From contig CANKQY010000007.1 in the NCBI GenBank assembly GCA_947485745.1, forward strand, positions 1 to 50,620: a stretch of DNA of 50,620 nucleotides, read 5' to 3'. Every line of letters starts with the position of its first letter. Position 1 is the first letter of the stretch. Positions 1-50,620 of this stretch are shown one piece after another. The notes under the pieces are model-generated. The model was not told the origin of the DNA. It saw only the letters and a program-made list of their open reading frames with translations, and did no database searches. A program made the position numbers and the translations under genes. Source of the DNA: Bacteroidota bacterium (GTDB lineage Bacteria; Bacteroidota; Bacteroidia; UKL13-3).

Positions 1-521
1 GGGTCGATTAATTATTTTTTAAAATAAATTTCTTGAACATACAATCCTTTATAGGTTGATTAAATATAGCATAAGCTAATTGCTATAAACATACGACCTC
101 TTCAAGGTCGATTAATTATTGGTAAGGCAAATTTCTATAAACATACGACCCAGAAGGGGTCACATGTTTATAGAATTAACATCCACAAGAAAATTACGAC
201 CCAAAAGGGGTCGCATATTTATAGCCAAACACTATTTAGTTTGATAAAGACCCTGAAGGGGTCACATGTTTATAGAATTAACATCCACAGGATAAACAAC
301 GACCCAGAGGTGGTCGCATATTTATAGCCAAACATTATTTAGTTTGATAAAGACCCTGAAGGGGTCACATGTTTATAGAATTAACATCCACAGGACAAAC
401 AACGACCCAGAGGTGGTCCCATATTTATAGCCAAACATTATTTAGTTTGATAAAGACCCTGAAGGGGTCTCATGTATATAGAATTATCACCCACAGGATA
501 AACAACGACCCTGAAGGGGTC
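1..521. repeat. Tandem palindromic repeat array, alternating half-units (about 103 bp period)
   Basis: A 15-base inverted repeat (arms GACCC and GGGTC around a 5-base loop) recurs with starts at 95, 147, 198, 249, 301, 352, 404, 455 and 507, so every 51 or 52 bases. Two kinds of intervening sequence alternate: A (TTTATAGAATTAACATCC, then a purine-rich tail) and B (TTTATAGCCAAACATTATTT, then an AGTTTGATAAA tail). The full unit is therefore 103 bp with about four copies. The hairpins at 301 and 404 have a decayed right arm (TGGTC), and that at 95 has GACCT/AGGTC arms. The window opens with GGGTC, the right arm of another copy, so the array continues to the left. Every hairpin is followed by a TTTATAG word. 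It resembles REP-like intergenic palindromes spread by RAYT transposases, but no such gene is in the window. Confidence 0.93.
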
Positions 522-718
522 GAATAAGATTGAAACAATAGGAAATTGAACACCATTGAATAAAGCATTCAATTCTTTAGACTGTAATTTGCCTTATATT
601 ATTCAAAATAATAAATTCTAAAAAAAACCAAATGTCAATTGTAATTCACTAAAATTTCATTCAAAAATCACTATTTAAAAATCAGATATTCTAGTTATTT
701 TAATATTTCTGCCAACCC
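522..718. other. AT-rich intergenic stretch, no gene seen
   Basis: Between the repeat array and the 3' end of rnc there is no credible reading frame, tRNA or promoter with both boxes. The only structure is a weak 6-base inverted repeat (TTGAAT, 5-base loop, ATTCAA) near 557-573 without a T-run, so I do not call it a terminator. Confidence 0.6.
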
Positions 719-1465
719 CTACTTATCCATATTCAATCCCATCAACTCAAAGGTTTTTTGGGCGGCCATTTGTTCGGCTTTTTTCTTGGAGGTGTGCTCG
801 GCAATGCCTTGAATTTCTCCGGCATATTTTACCGTAATTTTATAGATTTTGTTTTTGCCGTCCGAAATTTCTTCTACTTCAAAATCCATGGTATTGCCAT
901 TTTTTTGGGCAAATTCAATTAAGCGACCCTTGAAATTGGTTTCGGTGCTTTGCAGTTTGTCAACGTCAATATGAAATCTTAATAGGTTGTCTACGATAAA
1001 TTGTTTGCAGCCCTCAAATCCTGCATCTAAGTATATTGCACCAATAAATGCCTCTAGGGCATTGCCAAAAATGCTATTCCGCATGTTAATATTCTGCATG
1101 GCCTTGCGGTCATAATCCAATAGTAGGTTCAAATTAATTTTAATGGCCAATTCATTGAGGCTTTCCCTACTCACTATTTTTGAGCGCAATTGGGTCAAAA
1201 AGCCCTCATCTTTGAATGGATATTTTTTAAATAGAAATTCTGCAACAATGGCGTTGAGCATTGAATCACCCAAATATTCCAGGCGCTCGTTACTATCTTT
1301 ATAACCATTGTGGTGAATTGTACGCGAAACCGAATGGTGGCGCAATGCTTGTTCATAGGCGTGGAGACTCATAGGCATAATACCTGTAACCGATTTTATC
1401 TTAAGCGCAAATGAACGTTGGTCCGCTGAACGCGGCTTTAAATGTGTAATTAAGGTCCGTAACAA
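719..1465 (-). CDS. rnc: Ribonuclease III
   Basis: Double-strand RNA endonuclease that matures rRNA and processes structured transcripts in the cytoplasm. The 248-residue protein shows the RNase III signature ERLEYLGD at 60-67, with E63 and D67 as metal ligands, and a second conserved segment NALEAFIGAIYLD around 135-147, where E138 is retained and Asn stands at the position that is Asp in E. coli. A double-stranded RNA-binding domain fills about 175-245, ending in a Lys/Ala-rich helix (SKKKAEQMAAQ). The start is a TTG, three bases beyond the fabF stop. No ATG lies upstream in frame, and the residues before the first ATG (codon 30) match the usual family N-terminus, so TTG is preferred. It is last in an acpP-fabF-rnc operon, an order common in Bacteroidota. 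Confidence 0.96.
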   Translation of the reverse strand: MLRTLITHLKPRSADQRSFALKIKSVTGIMPMSLHAYEQALRHHSVSRTIHHNGYKDSNERLEYLGDSMLNAIVAEFLFKKYPFKDEGFLTQLRSKIVSRESLNELAIKINLNLLLDYDRKAMQNINMRNSIFGNALEAFIGAIYLDAGFEGCKQFIVDNLLRFHIDVDKLQSTETNFKGRLIEFAQKNGNTMDFEVEEISDGKNKIYKITVKYAGEIQGIAEHTSKKKAEQMAAQKTFELMGLNMDK

Positions 1466-1468
1466 AAC

Positions 1469-2719
1469 CTAGTCCACAAATTTTTTCACAATAACTGATG
1501 CATTGTGACCACCAAAACCAAAAGTATTACTAATAGCAGCATTTACTTCGCGGTGTTGAGCCTTGTTAAACGTTAGGTTCAAACCTGAATCTACAGCTGG
1601 ATCATCTGTAAAATGGTTGATGGTTGGAGGAATAATCCCTTTGTGTATTGCCAAAATACAGGCTATGGTTTCAATGGCACCGGCTCCACCTAATAAATGA
1701 CCAGTCATAGATTTGGTAGAACTGATATTCATTTTGTAGGCATGATCGCCAAAAACCGACATAATAGCTTTTATTTCCTGTGGGTCACCCAAAGGCGTTG
1801 ATGTTCCGTGAACATTTACATAATCAATTTCTTCGGGTCTCATCCCCGCATCTTCTAATGCATACTTCATCACGTTGGTAGCACCCAATCCTTCAGGATG
1901 TGGAGCTGTCATGTGATAAGCATCTGCTGAAAGGCCGCAACCTACAACTTCTGCATAAATTTTTGCGCCGCGGGCTTTGGCATGCTCGTATTCTTCGAGA
2001 ATCAAAGCGCCAGCACCTTCACCTAAAACAAATCCATCGCGATTTAAATCGAATGGCCTTGAGGCAGTTGAAGGATCATCGTTTCGCTCGCTCAATGCTT
2101 TCATGGCATTAAAACCACCAATGGCAGCCTCATTTACACAAGCTTCTGAACCACCTGTGACAATAATGTCTGCTTTATTTAACCTGATATAGTTAAATGC
2201 ATCGGCTATTGCATTGGTAGAAGAAGCACATGCAGCGACGGTAACAAAATTAGGACCTCTATAACCATGTCGGATGGAGATCATGCCAGCAGAAATATCC
2301 CCAATCATCATGGGAATAAAAAACGGACTGAACCGAGGGGTTCCGTCGCCTTTGGCAAATTCTGTTACCTCATGCAAAAAGGTATGCAACCCGCCAATAC
2401 CGGTACCCCAAATAACTCCTACTCTGTCTTTATCGATAGAATCATCCAAACCTGCATCTTTGATCGCTTCATCAGTGGTTACAATAGCAAACTGCGTGAA
2501 GCGGTCCATTCTGCGGGCCTCTTTCTTATCAATAAATTGGGTTGGGTCGAAATTTTTTACCTCACAAGAAAACTTGGTTTTAAATTTAGAAGTATCAAAT
2601 TGGGAAGTGAGCGCTGAGCCACTTACCCCATTTGATAATCCTTCCCAATACTCTTGTAACGTATTACCGATTGGTGTAATTGCACCTAAACCTGTTACTA
2701 CAACTCTACGAGTAAGCAT
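1469..2719 (-). CDS. fabF: 3-oxoacyl-[acyl-carrier-protein] synthase II
   Basis: Elongating condensing enzyme of type II fatty acid synthesis; it joins malonyl-ACP to acyl-ACP. Counting from the chosen ATG (416 residues), the catalytic Cys is C164 in AACASS, the two active-site histidines are H304 (VHGTSTPLGD) and H341 (SMTGHLLGG), and the protein opens with the standard RRVVVTGLG strand. The frame is open two codons further to a TTG at 2725, but the ATG at 2719 gives the family's normal N-terminus. It lies 22 bases after acpP, its carrier substrate, and is followed by rnc after three bases, so the three genes are probably one transcript. Confidence 0.97.
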   Translation of the reverse strand: MLTRRVVVTGLGAITPIGNTLQEYWEGLSNGVSGSALTSQFDTSKFKTKFSCEVKNFDPTQFIDKKEARRMDRFTQFAIVTTDEAIKDAGLDDSIDKDRVGVIWGTGIGGLHTFLHEVTEFAKGDGTPRFSPFFIPMMIGDISAGMISIRHGYRGPNFVTVAACASSTNAIADAFNYIRLNKADIIVTGGSEACVNEAAIGGFNAMKALSERNDDPSTASRPFDLNRDGFVLGEGAGALILEEYEHAKARGAKIYAEVVGCGLSADAYHMTAPHPEGLGATNVMKYALEDAGMRPEEIDYVNVHGTSTPLGDPQEIKAIMSVFGDHAYKMNISSTKSMTGHLLGGAGAIETIACILAIHKGIIPPTINHFTDDPAVDSGLNLTFNKAQHREVNAAISNTFGFGGHNASVIVKKFVD

Positions 2720-2741
2720 CAGCAATTAATTTACTGCTAAA

Positions 2742-2981
2742 TTAGCTTTTTACGTTTTGTTCAATGTACAAAACAGCTTGTCCAACTGTACCAATCTTCT
2801 CAGCTTGGTCGTCTGGAATAGCAATGTTGAATTCTTTTTCAAATTCCATAATTAACTCAACGGTATCCAATGAATCGGCACCTAAGTCGTTTGTAAAACT
2901 TGCTTCATCGTTGATTTCACTTTCTTCAACTCCAAGTTTGTCCATAATAATGGTCTTAACTCTTCCTTTGATATCTGACAT
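2742..2981 (-). CDS. acpP: Acyl carrier protein
   Basis: Small acidic four-helix carrier that holds acyl chains on a phosphopantetheine arm during fatty acid and lipid A synthesis. The 79-residue sequence carries the attachment motif GADSLDTVE with S37 as the modified serine, and its length is standard. It is first gene of the acpP-fabF-rnc run and diverges from the IPExxxVDY gene. Confidence 0.97.
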
Positions 2982-3003
2982 TTTCTTAAGATTTAATAGT
3001 TTG

Positions 3004-3035
3004 CAAATAAACTACTTTTTGTAATAAAAATGCAA
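3004..3035 (-). promoter_or_regulatory. Candidate promoter of acpP-fabF-rnc
   Basis: Read on the minus strand there is a TTG (3033-3035), a 21-base spacer and TTTATTTG (3004-3011). This matches the Bacteroidota -7 pattern TAnnTTTG with one mismatch in the second base. Transcription would begin about 15 bases upstream of the acpP ATG. Confidence 0.4.
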
Positions 3036-3066
3036 GTTTTCAAATAAAGTGTTTATTTATCTGCTA

Positions 3067-3074
3067 TAAGTTTG
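3067..3074 (+). promoter_or_regulatory. Candidate -7 element before the IPExxxVDY-pyk pair
   Basis: TAAGTTTG fits TAnnTTTG exactly, but I see no TTG at the expected distance upstream. If used, transcription starts near 3081, which would put the farthest possible start codon (TTG 3083) at the very 5' end. This favours the downstream start chosen for the next gene. Confidence 0.35.
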
Positions 3075-3139
3075 GTTTTCTTTTGTTAAATTATTCTATT
3101 TTCTGGGCTTTTTCCTATAAAAAGGCTTATTTTGTGTGC

Positions 3140-3559
3140 TTGAAAAAGTTGCAATTGGAGGTCGAGGAGGATTTAGCTTTTCTCCTTTTTGGATTAGTTT
3201 CGAGCCATAAGGTGAGCAAATTGGTCTTTTTTTTGAACCAAATTGGCAATTTGGACTTCAGAAGAAGTGCAGATTTATTGCTCCCAGATTTCAATCCTAA
3301 GTCGGAAACAAGCTTCTCTAAGTTCGATTTTATCGACGAAGAAAACCACTTGGACTTCTATTTGTTGGCGAATAAAGAGTTTGGTCTTTGCTTATTTAAT
3401 GACCTGAGGCAATTTGATTATTTGGTTATTGTTAGGGGAGGCCTAGAATTTTTTGATGCCATCAACTTTGCCAAAGAAAGCATGAAGCTGCCAGGAATAC
3501 AACTTGCAGCGCCAATAGAAAATGAGAAAATAAAAGCAACAGTAAGTTGGATAATATAA
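3140..3559 (+). CDS. IPExxxVDY family protein
   Basis: Small conserved protein of unknown function found in Bacteroidota, often beside pyruvate kinase and the acpP cluster as here. The 139-residue protein keeps the family pattern: an opening KKLQLEVEED strand, a FDFIDEENHLDFYLLANK segment, and LFNDLRQFDYLVIV in place of the eponymous IPExxxVDY box, so the motif is degenerate at the first three positions. There is no ATG near the 5' end. The frame is open from TTG 3083, with GTG 3134 and TTG 3140 as later options; TTG 3140 places the start at the LKKLQ that aligns with family N-termini. It ends 3 bases before pyk. Confidence 0.72.
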   Translation: MKKLQLEVEEDLAFLLFGLVSSHKVSKLVFFLNQIGNLDFRRSADLLLPDFNPKSETSFSKFDFIDEENHLDFYLLANKEFGLCLFNDLRQFDYLVIVRGGLEFFDAINFAKESMKLPGIQLAAPIENEKIKATVSWII

Positions 3560-3562
3560 TAT

Positions 3563-4999
3563 ATGAGTGAGTTAAAGTTTAATAGAACAAAGATTATTGC
3601 AACCATTGGGCCTGCAACAAGTAGCTACGAAAATTTAAAAGAAATTATTTTAGAAGGTGTAGATGTGTGTCGCCTAAATTTTTCGCATGGTTCTTATGAA
3701 GATCACCAGGTTGTTATCAATAATATCAATCAGTTAAATGAAGATCTTGGAACTCATGTTTGCATGCTACTCGATTTACAAGGGCCAAAATTGAGAGTGG
3801 GTGAAATGGAGAATGGCAAAATTGAGCTAAAAACCGGTTCAACCATTGAGGTAACAACAGAAAAATGTATTGGTACTGCCGAAAAAATATATGTGAATTT
3901 TGAAAATCTTCCCAAAGATGTTAATAAAGGTGAACGTATTTTATTAGATGATGGCAAGTTGGAATTAATTGTTATTGATACAGATAGAAGAAATTCAATC
4001 AAAGCAGAAGTTCTTGTTGGCGGATTTTTAACCAATAAAAAGGGATTCAATTTACCCAATACCAAAATGTCGATTCCAAGCATGACCCAAAAGGACATGG
4101 ATGATTTGAAATTTGGACTAGAACAAAAAGTTGAATGGGTGGCCCTTAGTTTTGTGAGAAATGCAGATGATGTTATTTTTATCAAAAACCTCATTGAGCT
4201 CAATGAATGGAAGCCACGCGTTATTGCAAAAATTGAAAAACCTGAGGCCATTGTTAACATAGATAGAATTATTGCGGTGTCCGATGGCATTATGGTGGCT
4301 CGCGGTGATTTAGGTGTTGAAATGCCAATGGAAGAGGTGCCTGTTTTGCAAAAAATGATTGTTAAAAAGTGCATCGAGGCATCCAAACCAGTAATCATTG
4401 CCACCCAAATGATGGAGAGCATGATCACCAGCCCTGTGCCTACCAGAGCAGAGGTAAATGATGTGGCCAACGCCGTAATGGATGGTGCCGATGCAGTAAT
4501 GCTAAGTGCCGAAACTTCTGTAGGGGCTTTCCCAACTTTGTGCGTAAGGGCTATGCAAAAAACCATTGCTCAAGTAGAACAAAAAACCAATGCGCCTTAT
4601 TTTAAAGGCAAAAGACCTGATGATAATTCACCCACTTTTATCTCCGATGAAATATTGTTTACCGCAGTGCGAATCTCTGATCACATGCGCGCCAGAGCTG
4701 TAATTGGTATGACCTTCTCTGGTTATTCAGCTTATCGTTTGTCATCGTATAGGCCAAAAGCTGCGATTTATATTTTTACCACCAACCCCAGGTTATTAAA
4801 AACCATGAGTTTGGTTTGGGGTGTTAGAGGATTTTTATACCGTGGTTTTGAAAGTACCGATCAATCTATACAAGATATCAATGACCAATTGAAACATATG
4901 GGCCTATTAAAATCAGGTGACATTGTTATCAATACTGCCAGTATGCCTATTACAGATAGGTCTAGAACCAATGCAGTTAAAATTAGTGAAATTGATTAG
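3563..4999 (+). CDS. pyk: Pyruvate kinase
   Basis: Final glycolytic enzyme, converting phosphoenolpyruvate and ADP to pyruvate and ATP. The 478-residue length is normal. Visible family motifs in order are RTKIIATIGPAS-like (TKIIATIGPATSS) at the N-terminus, RLNFSHGSYEDH, the catalytic lysine segment VIAKIEKPEAI, the Mg-binding MVARGDLGVE, IATQMMESMI, and the AETSVGAFP loop, followed by the C-terminal alpha/beta domain. The start ATG lies three bases after the IPExxxVDY stop, so translation is probably coupled. Confidence 0.97.
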   Translation: MSELKFNRTKIIATIGPATSSYENLKEIILEGVDVCRLNFSHGSYEDHQVVINNINQLNEDLGTHVCMLLDLQGPKLRVGEMENGKIELKTGSTIEVTTEKCIGTAEKIYVNFENLPKDVNKGERILLDDGKLELIVIDTDRRNSIKAEVLVGGFLTNKKGFNLPNTKMSIPSMTQKDMDDLKFGLEQKVEWVALSFVRNADDVIFIKNLIELNEWKPRVIAKIEKPEAIVNIDRIIAVSDGIMVARGDLGVEMPMEEVPVLQKMIVKKCIEASKPVIIATQMMESMITSPVPTRAEVNDVANAVMDGADAVMLSAETSVGAFPTLCVRAMQKTIAQVEQKTNAPYFKGKRPDDNSPTFISDEILFTAVRISDHMRARAVIGMTFSGYSAYRLSSYRPKAAIYIFTTNPRLLKTMSLVWGVRGFLYRGFESTDQSIQDINDQLKHMGLLKSGDIVINTASMPITDRSRTNAVKISEID

Positions 5000-5040
5000 G
5001 CACGATAATTATAATTGTTTATTAAGTTAATTTATAAAAG

Positions 5041-5433
5041 ATGAAAATACCTTCCTTACTTTTACTCTTTGCAGTCCTATTTATTATAGCTTGTGGTAAA
5101 TCCAATACCGTTACACCTACAGATGGCGGTAATACTGTTGTTACCATAGATAGCTCCGAGTTCAATGGCCGCTTATTTGTAACTACCTACGATTATCAAA
5201 GTGGCAACAGAGTTGGTGGCACCGATGTATATATTTACACCAATTACGACGATATCAAAAGGCGTTTGTTTTTGCATTATAAGAAAACAAATACAAGTAA
5301 TGCCGAAGCAGATTTTGGTTACTTGTTGCAAGGTAATTATTATATTGTTTCTAATACCATAAATAAGTATGATACCAGTTTGGTTCAGATATTGAGCAAA
5401 CGAATCATTCAAAGAAGTGTTTACTTACAATGA
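5041..5433 (+). CDS. Small lipoprotein of unknown function
   Basis: The 130-residue protein begins with a lipoprotein signal: Lys, a hydrophobic stretch of about 14 residues and the lipobox IIAC at 15-18. A Ser/Thr/Gly linker follows, then one beta-rich domain (LFVTTYDYQSGNRVGG, VYIYTNYDDI, YLLQGNYYIVSN). The alternation of variable loops and strands recalls prealbumin-like or carboxypeptidase-regulatory folds, but that is a guess. It sits 41 bases after pyk and its stop overlaps the ATG of the DUF2480 gene by 4 bases, so those two are co-translated. Confidence 0.75.
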   Translation: MKIPSLLLLFAVLFIIACGKSNTVTPTDGGNTVVTIDSSEFNGRLFVTTYDYQSGNRVGGTDVYIYTNYDDIKRRLFLHYKKTNTSNAEADFGYLLQGNYYIVSNTINKYDTSLVQILSKRIIQRSVYLQ

Positions 5434-5939
5434 GCGAATTGGAAATAGAAAATAAGGTGGCTGCATCCGGACTCATTACTTTGAATTTGGAAGATTATGC
5501 GCCAGCTTTTGAAAGGGTTGAATTGGATATTAAGCCCTGGCTGTTTCGTGAAATGATTTTGAAAGAAAAAGATTTTCGCGAGTTTGTGAAGCTGCATGAT
5601 TGGGCACAATACCAGAATAAAATTGTGTGCTTTGTTTGTAGTGCAGATGCCATCGTTCCTACTTGGGCATATATGTTGTTAGCCATATCGGTTCAGCCTT
5701 ACGCTGTAAAATATTTTTTCGGTTCGAACCAAGAAATTGATGCAATTCTTTTTCATGAAGCCATTAATAAAATTGACTTTTCGCAGTTCCAAGATAAACG
5801 TGTAATTGTAAAAGGTTGTGGCGATATTCCTTTGCCCATAAATGCTTTTGTGGAGATTACCGCAGGCCTTCAACCTTATGCAAAAAGCATTATGTACGGC
5901 GAGGCTTGCAGCAATGTTCCTATTTATAAGCGGAGGTAG
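5430..5939 (+). CDS. DUF2480 family protein
   Basis: Conserved Bacteroidota protein of unknown function. I recognise the family from the C-terminal YGEACSNVPIYKRR ending, the KGCGDIPLPINAFVEIT segment, and the central CFVCSADAIVPTWAYMLL stretch. It is 169 residues, soluble and without a signal peptide. Several conserved cysteines (in CFVCS, KGCGD and GEACS) could bind a metal or take part in redox chemistry, which is inference only. It overlaps the upstream lipoprotein by ATGA. Confidence 0.8.
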   Translation: MSELEIENKVAASGLITLNLEDYAPAFERVELDIKPWLFREMILKEKDFREFVKLHDWAQYQNKIVCFVCSADAIVPTWAYMLLAISVQPYAVKYFFGSNQEIDAILFHEAINKIDFSQFQDKRVIVKGCGDIPLPINAFVEITAGLQPYAKSIMYGEACSNVPIYKRR

Positions 5940-5962
5940 CTTAAAGGCCTGGTCTAATCATT

Positions 5963-5992
5963 TTGTGGGTTAGCGAATTAAGCTTATTTTTG
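5963..5992 (+). promoter_or_regulatory. Promoter of the TrpF-like gene
   Basis: TTG (5963-5965, within TTTTG), a 19-base spacer and TATTTTTG (5985-5992) give a full match to the Bacteroidota consensus TTG-N19-TAnnTTTG. The expected start site near 5999 leaves a leader of about 27 bases before the ATG at 6026. Confidence 0.75.
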
Positions 5993-6025
5993 TAAGCCAA
6001 TTTTTGGCAATTCACAACTATCAAC

Positions 6026-6634
6026 ATGGCAAACTCAACTAAAATAAAATTAAGTCCTATCACCAATTTGTCTGATGCACGCTTTGCTGCAGCTGCGGGA
6101 ATTGAATACATGGGTTTTTGTTTTGATCCAAGCTCTCCAGATTTTTTATTGCCAATCAAAGCACTTGAAATTATTGAGTGGACCAGTGGCTCCTATGCAA
6201 TTGGCGAGTTTGGCAGCCAAGAGATATCAGAGATCAGTGAGTTGAGTGAATTGTTAAACCTAGACGTGGTGCTGCTAAGTAACCATATTCTACCAGATGA
6301 ATTGCCCCAAATTGGAAAGCCTATTATAAAGGCCATTCAATTGGATGAAATGGGGCCAGTTGAATTGGCCAATGAACTCTGTGCTTATGCACCCTATGCA
6401 GATGCTTTTCAATTGAACGGAACCCAACCTATTGCTGCGCGCAAGGATGAATTGATGGAAGCCTGCTTGCAATATAAAATTGTATGGAACTTGCCTTATA
6501 ACAATATCAATGTGCTCGATATTTTGAATACTTACAAGCCTTATTCCTTGGTAATTTTGGCTGGTTCAGAAGAAAAAGTTGGCATGAAAGAATACGATGA
6601 GTTGAATGAAATGTTAGATTTATTGAAGGCTTAG
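6026..6634 (+). CDS. TrpF-like TIM-barrel protein, probably not a working phosphoribosylanthranilate isomerase
   Basis: The start of this 202-residue protein (KIKLSPITNLSDARFAAAAG, then MGFCFDPSSPDF) follows the opening of phosphoribosylanthranilate isomerase (KICGITNLEDA, then GFVFYPKSPR). The catalytic Cys of TrpF is replaced by S10 and the next Gly by P11. The second catalytic residue, Asp in the LLLD strand, aligns with N131 in AFQLNG. The phosphate-loop region is also changed (ILAGSEEKVGMKEYDE). The fold is therefore TrpF-like while the known chemistry looks lost. No other trp genes are near. It has its own strong promoter and converges on a PLP-enzyme gene 17 bases away. Confidence 0.65.
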   Translation: MANSTKIKLSPITNLSDARFAAAAGIEYMGFCFDPSSPDFLLPIKALEIIEWTSGSYAIGEFGSQEISEISELSELLNLDVVLLSNHILPDELPQIGKPIIKAIQLDEMGPVELANELCAYAPYADAFQLNGTQPIAARKDELMEACLQYKIVWNLPYNNINVLDILNTYKPYSLVILAGSEEKVGMKEYDELNEMLDLLKA

Positions 6635-6651
6635 CACTTTCATAAACACTG

Positions 6652-7947
6652 TTATTTTAAACTATCAATTTCCTTTTTTACTACTTCCATTAACTTATCT
6701 ACTTCGCCTGTATTGTTGTAAATATGCGTAGAAACTCTCACCGAGTTTAAGCTGTTTTCTTGAACCATTCTTATGCGCACTTTTGCTTCCGCACATTTGG
6801 CATAAAATTTACTGAAGTCGAAGCCTTTTATTCTAAAGCCATTTACGCCACCCCGCGAGCGTTCTTCGGTTGGAGTGATGAGTTCAACCCTATCTCCAAA
6901 ACTCAACAATTGGTCTTGTGCATATTTGCTCAAATACATAATGCGTTTGTGTATGTTATCCATGCCAATACTTTCAATAAAATCTATTGCGGCATCTACT
7001 CCTTTATATAAACCTATGTTTTGGGTGCCGCCATAATACCTATGCGCAGTATCTGCATAAGCCCCTGTAGAAATGGGCACTGTGGCCATATTCCATTTGC
7101 CATTGTCGCTACCACCACCTACAAAATAGGTTTGTAAAGTGTTTTGAAAATCTTTTCTCACATACAAAAATCCTGTTCCTTTAGGACCAAGCATCCATTT
7201 GTGGCAACAAGAAGCGTAAGCATCGCAGCCCATATCGTGCAAATCTAATGCTAACATTCCAGGACCATGCGCGCCATCAATAAAGGCAAAAATTCCCTTC
7301 TCTTTGGCCCAAGTGCAGATTTCTTTTGCAGGTAAAATTTGTCCTTGCGTACAAGGAATATGCGGCACAGCCACCACCCTTGTTTTTTTAGTATAAAGCG
7401 CCTTGATCCTATCCAAGGTTTCTGCTGCAGTTGATGCAGGTGTAAAAACTTTGATCACAATGCCATGCAACATTTGTCGGTTCAGCCAAGGAAAAGCATT
7501 GCCCACATGTTCGTGGGTTGTCATTATCACCTCATCGCCTTTTTTCAAAGGAAGTCCCCAGCAAACAATGTTGATGCCATCTGTTACATTGTGTGTAAGT
7601 GCAATTTCATTTTCATCGGCACCTACAAATTTTCCTAGTTTAGCAGAAGTTGATTCCCAGCCACCATAATTGCCCAACACGTCGCAATCATTCATGCCTT
7701 TTTTTACTGCTTCAATTACAGGGTAAGGCGATGGACCCATAGTACCATTGTTTAAATAGGCCCATTCCTTTTGTAAGGGAAATTGTTGCCTCACCAATTG
7801 CCAATAATTTTCGTCGTTGGCCGCAATTAAGCCATTGCTAATAGGCAGTGGCGTAGCCAATAAATCATTGCTCAGTGCAGGAATTGCCATGGCACCAAAT
7901 AGTGTTGCTGAACCCTGCTTGATAAAATTTCTTCTGCTAGCTTTCAT
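6652..7947 (-). CDS. Tat-exported class V aminotransferase-like PLP enzyme
   Basis: Fold-type I PLP enzyme related to cysteine desulfurases and isopenicillin-N epimerases. The 431-residue protein opens with a twin-arginine leader (SRRNFIK at 4-10, then a hydrophobic stretch to about 30), so it should be folded with its cofactor and exported to the periplasm. Core motifs are THNVTDGINIV at 118-128, the cofactor-binding D224 in FIDGAHGPG, and the Schiff-base K250 in CCHKWMLGPKG. No cysteine loop characteristic of SufS/IscS is evident near the C-terminus, so sulfur transfer is not assured and the substrate is unknown. It converges with the TrpF-like gene and diverges from anmK. Confidence 0.82.
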   Translation of the reverse strand: MKASRRNFIKQGSATLFGAMAIPALSNDLLATPLPISNGLIAANDENYWQLVRQQFPLQKEWAYLNNGTMGPSPYPVIEAVKKGMNDCDVLGNYGGWESTSAKLGKFVGADENEIALTHNVTDGINIVCWGLPLKKGDEVIMTTHEHVGNAFPWLNRQMLHGIVIKVFTPASTAAETLDRIKALYTKKTRVVAVPHIPCTQGQILPAKEICTWAKEKGIFAFIDGAHGPGMLALDLHDMGCDAYASCCHKWMLGPKGTGFLYVRKDFQNTLQTYFVGGGSDNGKWNMATVPISTGAYADTAHRYYGGTQNIGLYKGVDAAIDFIESIGMDNIHKRIMYLSKYAQDQLLSFGDRVELITPTEERSRGGVNGFRIKGFDFSKFYAKCAEAKVRIRMVQENSLNSVRVSTHIYNNTGEVDKLMEVVKKEIDSLK

Positions 7948-8020
7948 AAGAGTAATTTAAGCACAAGGTATATTTTTTTTTGTAAAGTGTTATATCTTGC
8001 CACAACTTATTGCAAGTTGA

Positions 8021-9100
8021 ATGAAGGAAAATTATCGTGTAATTGGACTCATGAGCGGCTCTTCTTTGGATGGAGTGGATGTAGCTTGTTGCGATTTTTG
8101 GTGGAAGGAGAATAGTTGGCATTATAAAGTGATTGAGGGCAAAACCTATCCTTATTCTGAGATGTGGGTGGCTCGCTTGCAACAATTGCCCCAACAAAGT
8201 TTGGAGGTATTTCCTAAAACCCATGCCTTTTATGGCAGGTATTTGGGACAATTGGTGAACCAATTTTTACAAGAAACAAAACTTACGGCAGATTTTGTGG
8301 CCTCGCATGGGCATACCATTTTTCACCAACCCAATGCAGGTTTTACAGCCCAAATTGGCGATGGGGCAGCCATTTCGGCTATTTGTGGTTTGCCGGTAGT
8401 GAGTGATTTTAGAAGCATGGATATTGCCTTAGGTGGCCAAGGTGCACCGCTAGTTCCAATTGGCGATCAATTGCTTTTTGGTGAATATGAGGCTTGTTTG
8501 AACCTAGGTGGAATCTCTAATATCTCTTATAAAACCAATAACAAAGTTGAGGCTTATGATATCTCTCCTTGCAATTTAGTGCTTAATAAAATGGCGCAAA
8601 TATTGGGTCAGCCATACGATAACAGAGGGATGTTGGCAAAGAGTGCTGAACCTAATTTGGAGCTATTGAACCAATTAAATGCCTTGGCCTTTTACCAGCA
8701 AAGCGGCGCCAAATCATTGGGCATAGAATGGGTGAACCAATATATTTGGCCAATAGTTGATCAATTTAAGCAATTAAATGAATTGGAAATCTTGGCAAGC
8801 TTATCCAAACACATTTCTTTTCAAATTTCTTCGGTGATAAATGAACAGCAAATAAAAAGTGTTTTGGTCACGGGTGGCGGGGCTTTCAACGAATTCTTGA
8901 TGCAACAAATTCAAGAAAATACCAGTGCAAAACTCGTAATTCCAGAACTAGAATTGGTTCAGTTTAAAGAGGCGCTTATCTTTGCATTCCTGGGGGTACT
9001 AAGAATTTGCAACCAGAACAATGTTTTGTGCTCAGTTACAGGATCTAACAAAGACCATGTAGGTGGGGCACTTTACGGGAATTTTAACTTACTTATATAA
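8021..9100 (+). CDS. anmK: Anhydro-N-acetylmuramic acid kinase
   Basis: Cytoplasmic enzyme of peptidoglycan recycling that hydrolyses and phosphorylates 1,6-anhydro-MurNAc to MurNAc-6-phosphate. At 359 residues it is near family length. The ATP-binding opening VIGLMSGSSLDGVD is diagnostic, followed by ASHGHTIFHQP, GDGAAIS, SDFRSMDIALGGQGAPLVPIGD, and the C-terminal VTGGGAFNEFLMQQI. The next gene starts 17 bases downstream on the same strand. I found no clear consensus promoter in the 73-base divergent gap before it. Confidence 0.95.
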   Translation: MKENYRVIGLMSGSSLDGVDVACCDFWWKENSWHYKVIEGKTYPYSEMWVARLQQLPQQSLEVFPKTHAFYGRYLGQLVNQFLQETKLTADFVASHGHTIFHQPNAGFTAQIGDGAAISAICGLPVVSDFRSMDIALGGQGAPLVPIGDQLLFGEYEACLNLGGISNISYKTNNKVEAYDISPCNLVLNKMAQILGQPYDNRGMLAKSAEPNLELLNQLNALAFYQQSGAKSLGIEWVNQYIWPIVDQFKQLNELEILASLSKHISFQISSVINEQQIKSVLVTGGGAFNEFLMQQIQENTSAKLVIPELELVQFKEALIFAFLGVLRICNQNNVLCSVTGSNKDHVGGALYGNFNLLI

Positions 9101-9117
9101 ACTAGAATAGAAGCAAC

Positions 9118-10353
9118 ATGCAATTACAAAAACTCATTAAAAAATACGAGGAAAAACAACCTGAAATTGTTTTTGAATGGAAAGATAGTGAAACAGAAGC
9201 AGAAGGTTGGGTGGTAATTAACTCACTCCGCGGTGGTGCAGCAGGTGGTGGAACTCGTATGAGAAAAGGCTTGAACAAACATGAGGTAACTTCTTTGGCA
9301 AAAACCATGGAAATTAAATTCACAGTTGCTGGTCCTGCTATTGGTGGCGCTAAATCTGGTATTAATTTTGATCCTGCCGATCCCCGTAAAAAAGGTGTTT
9401 TGGAGCGTTGGTATAAAGCAGTATATCCTCTTCTTAAAAACTATTATGGCACTGGTGGCGATTTAAATGTAGATGAAATTCATGAGGTGATTCCAATTAC
9501 TGAAAAGTTCGGTTTATTGCACCCACAAGAAGGTGTGGTGAATGGCCACTTTAAAGTAGAAGGAGATAACAAACAAATACGCATAGATAACCTGCGTATT
9601 GGTGTTTCAAAGGTGTTGACAGATGATAGGTTCACACCGGAAATTGCACGTAATTATTTGGTAGCAGACATGATTACGGGCTTTGGTGTGGCTGAAGCGG
9701 TGAGGCATTTTTATAGCATTTGGGGTGGTAATGTGGTGAACAAAAGAGCCATCATTCAAGGTTGGGGAAATGTTGGTGCTGCTGCTGCTTATTACTTGAG
9801 TTTGTATGGTGTGATTATTGTAGGTATCATCGACCGTAATGGTGGTTTAGTTAAACCTGCAGGATTGAGTAAAGAAGAAATAAAAGATTTGTTCTTAACC
9901 AAGCAAGGAAATACTTTGGTTCACCCAGAGATGTTGAGTTATGAGGAAGTGAATGAGAAAATATGGGAAGTAGGTGCCGAAATTTTTGTGCCTGCAGCTG
10001 CTTCGCGTTTGGTTACTCAGGAGCAAATTGATAACATGATCGACAATGATTTAGAGGTAATTAGTTGTGGTGCCAATGTGCCATTTGCAGATCAAGAAAT
10101 ATTCTTAGGTCCTGTTGCAAATTATACCGACGACCATTTGGCTATTATCCCAGATTACATTGCTAATTGCGGCATGGCGCGCGTGTTTGCCTATTGCATG
10201 AGCAATGATGTGGTTGATTTGAGCGATGAAGCTATTTTTAAAGATACTTCCAAAACTATATGGCAAGGAATGATGCGTTTACATCAGTTTAATCCGAAGC
10301 AAAAAGGTTTGTTGAAGAAGGGTTTAGAAATGGCTTTGGTAAACTTAGTTTAA
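9118..10353 (+). CDS. Glu/Leu/Phe/Val dehydrogenase family protein
   Basis: NAD(P)-linked amino acid dehydrogenase that interconverts an amino acid and its 2-oxo acid with ammonia. The 411-residue protein shows GGAAGGGTRMRKG, the catalytic-lysine region IKFTVAGPAIGGAKSGINFDP (a variant of the usual PYGGGKGGI), and the dinucleotide-binding WGNVGAAAAYYL in the C-terminal half, followed by the EIFVPAAASRLVT segment. Substrate cannot be told by eye; glutamate is the default guess. It follows anmK by 17 bases and precedes a MscS channel by 11, so the three may share a transcript. Confidence 0.88.
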   Translation: MQLQKLIKKYEEKQPEIVFEWKDSETEAEGWVVINSLRGGAAGGGTRMRKGLNKHEVTSLAKTMEIKFTVAGPAIGGAKSGINFDPADPRKKGVLERWYKAVYPLLKNYYGTGGDLNVDEIHEVIPITEKFGLLHPQEGVVNGHFKVEGDNKQIRIDNLRIGVSKVLTDDRFTPEIARNYLVADMITGFGVAEAVRHFYSIWGGNVVNKRAIIQGWGNVGAAAAYYLSLYGVIIVGIIDRNGGLVKPAGLSKEEIKDLFLTKQGNTLVHPEMLSYEEVNEKIWEVGAEIFVPAAASRLVTQEQIDNMIDNDLEVISCGANVPFADQEIFLGPVANYTDDHLAIIPDYIANCGMARVFAYCMSNDVVDLSDEAIFKDTSKTIWQGMMRLHQFNPKQKGLLKKGLEMALVNLV

Positions 10354-10364
10354 TTTAAATAAAT

Positions 10365-11453
10365 ATGGATCTTAGTTTTCTAAATGAACAACTCCTCAGT
10401 AATACCTATTGGAAATGGGCTACTTGCGGGTTAATTCTTTTGGGAACAATTGTGTTCAATCATTTATTGGCTAGGTTGGTTTCAAAACTTACTTACCGTG
10501 TTTTTAAAAATGTTTCGAGGGCACAATATTATGATGAGTTCAATAGGTTGTTCCATCAACCTTTTGTGCAACTCATCAATATCATTGCGCTTTATATAGC
10601 CTTTTCGCAACTTGCCTTTCCAATTGAATGGGAACTGGTAAAGGTGGATGAGTTTGGTATTCGTTGGATCATCCATAAATTTTTGGTGGTAGTTGTAATT
10701 TGGACCATTACCAATTTGTTCTTAAAATCAACGCTGTTTTTAGAGTATGTTTACCACAACCTCGAAAATTCAAAAATCAGTAAGGACCTAGCCACTTTTT
10801 TAAGGGAGCTTACTCGCGTTTTAATTTATATCATCAGCTTTTTTGCCATACTTGGTAAGGCCTTTGAGATAGACATTACAGCACTCATTGCAGGTTTGGG
10901 TATTGGTGGTTTGGCCATAGCTTTAGCAGCCCAAGATACACTCGCAAATTTAATAGGCTCCTTCATTATTTACCTCGACAAACCTTTCCAAGTTGGCGAG
11001 CTTATTGAGTTAGGAGAAGTAAAAGGTATAGTAGAAAAAATTGGGTTCAGAACAACCCGCATTCGTACTTTAGATCGTTCTTTATTGATTGTTCCCAATA
11101 AGAAAATCATTGATTCGAACCTTAATAATATTACGCAAAGTTCGCAGCGCAGGGTAAGGTTTAATTTGAGTTTGACATACCAAAGTGAGGCTAATAATAT
11201 TTTAGGGATTATTGAGGATGTGAAAAAAGCCATTTTGGAAGAGTCGCCAATGACGGCAGAAGACATGACAGTTCGCTTTTCAGATTTTGATGCCAGCTCT
11301 TTGGTGCTAATTGTGATTTATTACGTTAATTCAAATGAATACGATGAAATGATAGCCGTTAAGGAGAAAATCAATATCAAAATCATGGAAATTGTGAAAC
11401 GTCACGATTGCCAATTTGCCTTTCCATCACAAACGGTTTATTTGGCAAAATAG
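10365..11453 (+). CDS. MscS-type mechanosensitive ion channel
   Basis: Inner-membrane channel that opens under membrane tension to release solutes after osmotic down-shock. The 362 residues contain about four to five hydrophobic segments (near 16-36, 62-82, 100-120, 150-168). Then comes the pore-lining helix with alternating Gly and Ala (ALIAGLGIGGLAIALAAQD) and the beta domain (FQVGELIELGEVKGIVEKIG, TRIRTLDRSLLIVPNKKI). It is a mid-size MscS rather than a short 280-residue form. Confidence 0.93.
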   Translation: MDLSFLNEQLLSNTYWKWATCGLILLGTIVFNHLLARLVSKLTYRVFKNVSRAQYYDEFNRLFHQPFVQLINIIALYIAFSQLAFPIEWELVKVDEFGIRWIIHKFLVVVVIWTITNLFLKSTLFLEYVYHNLENSKISKDLATFLRELTRVLIYIISFFAILGKAFEIDITALIAGLGIGGLAIALAAQDTLANLIGSFIIYLDKPFQVGELIELGEVKGIVEKIGFRTTRIRTLDRSLLIVPNKKIIDSNLNNITQSSQRRVRFNLSLTYQSEANNILGIIEDVKKAILEESPMTAEDMTVRFSDFDASSLVLIVIYYVNSNEYDEMIAVKEKINIKIMEIVKRHDCQFAFPSQTVYLAK

Positions 11454-11478
11454 CTTACGGCAATCCTAAAATTTTCCC

Positions 11479-11486
11479 TACCTTTG
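11479..11486 (+). promoter_or_regulatory. Candidate -7 element before the PurF gene
   Basis: TACCTTTG matches TAnnTTTG exactly, 11 bases before the chosen ATG, but there is no TTG at a proper distance. If active it would give a nearly leaderless transcript. Weak evidence. Confidence 0.3.
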
Positions 11487-11497
11487 CTATTCATTTT

Positions 11498-13393
11498 ATG
11501 AGTGATCCAATAAAACATGAGTGTGGAATCGCATTGATTCGCCTCCTTAAGCCGCTTAGTTTCTACGAAGAAAAGTATGGCTCGGCGCTATACGGATTAA
11601 AAAAGCTTTACCTATTAATGGAAAAGCAACACAACCGCGGGCAAGATGGTGCCGGTGTGGGTGTGATTAAATTTGACCCTAAGCCAGGCGAATCTTTTAT
11701 ATACAGACAACGTGCCAATGGCAGCAATGCCATTGCCGAAATCTTTGATAAAATTAACTCTAAAATAGCTAAATCTGGCACTAAAGAGCAAGTTAAAGAC
11801 AGCGATTATTTAAAGAAAAATGCACCCTTTGTAGGCGAGTTGTTGTTAGGTCATTTGCGCTATGGCACCCATGGCGGCAATAGCAAAGACCTTTGCCATC
11901 CTTTCATCAGAGAAAACAATTGGATGAGCCGTAACCTCATGCTAGCGGGTAATTTTAACCTCACCAATGTTGATGAGTTATTTGAGCTCTTAATAGAATT
12001 GGGTCAGCACCCCAGAGAAAAAGCCGATACAGTTACCATGCTCGAAAAGATGGGCCACTTTTTGGATGAAGAAGTAAAAAGAAACTTTACCAGATTTAAA
12101 TTAGAAGGCCATTCAAATAGAGATATCAGCCATATCATGAGTCAGCATGTAAATATTGAGTCAATCTTAAAACGCTCCCTCAGAGATGCAGATGGTGGCT
12201 ATGTAATGGCCGGAATGTTAGGTCATGGCGATGCTTTTGTGGTACGCGATCCTAATGGCATTCGTCCGTGTTTTTACTATAAGAATGATGAAGTAGTGGT
12301 GGTAACTAGCGAAAAGCCGGCTATCATGACAGGTTTCAATATTGCATACAACGATATCAAAGAACTTGGTTTAGGGAATGCAATTATCATCAAAAAAAAT
12401 GGTGATTTACAAGAGATAAACATCCAAGAAGCAGGAGACCGTAAATCATGCTCGTTTGAGCGCATTTATTTCTCGCGCGGTAACGACCGTGAGATTTATA
12501 AAGAACGAAAAATGTTGGGTCATTTATTGGCCGATAAAATAATGAAGTCGGTGAATTATGACTATGCAAACACCGTTTTCTCTTACATTCCAAATACTGC
12601 CGCTGTAGCCTTTTATGGCATGATGGAAGGTGTAAATGAAATTTTGGATAATTGGAAGTTGGATCAAATAGTAAAATTAGGGGCCAAGGCCGATGCCACA
12701 AAAATAAAGTCCATACTTTCTGTTCATTCTCGCAGGGAGAGACTGGCTGTTAAAGATGCCAAGCTTAGAACTTTTATTACCGATGATGCCCACCGTGAAG
12801 ATATGGTAGCGCACGTTTACGATGTTACTTATGGTTTAATCAATAACAGGGTTGATACCTTGGTGGTAATTGATGATTCCATTGTACGTGGAACAACATT
12901 AAAGACCAGCATCCTAAGAATATTAGACAGGTTACATCCTAAAAAGATTATTATAGTTTCCTCTTCTCCTCAAATTCGTTACCCAGATTGCTATGGAATT
13001 GACATGAGTAGGATGAATGATTTTGTGGCATTTCAGGCAATGGTTTCATTGCTAAAAAGCAATAAAAAGGAGCATTTGCTAACGGAGGTTTACAATAAAT
13101 GTAAGGCCCAAGAGGAGTTGCCTAAAGAGGACATGGAAAATTATGTGCAAGAACTTTATGCGCAATTTACCGATGATGAAATAAGTGCACGTATTGCCGA
13201 AATAGTAACGCCAGATGATATTGATGCCGAGGTGGATGTATTGTATCAGAGCATTGATAATTTGCACATTGCTTGCCCCAATCATTTAGGCGATTGGTAT
13301 TTTAGTGGCGATTACCCAACCCCTGGAGGAAATAAGGTGGTAAATAAAGCGTTTATCAATTATATGGAAGGCAATTCGGCTCGAGCCTATTAA
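11498..13393 (+). CDS. purF: Amidophosphoribosyltransferase (long PurF form)
   Basis: First committed step of purine synthesis: glutamine-derived ammonia is added to PRPP. The 631-residue protein has an N-terminal class II glutaminase domain (C9 in HECGIAL as the likely nucleophile, then KQHNRGQDGAGVGV and LRYGTHGG). A C-terminal phosphoribosyltransferase domain follows, with the PRPP loop VVIDDSIVRGTTLKTS. It is longer than the usual 470-510 residues, with extra sequence in both domains and a distinct tail (CPNHLGDWYFSGDYPTPGG). The frame is open to 11408, overlapping mscS, but the ATG at 11498 puts the nucleophilic Cys near the N-terminus, as the family requires. It sits outside any purine operon. 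Long forms like this are common in Bacteroidota. Confidence 0.88.
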   Translation: MSDPIKHECGIALIRLLKPLSFYEEKYGSALYGLKKLYLLMEKQHNRGQDGAGVGVIKFDPKPGESFIYRQRANGSNAIAEIFDKINSKIAKSGTKEQVKDSDYLKKNAPFVGELLLGHLRYGTHGGNSKDLCHPFIRENNWMSRNLMLAGNFNLTNVDELFELLIELGQHPREKADTVTMLEKMGHFLDEEVKRNFTRFKLEGHSNRDISHIMSQHVNIESILKRSLRDADGGYVMAGMLGHGDAFVVRDPNGIRPCFYYKNDEVVVVTSEKPAIMTGFNIAYNDIKELGLGNAIIIKKNGDLQEINIQEAGDRKSCSFERIYFSRGNDREIYKERKMLGHLLADKIMKSVNYDYANTVFSYIPNTAAVAFYGMMEGVNEILDNWKLDQIVKLGAKADATKIKSILSVHSRRERLAVKDAKLRTFITDDAHREDMVAHVYDVTYGLINNRVDTLVVIDDSIVRGTTLKTSILRILDRLHPKKIIIVSSSPQIRYPDCYGIDMSRMNDFVAFQAMVSLLKSNKKEHLLTEVYNKCKAQEELPKEDMENYVQELYAQFTDDEISARIAEIVTPDDIDAEVDVLYQSIDNLHIACPNHLGDWYFSGDYPTPGGNKVVNKAFINYMEGNSARAY

Positions 13394-13402
13394 TTTTACA
13401 GC

Positions 13403-14125
13403 ATGATTTTACGCAGCGAAAACTTAGTAAAGCGATATAAAAAAAGAACCGTGGTGGATCAAGTTTCCATTGAGGTAAATCAAGGTGAATGCGTTGGTTT
13501 ATTGGGACCAAATGGTGCAGGAAAAACTACCACTTTTTACATGACGGTAGGTTTAATAAAACCAGATGAAGGCGATATCTACCTCAATGATGAAAAGATA
13601 ACCCACTTACCCATGTACAAGCGCGCTCAAAAGGGCTTGGGATATTTGGCTCAAGAGGCATCTATCTTTAGAACATTGAGCGTAGAAGACAATATAAAGG
13701 CAGTTTTGGAAATGACTAAATTATCCAAAATTGAACAAGCAGAAAAGCTAGAAACATTGATGGAAGAATTCGGTTTGAACCGAGTGAGAACTAGCATGGG
13801 AAATGTGCTCAGTGGCGGCGAGCGCAGAAGAACAGAGATTGCCAGGGCCTTGGCAGTAAACCCAACTTTTATTTTATTGGATGAACCTTTTGCAGGCATT
13901 GATCCAATCGCAGTAGAGGATATTCAGCAAATTGTAGCCAAGTTAAAACACAAAAACATTGGTATTTTAATCACCGATCACAATGTACATGAAACGCTAT
14001 CAATTGTAGATAGGGCCTATTTGTTGTTTGAAGGAAAGATCTTAAAAGGTGGCACAGCTCAAGAATTAGCCGATGACGAAATGGTAAGGAAAGTTTACCT
14101 CGGGCAAAATTTTGTGCTCAGATAA
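13403..14125 (+). CDS. lptB: LPS export ABC transporter ATP-binding protein
   Basis: Cytoplasmic ATPase of the LptB2FG complex that extracts lipopolysaccharide from the inner membrane. The 240-residue protein has Walker [11 protein letters not shown], the Q-loop segment [14 protein letters not shown] typical of LptB, signature LSGGERRR, Walker [14 protein letters not shown], and the switch histidine in [10 protein letters not shown]. It begins nine bases after the purF stop and is likely co-transcribed with it. No other lpt gene is in the window. Confidence 0.95.
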
Positions 14126-14178
14126 ATATTTTTTTGTAGTTTGCACATTGCTTTTTAAAAAGAATAAAACCCAAAAGT

Positions 14179-14379
14179 ATGAAAAAGTTTATAGCCGTAC
14201 TCAGTTTAGCAGCCATTTTATCTGCTTGTAATGATGATCCAACATTAAATCAGCAAGAAGAAACTGCAGTTGAAAATCAATTGAGCTCTGATCAAAAAGC
14301 AATGGATTCATTGGAAGCAGCCATTCAAGCACAAATGGATGAAATCAACACTGATAGTGTTGAGATGGATAGTTTGTAG
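14179..14379 (+). CDS. Small acidic lipoprotein
   Basis: A 66-residue protein with a clear lipoprotein signal (MKKFIAVLSLAAILSAC, lipobox LSAC). The mature part of about 50 residues is strongly acidic and Gln/Glu-rich, with a likely amphipathic helix (QKAMDSLEAAIQAQMDEI) and no recognisable domain. A short mature helix of this type recalls Lpp-like lipoproteins, but that is only a shape analogy. It lies 53 bases after lptB and before the tRNA. Confidence 0.72.
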   Translation: MKKFIAVLSLAAILSACNDDPTLNQQEETAVENQLSSDQKAMDSLEAAIQAQMDEINTDSVEMDSL

Positions 14380-14406
14380 GCAAAAATTTAAATTCTAAGA
14401 AATTTC

Positions 14407-14436
14407 TTGTTCGAACCATTGAAATTCTTATTTTTG
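14407..14436 (+). promoter_or_regulatory. tRNA promoter
   Basis: TTG (14407-14409), exactly 19 bases, then TATTTTTG (14429-14436). This is a full consensus Bacteroidota promoter whose start site would fall near 14443, 17 bases before the mature tRNA. It anchors the promoter pattern used elsewhere in this annotation. Confidence 0.85.
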
Positions 14437-14459
14437 CCCCCTCGCTAATCCAATTAGCA

Positions 14460-14533
14460 GGGCCTATAGCTCATTCGGTTAGAGCATCTGACTCATAATC
14501 AGGGGGTGCCTGGTTCGATCCCAGGTGGGCCCA
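14460..14533 (+). tRNA. tRNA with CAU anticodon (Ile2 or elongator Met)
   Basis: 74 bases fold into a full cloverleaf: acceptor GGGCCTA with TGGGCCC (one T-G pair), D-stem GCTC/GAGC, anticodon stem TCTGA/TCAGG around loop CTCATAA, and T-arm CCTGG-TTCGATC-CCAGG. The discriminator base is A. CCA is not encoded (the next bases are CAA), so it must be added by a nucleotidyltransferase. The acceptor and D-arm start GGGCCTATAGCTC is the form common in isoleucine tRNAs, which favours tRNA-Ile2 with a lysidine-modified C34. Elongator Met cannot be excluded by eye. It is not an initiator, because the acceptor has a paired G1-C72. Confidence 0.95.
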
Positions 14534-14535
14534 CA

Positions 14536-14586
14536 AAAATCAGTGTGAGTGTGAGCGCAAGAGCGAAGCACTCACCTTGATTTTTT
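14536..14586 (+). terminator. Rho-independent terminator of the tRNA
   Basis: A long hairpin has a left arm at 14536-14551 (AAAATCAGTGTGAGTG) and a right arm at 14569-14584 (CACTCACCTTGATTTT). Fourteen of 16 positions pair, around a purine-rich 17-base loop, and the hairpin ends in a run of six T. It starts three bases after the tRNA. Confidence 0.8.
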
Positions 14587-14791
14587 CCTTGAGCCCTTTT
14601 CTTCCTTTACTTATTGTAACATTCTCTTTTGAGTAGTGATAAATTCAATGTTGTAATGACAATTGCAAACATCATTTTTTTATCTTAAATCATTGCTCCA
14701 TGGGTTTTATCAAATGGTGTTTGTTTAAAATGTGATTTTAACAATTTCTTTTTCCTTATAATTGTTATATTTTTAATTTCACTAATCTATT

Positions 14792-15181
14792 ATGAAACGT
14801 GTAACAGGCTTAGGTGGTGTGTTTTATAAGGCAAAAGACAAGCCAGCATTGTTAGCTTGGTATAAAAAATACCTTCAAATTTCTGCGGAAGAATGGGGAG
14901 CTATTTTTTCTCCTAAAGATTTTTTGCAAATGCATCCCAATGGTTATCAGGTTTGGAGCCTGTTTCCGGCCGATACAGATTACTTCGGGCCTTCTAACTC
15001 TTCATTTATGCTTAATTTTACTGTTGAGGATTTAGATGCCTTATTGCCAATTCTAAAGTCGGAAGGTGTTAACGTGATGGAGAAAACCGAAAGCGGAGAG
15101 TTTGGTAAATTTGGCTGGATACTTGATTTGGAAGGGAATAAAATTGAATTGTGGGAGCCCCCAAAAGAGAATAATATATGA
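14792..15181 (+). CDS. VOC (glyoxalase-like) family protein
   Basis: A 129-residue vicinal-oxygen-chelate fold protein. It shows the paired beta-alpha-beta-beta pattern with GGVFYKAKDKPALLAWYKKYL at the start, FTVEDLDALLPILKSEGV in the middle and the closing GWILDLEGNKIELWEP, whose Glu is the usual metal ligand. The first-module metal histidine is not obvious. Substrate unknown. It shares a 4-base overlap with a second VOC gene, so the products may act together. Confidence 0.83.
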   Translation: MKRVTGLGGVFYKAKDKPALLAWYKKYLQISAEEWGAIFSPKDFLQMHPNGYQVWSLFPADTDYFGPSNSSFMLNFTVEDLDALLPILKSEGVNVMEKTESGEFGKFGWILDLEGNKIELWEPPKENNI

Positions 15182-15525
15182 TAACGTGGTTTGAAATTCC
15201 GGTGAATGATATTCACAGAGCAATGGCATTTTATGAAATTTTTTTGGAGGCCAATATTAATTTTCAAGATATGGGCGAATTTAAAATGGCTATATTAGGT
15301 GGACAACAAGGAACTTTGGTTCAGCACAGCGCTTATAAGCCAAGTTATGCAGGCGTAATGATGTATTTAAACGCGCATCTACCCATTGTTGAACAAATGG
15401 CTTTAGCCGAGCAATTGGGTGGAAGAATTTTACGTCCTGCTGCGCTCATTAGTGAAGACTTTGGCTACACGGGCATTATTGAGGATATAGAAGGTAACAG
15501 AATTGGTATATACTCTCGAAAATAA
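15178..15525 (+). CDS. VOC (glyoxalase-like) family protein
   Basis: A 115-residue VOC protein opening with TWFEIPVNDIHRAMAFYEIFL and closing with TGIIEDIEGNRIGIYS. It overlaps the preceding VOC gene by ATGA and ends two bases before an acyltransferase gene. The two VOC proteins differ too much to be a recent duplication, and the substrate is unknown. Confidence 0.85.
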   Translation: MITWFEIPVNDIHRAMAFYEIFLEANINFQDMGEFKMAILGGQQGTLVQHSAYKPSYAGVMMYLNAHLPIVEQMALAEQLGGRILRPAALISEDFGYTGIIEDIEGNRIGIYSRK

Positions 15526-15527
15526 TT

Positions 15528-16409
15528 ATGAAGCCTCCTTTTAAATGGTATTATGTTTTGATTGCTGTGCCACTTTATGTGATGGCCTTGTTGCCAATGC
15601 CTATTATTTATGGTCTTTCCGATTTTTTGCGCTTCATCTTCTACACTTTATTTTCATATAGGAAGGATGTTGTTTTAACTAATTTGAGAAATTCATTTCC
15701 CGAGAAGGATGAAAAATGGATCAAGGATACTGCGTTTAAATTTTACCAAAATTTGTTTGATGTAACACTTGAAACAATCTCTATTGCCATAAGGAGTAGG
15801 GGATATTATAAAAGTCATATTAGGTATGATAACATGGATTTGATGAACTCCTTTAAAAATAAAAATCAGCCTTTTATTTTGGTTTGTGGACATGTAGCAA
15901 ATTGGGAATGGGCTGGGCAAGGGCTACATCAGCAGGGTATTCAAGTGGATGTATTGTACCACCCTTTGAGTAGCAAATTTTTTGATTGGTTTATGTATAC
16001 CATTCGAAACAGGCATGGAGTTTATCCTATTACCATGCAAAATACCGTGCGGGAAATGATAAGCCGAAAAAATATACCTTCAGCTATTACTTTTATTGCC
16101 GACCAAACTCCTAGTTCCACAGGCTGTCATTGGATGGAATTTTTGAACCAAGATACTCCTGTTTTTTTAGGTGTAGAAAAAATGGCGAAGAAGTTAAATT
16201 ACCCTGTTGTTTATGGTGAAATGTATCGTTTAAAGCGGGGATATTATGAAGTGCAATTTGAGTTGCTTTTTGCTGAACCTAAGCTAACCAATGATTTTGA
16301 AATAACCGAGGCACATACGCGTTTGTTAGAAAAGTGCATAAGAAATTACCCCGAAAGCTGGTTGTGGAGTCACCGCAGGTGGAAACATAAGAGGCCAAAT
16401 ATTGAATAA
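15528..16409 (+). CDS. LpxL/HtrB-like lysophospholipid acyltransferase
   Basis: Membrane-associated acyltransferase of the family that adds secondary acyl chains to lipid A. The 293 residues show an N-terminal hydrophobic anchor (LIAVPLYVMALLPMPIIYGL), then NLRNSFPEK and the catalytic HX4E box GHVANWEWAG. Further on come ADQTPSSTGCHWMEFLNQDTPVFLG and the C-terminal YPESWLWSHRRWKHKRP typical of LpxL relatives. In Bacteroidota such enzymes may act on lipid A or on other lipids, for example ornithine-type; the exact acceptor cannot be told. Confidence 0.9.
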   Translation: MKPPFKWYYVLIAVPLYVMALLPMPIIYGLSDFLRFIFYTLFSYRKDVVLTNLRNSFPEKDEKWIKDTAFKFYQNLFDVTLETISIAIRSRGYYKSHIRYDNMDLMNSFKNKNQPFILVCGHVANWEWAGQGLHQQGIQVDVLYHPLSSKFFDWFMYTIRNRHGVYPITMQNTVREMISRKNIPSAITFIADQTPSSTGCHWMEFLNQDTPVFLGVEKMAKKLNYPVVYGEMYRLKRGYYEVQFELLFAEPKLTNDFEITEAHTRLLEKCIRNYPESWLWSHRRWKHKRPNIE

Positions 16410-16437
16410 AATAAAACTCAAATTAACCCACATAATA

Positions 16438-18075
16438 ATGAATATGTTTAAACTACTTATTGTAGGCATTTTATTGCTACAATTTTTTGCTTGTAAGCCA
16501 AAACAGCAAGCCGATTTGATCATTATAGACGCGCAGATACAAGCGGTTGACTCTAATTTGAATAGGTACGATGCCATGGTGATTGGTGGGGGAAAAGTAC
16601 TTGCAGTGGGTAATTCCAAAGATTTGCTAACGAAGTTTCAGGTTGATTCTCAAATGAGTTTTAAGGGCAAATTTATTTACCCCGGTATTATTGATGCACA
16701 TTGCCATTTATATGGCTTGGGTATGTTTATTCAAATGGTTGATTTAAGTGAAACAAAATCCTTTGAGGATGTAGTAGATAAATGTATGAATTTTTATTCT
16801 AAGCAAACCAAAAATTATTTATTGGGCAGGGGTTGGGATCAAAACAATTGGGAGGGTAAAGCTTTTCCTACGAACCAAAGTTTAAACAATGCTTTCCCTG
16901 ATATTCCAGTTATTTTGAAGCGCGTGGATGGCCATGCCGTTATTGCCAATGATTGTGCTTTGCGATTGGCGGGTATTACTAAGAACACTAAAGTTGCAGG
17001 TGGAGAGGTATTAATGTATAAAGGAAAACCAAGTGGGGTATTGATTGACAATGCAGTTGATTTATTAGATAAAGTTGTTCCAAAACCCACGAGAATAGAA
17101 CAGATTAGGGCTTTATTAGACGCTGAACGGGCTTGTTTTAATTATGGCATAACAGCAGTTACAGACGCCGGTTTAGATACGGATGTGATTCTATTGATTG
17201 ACTCCTTACAAAAGGCAAATTTGTTAACTATTCGAATTAACGCAATGGTAAGTTTAACCAAAGAAAATTTGGCATATTGGCTCAAACGTGGTCCGTTAAA
17301 AACAGATAGGTTGCAAGTAAATAGTTTTAAAATGTATGGTGATGGTGCCTTGGGTTCAAGGGGTGCGTGCTTGCTAAGTGCTTATTCGGATCATCCAAAA
17401 CATAGCGGCTTTTTATTAACACCAGCAGTAGAAATGGAGAATTATATTGAGCAAATTTCGAGATCGCCTTTTCAATTAAATACCCATGCCATAGGCGATT
17501 CTACCAATAGGCTATTACTAAAATTATATGGAAGGTATGTTGGAAATTTGCCAAATAAGAGGTGGCGAATTGAGCATGCCCAAGTGTTAGATCCAGCAGA
17601 CTTTAACTTATTTGGCCAATACCAAATTGTTCCTTCGGTTCAACCAACCCATGCCACAAGCGATATGGTTTGGGCACAAGAGCGTTTAGGTTCAAACCGA
17701 ATAAAAGGCGCTTATGCCTACCAAACCTTGCTCAAACAATTAGGCTGGCTGCCACTTGGAACTGATTTTCCTGTAGAATCTGTTTCGCCTTTTTATACCT
17801 TTTATTCTGCTGTTGCACGCAAGGATAAAAATGGATTTCCATCAGCGGGTTTTCAAATTAATGAAGCTTTGAGCAGAGAGCAGGCTTTGATGGGCATCAC
17901 TACTTGGGCTGCTAAGGGTTCTTTTCAAGAAAATGAAATGGGGTCGTTGCTGCCTGGTACTTTTGCAGATTTTGTGATTTTGGACAAAGACCTTTTTACT
18001 GCCGATTTAGGTGATATTAGGAAATTAAATCCAAGCGCTACTTTTATAAATGGCTTACCTGTAAAAAATAATTAA
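16438..18075 (+). CDS. YtcJ-like amidohydrolase lipoprotein
   Basis: Metal-dependent hydrolase of the amidohydrolase-3 group. The 545 residues start with a lipoprotein signal (MNMFKLLIVGILLLQFFAC, lipobox QFFAC). Then come the metal ligands HCH in IIDAHCHLYGLG, the family segment LGRGWDQNNW, KMYGDGALGSRGA, NTHAIGD, RIEHAQVL, and the final metal Asp in LGTDFPVE. The frame is open upstream to a TTG, but the ATG at 16438 gives a standard signal peptide. The lipid anchor puts the enzyme outside the cytoplasm, which is unusual for this mostly cytosolic group. The substrate is unknown. Confidence 0.87.
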   Translation: MNMFKLLIVGILLLQFFACKPKQQADLIIIDAQIQAVDSNLNRYDAMVIGGGKVLAVGNSKDLLTKFQVDSQMSFKGKFIYPGIIDAHCHLYGLGMFIQMVDLSETKSFEDVVDKCMNFYSKQTKNYLLGRGWDQNNWEGKAFPTNQSLNNAFPDIPVILKRVDGHAVIANDCALRLAGITKNTKVAGGEVLMYKGKPSGVLIDNAVDLLDKVVPKPTRIEQIRALLDAERACFNYGITAVTDAGLDTDVILLIDSLQKANLLTIRINAMVSLTKENLAYWLKRGPLKTDRLQVNSFKMYGDGALGSRGACLLSAYSDHPKHSGFLLTPAVEMENYIEQISRSPFQLNTHAIGDSTNRLLLKLYGRYVGNLPNKRWRIEHAQVLDPADFNLFGQYQIVPSVQPTHATSDMVWAQERLGSNRIKGAYAYQTLLKQLGWLPLGTDFPVESVSPFYTFYSAVARKDKNGFPSAGFQINEALSREQALMGITTWAAKGSFQENEMGSLLPGTFADFVILDKDLFTADLGDIRKLNPSATFINGLPVKNN

Positions 18076-18114
18076 TTGATAATTAAACTATTATATAAAT
18101 TTTAATTAATTTGT

Positions 18115-18145
18115 TTGGACATTAAATGTATATACATGTATTTTG
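18115..18145 (+). promoter_or_regulatory. Probable marR promoter with embedded operator palindrome
   Basis: A perfect 12-base palindrome ATGTATATACAT lies at 18126-18137, overlapped by a second one, TACATGTA, at 18133-18140. They fall between a TTG (18115-18117) and TATTTTG (18139-18145), a -7-like box one base short of TAnnTTTG. MarR proteins usually bind such palindromes across their own promoters, so this is a plausible autoregulatory site that would also govern yceI. Confidence 0.55.
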
Positions 18146-18153
18146 TGTTGTAA

Positions 18154-18603
18154 ATGAAACTCGAGGAGGCTATTAAACAAACTAAATTTAACCATGAACA
18201 TCACAAAGTTTTGTTGAATCTCATTTACACGGCTGGTGTGATTAATGCGGCGCAAACACGTTTTTTTAAGGCCTACGATATTTCTCCGCAACAGTATAAT
18301 GTGTTGCGAATTTTAAGAGGTCAGCATCCAAATGCTGCATGCGTAGGTTTGGTTCAAGAAAGAATGTTAGATCAAATGAGCAATGCATCTAGGTTGGTAG
18401 AGAAGTTGAAGCAAAAGAAATTGCTATCACGCAAAGAGTGTAAATTAGATAGGCGACAAGTAGATTTAGTGATTACAGAAAGTGGGTTGAGTGTATTGGC
18501 TGAAATTGATAAAAATTTTGAGGAATTTGAAATGAACTTGGCAAAATTAAATAAGGATGAGGCCCAAGCTTTAAATTTGCTCTTAGATAAACTTTGCGAA
18601 TAA
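18154..18603 (+). CDS. MarR family transcriptional regulator
   Basis: A 149-residue winged-helix regulator. The N-terminal helix HKVLLNLIYTAGVINAAQTRFF serves dimerisation. The recognition part spans ISPQQYNVLRILRGQ, MLDQMSNASRLVEKLKQKKLL and the wing RKECKLDRRQVDLVITESGL, with the conserved D-R-R of MarR wings. It directly precedes a yceI gene 17 bases downstream, a pairing seen in other Bacteroidota, and a palindrome lies in its promoter. The inducer is unknown. Confidence 0.92.
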   Translation: MKLEEAIKQTKFNHEHHKVLLNLIYTAGVINAAQTRFFKAYDISPQQYNVLRILRGQHPNAACVGLVQERMLDQMSNASRLVEKLKQKKLLSRKECKLDRRQVDLVITESGLSVLAEIDKNFEEFEMNLAKLNKDEAQALNLLLDKLCE

Positions 18604-18620
18604 ACTTTAAAAAAAATAAT

Positions 18621-19235
18621 ATGAAAAAAACAATGATTCTATTAAGTCTAATTGGCTTAACAATTTCTGCCATTGCTAATCCACCATCAAAAAAAGCAGA
18701 TGCAACCTATAATATTGATGTTAATGCTTCTACCTTTAGATGGCATGCAACCAAAGTAACCGGTGAGCACTTTGGTGTTGCCAAATACTCAAAAGGCTCT
18801 ATTACCACAACTGGTAATACTTTAAAAAATGCAGAAATTTTAATAGATATGAACACTCTTGATGCAACAGATTTAACTGGTGAATACCATGATAAATTAG
18901 TTGGTCATTTAAAGAGCGAAGATTTCTTTTCTGTAGCAAAATTTGGTTCTGCTAGCATTAAAGTAAAATCAGCAACTGCTATTAAACCAAATGGTAAAGA
19001 TGCAAACAATTACACTGTTGTTGCAGATTTAACTATCAAAGGAATCACCAATGAAGTTACTTTTCCTGCCATAGTTGTTGTAAATGCAAAGCAAGTAGTT
19101 GTAAATGCAGATTTTAGTATCAATCGTTCTAAATTTGATATTCGTTATGGTTCAACGAGTTTCTTTGAAGACTTGGGCGACAAAGCTATCTCAGATAATT
19201 TTGACGTAAAAGTTAGAGTAGTTGCAAATAAATAA
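18621..19235 (+). CDS. YceI family periplasmic protein
   Basis: Lipocalin-like protein that binds long polyisoprenoid-type lipids in the periplasm. The 204 residues begin with a Sec signal (about 1-22, cleaved near AIANPPS). YceI hallmarks follow: DVNASTFRWHATKVTGEHFG, an alternating beta pattern with HLKSEDFFSVAKFGSASIKV, DLTIKGITNEVTFPA, and the closing FSINRSKFDIRYGS. The ATG at 18621 is preferred over an upstream in-frame TTG inside marR because it starts a clean signal peptide. Co-transcribed with marR. Confidence 0.94.
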   Translation: MKKTMILLSLIGLTISAIANPPSKKADATYNIDVNASTFRWHATKVTGEHFGVAKYSKGSITTTGNTLKNAEILIDMNTLDATDLTGEYHDKLVGHLKSEDFFSVAKFGSASIKVKSATAIKPNGKDANNYTVVADLTIKGITNEVTFPAIVVVNAKQVVVNADFSINRSKFDIRYGSTSFFEDLGDKAISDNFDVKVRVVANK

Positions 19236-19256
19236 GAGTTAAATAATTTACTAATT

Positions 19257-19291
19257 AAGGCGCTAAGTGTTAAAACTTAAGCGCCTTTTTT
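19257..19291 (+). terminator. Terminator after yceI
   Basis: AAGGCGCTAAGT and ACTTAAGCGCCTT pair over about 11 bases with one bulged T and a short TTAAA loop, followed by six T. It terminates the marR-yceI transcript and abuts the stop codon of the convergent M1 peptidase gene, whose own strand lacks a T-run here. Confidence 0.85.
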
Positions 19292-20960
19292 ATTTTCTTC
19301 TTTTTTCTGTTTTTGCAAAATAAGCAGAGCTTACATCAATCCCAATAAGGTTTTCGCCACTAACTTGAATAGATTTTTCTGTAGTAGTTGGATAGATTTT
19401 GGTTTTACTGCCATCAGGATTTTTTACCAAAATAGGCATCACAAAATCATCTGCAACATTGGTCCACTTGTAATACAATGTTTGTTCATTCGATTTGTCT
19501 GATGCATCAATGTAGTAGTCAAGTTTGGGCGGTTGGTGCTTGTATAAATATTGATTAAAAAACCAAGAATAGTTGCTGCCCGTTTTTTCATTTACCATAT
19601 CAATGAAATTTTGAGAGGTAACAGTTTGATGCTTGTATTGCTGGTAAAATGATTTTAAAACATCAAAAAATATACTGTCGTTGCCAATGCTAATTCTTAA
19701 ACTGTGCATCATCAAGGCGCCTTTCATATAGGGGTCTGAGTCTTTGTAATTCCAGTAGTTAACCCCTGTAGGTCCAACAACAGGTTTTTTGTTTTTGATA
19801 AGAATGCTATAAAAGTATAAATAATTGTTATAGGTTTCTTTTCCCATTGTTTCTTCAAAATATAAAGCCTCGCTGTAGGTGGCCATTCCTTCATGTATCC
19901 AAATATCGGCATAGTCTTTTACAGAAATTGCATTGCCCCACCATTCATGAGCAGTTTCATGCAGAATGATGTAATCTACTCCAAAGGCCGTGTTTGTGTA
20001 ACCATTTCCATAGGCAATGGCAGTTTGGTGCTCCATTCCTTCGTAGGGACTTTCAACCAACTTAAAATCATCTTGCCAATAAGGATATTCACCATACAAT
20101 TTTTCGAATGTTTGAACCACTTTTTTAGTTTGTTTAAAGTGATTTTGGGCTTTTTCTAAATTATAATCCAGTACATAAAAGTGCAAACGTTTTTTTTCTT
20201 CTTTGTTATAAGAAATACTAAAGTGTTCGAACTTGCCAATATAGAAAGTAACATTGTAGGTATTAATTGGGTAACTTACTTTATAAGTAAAAGTAGTTTT
20301 ATCAGCGCTGTCTATTTGATCTAAAAGCTTGCCATTGCTCACACAAATTAGTCCTTTAGGAACAGTATAACTCATCTGCATGCTATCTGGTTCAGCAGTT
20401 AAATGGTCTTTAAGTGGCCACCATAAATTTGCGCCAATTTGTTCGCAAGCAACACCAATCCATGGTCGTTTTTCTGTATCCTTTTTCCAAACAAATCCGC
20501 CTTCCCATGGCGGTCGTTTTGCTAATACTGGTTTGCCGCCGTAAGAAATATCAACAGTTAAATGCTCACCTTTTTGAATAGTTTTAGGAAAGTTAATCCA
20601 TAATCCAGTATATTTTCTTCTATAAGTTAACAATTGACCATTGTACTTAATAGAATAGATTTTCATTTGCTCATTTAGGTTCAATAAAATGGAATTGAAA
20701 TCTGTTTTAGCAAGTATGAAAATTTTATTAGAACCCTGAATGGATTTCTCTTTGATATTGAAATCAACAGCCAATTCATAATAATAAGGATGGTAGCAAT
20801 CTCTATCCTTACTTAAATAGCCAATCAAAGAATCTTGCTCCTTAAACTTTGGATATTTACCCGCATGCTTAGGTGCCTTGCGGTTAATATTGATTCCAAT
20901 TAAGGAACAAGAGCTAAAGGAAATTAAAATAAAATAGAGAAGTAAATTTTGGTGCTTCAT
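19290..20960 (-). CDS. M1 family metallopeptidase lipoprotein
   Basis: Zinc aminopeptidase-type enzyme anchored outside the cytoplasm. The 556 residues start with a lipoprotein signal (lipobox ISFSSC, C18). The exopeptidase motif is GMEHQ at 308-312, in place of the usual GAMEN. The zinc site is HETAHEWWGN, giving H334, E335 and H338, with the third ligand E357 in WIHEGMATYSE. Length and domain content match a catalytic core without the large C-terminal helical domain of PepN. It converges with yceI. Substrates are likely periplasmic peptides. Confidence 0.93.
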   Translation of the reverse strand: MKHQNLLLYFILISFSSCSLIGININRKAPKHAGKYPKFKEQDSLIGYLSKDRDCYHPYYYELAVDFNIKEKSIQGSNKIFILAKTDFNSILLNLNEQMKIYSIKYNGQLLTYRRKYTGLWINFPKTIQKGEHLTVDISYGGKPVLAKRPPWEGGFVWKKDTEKRPWIGVACEQIGANLWWPLKDHLTAEPDSMQMSYTVPKGLICVSNGKLLDQIDSADKTTFTYKVSYPINTYNVTFYIGKFEHFSISYNKEEKKRLHFYVLDYNLEKAQNHFKQTKKVVQTFEKLYGEYPYWQDDFKLVESPYEGMEHQTAIAYGNGYTNTAFGVDYIILHETAHEWWGNAISVKDYADIWIHEGMATYSEALYFEETMGKETYNNYLYFYSILIKNKKPVVGPTGVNYWNYKDSDPYMKGALMMHSLRISIGNDSIFFDVLKSFYQQYKHQTVTSQNFIDMVNEKTGSNYSWFFNQYLYKHQPPKLDYYIDASDKSNEQTLYYKWTNVADDFVMPILVKNPDGSKTKIYPTTTEKSIQVSGENLIGIDVSSAYFAKTEKRRK

Positions 20961-20970
20961 AGGGTTTATT

Positions 20971-21130
20971 TTTTACTACAAAGAAACGAAGCAACAATTT
21001 TTGAATAAATTAATTTTCATAAGTTTAGTTTTTACAACTAATAAACGAAGTAACAATTTTAAAAAAATTAAATTTTATTATATTTTACTACAAAAACCAA
21101 GTGAAAATTTTTAAATAAAAAATTTCAGTA
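20971..21130. repeat. Three decayed copies of an AT-rich repeat of about 55 bp
   Basis: Three similar blocks start near 20971, 21030 and 21082. Each opens with TTTTAC(T/A)AC, continues with an ACGAAG(C/T)AACAATTTT-like core (decayed in the third) and ends in an AT-rich tail. The rest of the 212-base gap between hutU and the M1 gene holds no gene; TTACTTTGTTGCTTTG at about 21144-21159 echoes the core in inverted form. Confidence 0.6.
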
Positions 21131-21172
21131 AAGAGAGCATCGTTACTTTGTTGCTTTGCAGTAATAACTAAT

Positions 21173-22834
21173 CTATTTATCCCTCAAACGTTCTTTGATA
21201 TCGAGGCGGTGTTTACGGGCGGTATCTATGGCAATATCGTAGCCTGCATCTGCATGGCGGATTACACCCATTGCAGGATCGTTGTGCAATACGCGCTTTA
21301 ATCTGCGAGCTGCATCATCTGTGCCATCTGCCAATATTACCATACCGGCATGAATGCTATAGCCCATTCCTACTCCACCTCCATGGTGCACACTTACCCA
21401 ACTTGCACCACCTGCGGTATTGATCAATGCATTTAAAATTGGCCAATCTGCAACGGCATCACTGCCGTCTTTCATGGCTTCAGTTTCTCTGTTTGGTGAG
21501 GCAACAGAACCTGTATCCAAATGGTCTCTACCAATTACAATTGGTCCTTTTACTTTACCTGTTCTCACCAATTCATTAAATGCTAGAGCGGCTTTTTCTC
21601 TTTCTCCCTGTCCGATCCAACAGATACGCGCAGGTAATCCTTGGAAGGCGATGCGTTCGCGTGCCATGTCTAACCAGCGATGTAGGGAAGTGTTTTCTGG
21701 AAACAAATCTTTCATTACCTGATCTGTTACATAAATATCATTTGGATCACCACTTAATGCTACCCAACGGAATGGTCCTTTACCTTCGCAGAAAAGTGGG
21801 CGAATATAAGCAGGCACAAATCCAGGAAAATTAAATGCATTGGCCACACCTCTTTGGTCTTTTGCTTGGCCACGTAAATTGTTTCCGTAATCAAAAGTAA
21901 TGGCACCTCTACTTTGCAATTCGAGCATTAATTTAATATGGTGAGCCATGGTATCTAAACTCAAACGAACATATTTATCAGGATCAGTTTTGCGCATCCT
22001 ATCCGAAACTTCTTCTGCAATATCTTCGGGGTAATAGCCATTTAATGGATCGTGGGCCGATGTTTGATCGGTTAACAAATCAGGTGTGATATTGCGTTCA
22101 ATCAATCTTTCTAATAAATCAATCACGTTACAAACCACTCCAATAGACAATCCTCTGCCTTCTGCTTTTGCTTTTAGGGCCATATCTATTGCTTGGTCAA
22201 TATCTCTGCTCATAACATCCAGGTACCTGGTTTCAATGCGCTTTTTGATACGCCATTCTACCATTTCGGCAGCTAAGCAAACACCATCGCACATGGTAAC
22301 CGCAAGTGGTTGAGCACCACCCATACCGCCAAGACCAGCCGTAACTGTTAAAGTTCCTTTTAACGAACCTCCAAAATGTTGGCGAGCTGCCTCTGCAAAA
22401 GTTTCATAGGTTCCTTGCACTATTCCTTGGGAGCCAATGTAAATCCAACTTCCTGCAGTCATTTGACCATACATCATGAGGCCTTTTTTATCTAGCTCAT
22501 GAAAGGTCTCCCAGTTGGCCCATTTAGGAACCAACATGCTATTAGAAATAATAACTCTTGGGGCATCTTTATGGGTAGGCAAAATGCCAACAGGCTTGCC
22601 GCTTTGAATAAGTAGGGTTTCGTCTTCCTCTAGATCTCTTAAAGCTTTTTCAATTAATTCAAAGCTTTCCCAATTTCTGGCTGCTTTGCCAATTCCACCG
22701 TAAACAATTAAATCTTCGGGTCTTTCTGCAACATCTGGGTCTAGGTTATTATGTAACATCCTTAGGGCTGCTTCTTGAACCCAACCTTTACAACTCAATT
22801 TATTGCCAGTGGCGGCATGTATTTCTCTACTCAT
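21173..22834 (-). CDS. hutU: Urocanate hydratase
   Basis: Second enzyme of histidine degradation, converting urocanate to imidazolonepropionate with tightly bound NAD+ as electrophile. The 553-residue protein matches the family throughout: [38 protein letters not shown], the NAD-contact region [41 protein letters not shown] and the [13 protein letters not shown] glycine segment. No hutH, hutI or formimidoyl-glutamate gene is within this window, so the pathway, if complete, is dispersed. Confidence 0.97.
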
Positions 22835-22851
22835 TTCTATGATATTTGTGG

Positions 22852-22882
22852 CGAAAATAGCGCTAATATTTTGTGTTCACAA
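22852..22882 (-). promoter_or_regulatory. Candidate hutU promoter
   Basis: On the minus strand: TTG (22880-22882), a 20-base spacer and TATTTTCG (22852-22859), one mismatch from TAnnTTTG. The start site would be near 22845, about 11 bases before the hutU ATG. Confidence 0.42.
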
Positions 22883-22930
22883 ATCACATTTATTTTATAA
22901 TTGGTTACATAATGTGATTAGTAAATTTAC
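22882..22930. promoter_or_regulatory. Inverted repeats in the hutU/metal-locus divergent control region
   Basis: Two 9-base arms, AATCACATT (22882-22890) and AATGTGATT (22911-22919), are exact inverted copies separated by 20 bases. A perfect 10-base palindrome GTAAATTTAC follows at 22921-22930. They lie upstream of the His-rich/TonB locus and abut the -33 box of the candidate hutU promoter, so one or both could be operators. No regulator gene adjoins to name one. Confidence 0.45.
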
Positions 22931-22948
22931 ATCTTGAAGAAATTAGCT

Positions 22949-22956
22949 TACTTTTG
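22949..22956 (+). promoter_or_regulatory. Candidate -7 element before the His-rich gene
   Basis: TACTTTTG matches TAnnTTTG exactly but lies only five bases before the ATG at 22962 and lacks a properly spaced TTG (nearest is 12 bases upstream). It would imply a leaderless message or a regulated promoter with a poor -33 box. Confidence 0.35.
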
Positions 22957-22961
22957 GCATA

Positions 22962-23351
22962 ATGTTGTTAGGTAAAAAACATATAGCCGTATTGCTAACC
23001 ATCCTATTGGGTGTAAGTTTGCTGCCATATAATGCCTTACATTACCATCAAGAAGACCACCATCTTGAGGCTTTGTATGCCTCAAATGAAGATGCGCACC
23101 ATTGCGATTTAGATATTAGCAATTGTCAAGGTGAGTTTGATAAACAATGTAATCATGGTCAGCATTTATCTAGTCATCATGCAAAGTGCTTTACATGTCA
23201 GTTTCATTTTGTTAAAGGATATATAGGTTCAGTTTTTTATTACCATATACCAAATATCATAGGTGTTGCCTTTGAAGGTAATTACGATCAAAAACTTATA
23301 GTTCCTATTCGTTTTAATACTGGAAATAAAGATCCGCCAAGCTTGGTATAA
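22962..23351 (+). CDS. His/Cys-rich exported protein of a putative metal-uptake locus
   Basis: No named family is recognised. The 129 residues start with a signal peptide or anchor (about 7-26, hydrophobic, after LLGKKH). The mature region is crowded with metal ligands: 13 His in total and five Cys, in clusters such as HYHQEDHH, DAHHCD and CNHGQHLSSHHAKCFTCQFH. The C-terminal third loses that bias. The gene is followed 38 bases later by a ZnuD-like TonB receptor. Zinc or copper capture or sensing at the periplasm is a reasonable inference, but the metal is unknown. Confidence 0.72.
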   Translation: MLLGKKHIAVLLTILLGVSLLPYNALHYHQEDHHLEALYASNEDAHHCDLDISNCQGEFDKQCNHGQHLSSHHAKCFTCQFHFVKGYIGSVFYYHIPNIIGVAFEGNYDQKLIVPIRFNTGNKDPPSLV

Positions 23352-23389
23352 GCCAGCATTTTTCTTTTTTCTTTTATTTTAAATTTACA

Positions 23390-25723
23390 ATGAAACAATC
23401 ATTTCAGGTTGCTTTCACTGCTTTTATTTTATTTGTATTTTCATTTTTAGCACCTCACAAAACTTGGGGTCAAGATTGGTATTCAATTAAAATAAAAGTG
23501 ATGGATAGCTTAAGTAGTGAGCCTTTATTTGGTGCTACTATTGGTATTGATAAACATAGGCATTATCACATAAGCGACATACATGGAATGGCAATGATAG
23601 ATTCTTTGCCAGGCAGTGAATGTTTGTTGCATGTATCCTATTTAGGTTACCACCATTTTGATGCAAGAGTGAAGCTTCCATTAAAGGGAACTTTTTTAGT
23701 GAAGCTTTGCGCTGAATCAAATCATTTGCATGAAAGTTTGGTAATTGATAAAGGCCGTTCAAGTGGCTTTAACAATGCCATTACCCATTATTTATCGGCC
23801 GAAGAAATTCAACAAAGGCAAGGGCAAAGTATCAGTGATTTGCTGAAAAACATGAATGGCATTACCTTGATGAATTCTGCCGGTGGAATATCAAAACCAG
23901 TAGTGAGAGGATTGCATGGCCAACGTTTGGTGATGTTGCAAGGTAATGCCAGAATGGAAGGTCAGCAATGGGGCGACGATCATGGGGCAGAGTTGGATCC
24001 TTTTCAAACCAATGGTGTAGATTTAATTAAAGGTAGCGCGGCAATAGAGTATGGACCAGAAGCTATAGGTGGGGTAATTCGTGTTTTGCCACGACCATGG
24101 AAAACAGCAAATGGCATTGAAGGTACACTTAACTTACAAGGTTTTAGTAATAACCTTCAAGGTGCAAATTCGCTTATGTTGGAAGGCAGATATGGAGGAG
24201 AGAAGTACTTTGCTTGGCGCGTTAATGGTAGTATGCGAAAAGCAGGTGATGCGCATGCTCCAACTTACAACATGAGCAATACTGGGTTTGAAGAAAACAA
24301 CCAATCTTTTAACATGGTATTTGGTAACAAGAAGTGGAATTGGGAAACAGGTATCAGCAGGTATGCAAGTACACAGGGTATTTTTATTGGTTCACACCTA
24401 GGAAATATCGACGATTTAAATGAGGCATTGCAATCACCCGAGCCTTTGATTATTCTTCCATTTACATATGCTATTGGTAGACCATATCAAGAGGTGGAGC
24501 ATGTTATGTTAACTACACAATGGAGCGTACAATTGAGTTCAAAATCGAAGTTTAAATGGCAATACACCCAGCAAGTAAATAGGCGAAAAGAATATGATGC
24601 TGATAGGCTATATAACCAAGCATTGCAGGGTAAGCCGGCAATGGATTTGGAAATACAGAGTTTTTTGATGGAGCAAACCTATGAGCGTAAATTTAGTGAC
24701 CATTGGGCGTTTAAAGTAGGTGCGAGTGAAATGTATCAAAATAATACTGTGGCTGGCTTGCAATTTATTATTCCAGCCTTTCATTCTTGGTCTGTTGGTA
24801 CTTATGGTTTGATCCGAAAAGAATGGCTAGACGCAAGTTTGTCGTTCGGACTTAGGTATGATGTTCGGCAATTAAATGTACCAAGATTTACTCGCTACCA
24901 AAAGAGCTATGCATACGAACGATTTTTTAATGGGGCCACTGCTGGTTTAACCTATACTAAAAAGTTTGAGCATAACTATTTGTTGGCAGCTTCATTGCAA
25001 ACTGGTTGGCGACCACCGGCAGTAAATGAACTATACAGTTATGGGCTGCATTATGGGGTGGCCAGTTTCGAGATTGGTGATTCATTACTTGTTCCAGAAA
25101 GAAGCTTTATGCTTGATATTAGCGTGAAGAAAAATAGCAACTCTTGGTTTTTTGAACTCAATGGATTTGCGCAATTGTTCAATGATTTTATTTATAAAAA
25201 TCCATTGTCTGATCCAATACTCACAATACGAGGAGCCTTTCCTGCTTTTCAGTTTACCCAACAAAATGCAAGTTTAATAGGTAGCGAGGCAAGTGCCTCC
25301 TATAGGCCTAATATTGCTTGGCAATGGGAAAGTAAGTTGAGTTATTTATATGCACAAAATTTAGGTTCAAACCAAGCGCTTCTTTGGATGCCTGCCAATA
25401 GGATGGAACATATTTTAGGCTATAATTTTAAAGATACTAAAAGTTTGAAGGCAACAAGTATTGAGTTACAAAGTATTTGGGTAGCCAAGCAAAACAGGTA
25501 TGTTCCAGGAGTAGATTATATAGATCCACCCAAAGGATATACACTTGTTAACTTTAATATTGCCACTTCTTTTAGGCCCTATTCGAGCTCAAAATTATGG
25601 CTTCTTCATTTATCTTTTCAAAACATCCTGAACCAAAGTTACCGGGATTATCAGAGTAGGTTCAGGTATTTTACCAATGATCCCGGTTTCAATTTTATTT
25701 TTAAATTACAAATACCTTTTTAA
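23390..25723 (+). CDS. TonB-dependent outer membrane receptor, ZnuD-like
   Basis: A 777-residue gated barrel. It has a signal peptide (about 1-28, ending in TWGQ) and a carboxypeptidase-regulatory-like domain at about 32-115 (VMDSLSSEPLFGATIGIDKHRHYHISDIHG). The plug spans about 130-235, and a 22-strand-type barrel ends in an aromatic terminus (FNFIFKLQIPF). Plug segments SKPVVRGLHGQRLVML and EGQQWGDDHGAELDPF resemble the ZnuD group of zinc/heme receptors, and H/D residues in that loop could bind metal. Its neighbours are a His-rich exported protein upstream and a lipoprotein downstream, with no SusD partner, which argues against glycan uptake. Confidence 0.88.
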   Translation: MKQSFQVAFTAFILFVFSFLAPHKTWGQDWYSIKIKVMDSLSSEPLFGATIGIDKHRHYHISDIHGMAMIDSLPGSECLLHVSYLGYHHFDARVKLPLKGTFLVKLCAESNHLHESLVIDKGRSSGFNNAITHYLSAEEIQQRQGQSISDLLKNMNGITLMNSAGGISKPVVRGLHGQRLVMLQGNARMEGQQWGDDHGAELDPFQTNGVDLIKGSAAIEYGPEAIGGVIRVLPRPWKTANGIEGTLNLQGFSNNLQGANSLMLEGRYGGEKYFAWRVNGSMRKAGDAHAPTYNMSNTGFEENNQSFNMVFGNKKWNWETGISRYASTQGIFIGSHLGNIDDLNEALQSPEPLIILPFTYAIGRPYQEVEHVMLTTQWSVQLSSKSKFKWQYTQQVNRRKEYDADRLYNQALQGKPAMDLEIQSFLMEQTYERKFSDHWAFKVGASEMYQNNTVAGLQFIIPAFHSWSVGTYGLIRKEWLDASLSFGLRYDVRQLNVPRFTRYQKSYAYERFFNGATAGLTYTKKFEHNYLLAASLQTGWRPPAVNELYSYGLHYGVASFEIGDSLLVPERSFMLDISVKKNSNSWFFELNGFAQLFNDFIYKNPLSDPILTIRGAFPAFQFTQQNASLIGSEASASYRPNIAWQWESKLSYLYAQNLGSNQALLWMPANRMEHILGYNFKDTKSLKATSIELQSIWVAKQNRYVPGVDYIDPPKGYTLVNFNIATSFRPYSSSKLWLLHLSFQNILNQSYRDYQSRFRYFTNDPGFNFIFKLQIPF

Positions 25724-25753
25724 ACAAAAAATCTTTTTATAACAATTACATTT

Positions 25754-26314
25754 ATGAAAAACCAATTGATAATTACTTTAGTTTCTGTTATATTTTTTAC
25801 TGCTACATCCTGCAAAAAACTGATTAATTCAGATAAGACTCCAGATGAAGAAAACGAACTCATTACAACTGTATCTTTGCTATTTATTGACGCCTTAAAC
25901 TCCGATACTTTAAAATTTGATTGGAGTCAGCCAGGCGGCCCTGGAAGCGGTATTGCAATTGATACAATAGTGTTAAAACCAAATGTAAATTATATAGCAA
26001 CTATTTCTATTTTAGATGAAAGTAAAAATCCTACTTTCAATGTAAGTGGGGAGATAAAATCAGACGCCAATAGCCATAGGTTTATTTATACCCCAACCAA
26101 CGCTAATTTAAGTATTAAGATTTTGGATTTTGATACCCATACGCCACCCATTGAATTGGGATTGAGTTTTGAAGCAATTACATTAGGTGTTAGCCAATCT
26201 ATAGGTAATTTTAATGTGGTATTGAAACACTATACAGAAAGCGCACCTAAAACTGGAGGATTAGCAAATGGAAGCACAGATATTGAAGTTGATTTTCCTC
26301 TGGTGATAGAGTAG
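25754..26314 (+). CDS. Lipoprotein accompanying the TonB receptor
   Basis: A 186-residue protein with lipobox ATSC (C20) and an acidic linker DKTPDEENELITTVSLLFID. A beta-sandwich-like domain follows (IDTIVLKPNVNYIATISILDESKNP, FNVSGEIKSDANSHRFIY). Similar lipoproteins follow TonB receptors in Bacteroidota and are sometimes described as type 1 periplasmic-binding-fold proteins. I do not see a binding-protein fold directly. It is 30 bases after the receptor and probably a surface or periplasmic accessory to it. Confidence 0.72.
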   Translation: MKNQLIITLVSVIFFTATSCKKLINSDKTPDEENELITTVSLLFIDALNSDTLKFDWSQPGGPGSGIAIDTIVLKPNVNYIATISILDESKNPTFNVSGEIKSDANSHRFIYTPTNANLSIKILDFDTHTPPIELGLSFEAITLGVSQSIGNFNVVLKHYTESAPKTGGLANGSTDIEVDFPLVIE

Positions 26315-26338
26315 TTTGGGTTCAGGCAGCAAAAGGGC

Positions 26339-26986
26339 TTATTTTTTTATAATTAGCAAATCATTTGTGCCTTGCACCCTTTCTATTGTTTTTACCAAAA
26401 GGTTTAAATTTTTAAATGATTCTTGCAAACGCTGTCTCTTTTCTAGTGACAGCGTTTGCCTCATGGTATTAAAAATAATACTGCCTTTTTTTGTCAATTG
26501 TGTAGTTAAATGCTGAACAAAATCAAGGCCGATAAACTTTTCAGGAATATTGTTGTCAATGAATAAGTCAACAATAATTAAATCGTATTGTTGCTTGCAT
26601 TCTTTGAGGTATTGATGAGCATCAGCCTCTATTAATTTAACATTTTTATTTAGGTGAAGATTAAAATGTTGCTTGGCTATTTCAATGATTACTGGGTCAA
26701 AATCTACTAAGTCAATTTGTGCGTTTGAGTTAAAATCATTTCGTAAAGTTTCAACAACAGACCCAGCACCCATACCAAGAACTAAAATGTTGTTAGATTG
26801 CTTTACTAAAGGTATTTCTTGTATTCCTCTTTCTAAAATTTTTTGTAATGAACCAAAAGAGTAATTGCTATGAGAGGAATCTAAAATCTTTTTGCCATTC
26901 ACTAAATTTACTTCCAGAAGTCCGTTTAATACTGACTTTTGCTTTAGAATATTTTGGGGGAATAAATAACTGAGTAGGTTTCTCAT
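26339..26986 (-). CDS. Spermidine synthase-like methyltransferase-fold protein
   Basis: A 215-residue Rossmann-fold protein. The SAM/decarboxylated-SAM motif is ILVLGMGAGSVVETLRNDF, followed by the acidic ribose contact IDLVDFDPVIIEIAKQHF, EADAHQYLKE, and YDLIIVDLFIDNNIPEKF. It resembles SpeE in the core but lacks the N-terminal beta-hairpin domain and the canonical DGGDG-type start. Polyamine synthesis is therefore uncertain; a generic methyltransferase is equally possible. It is the only gene of its strand here. Confidence 0.75.
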   Translation of the reverse strand: MRNLLSYLFPQNILKQKSVLNGLLEVNLVNGKKILDSSHSNYSFGSLQKILERGIQEIPLVKQSNNILVLGMGAGSVVETLRNDFNSNAQIDLVDFDPVIIEIAKQHFNLHLNKNVKLIEADAHQYLKECKQQYDLIIVDLFIDNNIPEKFIGLDFVQHLTTQLTKKGSIIFNTMRQTLSLEKRQRLQESFKNLNLLVKTIERVQGTNDLLIIKK

Positions 26987-27040
26987 TTGCCTGCAATATA
27001 ATTTATTTTTCCCCTTTCGCGGCTATTTAGCACCTCTCAT

Positions 27041-27054
27041 CAAATATACGTTTG
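27041..27054. promoter_or_regulatory. Overlapping divergent -7 elements
   Basis: The 14 bases CAAATATACGTTTG read as TAtaTTTG on the minus strand (27041-27048, toward the methyltransferase) and TAcgTTTG on the plus strand (27047-27054, toward the S9 peptidase), sharing two bases. Neither has an ideal TTG box, but the symmetric placement in a 113-base divergent gap suggests mutually exclusive promoters. Confidence 0.45.
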
Positions 27055-27099
27055 GATTACCACTTTGGAGGACTTAATTTGGTAGTTAATGTTTATCAG

Positions 27100-29025
27100 A
27101 TGAGTATATCAAAATGTTTGTTGGGTGGTTTATTTTACTTGAGTATTTTAGTTTCTTGCACAGGAACTAAGAAAACAGAACAAATTGAGGCACCTATTGT
27201 TCCCATGGAGGATTTTTTTAGGAATCCAACCAATGCTTATTTTGTGCTTTCCCCTTCGGGTAATCAAATAGCATTCACCAAACCTATTAATAAAAGAATG
27301 AATGTTTTTGTTACAAAAATTGGATCGGGTGATACCTCCCAGATTACTTTTTTAACAGATAGAGATGTTGCCGGATATTTTTGGAAAAGCGACTATCAAA
27401 TTGTTTATATAAAAGACAATGGTGGAGATGAAAATTTCCATTTGTATGCTGTTGATGTTCTCACCAAAACACAAAAAGATCTAACTCCTTTCCCTAAAGT
27501 GAATGTCCAAATAGTAGATGATTTAGAGGATCGTGAGGATGAGATTTTGATAGGGATGAATAAGGAGAATGCTGAATTGTTTGATGTGTATCGCTTAAAT
27601 ATTAAAACAGGTTCTCTTGTAATGGAGGCCAAAAATCCAGGAGGAGTTTCAGATTGGATTACCGACCATAATGGGGTTATTAGAGCTGCCGTTCAATCGG
27701 ATGGGGTAAACAATGTAATGCTTTATCGCAACGATGCTAAAACACCTTTTAAACAAGTATTGCGAACGTCATTTAAGGAAAGTGTTAGTCCTTTATTTTT
27801 TACATTCGATAATAAGTATGTGTATGCTACCTCAAATTTAAATCGTGATAAAGCTGCTATAGTTAAATTTGATATTGCCAATGGAAAGGAGATGGAAGAA
27901 TTATTTTCACATCCGGAGGTAGATGTTAATATGCTAGAATATTCTAGAAAAAGAAAAGTGTTAACAGCTATCAGTTATAACACTGCTAAAATGGAAATGA
28001 AATTTTTAGATGCAGTTACGGAGTCAATTTATAAGAAGTTGCAAAATAAATTAGGTACTAAGTATGAAATATATATTGCTGGTCATAATCGCAATGAGGA
28101 TAAATATTTGGTTCGAACCATAAGCGACAGAAGTCTTGGAACTACCTATTTCTATGATGTTGCCAAAGATGAACTTACAAAAATAGTTGATAGAGCGCCT
28201 TGGTTAAATGAAACGCAAATGTGTGAAATGAAACCTATCACCTACAGAACTTCAGATGGTATTTCTATAAATGGGTATTTAACCTTGCCCATTGGTGTTA
28301 GCTCTAAAAATTTACCCTTAATAGTAAATCCACATGGTGGTCCTTGGGCTAGAGATGAATGGGGTTGGAATCCGGAAGTTCAATTTTTGGCAAATAGAGG
28401 CTATGCGGTTCTACAAATTAATTTTAGAGGCTCAACCGGTTATGGAAGAAAGTTTTGGGAGATGGGCTTTAAGCAATGGGGTAAAACCATGCAAAATGAT
28501 ATAACAGAAGGCGTAAATTGGTTGGTTAAAGAAGGTATTGCTGATCCAAAACGCATAGGAATTTATGGTGGAAGTTATGGGGGCTATGCAACCTTAGCAG
28601 GATTAACGTTTACGCCAGATTTATACGCTTGTGGGGTAGATTATGTAGGTGTTTCTAACCTATTTACTTTTATGAAAACGGTTCCGCCTTATTGGAAACC
28701 TTTTATGCAAATGATGTATGAAATGGTTGGCGATCCTCAAAAGGATTCTGTTTTATTAAGAGATGCTTCACCTTTATTTCATGTAGATAAAATTAAGGCT
28801 CCTCTGTTTATTGCCCAAGGTGCAAATGATCCAAGGGTGAATAAAGCTGAAAGTGATCAAATTGTTGAGGCATTAAAGAAACGCGGGGTGAAGATTGAAT
28901 ATATGGTTAAAGACAACGAAGGACATGGCTTTCAAAACGAAGAAAATCAGTTTGATTTTTACGGGGCAATGGAAATATTTCTTGCCAAAAATTTAGGTGG
29001 TAGAATTCTTGTGAAGAATCCTTAA
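27100..29025 (+). CDS. S9 (prolyl oligopeptidase family) serine peptidase lipoprotein
   Basis: A 641-residue exported peptidase. The signal peptide with lipobox ILVSC comes first, then a beta-propeller about 30-370 (repeated blade motifs such as SPSGNQIAFTKP) and an alpha/beta-hydrolase domain. The nucleophile is Ser in IYGGSYGGYATLAG, Asp in AQGANDPRV and His in NEGHGFQNEEN. The frame is open upstream to a TTG, but the ATG at 27100 starts a proper signal. It ends two bases before an ABC-exporter ATPase, so the peptidase and exporter are probably translated together. The combination suggests degradation plus export of peptides or peptide antibiotics, which is inference. Confidence 0.9.
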   Translation: MSISKCLLGGLFYLSILVSCTGTKKTEQIEAPIVPMEDFFRNPTNAYFVLSPSGNQIAFTKPINKRMNVFVTKIGSGDTSQITFLTDRDVAGYFWKSDYQIVYIKDNGGDENFHLYAVDVLTKTQKDLTPFPKVNVQIVDDLEDREDEILIGMNKENAELFDVYRLNIKTGSLVMEAKNPGGVSDWITDHNGVIRAAVQSDGVNNVMLYRNDAKTPFKQVLRTSFKESVSPLFFTFDNKYVYATSNLNRDKAAIVKFDIANGKEMEELFSHPEVDVNMLEYSRKRKVLTAISYNTAKMEMKFLDAVTESIYKKLQNKLGTKYEIYIAGHNRNEDKYLVRTISDRSLGTTYFYDVAKDELTKIVDRAPWLNETQMCEMKPITYRTSDGISINGYLTLPIGVSSKNLPLIVNPHGGPWARDEWGWNPEVQFLANRGYAVLQINFRGSTGYGRKFWEMGFKQWGKTMQNDITEGVNWLVKEGIADPKRIGIYGGSYGGYATLAGLTFTPDLYACGVDYVGVSNLFTFMKTVPPYWKPFMQMMYEMVGDPQKDSVLLRDASPLFHVDKIKAPLFIAQGANDPRVNKAESDQIVEALKKRGVKIEYMVKDNEGHGFQNEENQFDFYGAMEIFLAKNLGGRILVKNP

Positions 29026-29027
29026 GA

Positions 29028-29687
29028 ATGATTCAGTTAAAAAATATCCATAAAACGTATCATACTGGTAGCAGCAGTTTGCATGTGCTAAAAGGTATAG
29101 ATGTTTCTATTGAAACTGGTGAAATGGTTTCTATTATGGGCTCATCTGGCAGTGGGAAGTCTACCATGCTCAATATACTCGGGATTTTAGATGCTTATGA
29201 TGAGGGAGAATACAGGCTAGGTGGGGAGCTCATTAAAAGTTTAAATGAAAAACATGCTGCACAATTGCGCAATCAATTAATTGGATTTGTTTTTCAATCT
29301 TTTAATTTGATTACCTTTAAAAATGCGATGGAAAATGTGGCTTTGCCCTTGTATTATCAGAATGTGAGTAGAAAAAAAAGAAATGCAATAGCCTTAGAAT
29401 ATTTGGAAAAAGTTGGTTTAAAAAATTGGGCAGAACACATGCCTAATGAATTAAGCGGAGGTCAAAAGCAGCGTGTGGCAATAGCAAGAGCGTTGATTTC
29501 AAAACCAAAATTGATTTTAGCTGATGAGCCTACAGGTGCGCTCGATTCACAAACCAGTTTAGAAGTGATGGATTTATTAAAAGACATCAACAAGCAAGGC
29601 ATTACCGTTGTGATTGTTACTCATGAACACGACATTGCAGCAATTACCCAAAGAACCATTCATTTAAAAGACGGACTGATTGTTTAA
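29028..29687 (+). CDS. ABC transporter ATP-binding protein, MacB/LolD type
   Basis: Cytoplasmic ATPase for the two permeases that follow. The 219-residue protein has Walker A GSSGSGKST, Q-loop GFVFQSFNLITFKNAMENV (the MacB/LolD form), signature LSGGQKQRVAIARAL, Walker B LILADEPTGALDS and switch His in VTHEHD. It starts two bases after the S9 peptidase and ends two bases before the first permease. It is a separate polypeptide, unlike fused MacB. Confidence 0.93.
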   Translation: MIQLKNIHKTYHTGSSSLHVLKGIDVSIETGEMVSIMGSSGSGKSTMLNILGILDAYDEGEYRLGGELIKSLNEKHAAQLRNQLIGFVFQSFNLITFKNAMENVALPLYYQNVSRKKRNAIALEYLEKVGLKNWAEHMPNELSGGQKQRVAIARALISKPKLILADEPTGALDSQTSLEVMDLLKDINKQGITVVIVTHEHDIAAITQRTIHLKDGLIV

Positions 29688-29689
29688 CC

Positions 29690-30922
29690 ATGTTTGAAAT
29701 AGATAAGTGGCAGGAGATACTGGCTAATATTGCCAAAAATAGGTTAAGAACGTTTTTAACTGGTTTTAGTGTGGCTTGGGGAATCTTTATGCTCATTGTT
29801 TTATTAGGCGCTGGAAATGGTTTAGAAAATGGTGTAAAGAATCAGTTTAATAAAGATGCCGTTAACAGTGTTTGGTTAAATGCAGGAAAAACGGCCGAGC
29901 CTTATGCAGGTTACCAAGCTGGAAGGGAAATAAAATTTACCAACGATGATTATGCATTGGTGGCAGATAATTATAAAAAGGTGAAACACATGAGTGCACG
30001 CATGCACATGTGGGAAATTAGTTTAATTAGCCATAAAAATAAGTATGGAAATTTCAATGTAAAAGGGGTTAATCCTGGGATGATATTCCCTGAAAAAATT
30101 AATTTGATTAAAGGGCGATTTATCAATGAATTGGATATTATTCAAGTTAGAAAAGTAGCTTGTATAGGCAGAAAAATGGATGAGGAATTATTTGTTGGAG
30201 AGGAGCCTATTGGGCAAGAAATTAATGTAAATGGAATTTTATTTAAGGTGGTGGGTGTGTTTTATGACGATGGTGGCGATCAAGATAACAGGAGGGCCTA
30301 TGTTCCTGTAACAACAGCTCAGCGTGCATTTACTGGTAATAATAGGATCGACCAAATTGTGATGAGCATTGATGAAAAAGACATTGAAAACAGTGAAGCC
30401 ATCACACAAGATTTACGAGCCATGTTAGCCCAAAGACATCATTTTGACCCAAATGATAAGAAAGCCATTTTTGTTTGGAATAACTTAACAGAATACCGAA
30501 AATTAATAGGCTTAATGCAAGGGATTAATTTGTTTATTTGGATTATTGGGATAGGAACATTGATTGCGGGAATTGTAGGTGTTAGCAATATCATGATGAT
30601 TGTGGTAAAAGAAAGAACGGTTGAAATTGGTATCCGAAAAGCACTTGGTGCAACCCCAATTAGCATTGTTAGTCTCATTCTTCAAGAGGCTGTTTTTATA
30701 ACTTCTTTGTTTGGTTATTTCGGTTTGATCCTAGGGATTTTTTTACTGGAAGCCTTTAAGAAATATATTCCGGATTCTGATTTTTTTAGGAAGCCAGAAG
30801 TGGATTTGAAGGTGGCACTTTATGCCATGTTTTTGTTAGTAATAGCTGGACTTTTGGCAGGATTTTTACCTGCAAAAAGAGCGGCTTTGGTTCAACCTAT
30901 TGATGCATTAAGAGGAGAGTGA
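29690..30922 (+). CDS. MacB-like ABC transporter permease (first paralogue)
   Basis: A 410-residue FtsX/MacB permease. One N-terminal membrane helix (RTFLTGFSVAWGIFMLIVLLGAG) is followed by a large periplasmic MacB_PCD domain of about 230 residues. Three C-terminal helices come next (GINLFIWIIGIGTLIAGIVG, SLFGYFGLILGIFLLEAF, LYAMFLLVIAGLLAGFLP), with the VKERTVEIGIRKALGATP coupling helix. Such proteins transmit force to the periplasm rather than carry substrate across the bilayer. It has a paralogue immediately downstream, and the pair may form a heterodimer. Confidence 0.92.
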   Translation: MFEIDKWQEILANIAKNRLRTFLTGFSVAWGIFMLIVLLGAGNGLENGVKNQFNKDAVNSVWLNAGKTAEPYAGYQAGREIKFTNDDYALVADNYKKVKHMSARMHMWEISLISHKNKYGNFNVKGVNPGMIFPEKINLIKGRFINELDIIQVRKVACIGRKMDEELFVGEEPIGQEINVNGILFKVVGVFYDDGGDQDNRRAYVPVTTAQRAFTGNNRIDQIVMSIDEKDIENSEAITQDLRAMLAQRHHFDPNDKKAIFVWNNLTEYRKLIGLMQGINLFIWIIGIGTLIAGIVGVSNIMMIVVKERTVEIGIRKALGATPISIVSLILQEAVFITSLFGYFGLILGIFLLEAFKKYIPDSDFFRKPEVDLKVALYAMFLLVIAGLLAGFLPAKRAALVQPIDALRGE

Positions 30923-30924
30923 CC

Positions 30925-32181
30925 ATGATTGATGCAGATAGAATTAACGAGGTACTACAAACTTTGAGTAAAAATAAACTCAGAACTATACTTACTGCAT
31001 TTGGGGTATTTTGGGGTATTTTTATGCTCATCATTATGTTGGGTTCAGGCCAAGGATTGCAAAATGGAGTTACCCGTTCATTTGGAGGCTCTGCTACCAA
31101 TGCAGTGTATTTGTGGACACAACAAACTACCATTCCCTATAAAGGTTTGCCTAGAGGTAGAAATTTTAATTTTTTAGAGGATGATATTCAAGCCATCAAA
31201 GACAATGTTCCAGAGCTAGATATATTAGCGCCTTCTGCTCAACTAGGCGGTTATAGAGGAGAAAATAATGTGAGTAGGGGAATTAAAACAGGACCATTTG
31301 TGGTACGTGGAGATTTTCCTGAAAATAGGTTTATTCAAATTTTTAAAATGACTTCTGGTAGGTATTTAAACGATTTAGATATCAAAGAAAAAAGGAAAGT
31401 TTGTGTTATTGCGCAGAGGGTTTTAGAGGTATTATTTAACAAAAATGAAAATCCTTTGGGTGCGTACATTCAAGTTAATGGAACCTACTTTAAAGTTATT
31501 GGCACCATAACCTCCGAAAAATCTGGCGATGATGCGGAGGAAAAAATGCAAACTATATATATTCCTTTTACAACTTTCCAGCAAGCCTTTAATTGGGGTG
31601 GAAAAATTGGTTGGTTTAGTTTAACGGCAAAGCCACAATATGAAGCTTCTCTGGTAGAAGAAAAAATCAAAAAATTGTTATCACAAAGGCATAAAATTTC
31701 ACCCCATGATCCATATGCAATTGGCAGTTGGAATAGTCAAAAAGAATTTGGAAAAATACAAGGTTTGTTTGTTGGAATTAGCTTATTGGTTTGGGTAGTT
31801 GGCATTGGAACCTTAATGGCAGGAGTTATTGGTGTGAGTAATATCATGCTCATTATTGTAAAAGAAAGAACACGTGAAATTGGTATCAGACGTGCGTTAG
31901 GGGCTAGTCCGGCTTCTATTATGCTACAAATCATTACCGAATCTGTTTTACTAACTTCTCTTGCAGGCTATTTTGGTTTAATTGCTGGTGTATTTTTACT
32001 TGAAGGCATTAATATTGCCATTGCTGGTGAGGATACTGGCATGTTCTACCAACCTGGGGTGCAATTGGTGGTGGTATTAAAAGCCTTGGGTATACTGATT
32101 TTTTGTGGCGCATTGGCTGGGATCATACCGGCAAGAAAAGCAATTGCCATTAGTACCGTTGATGCGTTGAGGTATGAGTAG
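30925..32181 (+). CDS. MacB-like ABC transporter permease (second paralogue)
   Basis: A 418-residue relative of the preceding gene with the same layout: helix RTILTAFGVFWGIFMLIIMLGSG, a periplasmic domain, coupling helix VKERTREIGIRRALGASP and three closing helices. Both begin with a short Asp-rich N-terminus and the matching (I/L)xxNIAKNRLRT / LQTLSKNKLRT segment. A GTG at 30919 overlapping the previous stop also opens the frame. The ATG at 30925 aligns best with the paralogue and has GGAG nearby upstream. Probably the partner subunit of a heterodimeric exporter. Confidence 0.91.
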   Translation: MIDADRINEVLQTLSKNKLRTILTAFGVFWGIFMLIIMLGSGQGLQNGVTRSFGGSATNAVYLWTQQTTIPYKGLPRGRNFNFLEDDIQAIKDNVPELDILAPSAQLGGYRGENNVSRGIKTGPFVVRGDFPENRFIQIFKMTSGRYLNDLDIKEKRKVCVIAQRVLEVLFNKNENPLGAYIQVNGTYFKVIGTITSEKSGDDAEEKMQTIYIPFTTFQQAFNWGGKIGWFSLTAKPQYEASLVEEKIKKLLSQRHKISPHDPYAIGSWNSQKEFGKIQGLFVGISLLVWVVGIGTLMAGVIGVSNIMLIIVKERTREIGIRRALGASPASIMLQIITESVLLTSLAGYFGLIAGVFLLEGINIAIAGEDTGMFYQPGVQLVVVLKALGILIFCGALAGIIPARKAIAISTVDALRYE

Positions 32182-32185
32182 TTTT

Positions 32186-32316
32186 TTTGCCACCAAGGCT
32201 CCAAGGCACGGAGTTTTGTTTTTTGGTGTTGAGATTATGGGTATTTCTTGCCCCCAAGGAGCCAAGACATGAAGGTTTTTTCTATGTGCGCGCTAAAGGG
32301 CAAAGATTTTTGTTTT
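32186..32316. repeat. CCAAGG-type intergenic repeat, two copies plus a remnant
   Basis: In the 183-base gap between the second permease and its adaptor there are two related blocks: GCCACCAAGGCTCCAAGGCACG then GTTTTGTTTTTTG (about 32186-32224), and GCCCCCAAGGAGCCAAGACATG then AAGGTTTTTTC (about 32246-32281). A decayed GCGCGCTAAAGGGCAAAG-T block follows near 32288-32316. Spacing is about 60 bases. The gap holds no gene. Confidence 0.65.
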
Positions 32317-32344
32317 TTGGAGTTATTTAATGTTAGGATATTTG
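32317..32344 (+). promoter_or_regulatory. Candidate adaptor-gene promoter
   Basis: TTG (32317-32319), a 17-base spacer and GATATTTG (32337-32344), one mismatch from TAnnTTTG. It would give the adaptor its own start site near 32351, so the adaptor may be expressed apart from the permeases despite belonging to the same machine. Confidence 0.4.
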
Positions 32345-32364
32345 TAAAATAAAAAATATATAAA

Positions 32365-33465
32365 ATGAAAAATATAATTCGAATTGGGTTCTTCTCTTTA
32401 CTGTTTTTGTTGTTTGTTTACACCATTTGGTTTCTTTATAAGAAGTCGGAGCAAAAGCCAATTGTATATAATACAATATCTGTTTCAAGGAACAATATTG
32501 TGCAGAAAACCGTTGCAACTGGCGCTGTGGTGCCGAGGAAAGAGATAAATATAAAGCCGCAGGTTTCTGGAATTATCGAAAAACTTTATGTAGTTGCTGG
32601 TGAAAAAATTAGGAAGGGAGACATGATTGCCCAAATTAGAATTATCCCTAACATGATTAATTTGGCGAATGCCGAAAGTCGTATGAACCGAGCTCAGTTG
32701 AGTTATGATAATGCTAAAATTGATATGGACAGGAATCAAAAGTTATTGGATGCCAAAATGATTTCATTTTCTGATTATCAGCAAGTGAAATTGGCATATA
32801 ATAATGCCAAAGAAGAAATGAATGCAGCAGAAAATAATATACAATTAATCAAAGAAGGTGTGAGTAAAAACTCTGGTAAATCTACCAATACTATTGTGCG
32901 TTCAACTATTGACGGCATGATTTTAGATATGCCATTAAAGGAAGGTAGCAGTGTAATTGAAAGCAATACTTTTAATGAAGGTTCAACCATTGCCATTGTT
33001 GCAGACATGGGAGAGATGATTTTTGAAGGAAAAGTTGATGAGAGTGAAGTAGGCAAAATTAAGCCAGGCATGGATTTAATTTTAACGGTTGGCGCCATTG
33101 ATACAGATAAATTCGGTGCCATTCTAGAATACATTGCGCCTAAAGGAGTGAAGGAAAACGGTGCCATTCAATTTCAAATTAAGGCAAAAGTTGAACTCAA
33201 AAAGAATACCTTTTTACGCGCGGGTTACAGCGCAACGGCAGATATTGTTTTGGCCAGAAAAGACAGTGTTTATACCATACCCGAATCAGTATTGCAATTT
33301 GATAAAACGGTCCCATTTGTAGAAGTTGAAACAAGTCCTCAAACATTTGAAAAACGAACCATTAAAACAGGTTTAAGCGACGGCATAAACATAGAAATCA
33401 TAGACGGCCTTTCACCATCAGATAAAGTAAAAGACCCCAACATTCCGCCAGAGGATAAGAAGTAG
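32365..33465 (+). CDS. MacA/HlyD-family periplasmic adaptor
   Basis: Membrane-fusion protein that links an inner-membrane exporter to an outer-membrane channel. The 366 residues begin with one membrane anchor (about 6-24). A lipoyl/barrel-sandwich half follows (PRKEINIKPQVSGIIEKLYVVAGEKIRKGDMIAQI), then an alpha-helical hairpin around 95-150 (AESRMNRAQLSYDNAKIDMDRNQKLLDA). The second lipoyl half is TIDGMILDMPLKEGSSVIE, and a beta-barrel and membrane-proximal domain follow. With the ABC genes upstream it makes a MacAB-like system, but no TolC homologue follows: next come repeats and an opposite-strand CoA transferase. Confidence 0.92.
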   Translation: MKNIIRIGFFSLLFLLFVYTIWFLYKKSEQKPIVYNTISVSRNNIVQKTVATGAVVPRKEINIKPQVSGIIEKLYVVAGEKIRKGDMIAQIRIIPNMINLANAESRMNRAQLSYDNAKIDMDRNQKLLDAKMISFSDYQQVKLAYNNAKEEMNAAENNIQLIKEGVSKNSGKSTNTIVRSTIDGMILDMPLKEGSSVIESNTFNEGSTIAIVADMGEMIFEGKVDESEVGKIKPGMDLILTVGAIDTDKFGAILEYIAPKGVKENGAIQFQIKAKVELKKNTFLRAGYSATADIVLARKDSVYTIPESVLQFDKTVPFVEVETSPQTFEKRTIKTGLSDGINIEIIDGLSPSDKVKDPNIPPEDKK

Positions 33466-33632
33466 GGGCGAAAAATATTTCGCCCTCATCCGGGATAAAA
33501 ACGAAACCAATGTCAAATGTGTAACGGCGAAAAATATTTCGCCCTCATCCGGGATAAAAACGAAACCAATGTCAAATATGTAGGGGCGAAAAATATTTCG
33601 CCCTCATGCGGGATGCAAATGAAATTAAAGTC
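33466..33632. repeat. Three tandem 59-bp units with an 18-base palindrome
   Basis: The palindrome GGCGAAAAATATTTCGCC (7-base arms, 4-base loop) starts at 33467, 33526 and 33585, a period of exactly 59. Units one and two also share CTCATCCGGGATAAAAACG, then AAACCAATGTCAAAT; unit three diverges after GCCCTCATGCGGGAT. The array begins next to the adaptor stop codon and contains no gene. The hairpins lack T-runs, so they are not standard terminators, though they could stabilise the 3' end of the adaptor message. Confidence 0.9.
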
Positions 33633-33647
33633 CAAGAAAGCAGATTT

Positions 33648-34346
33648 TTAACGTTTGGTAGTGGTAATTTGTTCAATGCGTTTTTCGTAGTTTTTACCTT
33701 GAAAAATGCAATTAACATAAATACCCGGCGTATGAATCATATCTGGGTCTAAGGTGCCAGGTTCAACCAATTCCTCTACTTCTGCAATAGTAAATTTACC
33801 AGCCATTGCCATCAATGGATTAAAATTTCTGGAAGTAGCTCTAAAGATTAAATTTCCTTGGGTATCGCCTTTCCATGCTTTTACAATGGCAAAGTTTGAT
33901 TGAAATGCGTGTTCTAACAAATAGGTTTTTCCATCAAATTCGCGGGTTTCTTTTCCAATGGCCACTTCTGTTCCAACACCAGCAGGGGTATATATGGCAG
34001 GCATTCCATATCCTGAGGCTAAACACCTTGTTGCTAATGTTCCTTGAGGAATAAGTTCAACTTCCAATTCACCGCTAAGCAATTGTCTTTCAAATTCTGC
34101 ATTTTCACCAACATAAGAAGAGATCATTTTCTTCACTTGTTTGGTTTTTAACAAGAGCCCAATACCAAAATCATCTACTCCAGCATTATTTGAAATGCAA
34201 GTTAAATTTTTGATGCCTTTTTCAACCAAGGCCGATATGCAATTTTCGGGGATTCCGCATAAGCCAAAACCTCCAAGCATAATTACTGCATCATCTTGTA
34301 TATTTTGAATGGCCTCTGCGGCGTTATTTACAACTTTGTTTAACAT
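33648..34346 (-). CDS. 3-oxoacid CoA-transferase subunit A
   Basis: Alpha subunit of the succinyl-CoA:3-ketoacid / acetate CoA-transferase family, which moves CoA between short acyl chains. The 232 residues show the family's glycine loop VIMLGGFGLCGIPENCISAL near the N-terminus, NNAGVDDFGIGLLL, SYVGENAEFERQ, and IYTPAGVGT, with MAGKFTIAEVEELVEPGTLDPD toward the end. The catalytic Glu is on subunit B, and no subunit B gene is present here: downstream are repeats. It lies nine bases after clpS, last in the minus-strand run. Confidence 0.9.
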   Translation of the reverse strand: MLNKVVNNAAEAIQNIQDDAVIMLGGFGLCGIPENCISALVEKGIKNLTCISNNAGVDDFGIGLLLKTKQVKKMISSYVGENAEFERQLLSGELEVELIPQGTLATRCLASGYGMPAIYTPAGVGTEVAIGKETREFDGKTYLLEHAFQSNFAIVKAWKGDTQGNLIFRATSRNFNPLMAMAGKFTIAEVEELVEPGTLDPDMIHTPGIYVNCIFQGKNYEKRIEQITTTKR

Positions 34347-34355
34347 AGGTTATTA

Positions 34356-34634
34356 TTATTCTACGGCTGCGGCAAGGTCTCTATTGCACAACGCTTCGCA
34401 AATGTTTTTCATTTCTTCAATCTCTCCAACTTTTACAACAGCTTTCCCTTTGTAATGAACCAACAGTGCACATTGCTCTGCTTGTAATTCGTCGTGTTTG
34501 CAAATATCAATGAGGCATTCAATTACCCAATCAAAAGTATTTACTTCATCATTGTAAAGAATCACTTTATATTCCTCACTAATCTCATCGAGGATTGCAA
34601 CTTCTTCTTCTTTTATAGTTACTTCTTTTAGCAT
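34356..34634 (-). CDS. clpS: ATP-dependent Clp protease adaptor ClpS
   Basis: N-end-rule adaptor that hands substrates with destabilising N-terminal residues to ClpA/ClpC. The compact 92-residue protein has the signature YKVILYNDEVNTFDWVIE, whose Asn-Asp-Asp/Glu residues form the substrate pocket. It also has the helix EQCALLVHYKGKAVVKVGE and a Cys-containing C-terminal helix. Seven bases separate it from the plsY stop. Confidence 0.93.
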   Translation of the reverse strand: MLKEVTIKEEEVAILDEISEEYKVILYNDEVNTFDWVIECLIDICKHDELQAEQCALLVHYKGKAVVKVGEIEEMKNICEALCNRDLAAAVE

Positions 34635-34640
34635 GTATTT

Positions 34641-35294
34641 CTATTTTACTTTACCTTCTATTTCGGGTTTTTTGCCAAACGAAAATCTACTTTCTGTTCC
34701 TTCCCTTAATCTTTTTATATTGCTTTTATGGGTATAAATAACCATTAAAGCCATTAGGCAGCAAAAATACATGAAAAAAGTTTCATCTTGTCCATATTTC
34801 ATTCTAACAAAAATTGGACTAAACAAAGTGCCTAAAATAGAGCCCAATGAAATGTATTTGCTGATCCAAACAATGAGCACAAAGGTAATGGCGCACAGCA
34901 ATGAAACTGGCCAGCTAACTCCAACAACCATTCCAATCAAGGTGGCAATTCCTTTTCCACCTTTAAATCGAGCAAAAACAGGAAAAACATGACCAATCAC
35001 AGCCGCCAATCCCAATATCAATTGGATTTGTCTAAATTCTTGGGTGCCATATTGAATATCGCTTTGCAAAAACATCAAACTACTTGCAGCAAGACCTTTA
35101 AGAAAATCTAATAATAAAACTACAATTCCTGCTTTTTTACCCAAAACCCTTAGGGTATTTGTTGCACCAGCATTACCACTTCCATGCTCTCTTACGTCAA
35201 CATTAAAGAAGACTTTTCCAACCCAAACAGCATTAGGAATAGAGCCCAATAAATAGGAGGTTGCTAAAGCTAAAGACAAAAATTTTATATCCAT
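34641..35294 (-). CDS. plsY: Glycerol-3-phosphate acyltransferase PlsY
   Basis: Inner-membrane enzyme making lysophosphatidic acid from acyl-phosphate, the first step of phospholipid synthesis. The 217-residue protein has about five to six hydrophobic segments. It shows the three active-site loops: GSIPNAVW, GSGNAGATNTLRVLGKKAG, and FKGGKGIATLIG. It follows the large exported-protein gene by two bases. Confidence 0.95.
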   Translation of the reverse strand: MDIKFLSLALATSYLLGSIPNAVWVGKVFFNVDVREHGSGNAGATNTLRVLGKKAGIVVLLLDFLKGLAASSLMFLQSDIQYGTQEFRQIQLILGLAAVIGHVFPVFARFKGGKGIATLIGMVVGVSWPVSLLCAITFVLIVWISKYISLGSILGTLFSPIFVRMKYGQDETFFMYFCCLMALMVIYTHKSNIKRLREGTESRFSFGKKPEIEGKVK

Positions 35295-35296
35295 TT

Positions 35297-38200
35297 TTAT
35301 TTCTTTTGTGCGCGAACAAATTTGTTTCTATCCGAAATATTTGCTTGCCTAATTTTATAATCTTCTTTTTCTTTTGATACCTTATCAATATTTACCTTGA
35401 TAATTTCGTTGAACAACACGTCGGAACTCAAAACTGCCATCACCCCTTTTTGGTATTTAAAGAAATACCAAGAACCTTGTGGTTGTTGCAAGTAAATGAT
35501 TAAATCATCGCCACCACGTTTTTTTGTTATTTCAATTTTGCCTTTTATTTTTCTTTCAATTAAGTTTTTGTCTATGCTTCTAAGCCCTATATCACCAATA
35601 CTTCCAAAAGACCTCGTTGGTGAATTCCAGCCCAAGGTAACATCAGTAAAAAAGAACGTTTTTTGCAAGTCCTCCATATTTTTGCTACTCAATTCATCTT
35701 CCATATTTTCACTCAACCTCTTGTATATTTTTTCATCTACTAATTCAGGTATACTAATTTTTATTACGCGTTTATCAAAATAATCACTAGAAGCAGCTAA
35801 AGATTGTTCTATCAAAGAATCTACCATCATTTTCACTGCAGCATTCGGAAGAATCATATCTACTATCATGCTCAATTTCATGCCAAAAGTTGTATCAGCC
35901 AAATTAAAAGTTCCATAACCAGCGCCATTGAGAGAAAATCCTTGGGTATTAAATCCGAAATTAAATTTTCCTTCACCATAAATGATCTTCTTTTTTTCAC
36001 TCATGGCAATAAAATTACCTCGTTTACCATCGGCAAAAACTTTGTCGTAAGTACCTAACCTAAATTCGTCAAACTTTTCAATATAAGTAAAGGTACCTTC
36101 GCATTTAAGTAACTCCTGATCGCTTGTATTTCTTTTGCGAGAGAACAAGGCTGGATAAACATGGGAAGAATCTGTACTCACAAAGAATCCATTGGTTAAT
36201 ACTGCCCTATTTAAGTTGGTTAAAGGCGGAGTTAGATTGATATAAACCGAATCTGGGTTAATGGTTGCAGATGCCTTGAACCAATCTGTTTTAGGTAAAA
36301 ATTGTTCATGAATTCCTTTAAAAAAGCCATTGTATTCAAGGTTTTTGTTGTAAGAGTGTAAAATAGTATTTCCTCGAAATCCAATTTTTGGTCCTACCAT
36401 AAAATTAATAGAATCTGGTATCAATGTTTTTCCTTCTAAGTATTTTTTATCGGCAACATATATTTGATCTAAATAAAATTTTTGAGGCTTTTTATTGCGG
36501 TCGAAATAGGTATATGTACCAGCGCCAATGCAATCGGTTCGGCCATTAATTTTGATATTTACCTTTTCAATTTCATGAAATTGGTTAACAGTATCAGATT
36601 TAATTTTTGCATTTAAGAGCATGTCCATTTCCGCATTTTGGCGCAAGGTGGCCTTGCCGCTATCTGGAAATACTTTGCTATCTGCAATGATAATATAAGG
36701 GATTTTCCCTACCTTCATTACATAATCTCCTAGGGTTAAAAAGGCAGAACCTGCTGCAAATTTCAAACTATCTTGCATGGGTTTTTTGCTCAAAAGGTAA
36801 CTGCCTGCGCTGGCACTTTGAGCGTTTGTAGGACCAGTAAATTCAAGTGTTTTGGGTATCATATCCCATTTTAACTTTTCAAAAGAACCTGAATAATTAT
36901 TTAAAATAAAGGTATTGTTTATTCCTGGAAAGTTCTTGTAAGTAAACTCTGCATATTTTTGTTCTAGGTTCACATAGGCCTTTACTTTACCCGTGGCAAA
37001 TGCCACCATAGTAGTGTCTTTTGGGTCCATTTGTTTAAAGATTGCATCTTCTGAAAGCACTTCAACAGGTTTTAACTCAAACATAGAAGCTTCTAACTTA
37101 CCACCTTCAATATCCATTTTTCCTCTAGCTTTCATAAATTTTGGTGTGAGAATAATAGTGCCATATAGTTTTGCGCCATCATAGGCAATTTTCATTGGTT
37201 CGCCTTTATTGGTAATGAACATGGTATCTTGATAGGGAATCCAATGAGTCATTACATTGGGTGATTTAATTATAGTTGGAAATAGGGATGTTCTGTCATT
37301 TTCAAAAAGGTGACTATTCGAATTCATTGAGTCGAGCATGAATTCAAATCTATGAGAGGAATTTCTTGAGGCCAAGTAGGAGAGGGTTCCATCCCCAATT
37401 AGCCCGTCGTTACTTAATCGCAAATCCATCACAGCTTTACCTTTACCGCCATATAAATGGTATTTGGTTGTTTCGTCATTTGGGATAAAGAAACCCAAAG
37501 ATTTATCAGGTTGTAGGTAAATTTCCTGGCGCATTTCTGGTAATATACCACCTGAAACAAAATTGCCACCAAGCGCCAATGTATAAAGGTTCAAATCAGC
37601 CAAACTGTCCAAAACAAATGGATCAACATCAAAGTAAAAGCGGTCTTTACTATACGAGCCTTTCATGGTAGTTGGGTAATCATAAAATACTTTTGAACCA
37701 ACTTCAGATGTAAAAACAGGGTATTTAGGGTAGCGCTTTCTTCCCGATTTATTATAAGGATAATCAATTTCTAATGTACCATAAATATTTTGAATTACAC
37801 TTTTTACATGCATCATCATGCCCAATGAATCATCTGGGTACAGAAACTTTAAAGAGTCAATATTGTTTAACCGGATTTTAAAGCCGTTGTAATCAAATGC
37901 GAAATTGTTTCCATAAAAATCGGCCATACCTGCCCTTAGTTTTCCACTAAAATCCATGGACCTGTTCTTCTTTAAAGTAACAACTTGGTCTTTTGGAAGT
38001 ATATAAACAGTTTGCGAATCACTAAAGTAAAATTTAGGCACACCCTGAACCACCATGTCGAAGTTAATTAAACTGATATGCGCATTTGGTATTGAACTAA
38101 TGAGTGAGTTAAATGAAATGGCATCATAGTCAGTTCTTCCATTGTGTGCATTTACATAATCAATCAATTTTCTTTTCACATAAACTATGTTTTTAGCAGC

Positions 38201-39676
38201 ATCAAAGTTAACATAGCCCTTGTCGTTTAAGTCGATCATTTGTATGCGTATATCACTTATATTGCTTTTGAATGTGGCAGCATACACCTCAATTCTAAAG
38301 CTCGTTACCTTATTTTCTTCACAATATTTTTTGATTCTTTGAAGTGGGTTATAAGACAGCATGCCGCCAATTTTTTCATAATTAACATCTCTAAAATAAT
38401 TGATAGATTCAAATTTTGCAGGAACATCTCCCGAGATATTATCGAGTTCTATTTTTGGGCTGTTTAAATCCCATTTAATTTCATCAATATAGAATTCTAC
38501 ATTGTGAAAATTATCCATGAATGGAGCTGATGAAATACCAACTTTATTGTCGCGGTACAATGATACTTTATCTTTGTCTATTAGATAGCTAAAAGTAAGT
38601 TGAGGGTGGTAAATTGAATCTTTATCCAAGAAGATGGTTACCTCTGCTTTTTCAACCGAAATGCGATTTTCTCTCACAAAAAACTCGGGTGATTGAATGC
38701 GCATAAATGGCTTATTTTTAAAGGTGAACCAAAGCTCTGCTTTTTGTTCGCTATTGCCTCTCCCTAAAACAAGGGCACCTCTCATACCAAATCCACCTTT
38801 AAATTTAGCTCTTCCATAACTTGCTCCCGTAAAGGTTGCAAAATATCCTTCAAATTGGGGGTAGGTACTTTTTTCACCTTGAGATTTCCCCATGGGTCTA
38901 TCTGTAACCTTTCCTAGCATAGGTTTAGCAGAAATGTCTAAATTAAAAAAGCTGCTTGAGTCGGCTACCAATTCTCCATCATTGAGGTTAATTTTATAAT
39001 TCTTGATGTTGGCATATACTTTGTTCGAATCGAGCCCAACTCTTGTCCAATCTATTTTTCCTCCTTTACCAACCCATAAGTTTTTGCTCGGATAAAATTT
39101 TCCTGAGGTATTGTATAATTCAAAAGTATCGCCTGGTGTATAGCAAATTAGGTTAAGCTTTTTAAACAAGAACAAAGGTTCACCTTCTACAATTAAATCG
39201 GCATCACTTGTTGATACCACCCAAGTAAATCCACCTAATGAAAGTAATTTATTTTCGGCAAACACATTGGTTGAAACCAATAAAAACTTTTGGAAATCGT
39301 CTTTAGATTTTTTAAGTGAGGTGGATAAGGTTTTGTGCCAGCCATCAAACTTTAGTAGGTTATTATTTGAAACCAGGGCATTGATTGTTTTCATATACCC
39401 TTCAAAATCGTGACTAATTTGACAATTCCCATTAAGCATTTCATTGCATAACCTAATGATTTGATTCTTTTGTGCAGTAGTAAATTTTCCTGCATTGTAA
39501 TAGCCGCTAAATTCTTCTGCTAAATCCCTCACATCCTTTTTTGAGGAGCTTGAAACAAAGGTTTCAAACTCACCAATGAAAACAGAAGGATCAAACGAAA
39601 AACTATTGGGTCTTTGTGCTTGAAGGGAGGTAAATCCTAACAGCAACATAACAACTAACGCTACTACTTTTTTCAT
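35297..39676 (-). CDS. Giant exported protein of unknown function (1459 residues)
   Basis: I do not recognise a domain. The signal peptide is clean (KKVVALVVMLLLGFTSLQAQ). The rest has no obvious membrane span. It is rich in alternating hydrophobic/polar strands with Tyr, Phe, Asp and Lys, for example YFATFTGASYGRAKFKGGFG and TFTYIEKFDEFRLGTYDKVF, which reads as a very long beta-sheet protein. Helical content is mainly near the N-terminus (DVRDLAEEFSGYYNAGKF, KNQIIRLCNEML) and at the C-terminus (MEDELSSKNMEDLQKT, DKVSKEKEDYKIR). No C-terminal sorting domain is apparent. It sits two bases upstream of plsY and 96 bases after tpiA. Periplasmic lipid/LPS bridge-like proteins are large beta structures too, but I see no direct sign of homology. 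Confidence 0.85.
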   Translation of the reverse strand: MKKVVALVVMLLLGFTSLQAQRPNSFSFDPSVFIGEFETFVSSSSKKDVRDLAEEFSGYYNAGKFTTAQKNQIIRLCNEMLNGNCQISHDFEGYMKTINALVSNNNLLKFDGWHKTLSTSLKKSKDDFQKFLLVSTNVFAENKLLSLGGFTWVVSTSDADLIVEGEPLFLFKKLNLICYTPGDTFELYNTSGKFYPSKNLWVGKGGKIDWTRVGLDSNKVYANIKNYKINLNDGELVADSSSFFNLDISAKPMLGKVTDRPMGKSQGEKSTYPQFEGYFATFTGASYGRAKFKGGFGMRGALVLGRGNSEQKAELWFTFKNKPFMRIQSPEFFVRENRISVEKAEVTIFLDKDSIYHPQLTFSYLIDKDKVSLYRDNKVGISSAPFMDNFHNVEFYIDEIKWDLNSPKIELDNISGDVPAKFESINYFRDVNYEKIGGMLSYNPLQRIKKYCEENKVTSFRIEVYAATFKSNISDIRIQMIDLNDKGYVNFDAAKNIVYVKRKLIDYVNAHNGRTDYDAISFNSLISSIPNAHISLINFDMVVQGVPKFYFSDSQTVYILPKDQVVTLKKNRSMDFSGKLRAGMADFYGNNFAFDYNGFKIRLNNIDSLKFLYPDDSLGMMMHVKSVIQNIYGTLEIDYPYNKSGRKRYPKYPVFTSEVGSKVFYDYPTTMKGSYSKDRFYFDVDPFVLDSLADLNLYTLALGGNFVSGGILPEMRQEIYLQPDKSLGFFIPNDETTKYHLYGGKGKAVMDLRLSNDGLIGDGTLSYLASRNSSHRFEFMLDSMNSNSHLFENDRTSLFPTIIKSPNVMTHWIPYQDTMFITNKGEPMKIAYDGAKLYGTIILTPKFMKARGKMDIEGGKLEASMFELKPVEVLSEDAIFKQMDPKDTTMVAFATGKVKAYVNLEQKYAEFTYKNFPGINNTFILNNYSGSFEKLKWDMIPKTLEFTGPTNAQSASAGSYLLSKKPMQDSLKFAAGSAFLTLGDYVMKVGKIPYIIIADSKVFPDSGKATLRQNAEMDMLLNAKIKSDTVNQFHEIEKVNIKINGRTDCIGAGTYTYFDRNKKPQKFYLDQIYVADKKYLEGKTLIPDSINFMVGPKIGFRGNTILHSYNKNLEYNGFFKGIHEQFLPKTDWFKASATINPDSVYINLTPPLTNLNRAVLTNGFFVSTDSSHVYPALFSRKRNTSDQELLKCEGTFTYIEKFDEFRLGTYDKVFADGKRGNFIAMSEKKKIIYGEGKFNFGFNTQGFSLNGAGYGTFNLADTTFGMKLSMIVDMILPNAAVKMMVDSLIEQSLAASSDYFDKRVIKISIPELVDEKIYKRLSENMEDELSSKNMEDLQKTFFFTDVTLGWNSPTRSFGSIGDIGLRSIDKNLIERKIKGKIEITKKRGGDDLIIYLQQPQGSWYFFKYQKGVMAVLSSDVLFNEIIKVNIDKVSKEKEDYKIRQANISDRNKFVRAQKK

Positions 39677-39689
39677 AATTTAAAAAAAT

Positions 39690-39722
39690 CAAATAAATTA
39701 ATTAATGGTATTTGGTGCCCAA
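39690..39722 (-). promoter_or_regulatory. Candidate promoter of the giant-protein/plsY/clpS run
   Basis: On the minus strand: TTG (39720-39722), 22-base spacer, TTTATTTG (39690-39697), with the same single mismatch seen in the acpP candidate. The start site would be near 39683, a few bases before the ATG at 39676. Confidence 0.42.
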
Positions 39723-39772
39723 TATTAATTTAAACAGGTAAAATTCTTGGGGATTGTATGATAGGCGAATTA

Positions 39773-40537
39773 TTAGGCCATTGCTTTCACAATAGCAACA
39801 AAACTTCTGCTTTCCAAAGCAGCACCACCAACCAAAGCGCCATCAATATCTGGAGCAGAAAATAGTTCTGCAGCATTTTCTGCTTTAACACTTCCACCAT
39901 ACTGAATGGTTGTATTATCTGCAGTAGTAGCGTCATATTTTTTCGCTATTAAGCCGCGAATAAATGCATGTATTTCTTGAGCTTGTGCCGTGCTGGCCGT
40001 TTTACCTGTGCCAATTGCCCAAACAGGTTCATAGGCAATAACCACTTCGCTGAATTGAGTTACATCTAAATGAAAAAGTCCTTCGCTAATTTGTTTTTCA
40101 AGAACGGCAAAATGGGCATTGGATTCACGCTCTTCCAAAGTTTCGCCGCAACAATATATTGGGTTCAAACCGGCATTTAAAACAGCGTCTGTTTTTTGGG
40201 CTAACCATGCATTGTGTTCGCCAAAATACTGCCTACGTTCACTGTGTCCAATGATTACGTATTTTGTTCCGCAGCTTTTTAACATATCTGCACTAATTTC
40301 ACCGGTATAAGCACCACTTTTATGGTTGCTACAATTTTGAGCACCTAAAGCAATTACTGGGTTTTCGGCAATTAATTTGCTCACCGAATTAATATGAATA
40401 AAAGGAGGAATGATCACCACTTTTGCGCTCCCCTTGTATTCATCCTTGAGCATGTTACTCACTTCCGAAACTAGTCCCATGCCTTCTTCAAGGTTTTTGT
40501 TCATTTTCCAGTTACCTGCAATAATTTTCTTTCTCAT
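39773..40537 (-). CDS. tpiA: Triosephosphate isomerase
   Basis: Glycolytic TIM barrel interconverting dihydroxyacetone phosphate and glyceraldehyde 3-phosphate. The 254-residue protein shows GNWKMNKN (catalytic Asn and Lys), GHSERRQYFGE (catalytic His), AYEPVWAIGTG (catalytic Glu) and the phosphate loop YGGSVKAENAAELF. It lies 22 bases after the GlmU-like gene, probably co-transcribed. Confidence 0.97.
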   Translation of the reverse strand: MRKKIIAGNWKMNKNLEEGMGLVSEVSNMLKDEYKGSAKVVIIPPFIHINSVSKLIAENPVIALGAQNCSNHKSGAYTGEISADMLKSCGTKYVIIGHSERRQYFGEHNAWLAQKTDAVLNAGLNPIYCCGETLEERESNAHFAVLEKQISEGLFHLDVTQFSEVVIAYEPVWAIGTGKTASTAQAQEIHAFIRGLIAKKYDATTADNTTIQYGGSVKAENAAELFSAPDIDGALVGGAALESRSFVAIVKAMA

Positions 40538-40559
40538 TTTTTGCTTATTTTATAATGTT

Positions 40560-41771
40560 TTAAGAAGGATTTTGCTCCCAAAAACGGTATTGTTTACTTT
40601 GATCAAAAACTTCTTTTAAAATAGCTCTTTCTATTTCTGTGAATGGAACATTTCTTCTTTTGTATACTGCTTCAGCTGTTTTATAAAATTTATTCAATAC
40701 AAAAGTTTCAAAGCCTTGGGCTCCTCCCCAGCTATAACTTGGCACAAAATTTCTAGGGAATCCTGAACCAAAAATGTTGGCTCCAACGCCTACAACGGTT
40801 CCAGTATTAAACATGGTATTGATGCCGCACTTAGCATGATCTGCCATCATTAAACCACAGAAGGTAAGTCCGGTTTTTTCAAACTTCTCGGTACCATAAT
40901 TCCATAATTTTACCTCATCGTAGGTGTTTTTTAAATTAGAGTTATTAGAATCGGCTCCTATATTAACCCATTCTCCAATAACTGCGTTACCTACAAAACC
41001 ATCGTGGCCTTTATTGCTGTAGCCATAAAATACCACATTGTTAACTTCTCCACCTACTTTGCAATGCGGACCAACGGTTGTAGCACCATATATTTTGGCA
41101 TCCATTTTTAAACCAGCGTCTTCACAAATGGCAAAAGGGCCTCTTATTTTGCAGCCTTCCATTATTTCAGCATTTTTACCGATATAAATTGGGCCATCGC
41201 TCGCATTTAATATGGAAAAGTAAATCTTTGCTCCTTCTTCAATAAATATTCTTTCGGGGTATAAGCATTGTGTTCCCTCCGGGATAGGTTGGGAGGCTCT
41301 GCCTTTGGTGAGGAAGTCGAAATCTGATTTAATGGCGTCTGCGTTTTTTGAAAAGATATCATAGCAATAATTCAATTGAATAAAGTTATATTCTTCTGTT
41401 TCAGTACATTGTAATAGACTGATGTCTTCTGAAAAGGATGAAACATAGATTTTATCCAAGAATACTGCGATGAGCTCGCCCTTACAAATAAGTGCTTCTT
41501 TATTATTCTTAAGTTTAGCTATTTCCTCTACCAATTTGGGTGTTGGACAAATACTGCCATTGATTAAAATATTTTGGGTGCCAATATTTTTAGGGAATTT
41601 ATCTTGCAGGTAATCTTGTGTAAAGTAGCCATAAGTGGCTGTTCCAAGATGTTGTTGCCACTTTTGATCTATGGTTAAAATACCACATCTTAGGTTGGCA
41701 ACCGGACGTGTATAGGTGAAAGGCAGCAGGTTTATTCGGGTTTTTTCCGGATCAAAAAACAAATAATGCAT
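40560..41771 (-). CDS. GlmU-like sugar-nucleotidyltransferase (alternate bacterial GlmU family)
   Basis: Probable UDP-GlcNAc-forming enzyme of the alternate GlmU family found in Bacteroidota. The 403-residue protein opens with FDPEKTRINLLPFTYTRPVANLRCG, a degenerate nucleotidyltransferase start. From about 180 on it carries hexapeptide repeats of a left-handed beta helix (GPIYIGKNAEIMEGCKI, KVGGEVNNVVFYGYSNKGHDG, GEWVNIGADSNNSNLKNTY). It differs from E. coli GlmU in length and in the N-terminal motif. It heads the minus-strand run before tpiA. Confidence 0.88.
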   Translation of the reverse strand: MHYLFFDPEKTRINLLPFTYTRPVANLRCGILTIDQKWQQHLGTATYGYFTQDYLQDKFPKNIGTQNILINGSICPTPKLVEEIAKLKNNKEALICKGELIAVFLDKIYVSSFSEDISLLQCTETEEYNFIQLNYCYDIFSKNADAIKSDFDFLTKGRASQPIPEGTQCLYPERIFIEEGAKIYFSILNASDGPIYIGKNAEIMEGCKIRGPFAICEDAGLKMDAKIYGATTVGPHCKVGGEVNNVVFYGYSNKGHDGFVGNAVIGEWVNIGADSNNSNLKNTYDEVKLWNYGTEKFEKTGLTFCGLMMADHAKCGINTMFNTGTVVGVGANIFGSGFPRNFVPSYSWGGAQGFETFVLNKFYKTAEAVYKRRNVPFTEIERAILKEVFDQSKQYRFWEQNPS

Positions 41772-41820
41772 GAGTAAAGTGGTATTACTTTGAGCCCACT
41801 AAATTACTCAGGAACAAGAT

Positions 41821-41855
41821 AAAAAAAAAGCCCCAACTGTAAGTTGGGGCTTTTT
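41821..41855 (-). terminator. rpmE terminator
   Basis: A strong hairpin pairs AAGCCCCAACT with AGTTGGGGCTT (11 perfect pairs, GTA-type loop). On the minus strand it is followed by nine T. It lies seven bases after the rpmE stop and also insulates the GlmU-like gene. Confidence 0.9.
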
Positions 41856-41861
41856 GTATGA

Positions 41862-42116
41862 TTAATCAGCTTTTTTCTGATAGCGTCTTTTGAATTTGTC
41901 AATTCTACCCGCGGTATCTACGAACATTGTTTGTCCGGTGAAAAACGGATGAGATTTGTAGGAAATATCCAATTTAAATAATGGATAATCGTTGCCATCT
42001 TCCCATTTGATGGACTCTTTGGTTTCAACTGTACTGTGACATACGAACATGTAATCGTTTGACATGTCCTTGAAAACCACTTTTCTATAGTTTTTTGGGT
42101 GAATACCTTCTCTCAT
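41862..42116 (-). CDS. rpmE: Ribosomal protein L31, type B
   Basis: Large-subunit protein of the zinc-independent form. The 84-residue protein starts [17 protein letters not shown], has the type-[34 protein letters not shown] segment and ends FKRRYQKK. It has only one Cys (in FVCHS), so the four-Cys zinc site of type A is missing. In genomes with both forms this one replaces the zinc form in low zinc; whether a type-A copy exists here is not visible. Confidence 0.95.
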
Positions 42117-42139
42117 TTTATTTACAAAATTTAGGACCG

Positions 42140-42168
42140 CAAAAATATGTATTTTTATTCATTTACAA
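42140..42168 (-). promoter_or_regulatory. rpmE promoter
   Basis: On the minus strand: TTG (42166-42168), 18-base spacer, TATTTTTG (42140-42147), a full consensus match. The start site is near 42133, giving a 17-base leader. The remaining 42169-42310 stretch before the phosphoribosyltransferase shows no further element I can name. Confidence 0.7.
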
Positions 42169-42310
42169 AATTTATAAACAAATATTTTTTCTTGTCCTAT
42201 TTCACAACAAATCTAATGGGTTTATCCGAAATTCCTTTAAATTGCCCCAAGAATTTAAAATATATTATAAATTACGCGTTAAATTAAGTGATCTTACAAG
42301 AATTTAGGCA

Positions 42311-42808
42311 ATGAAAACACAGATTTTAAACCACCAGCAAGTTCAAAAAATTCTCAGGAGAATGGCTTATCAAATCTATGAAAAGAACTTTGACAAGAAA
42401 GATTTAGTATTTGCTGCCATAAAAGGTCAGGGAATTGAGGTAGCAAAATTGGTTCAGCAAGAATTAAAAGATATTTCAAAAATTAAAATTAGTTTGTTGG
42501 AAATTGAAATCAGCAAAGACAAGCCAACTTTTAATTCGGCTCAGGTTAACTTCAATCAATTATCGGTTCAGGGAAAAACGATTATTATTTTTGATGATGT
42601 ATTGAATACTGGCAGAACCTTGGTTTATGGCATGTATCTGTTTTTGCATTTGGATCCTTTAGCTATTCAAATAGCAGTATTAGTTGATCGCAATCACAAA
42701 ACATTTCCTGTGGCAGCAGATTATATAGGCTTATCTTTGCAAACCACATTGCAAGAGCATGTGAGTGTATTGATGAAGTTAAATAGAATAAGTGTTTATT
42801 TATTATAA
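42311..42808 (+). CDS. PyrR-like phosphoribosyltransferase
   Basis: A 165-residue type I phosphoribosyltransferase with PRPP loop IIIFDDVLNTGRTLVYG and the PyrR-like later segment VLVDRNHKTFPVAADYIGL. The N-terminal part (LNHQQVQKILRRMAYQIYEKN) also follows PyrR. It may be a uracil phosphoribosyltransferase, an attenuation protein, or neither. It is placed near aroK and HU, as in other Bacteroidota, and not with pyr genes, which makes pyr regulation doubtful. Confidence 0.8.
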   Translation: MKTQILNHQQVQKILRRMAYQIYEKNFDKKDLVFAAIKGQGIEVAKLVQQELKDISKIKISLLEIEISKDKPTFNSAQVNFNQLSVQGKTIIIFDDVLNTGRTLVYGMYLFLHLDPLAIQIAVLVDRNHKTFPVAADYIGLSLQTTLQEHVSVLMKLNRISVYLL

Positions 42809-42848
42809 CTGAGGTAAAAACTTACTATTATTCTGTAAAATTTATCAC

Positions 42849-42881
42849 AAAAAAAGCCCAATGCAATGCATTGGGCTTTTA
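42849..42881. terminator. Bidirectional terminator between phosphoribosyltransferase and HU
   Basis: AAAAAGCCCAATGC and GCATTGGGCTTTT form a perfect stem of about 13 pairs around an AAT loop. The plus strand ends in TTTTATTTT and the minus strand in a run of seven T, so it can stop both convergent transcripts. Confidence 0.88.
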
Positions 42882-42897
42882 TTTTAGTAAAATTAAA

Positions 42898-43170
42898 TTA
42901 CTTGATTTTAGCTTGTAAGCCTGATCCAGCTTTAAATTTAACAACCTTTTTTGCCGGAATGTTAATTTCTTTACCTGTTTGAGGGTTACGGCCTTTTCTT
43001 GCTGCACGCTTAGTTACAGAAAAAGTACCAAATCCTACTAGGATAACTTTGTCGCCTTTTTTCAAAGCAGATTGAGTTGAACTCATGAATGCATCTAAAC
43101 CAGCTTGAGCTTGCACTTTAGTTACTCCGGCAGCTTTTGCCATTGCATCGATTAAATCTTGTTTGTTCAT
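42898..43170 (-). CDS. hup: HU family DNA-binding protein
   Basis: Nucleoid-associated protein that bends DNA as a dimer. The 90 residues from the ATG at 43170 show the standard MNKQDLIDAMAKAAGV start, VGFGTFSVTKRAARKGRNPQTGK (the beta arm and its proline-containing tip region) and KVVKFKAGSGLQ. The frame stays open 20 codons upstream, but its promoter lies there, which supports the internal ATG. A consensus promoter (43201-43230) implies high expression. Confidence 0.96.
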   Translation of the reverse strand: MNKQDLIDAMAKAAGVTKVQAQAGLDAFMSSTQSALKKGDKVILVGFGTFSVTKRAARKGRNPQTGKEINIPAKKVVKFKAGSGLQAKIK

Positions 43171-43200
43171 TTGAATTAAATAATTATAGGTTTTACATAA

Positions 43201-43230
43201 CAAACTTAACAAACAGATTTGAAATGTCAA
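43201..43230 (-). promoter_or_regulatory. HU promoter
   Basis: On the minus strand: TTG (43228-43230), exactly 19 bases, TAAGTTTG (43201-43208), a full consensus match. The start site is near 43194, leaving a leader of about 24 bases before the ATG at 43170 and excluding the upstream in-frame codons. Confidence 0.78.
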
Positions 43231-43313
43231 GCAATTTCAGCACTCAATGCAAAAAAAAAGCATTTTTTTATTTCACACTTTTTCAACAAAAAGCCTGATT
43301 TTGCTGATTTTGT

Positions 43314-43844
43314 CTATTTTAGGTTTAAGTTAAATAGCTTGTAAGCCTTTTTTAACAGGGCTTTGCCGCCTTCATGTGGAATATCTATCTGGGCTTTTGC
43401 GAGAGAAAAAAACACCTCCCTTTTGGCCCTTAATTCTATAATTTTCGACAAAATTTCTTCTTCAGAGAGCCCTAAAAACATCGGTCGAGGCATTTTTGAT
43501 GCCTTTATTCGGCTCAAAAGAAAATTATTAGAAGCATTTAAGTATAGGCTAGCGCCATGCAAATTGATTTGCTTCATGTTATCTTCAAATGCAATTGTTC
43601 CACCTCCACAGGCTATAATAACGCGATTTATTATAAACGTTTTCTCCAGTGCAGCTTTTTCTAAATTTCTAAAATACATTTCTCCTTCATGTGCAAAAAT
43701 AGTTGCAATACTATTTCCTGCCATCTCCTCAACTAATATATCTAAGTCAATAAATGCCCAGCCTAAGTATTTAGCTAATTGTTTTCCTTCTGTGCTTTTA
43801 CCAGAGCCAGGCATTCCTATTAAATAAATTCTTTCTGTAATCAA
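43314..43844 (-). CDS. aroK: Shikimate kinase
   Basis: Aromatic amino acid pathway kinase, phosphorylating shikimate at the 3-hydroxyl. The 176-residue P-loop protein has Walker A GMPGSGKST and the substrate Asp in FIDLDILVEE. The R-containing segment EGEMYFRNLEKAAL and the ACGGGT loop for shikimate follow, with a lid region (SKMPRPMFLG). The start is a TTG ten bases after the previous stop; the first in-frame ATG lies inside the P-loop and would destroy the fold. It is co-transcribed with the BT_3928-type gene. Confidence 0.93.
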   Translation of the reverse strand: MITERIYLIGMPGSGKSTEGKQLAKYLGWAFIDLDILVEEMAGNSIATIFAHEGEMYFRNLEKAALEKTFIINRVIIACGGGTIAFEDNMKQINLHGASLYLNASNNFLLSRIKASKMPRPMFLGLSEEEILSKIIELRAKREVFFSLAKAQIDIPHEGGKALLKKAYKLFNLNLK

Positions 43845-43854
43845 TGAGCAGGGC

Positions 43855-44970
43855 TTATTTCATATATTTTTTAACAATCTCGTAGCTTGGCAAATTATAA
43901 GAGCTCCATTTTTTTACGATGGTATTTTTTTTCATGAGCATGAGTCCTGGGTTCGACCTAACCATAGATTTCAATGGAATAGCATCCATATTGTAATAAG
44001 TAAAAGGCAATTTATTTTCTGTTGCATATTTGCTTGCATCTTCCAGGTTGGTTGAGGTGAGCGCCCAAAACTCATAGTTATTTTTCTTCCATGCTTCAGC
44101 TAGGATTGCAATAGACTTAATGGTTCCATTTCTACTATCAGCAATTTTGGTTTGAACCAACACTAATTTATAAGTATCATTTACAAACAAGCTATCGGTA
44201 TATTCTATGCCAGCACCATCAAATATTTTAAAATCATGAATGGGTGGTTTAAATCCTTCTTTAATTAATTTGTCTTTTCTGTCAACAAAATTATAGGCAT
44301 CTAAATCCTCAGGTAGATTGTTTGCATTGAACTCAAAATTTTGTCCGCCTTTTTCATAAATAAATACCATTTCTACAACATCTTTTTCTGCATCTGGCGG
44401 AACAATAGTTAATGCCTGAATATTATTACCAATTTTATAAGGGAGAAAATCTTTTACCGGTAAAAACATATAGGTGTAAAAGGTGAAAAAGCAAGATACC
44501 AAGAAAGCAACAGATAAGGCAATATTAACAATTGCCTTATTAAATAGTGGTTGAATGTATTTGTTGCCAAAGAAAACAAACAGGATCAAAACAAGTAATA
44601 CCAAATCTTTTATAAAGCTGGTGAATGGGTTGAGCTTAATGGCATCGCCAAAGCAGCCGCAATCAGTAACCTTATGCGTAATTGCGCTGTAACCCGTTAG
44701 TAAGGTGAAAAAAGTTATTAATAATAATAGCATCCACGAATTAAGCTTGTTATAGATTCCTAAAAGTAACGCAACGCCACTCACAATCTCGAAAATGCAA
44801 ATGGCCATGCTTAATGCAACTGCATAGCCATCCAAAAATTGTACCTGAAAAATTTCAAAATACTCTATCAGCTTATAACTAAAACCTAAAGTATCATTTG
44901 CTTTTATTAACCCAGAAATAATAAATAGCACTCCTACAAGAGTTCTACTAATTTGCGTGATCCACTTCAT
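43855..44970 (-). CDS. BT_3928-type membrane protein (DoxX-like)
   Basis: A 371-residue protein. The N-terminal DoxX-like four-helix membrane part covers about 1-140 (RTLVGVLFIISGLIKANDTLGFSYKLIEYFEIFQ, with the GCFGD segment after the third helix). A fifth helix lies near 147-170, and then comes a soluble domain of about 200 residues with a thioredoxin-fold flavour (SIAILAEAWKKNNYEFWALT, LPFTYYNMD). The pairing with DUF1599 and folP/tpiA-type genes is a known Bacteroidota neighbourhood. The function is not established; DoxX relatives in sulfur/redox metabolism suggest a membrane redox role. Its stop lies 10 bases before the aroK start codon. Confidence 0.84.
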   Translation of the reverse strand: MKWITQISRTLVGVLFIISGLIKANDTLGFSYKLIEYFEIFQVQFLDGYAVALSMAICIFEIVSGVALLLGIYNKLNSWMLLLLITFFTLLTGYSAITHKVTDCGCFGDAIKLNPFTSFIKDLVLLVLILFVFFGNKYIQPLFNKAIVNIALSVAFLVSCFFTFYTYMFLPVKDFLPYKIGNNIQALTIVPPDAEKDVVEMVFIYEKGGQNFEFNANNLPEDLDAYNFVDRKDKLIKEGFKPPIHDFKIFDGAGIEYTDSLFVNDTYKLVLVQTKIADSRNGTIKSIAILAEAWKKNNYEFWALTSTNLEDASKYATENKLPFTYYNMDAIPLKSMVRSNPGLMLMKKNTIVKKWSSYNLPSYEIVKKYMK

Positions 44971-44987
44971 ATTAAATGATTTATTTT

Positions 44988-45539
44988 TTAACTTGTTTTT
45001 TCTTTTGTATTCATTTGTATCAGGGCAAAAACGGAGTAATTAATCATATCCATTAAATTACTTTCTACTCCTTCACTTGCTATGGTTTTGCCTTCATTGC
45101 TTAAAATTTGGTGCATTCGGTTAACACGCATCAATAACATATCAGTAAATGTGCTTACCAACATACTTCTCCAAATTTCACCATAGTCGTGGTTTTTTTG
45201 CAGCATGAGGTTTTTTGTTTCAACAACTTTTTTCTCATACAATTCAACCAAATCCTTTTCGGCTAAATTTTTACCTTCCTCATCTTTGGTGAGTTGAATG
45301 AGTGCCATAATGCAATAATTAATAATACCCATCCATTCAGATTCTACTCCTTCTGCTATCATTTGGGTGCCTTTTTCTTCAAGGGTTCTAATTCGAGTGG
45401 CTTTAATGAAAATTTGGTCGATAATGCTAGAAACTCTCATGATGCGCCAACTTGGGCCATAATCATGGTTTTTCTTTTCAAAAATGCTTTTGCACTTTGA
45501 AATAATTTCGTCGTATTGGATTGTAGTTTGATTAATCAA
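44988..45539 (-). CDS. DUF1599 protein with an internal duplication
   Basis: Conserved Bacteroidota protein of unknown function made of two clear copies of one module. The first is KKNHDYGPSWRIMRVSSIID to EGVESEWMGIINYCIMALIQL and the second QKNHDYGEIWRSMLVSTFTD to EGVESNLMDMINYSVFALIQM. Each carries NHDYG-x2-WR and GVES motifs. The 183-residue form begins with TTG at 45539. The frame is open to an ATG at 45599, but the consensus promoter (45567-45595) would start transcription downstream of that ATG, so TTG is preferred. The all-helical modules with conserved D/E recall nucleotide-pyrophosphohydrolase folds, which is speculation. Confidence 0.75.
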   Translation of the reverse strand: MINQTTIQYDEIISKCKSIFEKKNHDYGPSWRIMRVSSIIDQIFIKATRIRTLEEKGTQMIAEGVESEWMGIINYCIMALIQLTKDEEGKNLAEKDLVELYEKKVVETKNLMLQKNHDYGEIWRSMLVSTFTDMLLMRVNRMHQILSNEGKTIASEGVESNLMDMINYSVFALIQMNTKEKTS

Positions 45540-45566
45540 GGCGATTGTATTTAATTTGTTCTGCCA

Positions 45567-45595
45567 CAAAAATAAGCGAGGAGATACAATTGCAA
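45567..45595 (-). promoter_or_regulatory. DUF1599/BT_3928/aroK promoter
   Basis: On the minus strand: TTG (45593-45595), 18 bases, TATTTTTG (45567-45574), a full consensus match. It overlaps the folP start codon region (TTG 45590) of the opposite strand, so transcription of the two genes may interfere. Confidence 0.68.
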
Positions 45596-46435
45596 ACATT
45601 ATTAACTAAAATTTCACTAAATTGTAAAGGAAGCCTTATTTCATTGCTTGAACCAAAGGTAATGGGAATCCTAAATATTACTCCTGATAGTTTTTTTGAC
45701 CAAAGCAGAATGGGTTCTACCATTCATCTCTTAGAAAAAGCCAATCAAATGCTTCAAGACGGTGCCACCTTTTTAGATATTGGTGGCCAATCTACTCGAC
45801 CAGGTGCGGAAACAGTTGGTGTTGATATTGAGTTAAATCGGGTAATTCCAGCTATTAAGGCAATTATAGAACAATTTCCTACAGCAATATTGTCTATTGA
45901 TACCTTCTATTCAGAGGTGGCTAGGCAAGCCGTTTTGGAGGGTGCTTCTATAGTAAATGATGTATCTACAGGGGATGACGACCCCAAAATGTTTTCAGTA
46001 ATAGCTGAATTAAACGTTCCTTATATCATTATGCACAAAAAGGGTAAGCCAAAGAACATGCAGGATGCCCCAATTTACCATGATATTGTGTTAGAAGTTG
46101 CAAATTACTTTTCTAAAAAACTCGCTGAATTGAATGCTCTCGGGGTGAAGGATATTATTTTAGATCCTGGATTTGGTTTTGGAAAAACCTTAGAACATAA
46201 CTACCAATTATTGAATCAATTAGATAGTTTAAAGCTACTAGAATGGCCAATCCTAGTGGGTATTTCTCGCAAGCAAATGGTTCAAAAGGTTATTGGTGCA
46301 GAGGCAGCAGATGCATTAAATGGTAGCACTGCTTTGCACATGGTTGCACTATTAAAAGGGGCCAAAATTTTACGCGTGCATGATGTAAAAGAAGCCATGG
46401 ATTGTGTGAAAATTTATAAGGCCTTAACTATCTAA
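45590..46435 (+). CDS. folP: Dihydropteroate synthase
   Basis: Folate pathway enzyme joining p-aminobenzoate to hydroxymethyl-dihydropterin pyrophosphate; target of sulfonamides. The 281 residues show VMGILNITPDSFFD, the QSTRPGAE loop, ILSIDTFYSEVARQAV, IVNDVSTG, PYIIMHKKG, and DPGFGFGKTLEHNYQLL with ISRKQM near the end. There is no ATG in a suitable place. The TTG at 45590 has GAGGAG seven bases upstream and starts just before the expected N-terminal strand; an earlier in-frame TTG at 45545 has no such site. It diverges from DUF1599. Confidence 0.93.
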   Translation: MQTLLTKISLNCKGSLISLLEPKVMGILNITPDSFFDQSRMGSTIHLLEKANQMLQDGATFLDIGGQSTRPGAETVGVDIELNRVIPAIKAIIEQFPTAILSIDTFYSEVARQAVLEGASIVNDVSTGDDDPKMFSVIAELNVPYIIMHKKGKPKNMQDAPIYHDIVLEVANYFSKKLAELNALGVKDIILDPGFGFGKTLEHNYQLLNQLDSLKLLEWPILVGISRKQMVQKVIGAEAADALNGSTALHMVALLKGAKILRVHDVKEAMDCVKIYKALTI

Positions 46436-46507
46436 CTATCAGTTAATATTGCTGAAAAAGTTAAAAATAAATTGGCATTTTTGGAATAAAAAAGCTAAAA
46501 TCGTAAA

Positions 46508-47332
46508 ATGTTCGATAGTCAATTTGAATTCCTTTCCTACAAAATTACACCAGTAATCGTTATTGATTTATTGTTGGTGTTGTTTTTGTGTTTTCAATTA
46601 TTCAAACTTTTAAAAGGAAGTTTAGCCTTTAATATCTTGATTGGTTTAATTACCATTTATATGTTTTGGTTAGTGGTACGATATTTTGAAATGCCATTAA
46701 TGTCAGGGGTTTTGGGCGAATTTGCCAAAGTAGGAATTATAGCTGTTTTGATTGTTTTTCAACAAGAAATAAGGAAATTTTTGCTGGTAATAGGCAATAG
46801 TTCTTTGTTAGGTGAAAATAAAAAATGGTGGAATATTTTTCCTTGGAAATGGAAGATTCAAGAAAGTTTTCATACGCCATTTGATGAAATTTTGGAGGCT
46901 TGTAGAGATTTAGCAGCCCAAAAATCGGGTGCCATCATTGTATTTCCAATTACTTCGGAAATGAAATTTATTGCTGCAAGCGGGGAGGCTTTAGATTCAA
47001 TTATCTCAAGGAGGTTGTTATTATCTATTTTCAATAAAACCAGTCCATTGCATGATGGAGCAGTAATCATTTCTGGTGGAAAAATAAAGGCAGCTAATTG
47101 TGTGTTGCCTTTGAGCGAAAATCCTCAAATTATTAATAAATATGGCCTGCGACACTTATCTGGAATTGGCATAACTGAACAAACTGACGCAGTTTGTTTG
47201 GTGGTAAGTGAGGAAAAAGGAACCATTAGTTTTATTAAAGAAGGGAAAATAGAGGAAGGACTATTGGCCGAAGAAATAATAGACAAGCTCAACGCCCTTT
47301 TTTCAAAGGAAATGGTCACAATTGGAGAATAG
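46508..47332 (+). CDS. cdaA: Diadenylate cyclase CdaA-like, with variant RHL motif
   Basis: Membrane enzyme that makes cyclic di-AMP from two ATP. The 274 residues have three membrane helices (about 12-35, 40-58, 70-88). The DAC domain is complete in outline: GAIIVFP, SGEALDSIISRRLLLSIFNKTSPLHDGAVII with DGA at 183-185, CVLPLSENP, and VSEEKGTISF. The substrate-binding motif normally RHR is RHL here (R215-H216-L217, in YGLRHLSGIGITE). This residue change is seen directly and might alter activity. It ends at the same base junction where convergent yajQ ends. Confidence 0.9.
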   Translation: MFDSQFEFLSYKITPVIVIDLLLVLFLCFQLFKLLKGSLAFNILIGLITIYMFWLVVRYFEMPLMSGVLGEFAKVGIIAVLIVFQQEIRKFLLVIGNSSLLGENKKWWNIFPWKWKIQESFHTPFDEILEACRDLAAQKSGAIIVFPITSEMKFIAASGEALDSIISRRLLLSIFNKTSPLHDGAVIISGGKIKAANCVLPLSENPQIINKYGLRHLSGIGITEQTDAVCLVVSEEKGTISFIKEGKIEEGLLAEEIIDKLNALFSKEMVTIGE

Positions 47333-47824
47333 TTAGCTCCTGAAATTATCAAATTGCAAAGGCACCTCAAAATCTTGTTGTCTCAATTCGGCCATTAATT
47401 CTTGTAAATCATCAATTTTCTTCCCTGAAACTCTTACCTGGTCCTCATGAATAGCAGGCTGTAACTTTGAATTGAACCCTTTGATATGAGAAACTATTTT
47501 CTTAGCTGTTTCTTTGTCTAAACCTTCCTTGATTTTTATGTCTTGTAATACCAATCTGCCGCTGGGTCTGGGTTCAGAGCTTAAATCCAGTATCCTTACA
47601 TCTAAATCTTGTTTGCTAAATTTCCCTAGAATGATATCAATGAGCGTTTGCATAGCCATTTCTTGCTTTGCCTCAAGCTTTATTAATTTCCCTTTTTTAT
47701 CAAATTCAATTGAGCACAATTCATCTTTTAAATCATATCGGTTTATGAGTTCTTTTTTTGCAGTATTTACAGCATTATCAACCCTTTGAAGGTCGGTTTT
47801 GCTAACTATATCTATACTTGCCAT
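47333..47824 (-). CDS. YajQ family nucleotide-binding protein
   Basis: A 163-residue cytoplasmic protein. In some bacteria YajQ binds cyclic di-GMP and acts with transcription factors. Family pieces visible are SKTDLQRVDNAVNTAKKEL at the start, YDLKDELCSIEFDKKGKLI, DVRILDLSSEPRPSGRL, KEGLDKETAKKIVSHIK, and the terminal VRVSGKKIDDLQELMAELR then DFEVPLQFDNFR. Whether this one binds any nucleotide is unknown. It is convergent with cdaA, the two stop codons being adjacent with no gap. Confidence 0.92.
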   Translation of the reverse strand: MASIDIVSKTDLQRVDNAVNTAKKELINRYDLKDELCSIEFDKKGKLIKLEAKQEMAMQTLIDIILGKFSKQDLDVRILDLSSEPRPSGRLVLQDIKIKEGLDKETAKKIVSHIKGFNSKLQPAIHEDQVRVSGKKIDDLQELMAELRQQDFEVPLQFDNFRS

Positions 47825-47921
47825 ATTTTTAAGTAAAAATTAATTTTAAATTTGAAATACAATACTTAAATTGCCTAGCAAATATATAAATCTTAATGAA
47901 CAGATTTATGCAAAATATAAG

Positions 47922-48725
47922 ATGATTAATAAAAATAGCTACAACCTACTTTTTGTTTCCCTACTTGGGCTAGTATTAATTTTGGGATCATGCAAAGAAA
48001 CTGAAACTACTGCTCCAGATAGCACTGTTAATGTTTGGGATACGGTAACAAATTTTCAAGGTATTGTTAATCCTTCCAATTCTGGTACGCTTACCTTCAA
48101 AATGAATTATGCATACAAGGGAGCTGCACTAGAATTAGGCTCAAAATATTATACCAATGCGGCGGCTGATACATTTACCATCAAAGAATTGAGACATTAT
48201 TTGAGTAATATTATCCTGCACAAACCCAATGGGGATCAAGTTAATTTAAAAAATTACAACTTATTAGATGCAAGTATTGCAGGCTCTCAAACATTCACCA
48301 TTCAAAATGTTCCTGCAGGTAATTATACGGGCATTTCCTTTCTGTTGGCTGTTGATAGTTTTGCCAATCACAACGGACTTCAAGAAGGGGCTTTGGATCC
48401 ATCTTGGGGTATGTTTTGGACTTGGAGTACTGGGTACATATTTTATCGAATTAACGGAGCCACCACAAAAGGTAAAAATTATTCCTTTGATTTAGGTGGT
48501 GATGGAAATCAGCCCAGTATTAACCTTGATTTGAAAATGTATAAAGTAAAATCTAATAAAGCAACTTTTAATATGCTAATGGAGGTTAATGAAATGTTTC
48601 AAAGTCCAGAAAATTATAGTTTTGAAGTGGATGGGTATACTATACACAGTGAAACCGAACCCTCTGCCAAAAAGTTTGCGAAAAACATGGCCGATATGGT
48701 TAGTATTAATACCATAACTCCCTAA
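47922..48725 (+). CDS. mbnP: MbnP family copper-site protein (lipoprotein)
   Basis: A 267-residue member of the MbnP family, whose methanotroph relative binds copper after its partner MbnH oxidises one Trp to kynurenine. The lipobox is LGSC (C24). The mature beta-sandwich has TIKELRHYLSNIILHKPNG, a family strand near 90-100, and VPAGNYTGISFLLAVDSFANHNG. Then comes the Trp-rich stretch WGMFWTWSTGYIF, with W162, W166 and W168, likely near the site. The His residues H92, H100 and H150 are candidate ligands. The ATG at 47922 starts a clean lipoprotein signal. It is followed nine bases later by mbnH. No methanobactin genes are in the window. Confidence 0.82.
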   Translation: MINKNSYNLLFVSLLGLVLILGSCKETETTAPDSTVNVWDTVTNFQGIVNPSNSGTLTFKMNYAYKGAALELGSKYYTNAAADTFTIKELRHYLSNIILHKPNGDQVNLKNYNLLDASIAGSQTFTIQNVPAGNYTGISFLLAVDSFANHNGLQEGALDPSWGMFWTWSTGYIFYRINGATTKGKNYSFDLGGDGNQPSINLDLKMYKVKSNKATFNMLMEVNEMFQSPENYSFEVDGYTIHSETEPSAKKFAKNMADMVSINTITP

Positions 48726-48734
48726 AAATTTAAT

Positions 48735-49823
48735 ATGAAGAAGATTGCTATTGTTATAAGTTTTGTATTTTCATTATTGGCTTCTTGTAAAAAAGATCCT
48801 GTAGTTGGAGATATTTATGCTTATGACCCAGCACCATATCAGCTCAATTTACCAACCAATCTAGGATGGTCAACTTTTCCTATTCCAGAAACGAATCCCC
48901 TAACTAATGCGGGAGTAGCATTAGGAAAAAAATTATTTTTTGATCCAATTTTATCTGCCAATAATACCCAGAGTTGTGCAACTTGTCACCAGCCAGCTTA
49001 TTCTTTTGCTGATCCCAATAAATACAGTATTGGTATAACCGGACAAGTTGGTAACAGAGGCGCTATGCCTCTTTTTAATCTCGCTTGGACTGATAAGTAC
49101 AACCTAACTAATCATAGATATTTTTGGGATGGCGGAGCCAATGATTTAGAAAGGCAAGCTCTTGGACCAATTTTGAACCCAATTGAAATGGCCAATAAAA
49201 GCCTTTTTGATGTTGTTGCAAGACTTCAGAATAATGCTGAATATCCTGGTTTGTTTCGCAAAGCTTTCGGTTCAGACAGTATTACCTCAGTTAAATTGGC
49301 TCGCGCGCTTGCCCAATTTGAAAGAACATTGATAAGTGCTAATTCAAATTTCGACAAAGCTGAACGTCGCCAACGACTAAGAACACCGAGTGAGATTAAT
49401 GGAATGGCGATTTTTGGGTCTGAAAAGGGCGATTGCTTTCATTGTCATGGAAATTTAAGTTCTCCTTTTTTTACAGATTATGGGTTTCATAATAATGGTT
49501 TAAGTGAAGTGCAGCAAGACAGTGGTTTGTATCTTATAACGGGAAAGCCAGAAGACATTGGTAGGATGAAAACCCCGTCATTGCGAAATTTGTCTTTTAC
49601 CGCTCCATACATGCATGATGGGCGCTTTAATACACTCATGGAGGTAGTTGAATTTTACAATTCTGGAACTAAAAATTCTCCTACGGTTGATCCAATGATT
49701 AGCAAAAGTTTTGATCATGGCGGTTTGAACCTAACCCCTCAAGAAAAATTGGATTTGGTAGCTTTTCTACTGTCACTGAATGATTCCGCTTTTGTTAATG
49801 ATACGAGATATAGAACGCCTTAA
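48735..49823 (+). CDS. mbnH: MbnH/MauG-like diheme cytochrome c peroxidase family protein
   Basis: A 362-residue diheme c-type cytochrome. It has a lipobox (LLASC, C18), heme motifs CATCH at 81-85 and CFHCH at 234-238, and the peroxidase-family TAPYMHDGRFNTL segment after the second heme. In MbnH such hemes form a high-valent state that oxidises a tryptophan of MbnP. Position directly after mbnP makes that role likely here. It could instead be a plain cytochrome c peroxidase; the pairing favours MbnH. It is anchored outside the cytoplasm like its partner. Confidence 0.83.
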   Translation: MKKIAIVISFVFSLLASCKKDPVVGDIYAYDPAPYQLNLPTNLGWSTFPIPETNPLTNAGVALGKKLFFDPILSANNTQSCATCHQPAYSFADPNKYSIGITGQVGNRGAMPLFNLAWTDKYNLTNHRYFWDGGANDLERQALGPILNPIEMANKSLFDVVARLQNNAEYPGLFRKAFGSDSITSVKLARALAQFERTLISANSNFDKAERRQRLRTPSEINGMAIFGSEKGDCFHCHGNLSSPFFTDYGFHNNGLSEVQQDSGLYLITGKPEDIGRMKTPSLRNLSFTAPYMHDGRFNTLMEVVEFYNSGTKNSPTVDPMISKSFDHGGLNLTPQEKLDLVAFLLSLNDSAFVNDTRYRTP

Positions 49824-49825
49824 TT

Positions 49826-49856
49826 TTGTTTTTTTTAACCAAATTTCCTATTCTTG
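49826..49856 (+). promoter_or_regulatory. Candidate promoter of the GEVED protein gene
   Basis: TTG (49826-49828, in TTTTG), 20-base spacer, TATTCTTG (49849-49856), one mismatch from TAnnTTTG. It would give a leader of about 55 bases. Confidence 0.45.
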
Positions 49857-49918
49857 ATTGCTAATTTCAAAAATTTAGACCACATATTGATTGAAAAAAT
49901 AGATAAATTATTAATAAA

Positions 49919-50620
49919 ATGAAAATACAATTACAAATTAGAATGTTAATAGTCTTGCTCTTTTTTATGAGCACTGGAGCTATTAAAGCGCAGTATTGCA
50001 CCACTACAGGTGCACTTTCTGCTGCAGATGATGATATTTCAAGAGTTGCTTTAACGGGTGCATTTGGAACTTCATTCAACAACCTAACTACCTGTTATAC
50101 CAGTACACCTCAGTATGTTGATTTTACCACAACTGTGCCAGGTGTTTCTCTAATTCCCGGTAATTCTTATACCATCACAGTGGAGTTAACTCAATGTAGT
50201 GGTTTCTTTTATAACAATGTTTGTAATGTTTGGATTGATTATAATAGGAATTTCACATTCGATGCAGCTGAATTGGTAACCACAATTACTGCAACCAACC
50301 CTTTCCCTTCTTTGCATACTTTCACTTTTACAGTGCCAACTACTGCAACTTTAGGTGTTTCAAGAATGCGTTTAGTTGATGTGGAGGGTGGTACAGCAAC
50401 CTCAGTAGTCCCCTGTGCAACTTATACCTGGGGCGAAACTGAAGATTACCTAATCAATTTAGTTAGTGCAGCAGGTGGCGGCCCAGTATTACCACCAATA
50501 GCCAACTTTTTCCCAAGCCAACCAACAGTAAGTTCAGTACCAACAGATACAGTTTGGATCAATAGTCCTTATGACTTGGTATCCACTAGTACCAATGCAA
50601 CACGTAGCTATTGGGATTTA
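49919..50620 (+). CDS. Secreted GEVED-domain protein, 3'-truncated by the window edge
   Basis: An open frame runs from ATG 49919 to the last base (234 codons, no stop). The signal peptide is about 1-25 (MLIVLLFFMSTGAIKAQ), followed by a Cys/Thr-rich stretch. Then comes a GEVED domain: NVWIDYNRNFTFDAAELV, a strand-rich region with SRMRLVDVEGG, and the closing WGETEDYLI that gives the domain its name. A Pro-rich linker (GGPVLPPIANFFPSQPT) and the start of what looks like a PKD-type domain (VSTSTNATRSYWDL) follow. In Bacteroidota such proteins are usually large surface or secreted proteins exported by type IX secretion via a C-terminal tag; the tag would lie beyond the window. Confidence 0.8.
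   Translation, partial: MKIQLQIRMLIVLLFFMSTGAIKAQYCTTTGALSAADDDISRVALTGAFGTSFNNLTTCYTSTPQYVDFTTTVPGVSLIPGNSYTITVELTQCSGFFYNNVCNVWIDYNRNFTFDAAELVTTITATNPFPSLHTFTFTVPTTATLGVSRMRLVDVEGGTATSVVPCATYTWGETEDYLINLVSAAGGGPVLPPIANFFPSQPTVSSVPTDTVWINSPYDLVSTSTNATRSYWDL

Follow-up and report, generated by a model that had tools for sequence, protein, structure and literature searches.

Results

The MbnP/MbnH pair of the window

We have analyzed a window of DNA, that is, a whole stretch of 50,620 nucleotides from a Bacteroidota genome, and found that it carries a gene for an MbnP directly followed by a gene for an MbnH-like di-haem enzyme (Table 1). This pair had been proposed at the same positions by a first-pass annotation of the sequence, and its identity was confirmed by PF20243, TIGR04039, the solved structure 6e1c and the fold of 7l6g. 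The two proteins have 267 and 362 amino acids, respectively, and their genes are separated by 9 bases. The window MbnP scored 142.3 bits against PF20243 of Pfam, for which the cut-off is 27, and remained under the NCBI cut-off of the equivalog TIGR04052 (MbnP family copper-binding protein), with 45.7 vs 140 bits. When its single sequence was used to search the PDB, only chance matches were obtained. The AlphaFold2 model, calculated from 16 aligned relatives, had a mean pLDDT of 88.8, and the sole strong structural match of this model was 7l6g (VIA Z 16.6, rmsd 3.0, 199 residues), the next entry having a Z of 4.7. In the viral contigs that were searched, no relative was found.

Both proteins appear to be lipoproteins, as had been proposed: C24 of MbnP and C18 of MbnH are presumably lipobox cysteines, an assignment read from the sequence by motif. 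The three tryptophans that had been named as candidates for modification, W162, W166 and W168, are all present; W166 is conserved in all 133 MbnPs of the window's family, W168 in 103 and W162 in 13.

Table 1. Positions of the genes and residues discussed in the text. Asp-type and His-type denote MbnPs with Asp or His at position 190; family and phylum denote the two MbnP samples.
Feature	Position	Strand	Basis
DUF520 (yajQ) gene, divergent neighbour	47333..47824	-	PF04461, 178.9 bits; homologue in 30/35 Asp-type loci
mbnP, Asp-type, lipoprotein by motif (ATG at 47922, stop at 48725)	47922..48725	+	PF20243; model matching 7l6g
Codon of C24, lipobox-like cysteine of MbnP	47991..47993	+	Sequence; Cys in 34/35 Asp-type MbnPs
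Codon of M164 (MxW motif)	48411..48413	+	Met in 34/35 Asp-type and 131/133 family MbnPs
Codon of W166, kynurenine candidate (first Trp of WxW)	48417..48419	+	133/133 family, 95/99 phylum MbnPs
Codon of W168, second Trp of WxW	48423..48425	+	35/35 Asp-type; 103/133 family, 85/99 phylum
Codon of R176	48447..48449	+	Arg in 35/35 Asp-type; Lys in 141/193 and Arg in 17/193 His-type
Codon of N178 (Glu in most MbnPs)	48453..48455	+	Glu/Asp in 2/35 Asp-type vs 189/193 His-type
Codon of D190, near-invariant His elsewhere	48489..48491	+	232 MbnPs: His 193, Asp 35
Codon of H242 (often Met in His-type)	48645..48647	+	His in 34/35 Asp-type; of 193 His-type, Met 105, His 40, Gln 15
mbnH-like gene, di-haem enzyme, lipoprotein by motif	48735..49823	+	TIGR04039; 6e1c
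Codon of C18, lipobox-like cysteine of MbnH	48786..48788	+	Sequence; Cys in 34/35 partners of Asp-type MbnPs
First haem motif, CATCH	48975..48989	+	Cys, Cys and His in 219/219 MbnHs
Codon of W131, opposite W93 of MauG	49125..49127	+	Alignment to 3rn1; Trp in 35/35 Asp-type partners, 184/219 overall
Second haem motif, CFHCH	49434..49448	+	216/219 MbnHs, three gaps
Codon of Y308, opposite Y294 of MauG and Met of peroxidase 4aal	49656..49658	+	Alignments; Tyr in 207/219
Long secreted-looking GEVED protein, start only, cut by the contig end	49919..50620	+	PF20009, 72.9 bits

The MbnH-like partner enzyme

The top NCBIfam model for the partner was TIGR04039 (MbnH family di-heme enzyme), with 265.9 bits vs 174 bits for MauG, although this score lies under the NCBI cut-off of 362.85; against CCP_MauG of Pfam, the protein scored 187 bits. 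Its nearest solved relative was 6e1c (5.6e-47), from Methylosinus trichosporium OB3b. All haem residues that were compared are kept. In addition, W131 and Y308 lie opposite W93 and Y294 of MauG, numbers that we counted from the alignment to 3rn1. In terms of profile score, nearest solved relative and the alignment of Y308, the partner falls with MbnH rather than with ordinary peroxidases, and the grouping with the latter that the first-pass annotation had named as contrary evidence was not seen.

Neighbouring genes and a second pair in the same genome

The divergent gene upstream of mbnP, a neighbour retained within the family, encodes a DUF520 protein, presumably of the yajQ family, and both Asp and His forms of MbnP occur at the locus beside it. 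Downstream, the start of a long secreted-looking protein mostly follows mbnH in Asp-type loci. Six such downstream proteins were scanned; five had GEVED, PKD, CUB or Ig-like domains and one had no Pfam match. In many relatives, as in the window, the contig ends soon after mbnH, and these breaks are probably due to repeats in the long downstream genes. No copper gene was recognised beside the Asp-type pair in the loci that were viewed.

The genome of the window has a second MbnP/MbnH pair (G000 contig C23, L109:5428-11999), which the first-pass annotation had missed. The MbnP of this pair has K176, E178 and H190 and keeps the WxW motif, and the lipobox cysteine is absent. Downstream of the pair, a T9SS-tailed multicopper oxidase comes first, and then a redoxin-like protein flanked by two YHYH proteins. 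Like the pair of the window, it scored under the NCBI cut-offs, with 33.5 bits for TIGR04052 and 210.4 bits for TIGR04039. On the one hand, copper-like surroundings are present at this second pair; on the other hand, they are absent at the pair of the window. For copper handling of the ordinary kind, this His-type pair is a more plausible candidate than the pair of the window. Among His-type MbnPs with WxW, YHYH homologues were seen in the locus of 21/68 family and 8/85 phylum members.

Distribution of the pair

MbnPs over the Pfam cut-off were found in 77 of 296 Bacteroidota genomes drawn evenly from the phylum. A profile of the Asp-type proteins matched 217 of 295 genomes of the class (E<=1e-3). 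A match was found in all 64 genomes of the window's family, which makes up its whole order in the genome set. For comparison, we used 232 MbnPs, namely 99 from the phylum sample and 133 from the family, the latter without the weakest places and fragments of the family search. An MbnH lay directly downstream, within -300 to +600 bases, in 219/232 cases (125/133 in the family and 94/99 in the phylum). The 13 remaining MbnPs comprise one with an overlapping MbnH outside this range (L036), two whose locus runs off the contig (L209, L258), five that are extra MbnPs immediately ahead of another MbnP (L088, L093, L099, L177, L182) and five for which the rule gave no MbnH (L104, L179, L185, L195, L256).

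No methanobactin genes were found beside the pair, in agreement with the first-pass annotation. MbnB had no match in the genome of the window, which is 96.5% complete, and the control for this search matched in one genome, under the cut-off. MbnC had no match there either; its control likewise gave none, so that this search is uninformative. The first-pass annotation had presented the occurrence of the pair outside a methanobactin operon as a surprise. This point is nothing new, since it has been in print since 2013: according to PMC3621798, conservation of the two genes extends well past the organisms that make methanobactin. Likewise, PMC9426467 (2022) describes MbnPH-like genes elsewhere, in copper-related operons.

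An Asp-type variant of MbnP

Compared with its relatives, the window MbnP is altered at three otherwise conserved positions, as G143A, E178N and H190D. Position 190 is the one near-invariant His of the alignment, found in 97/133 family and 96/99 phylum MbnPs. The state of the window protein at positions 190, 178 and 176 (H190D, E178N, K176R) had escaped the first-pass annotation. The His of the WMVHVG motif in 7l6g (residue 182 of the chain) aligns with position 190, and a Glu of 7l6g aligns with position 178. In Manesis 2021, the Cu(I) site of the OB3b protein is reported to consist of His, Met, solvent and kynurenine, the last arising by the action of MbnH on the first WxW Trp. Taken with the alignment, this makes position 190 the likely copper His. 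Another His of the OB3b MbnP, in the motif VNHSN (residue 132), was aligned near H150, which the window protein keeps, as do 17/35 Asp-type proteins in all.

Asp190 was found in 35 MbnPs, one copy each in 35 of the 64 genomes of the window's family. Because 35 genomes carry the Asp form, a sequencing or assembly error was ruled out as its source. All 35 Asp-type proteins retain W166 and W168 and have an MbnH directly downstream; the haem and enzyme residues compared are likewise retained in 35/35 pairs. R176 accompanies D190 in 35/35, while Lys176 occurs with Glu178 in most His-type MbnPs; two Asp-type proteins retain Glu178. Outside the family, no Asp-type MbnP was found among the 99 phylum MbnPs, nor in the 22 other-family loci among the best 30 loci of the 217 genomes with a class-search match. 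A scan of named genomes gave 15 Asp-type MbnPs among the best 80 of 551, and all 15 coincide in contig position with loci of the family genomes, so that they are the same places. In the literature that was searched, we found no mention of an Asp form of MbnP; the figures or supplements of Manesis 2021 and Kenney 2019 may show one. It is this variant, rather than the pair, that looks new.

Loss of His190 was also seen in other settings. In the phylum sample, three extra MbnPs without the Trp and without an MbnH (L088, L093, L099) also have no His190, so that elsewhere the Trp and the His are lost together. Two extra MbnP-like genes beside a normal MbnP (L367, L370) are likewise without the WxW Trp and His190, and the extra Trp-less genes are perhaps non-substrate partners. 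In two further proteins (L291:3974-4762 and L329:3998-4765), WxW is present and position 190, as placed by adding their rows to the alignment, is neither His nor Asp, the motif being F/S-Y-A-I-I-G.

History and selection of the Asp form

A careful tree was calculated from 68 rows chosen from the 232, with columns 176, 178, 190 and 242 omitted. On this tree, Asp190 needs three changes, and on a quick tree of 163 rows it needs two. For the 68 rows, the AU test did not reject a single clade of all Asp forms (p 0.193). Asp190 may have been gained with a later reversal, or gained repeatedly. In a supported set of 23 rows (95/88), four members of the window's genus with Lys176, Glu178 and His190 are nested with 19 Asp forms, and the MbnHs of these four retain Leu265 of the Asp partners. 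In two supported independent pairs, residue 176 changed with residue 190 both times, residue 178 in 1.8 of 2 and H242 in 0.8 on average. With residue 190 changing only three times, there are too few events for a coupling test.

Two residues were considered as marks of the Asp form and rejected. L265 of MbnH was found in 35/35 Asp partners vs 12/184 others, but Leu is also present in the four nested Glu/His members, 6e1c and 3rn1, and it marks lineage, not Asp. H242, as an Asp-linked ligand (34/35), changed six times on the tree, mostly not following Asp.

The dN/dS values were 0.03 to 0.18 in six chosen MbnP pairs (five Asp-type and one His-type, dS being saturated in one of the six). In three chosen MbnH pairs, they were 0.03 to 0.11. 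The Asp-type MbnP is under purifying selection. In 10 of 11 genomes checked it is the only Pfam MbnP, and seven of these ten genomes have a completeness of 96% or more. When the seven were searched with a profile, one more match was obtained, weak and partial (G344, E 1.8e-4, 74/264 profile positions). On these sequence data, the Asp-type MbnP has the appearance of a functional gene. A His-type MbnP was also obtained from 24 of the 35 Asp-type genomes, including that of the window, and one genome (G355) has two more MbnPs. Between some relatives, neighbouring mbnP and mbnH had discordant dS values (MbnP 0.14 vs MbnH 0.51 for L129/L130; MbnP 0.54 vs MbnH 0.14 for L141/L143), which hints at recombination between both genes.

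Discussion

The pair of the window shares with MbnP and MbnH of Methylosinus trichosporium OB3b the MbnP fold (7l6g), the WxW and MxW motifs, the gene order and the enzyme family. The window MbnP differs from the OB3b protein by His to Asp at position 190 and Glu to Asn at position 178, with 19% identity in the structural alignment; unlike for the OB3b pair, no methanobactin genes were found beside it, and both proteins of the window score under the NCBI cut-offs. The His-type pairs of Bacteroidota, such as the second pair of this genome, are like the window in families, order and WxW, but have K176/E178/H190 in L109 vs R176/N178/D190 here. MopE/CorA with CorB shows a related arrangement, in which a kynurenine at a Cu(I) site is made beside a di-haem peroxidase-like gene (PMC3912023). 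MopE/CorA differs in having two His ligands and a Kyn-x-His arrangement, and PMC3621798 describes its sequence as not markedly similar to MbnP. With MauG and the bacterial di-haem cytochrome c peroxidases, the partner enzyme shares the CCP_MauG family and, opposite W93 and Y294 of MauG, the residues W131 and Y308. However, 6e1c and the MbnH model are its closer matches, ahead of MauG and the peroxidases, and it has Tyr where peroxidase 4aal has Met.

We consider, with moderate confidence, that the window encodes a functional MbnP/MbnH lipoprotein pair of an Asp-type subclass, in which W166 would still be oxidised and the ordinary Cu(I) site would be unable to form as such. Because every member of the Asp-type set has the Trp, the enzyme and their pairing, MbnH very probably still oxidises W166. 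Most likely, the usual Cu(I) site has been remodelled or lost, and the metal site of Asp-type MbnP probably does not function as it does in other MbnPs. MbnH, anchored in the envelope beside MbnP, would take electrons from W166 by way of its two haems, and W166 would be turned into kynurenine or another oxidised form of Trp. A Cu(I) site of the ordinary kind, which in the OB3b protein reportedly has the four groups named above, could not form as such. As to what takes its place under this reading, chances are about even that Asp190, possibly together with M164, H242 and the oxidised Trp, forms a harder site suited to a different metal or to copper in another state. It is less likely that Asp190 is bound to Arg176 and the oxidised Trp is used without tight copper, and less likely again that copper is held by other groups.

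A wider proposal is more tentative, and as a whole we think it rather doubtful: the lineage would have swapped the metal-site His for Asp and thereby changed the metal, the oxidised Trp made by MbnH would serve a site other than a Cu(I) site, and the same chemistry would be put to another use; in one sub-branch of the window's genus, the swap would have been reversed or would not yet have taken place.

The first-pass annotation had read the pair as a module for copper capture or copper sensing. The Trp and the MauG-like enzyme are kept, but for this copy the copper role is doubtful: Asp and Asn replace His190 and Glu178, and none of the adjacent genes was recognised as a copper gene. Similarly, where it had singled out the modified Trp and the metal ligands for comparison with a studied MbnP, the Trp is present but the presumed His ligand is absent. 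As judged from residues and neighbouring genes, copper capture has less support for the pair of the window than it has for the second one. The window protein may nevertheless be an ordinary copper protein that captures or senses copper as first proposed, holding Cu(I) through M164, H150 or H242 together with kynurenine, with His190 dispensable. The kept M164 and WxW would fit this, as would H242 in 34/35 and H150 in about half of the Asp-type proteins, and the copper site of the OB3b protein is said to include a Met. We think it unlikely, considering that His190 is the one near-invariant His among 232 MbnPs, that H150 is missing in 18/35 Asp-type proteins, and that no copper gene was recognised adjacent in the loci viewed vs a multicopper oxidase at the His-type pair of the same genome.

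It is also improbable, in our estimate, that the protein has a metal-free use. In such a use, Arg176 would hold Asp190, no metal site would be left, and a kynurenine or Trp cross-link made by MbnH would contribute to stability, to redox chemistry or to binding of the adjacent secreted protein. R176 and D190 always occurring together, with Lys176 beside Glu178 in most His-type proteins, and the long secreted-looking neighbour downstream speak for such a use, but M164 and H242 are nearly invariant, which a lost site would not demand. The three alterations G143A, E178N and H190D in the window protein could further be taken for those of a decaying copy, whose function is fading and whose His190 is simply gone. 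This is very improbable in view of the low dN/dS, the same form in 35 genomes with an MbnH always present, and its place as the sole Pfam MbnP in seven near-complete genomes.

The Asp-type set, in which the Trp and the enzyme are kept and the His is gone, separates what MbnH needs for Trp oxidation from the purpose of the oxidised Trp, two questions that are coupled in the methanotroph protein. Genomes having both Asp-type and His-type pairs, and close relatives in which the residue is switched, are natural comparisons.

Other observations on the MbnP and MbnH families

In public plasmid records, three proteins (L157:4827-6098, L158:4774-5943 and L159:4871-6022) are labelled as methanobactin export MATE transporter MbnM. 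Their MbnH scores (406, 441 and 559 bits, respectively) exceed the NCBI cut-off, and therefore these labels are wrong. In eight phylum loci (L064, L077, L081, L087, L092, L097, L098 and L107), one MbnP is followed by two MbnH-like genes. The first but not the second Trp of WxW is kept in 29 family and 11 phylum His-type MbnPs (e.g. L230 and L245), and many His-type MbnPs without the second Trp have a W-P-x-M-G-G-G-Y motif.
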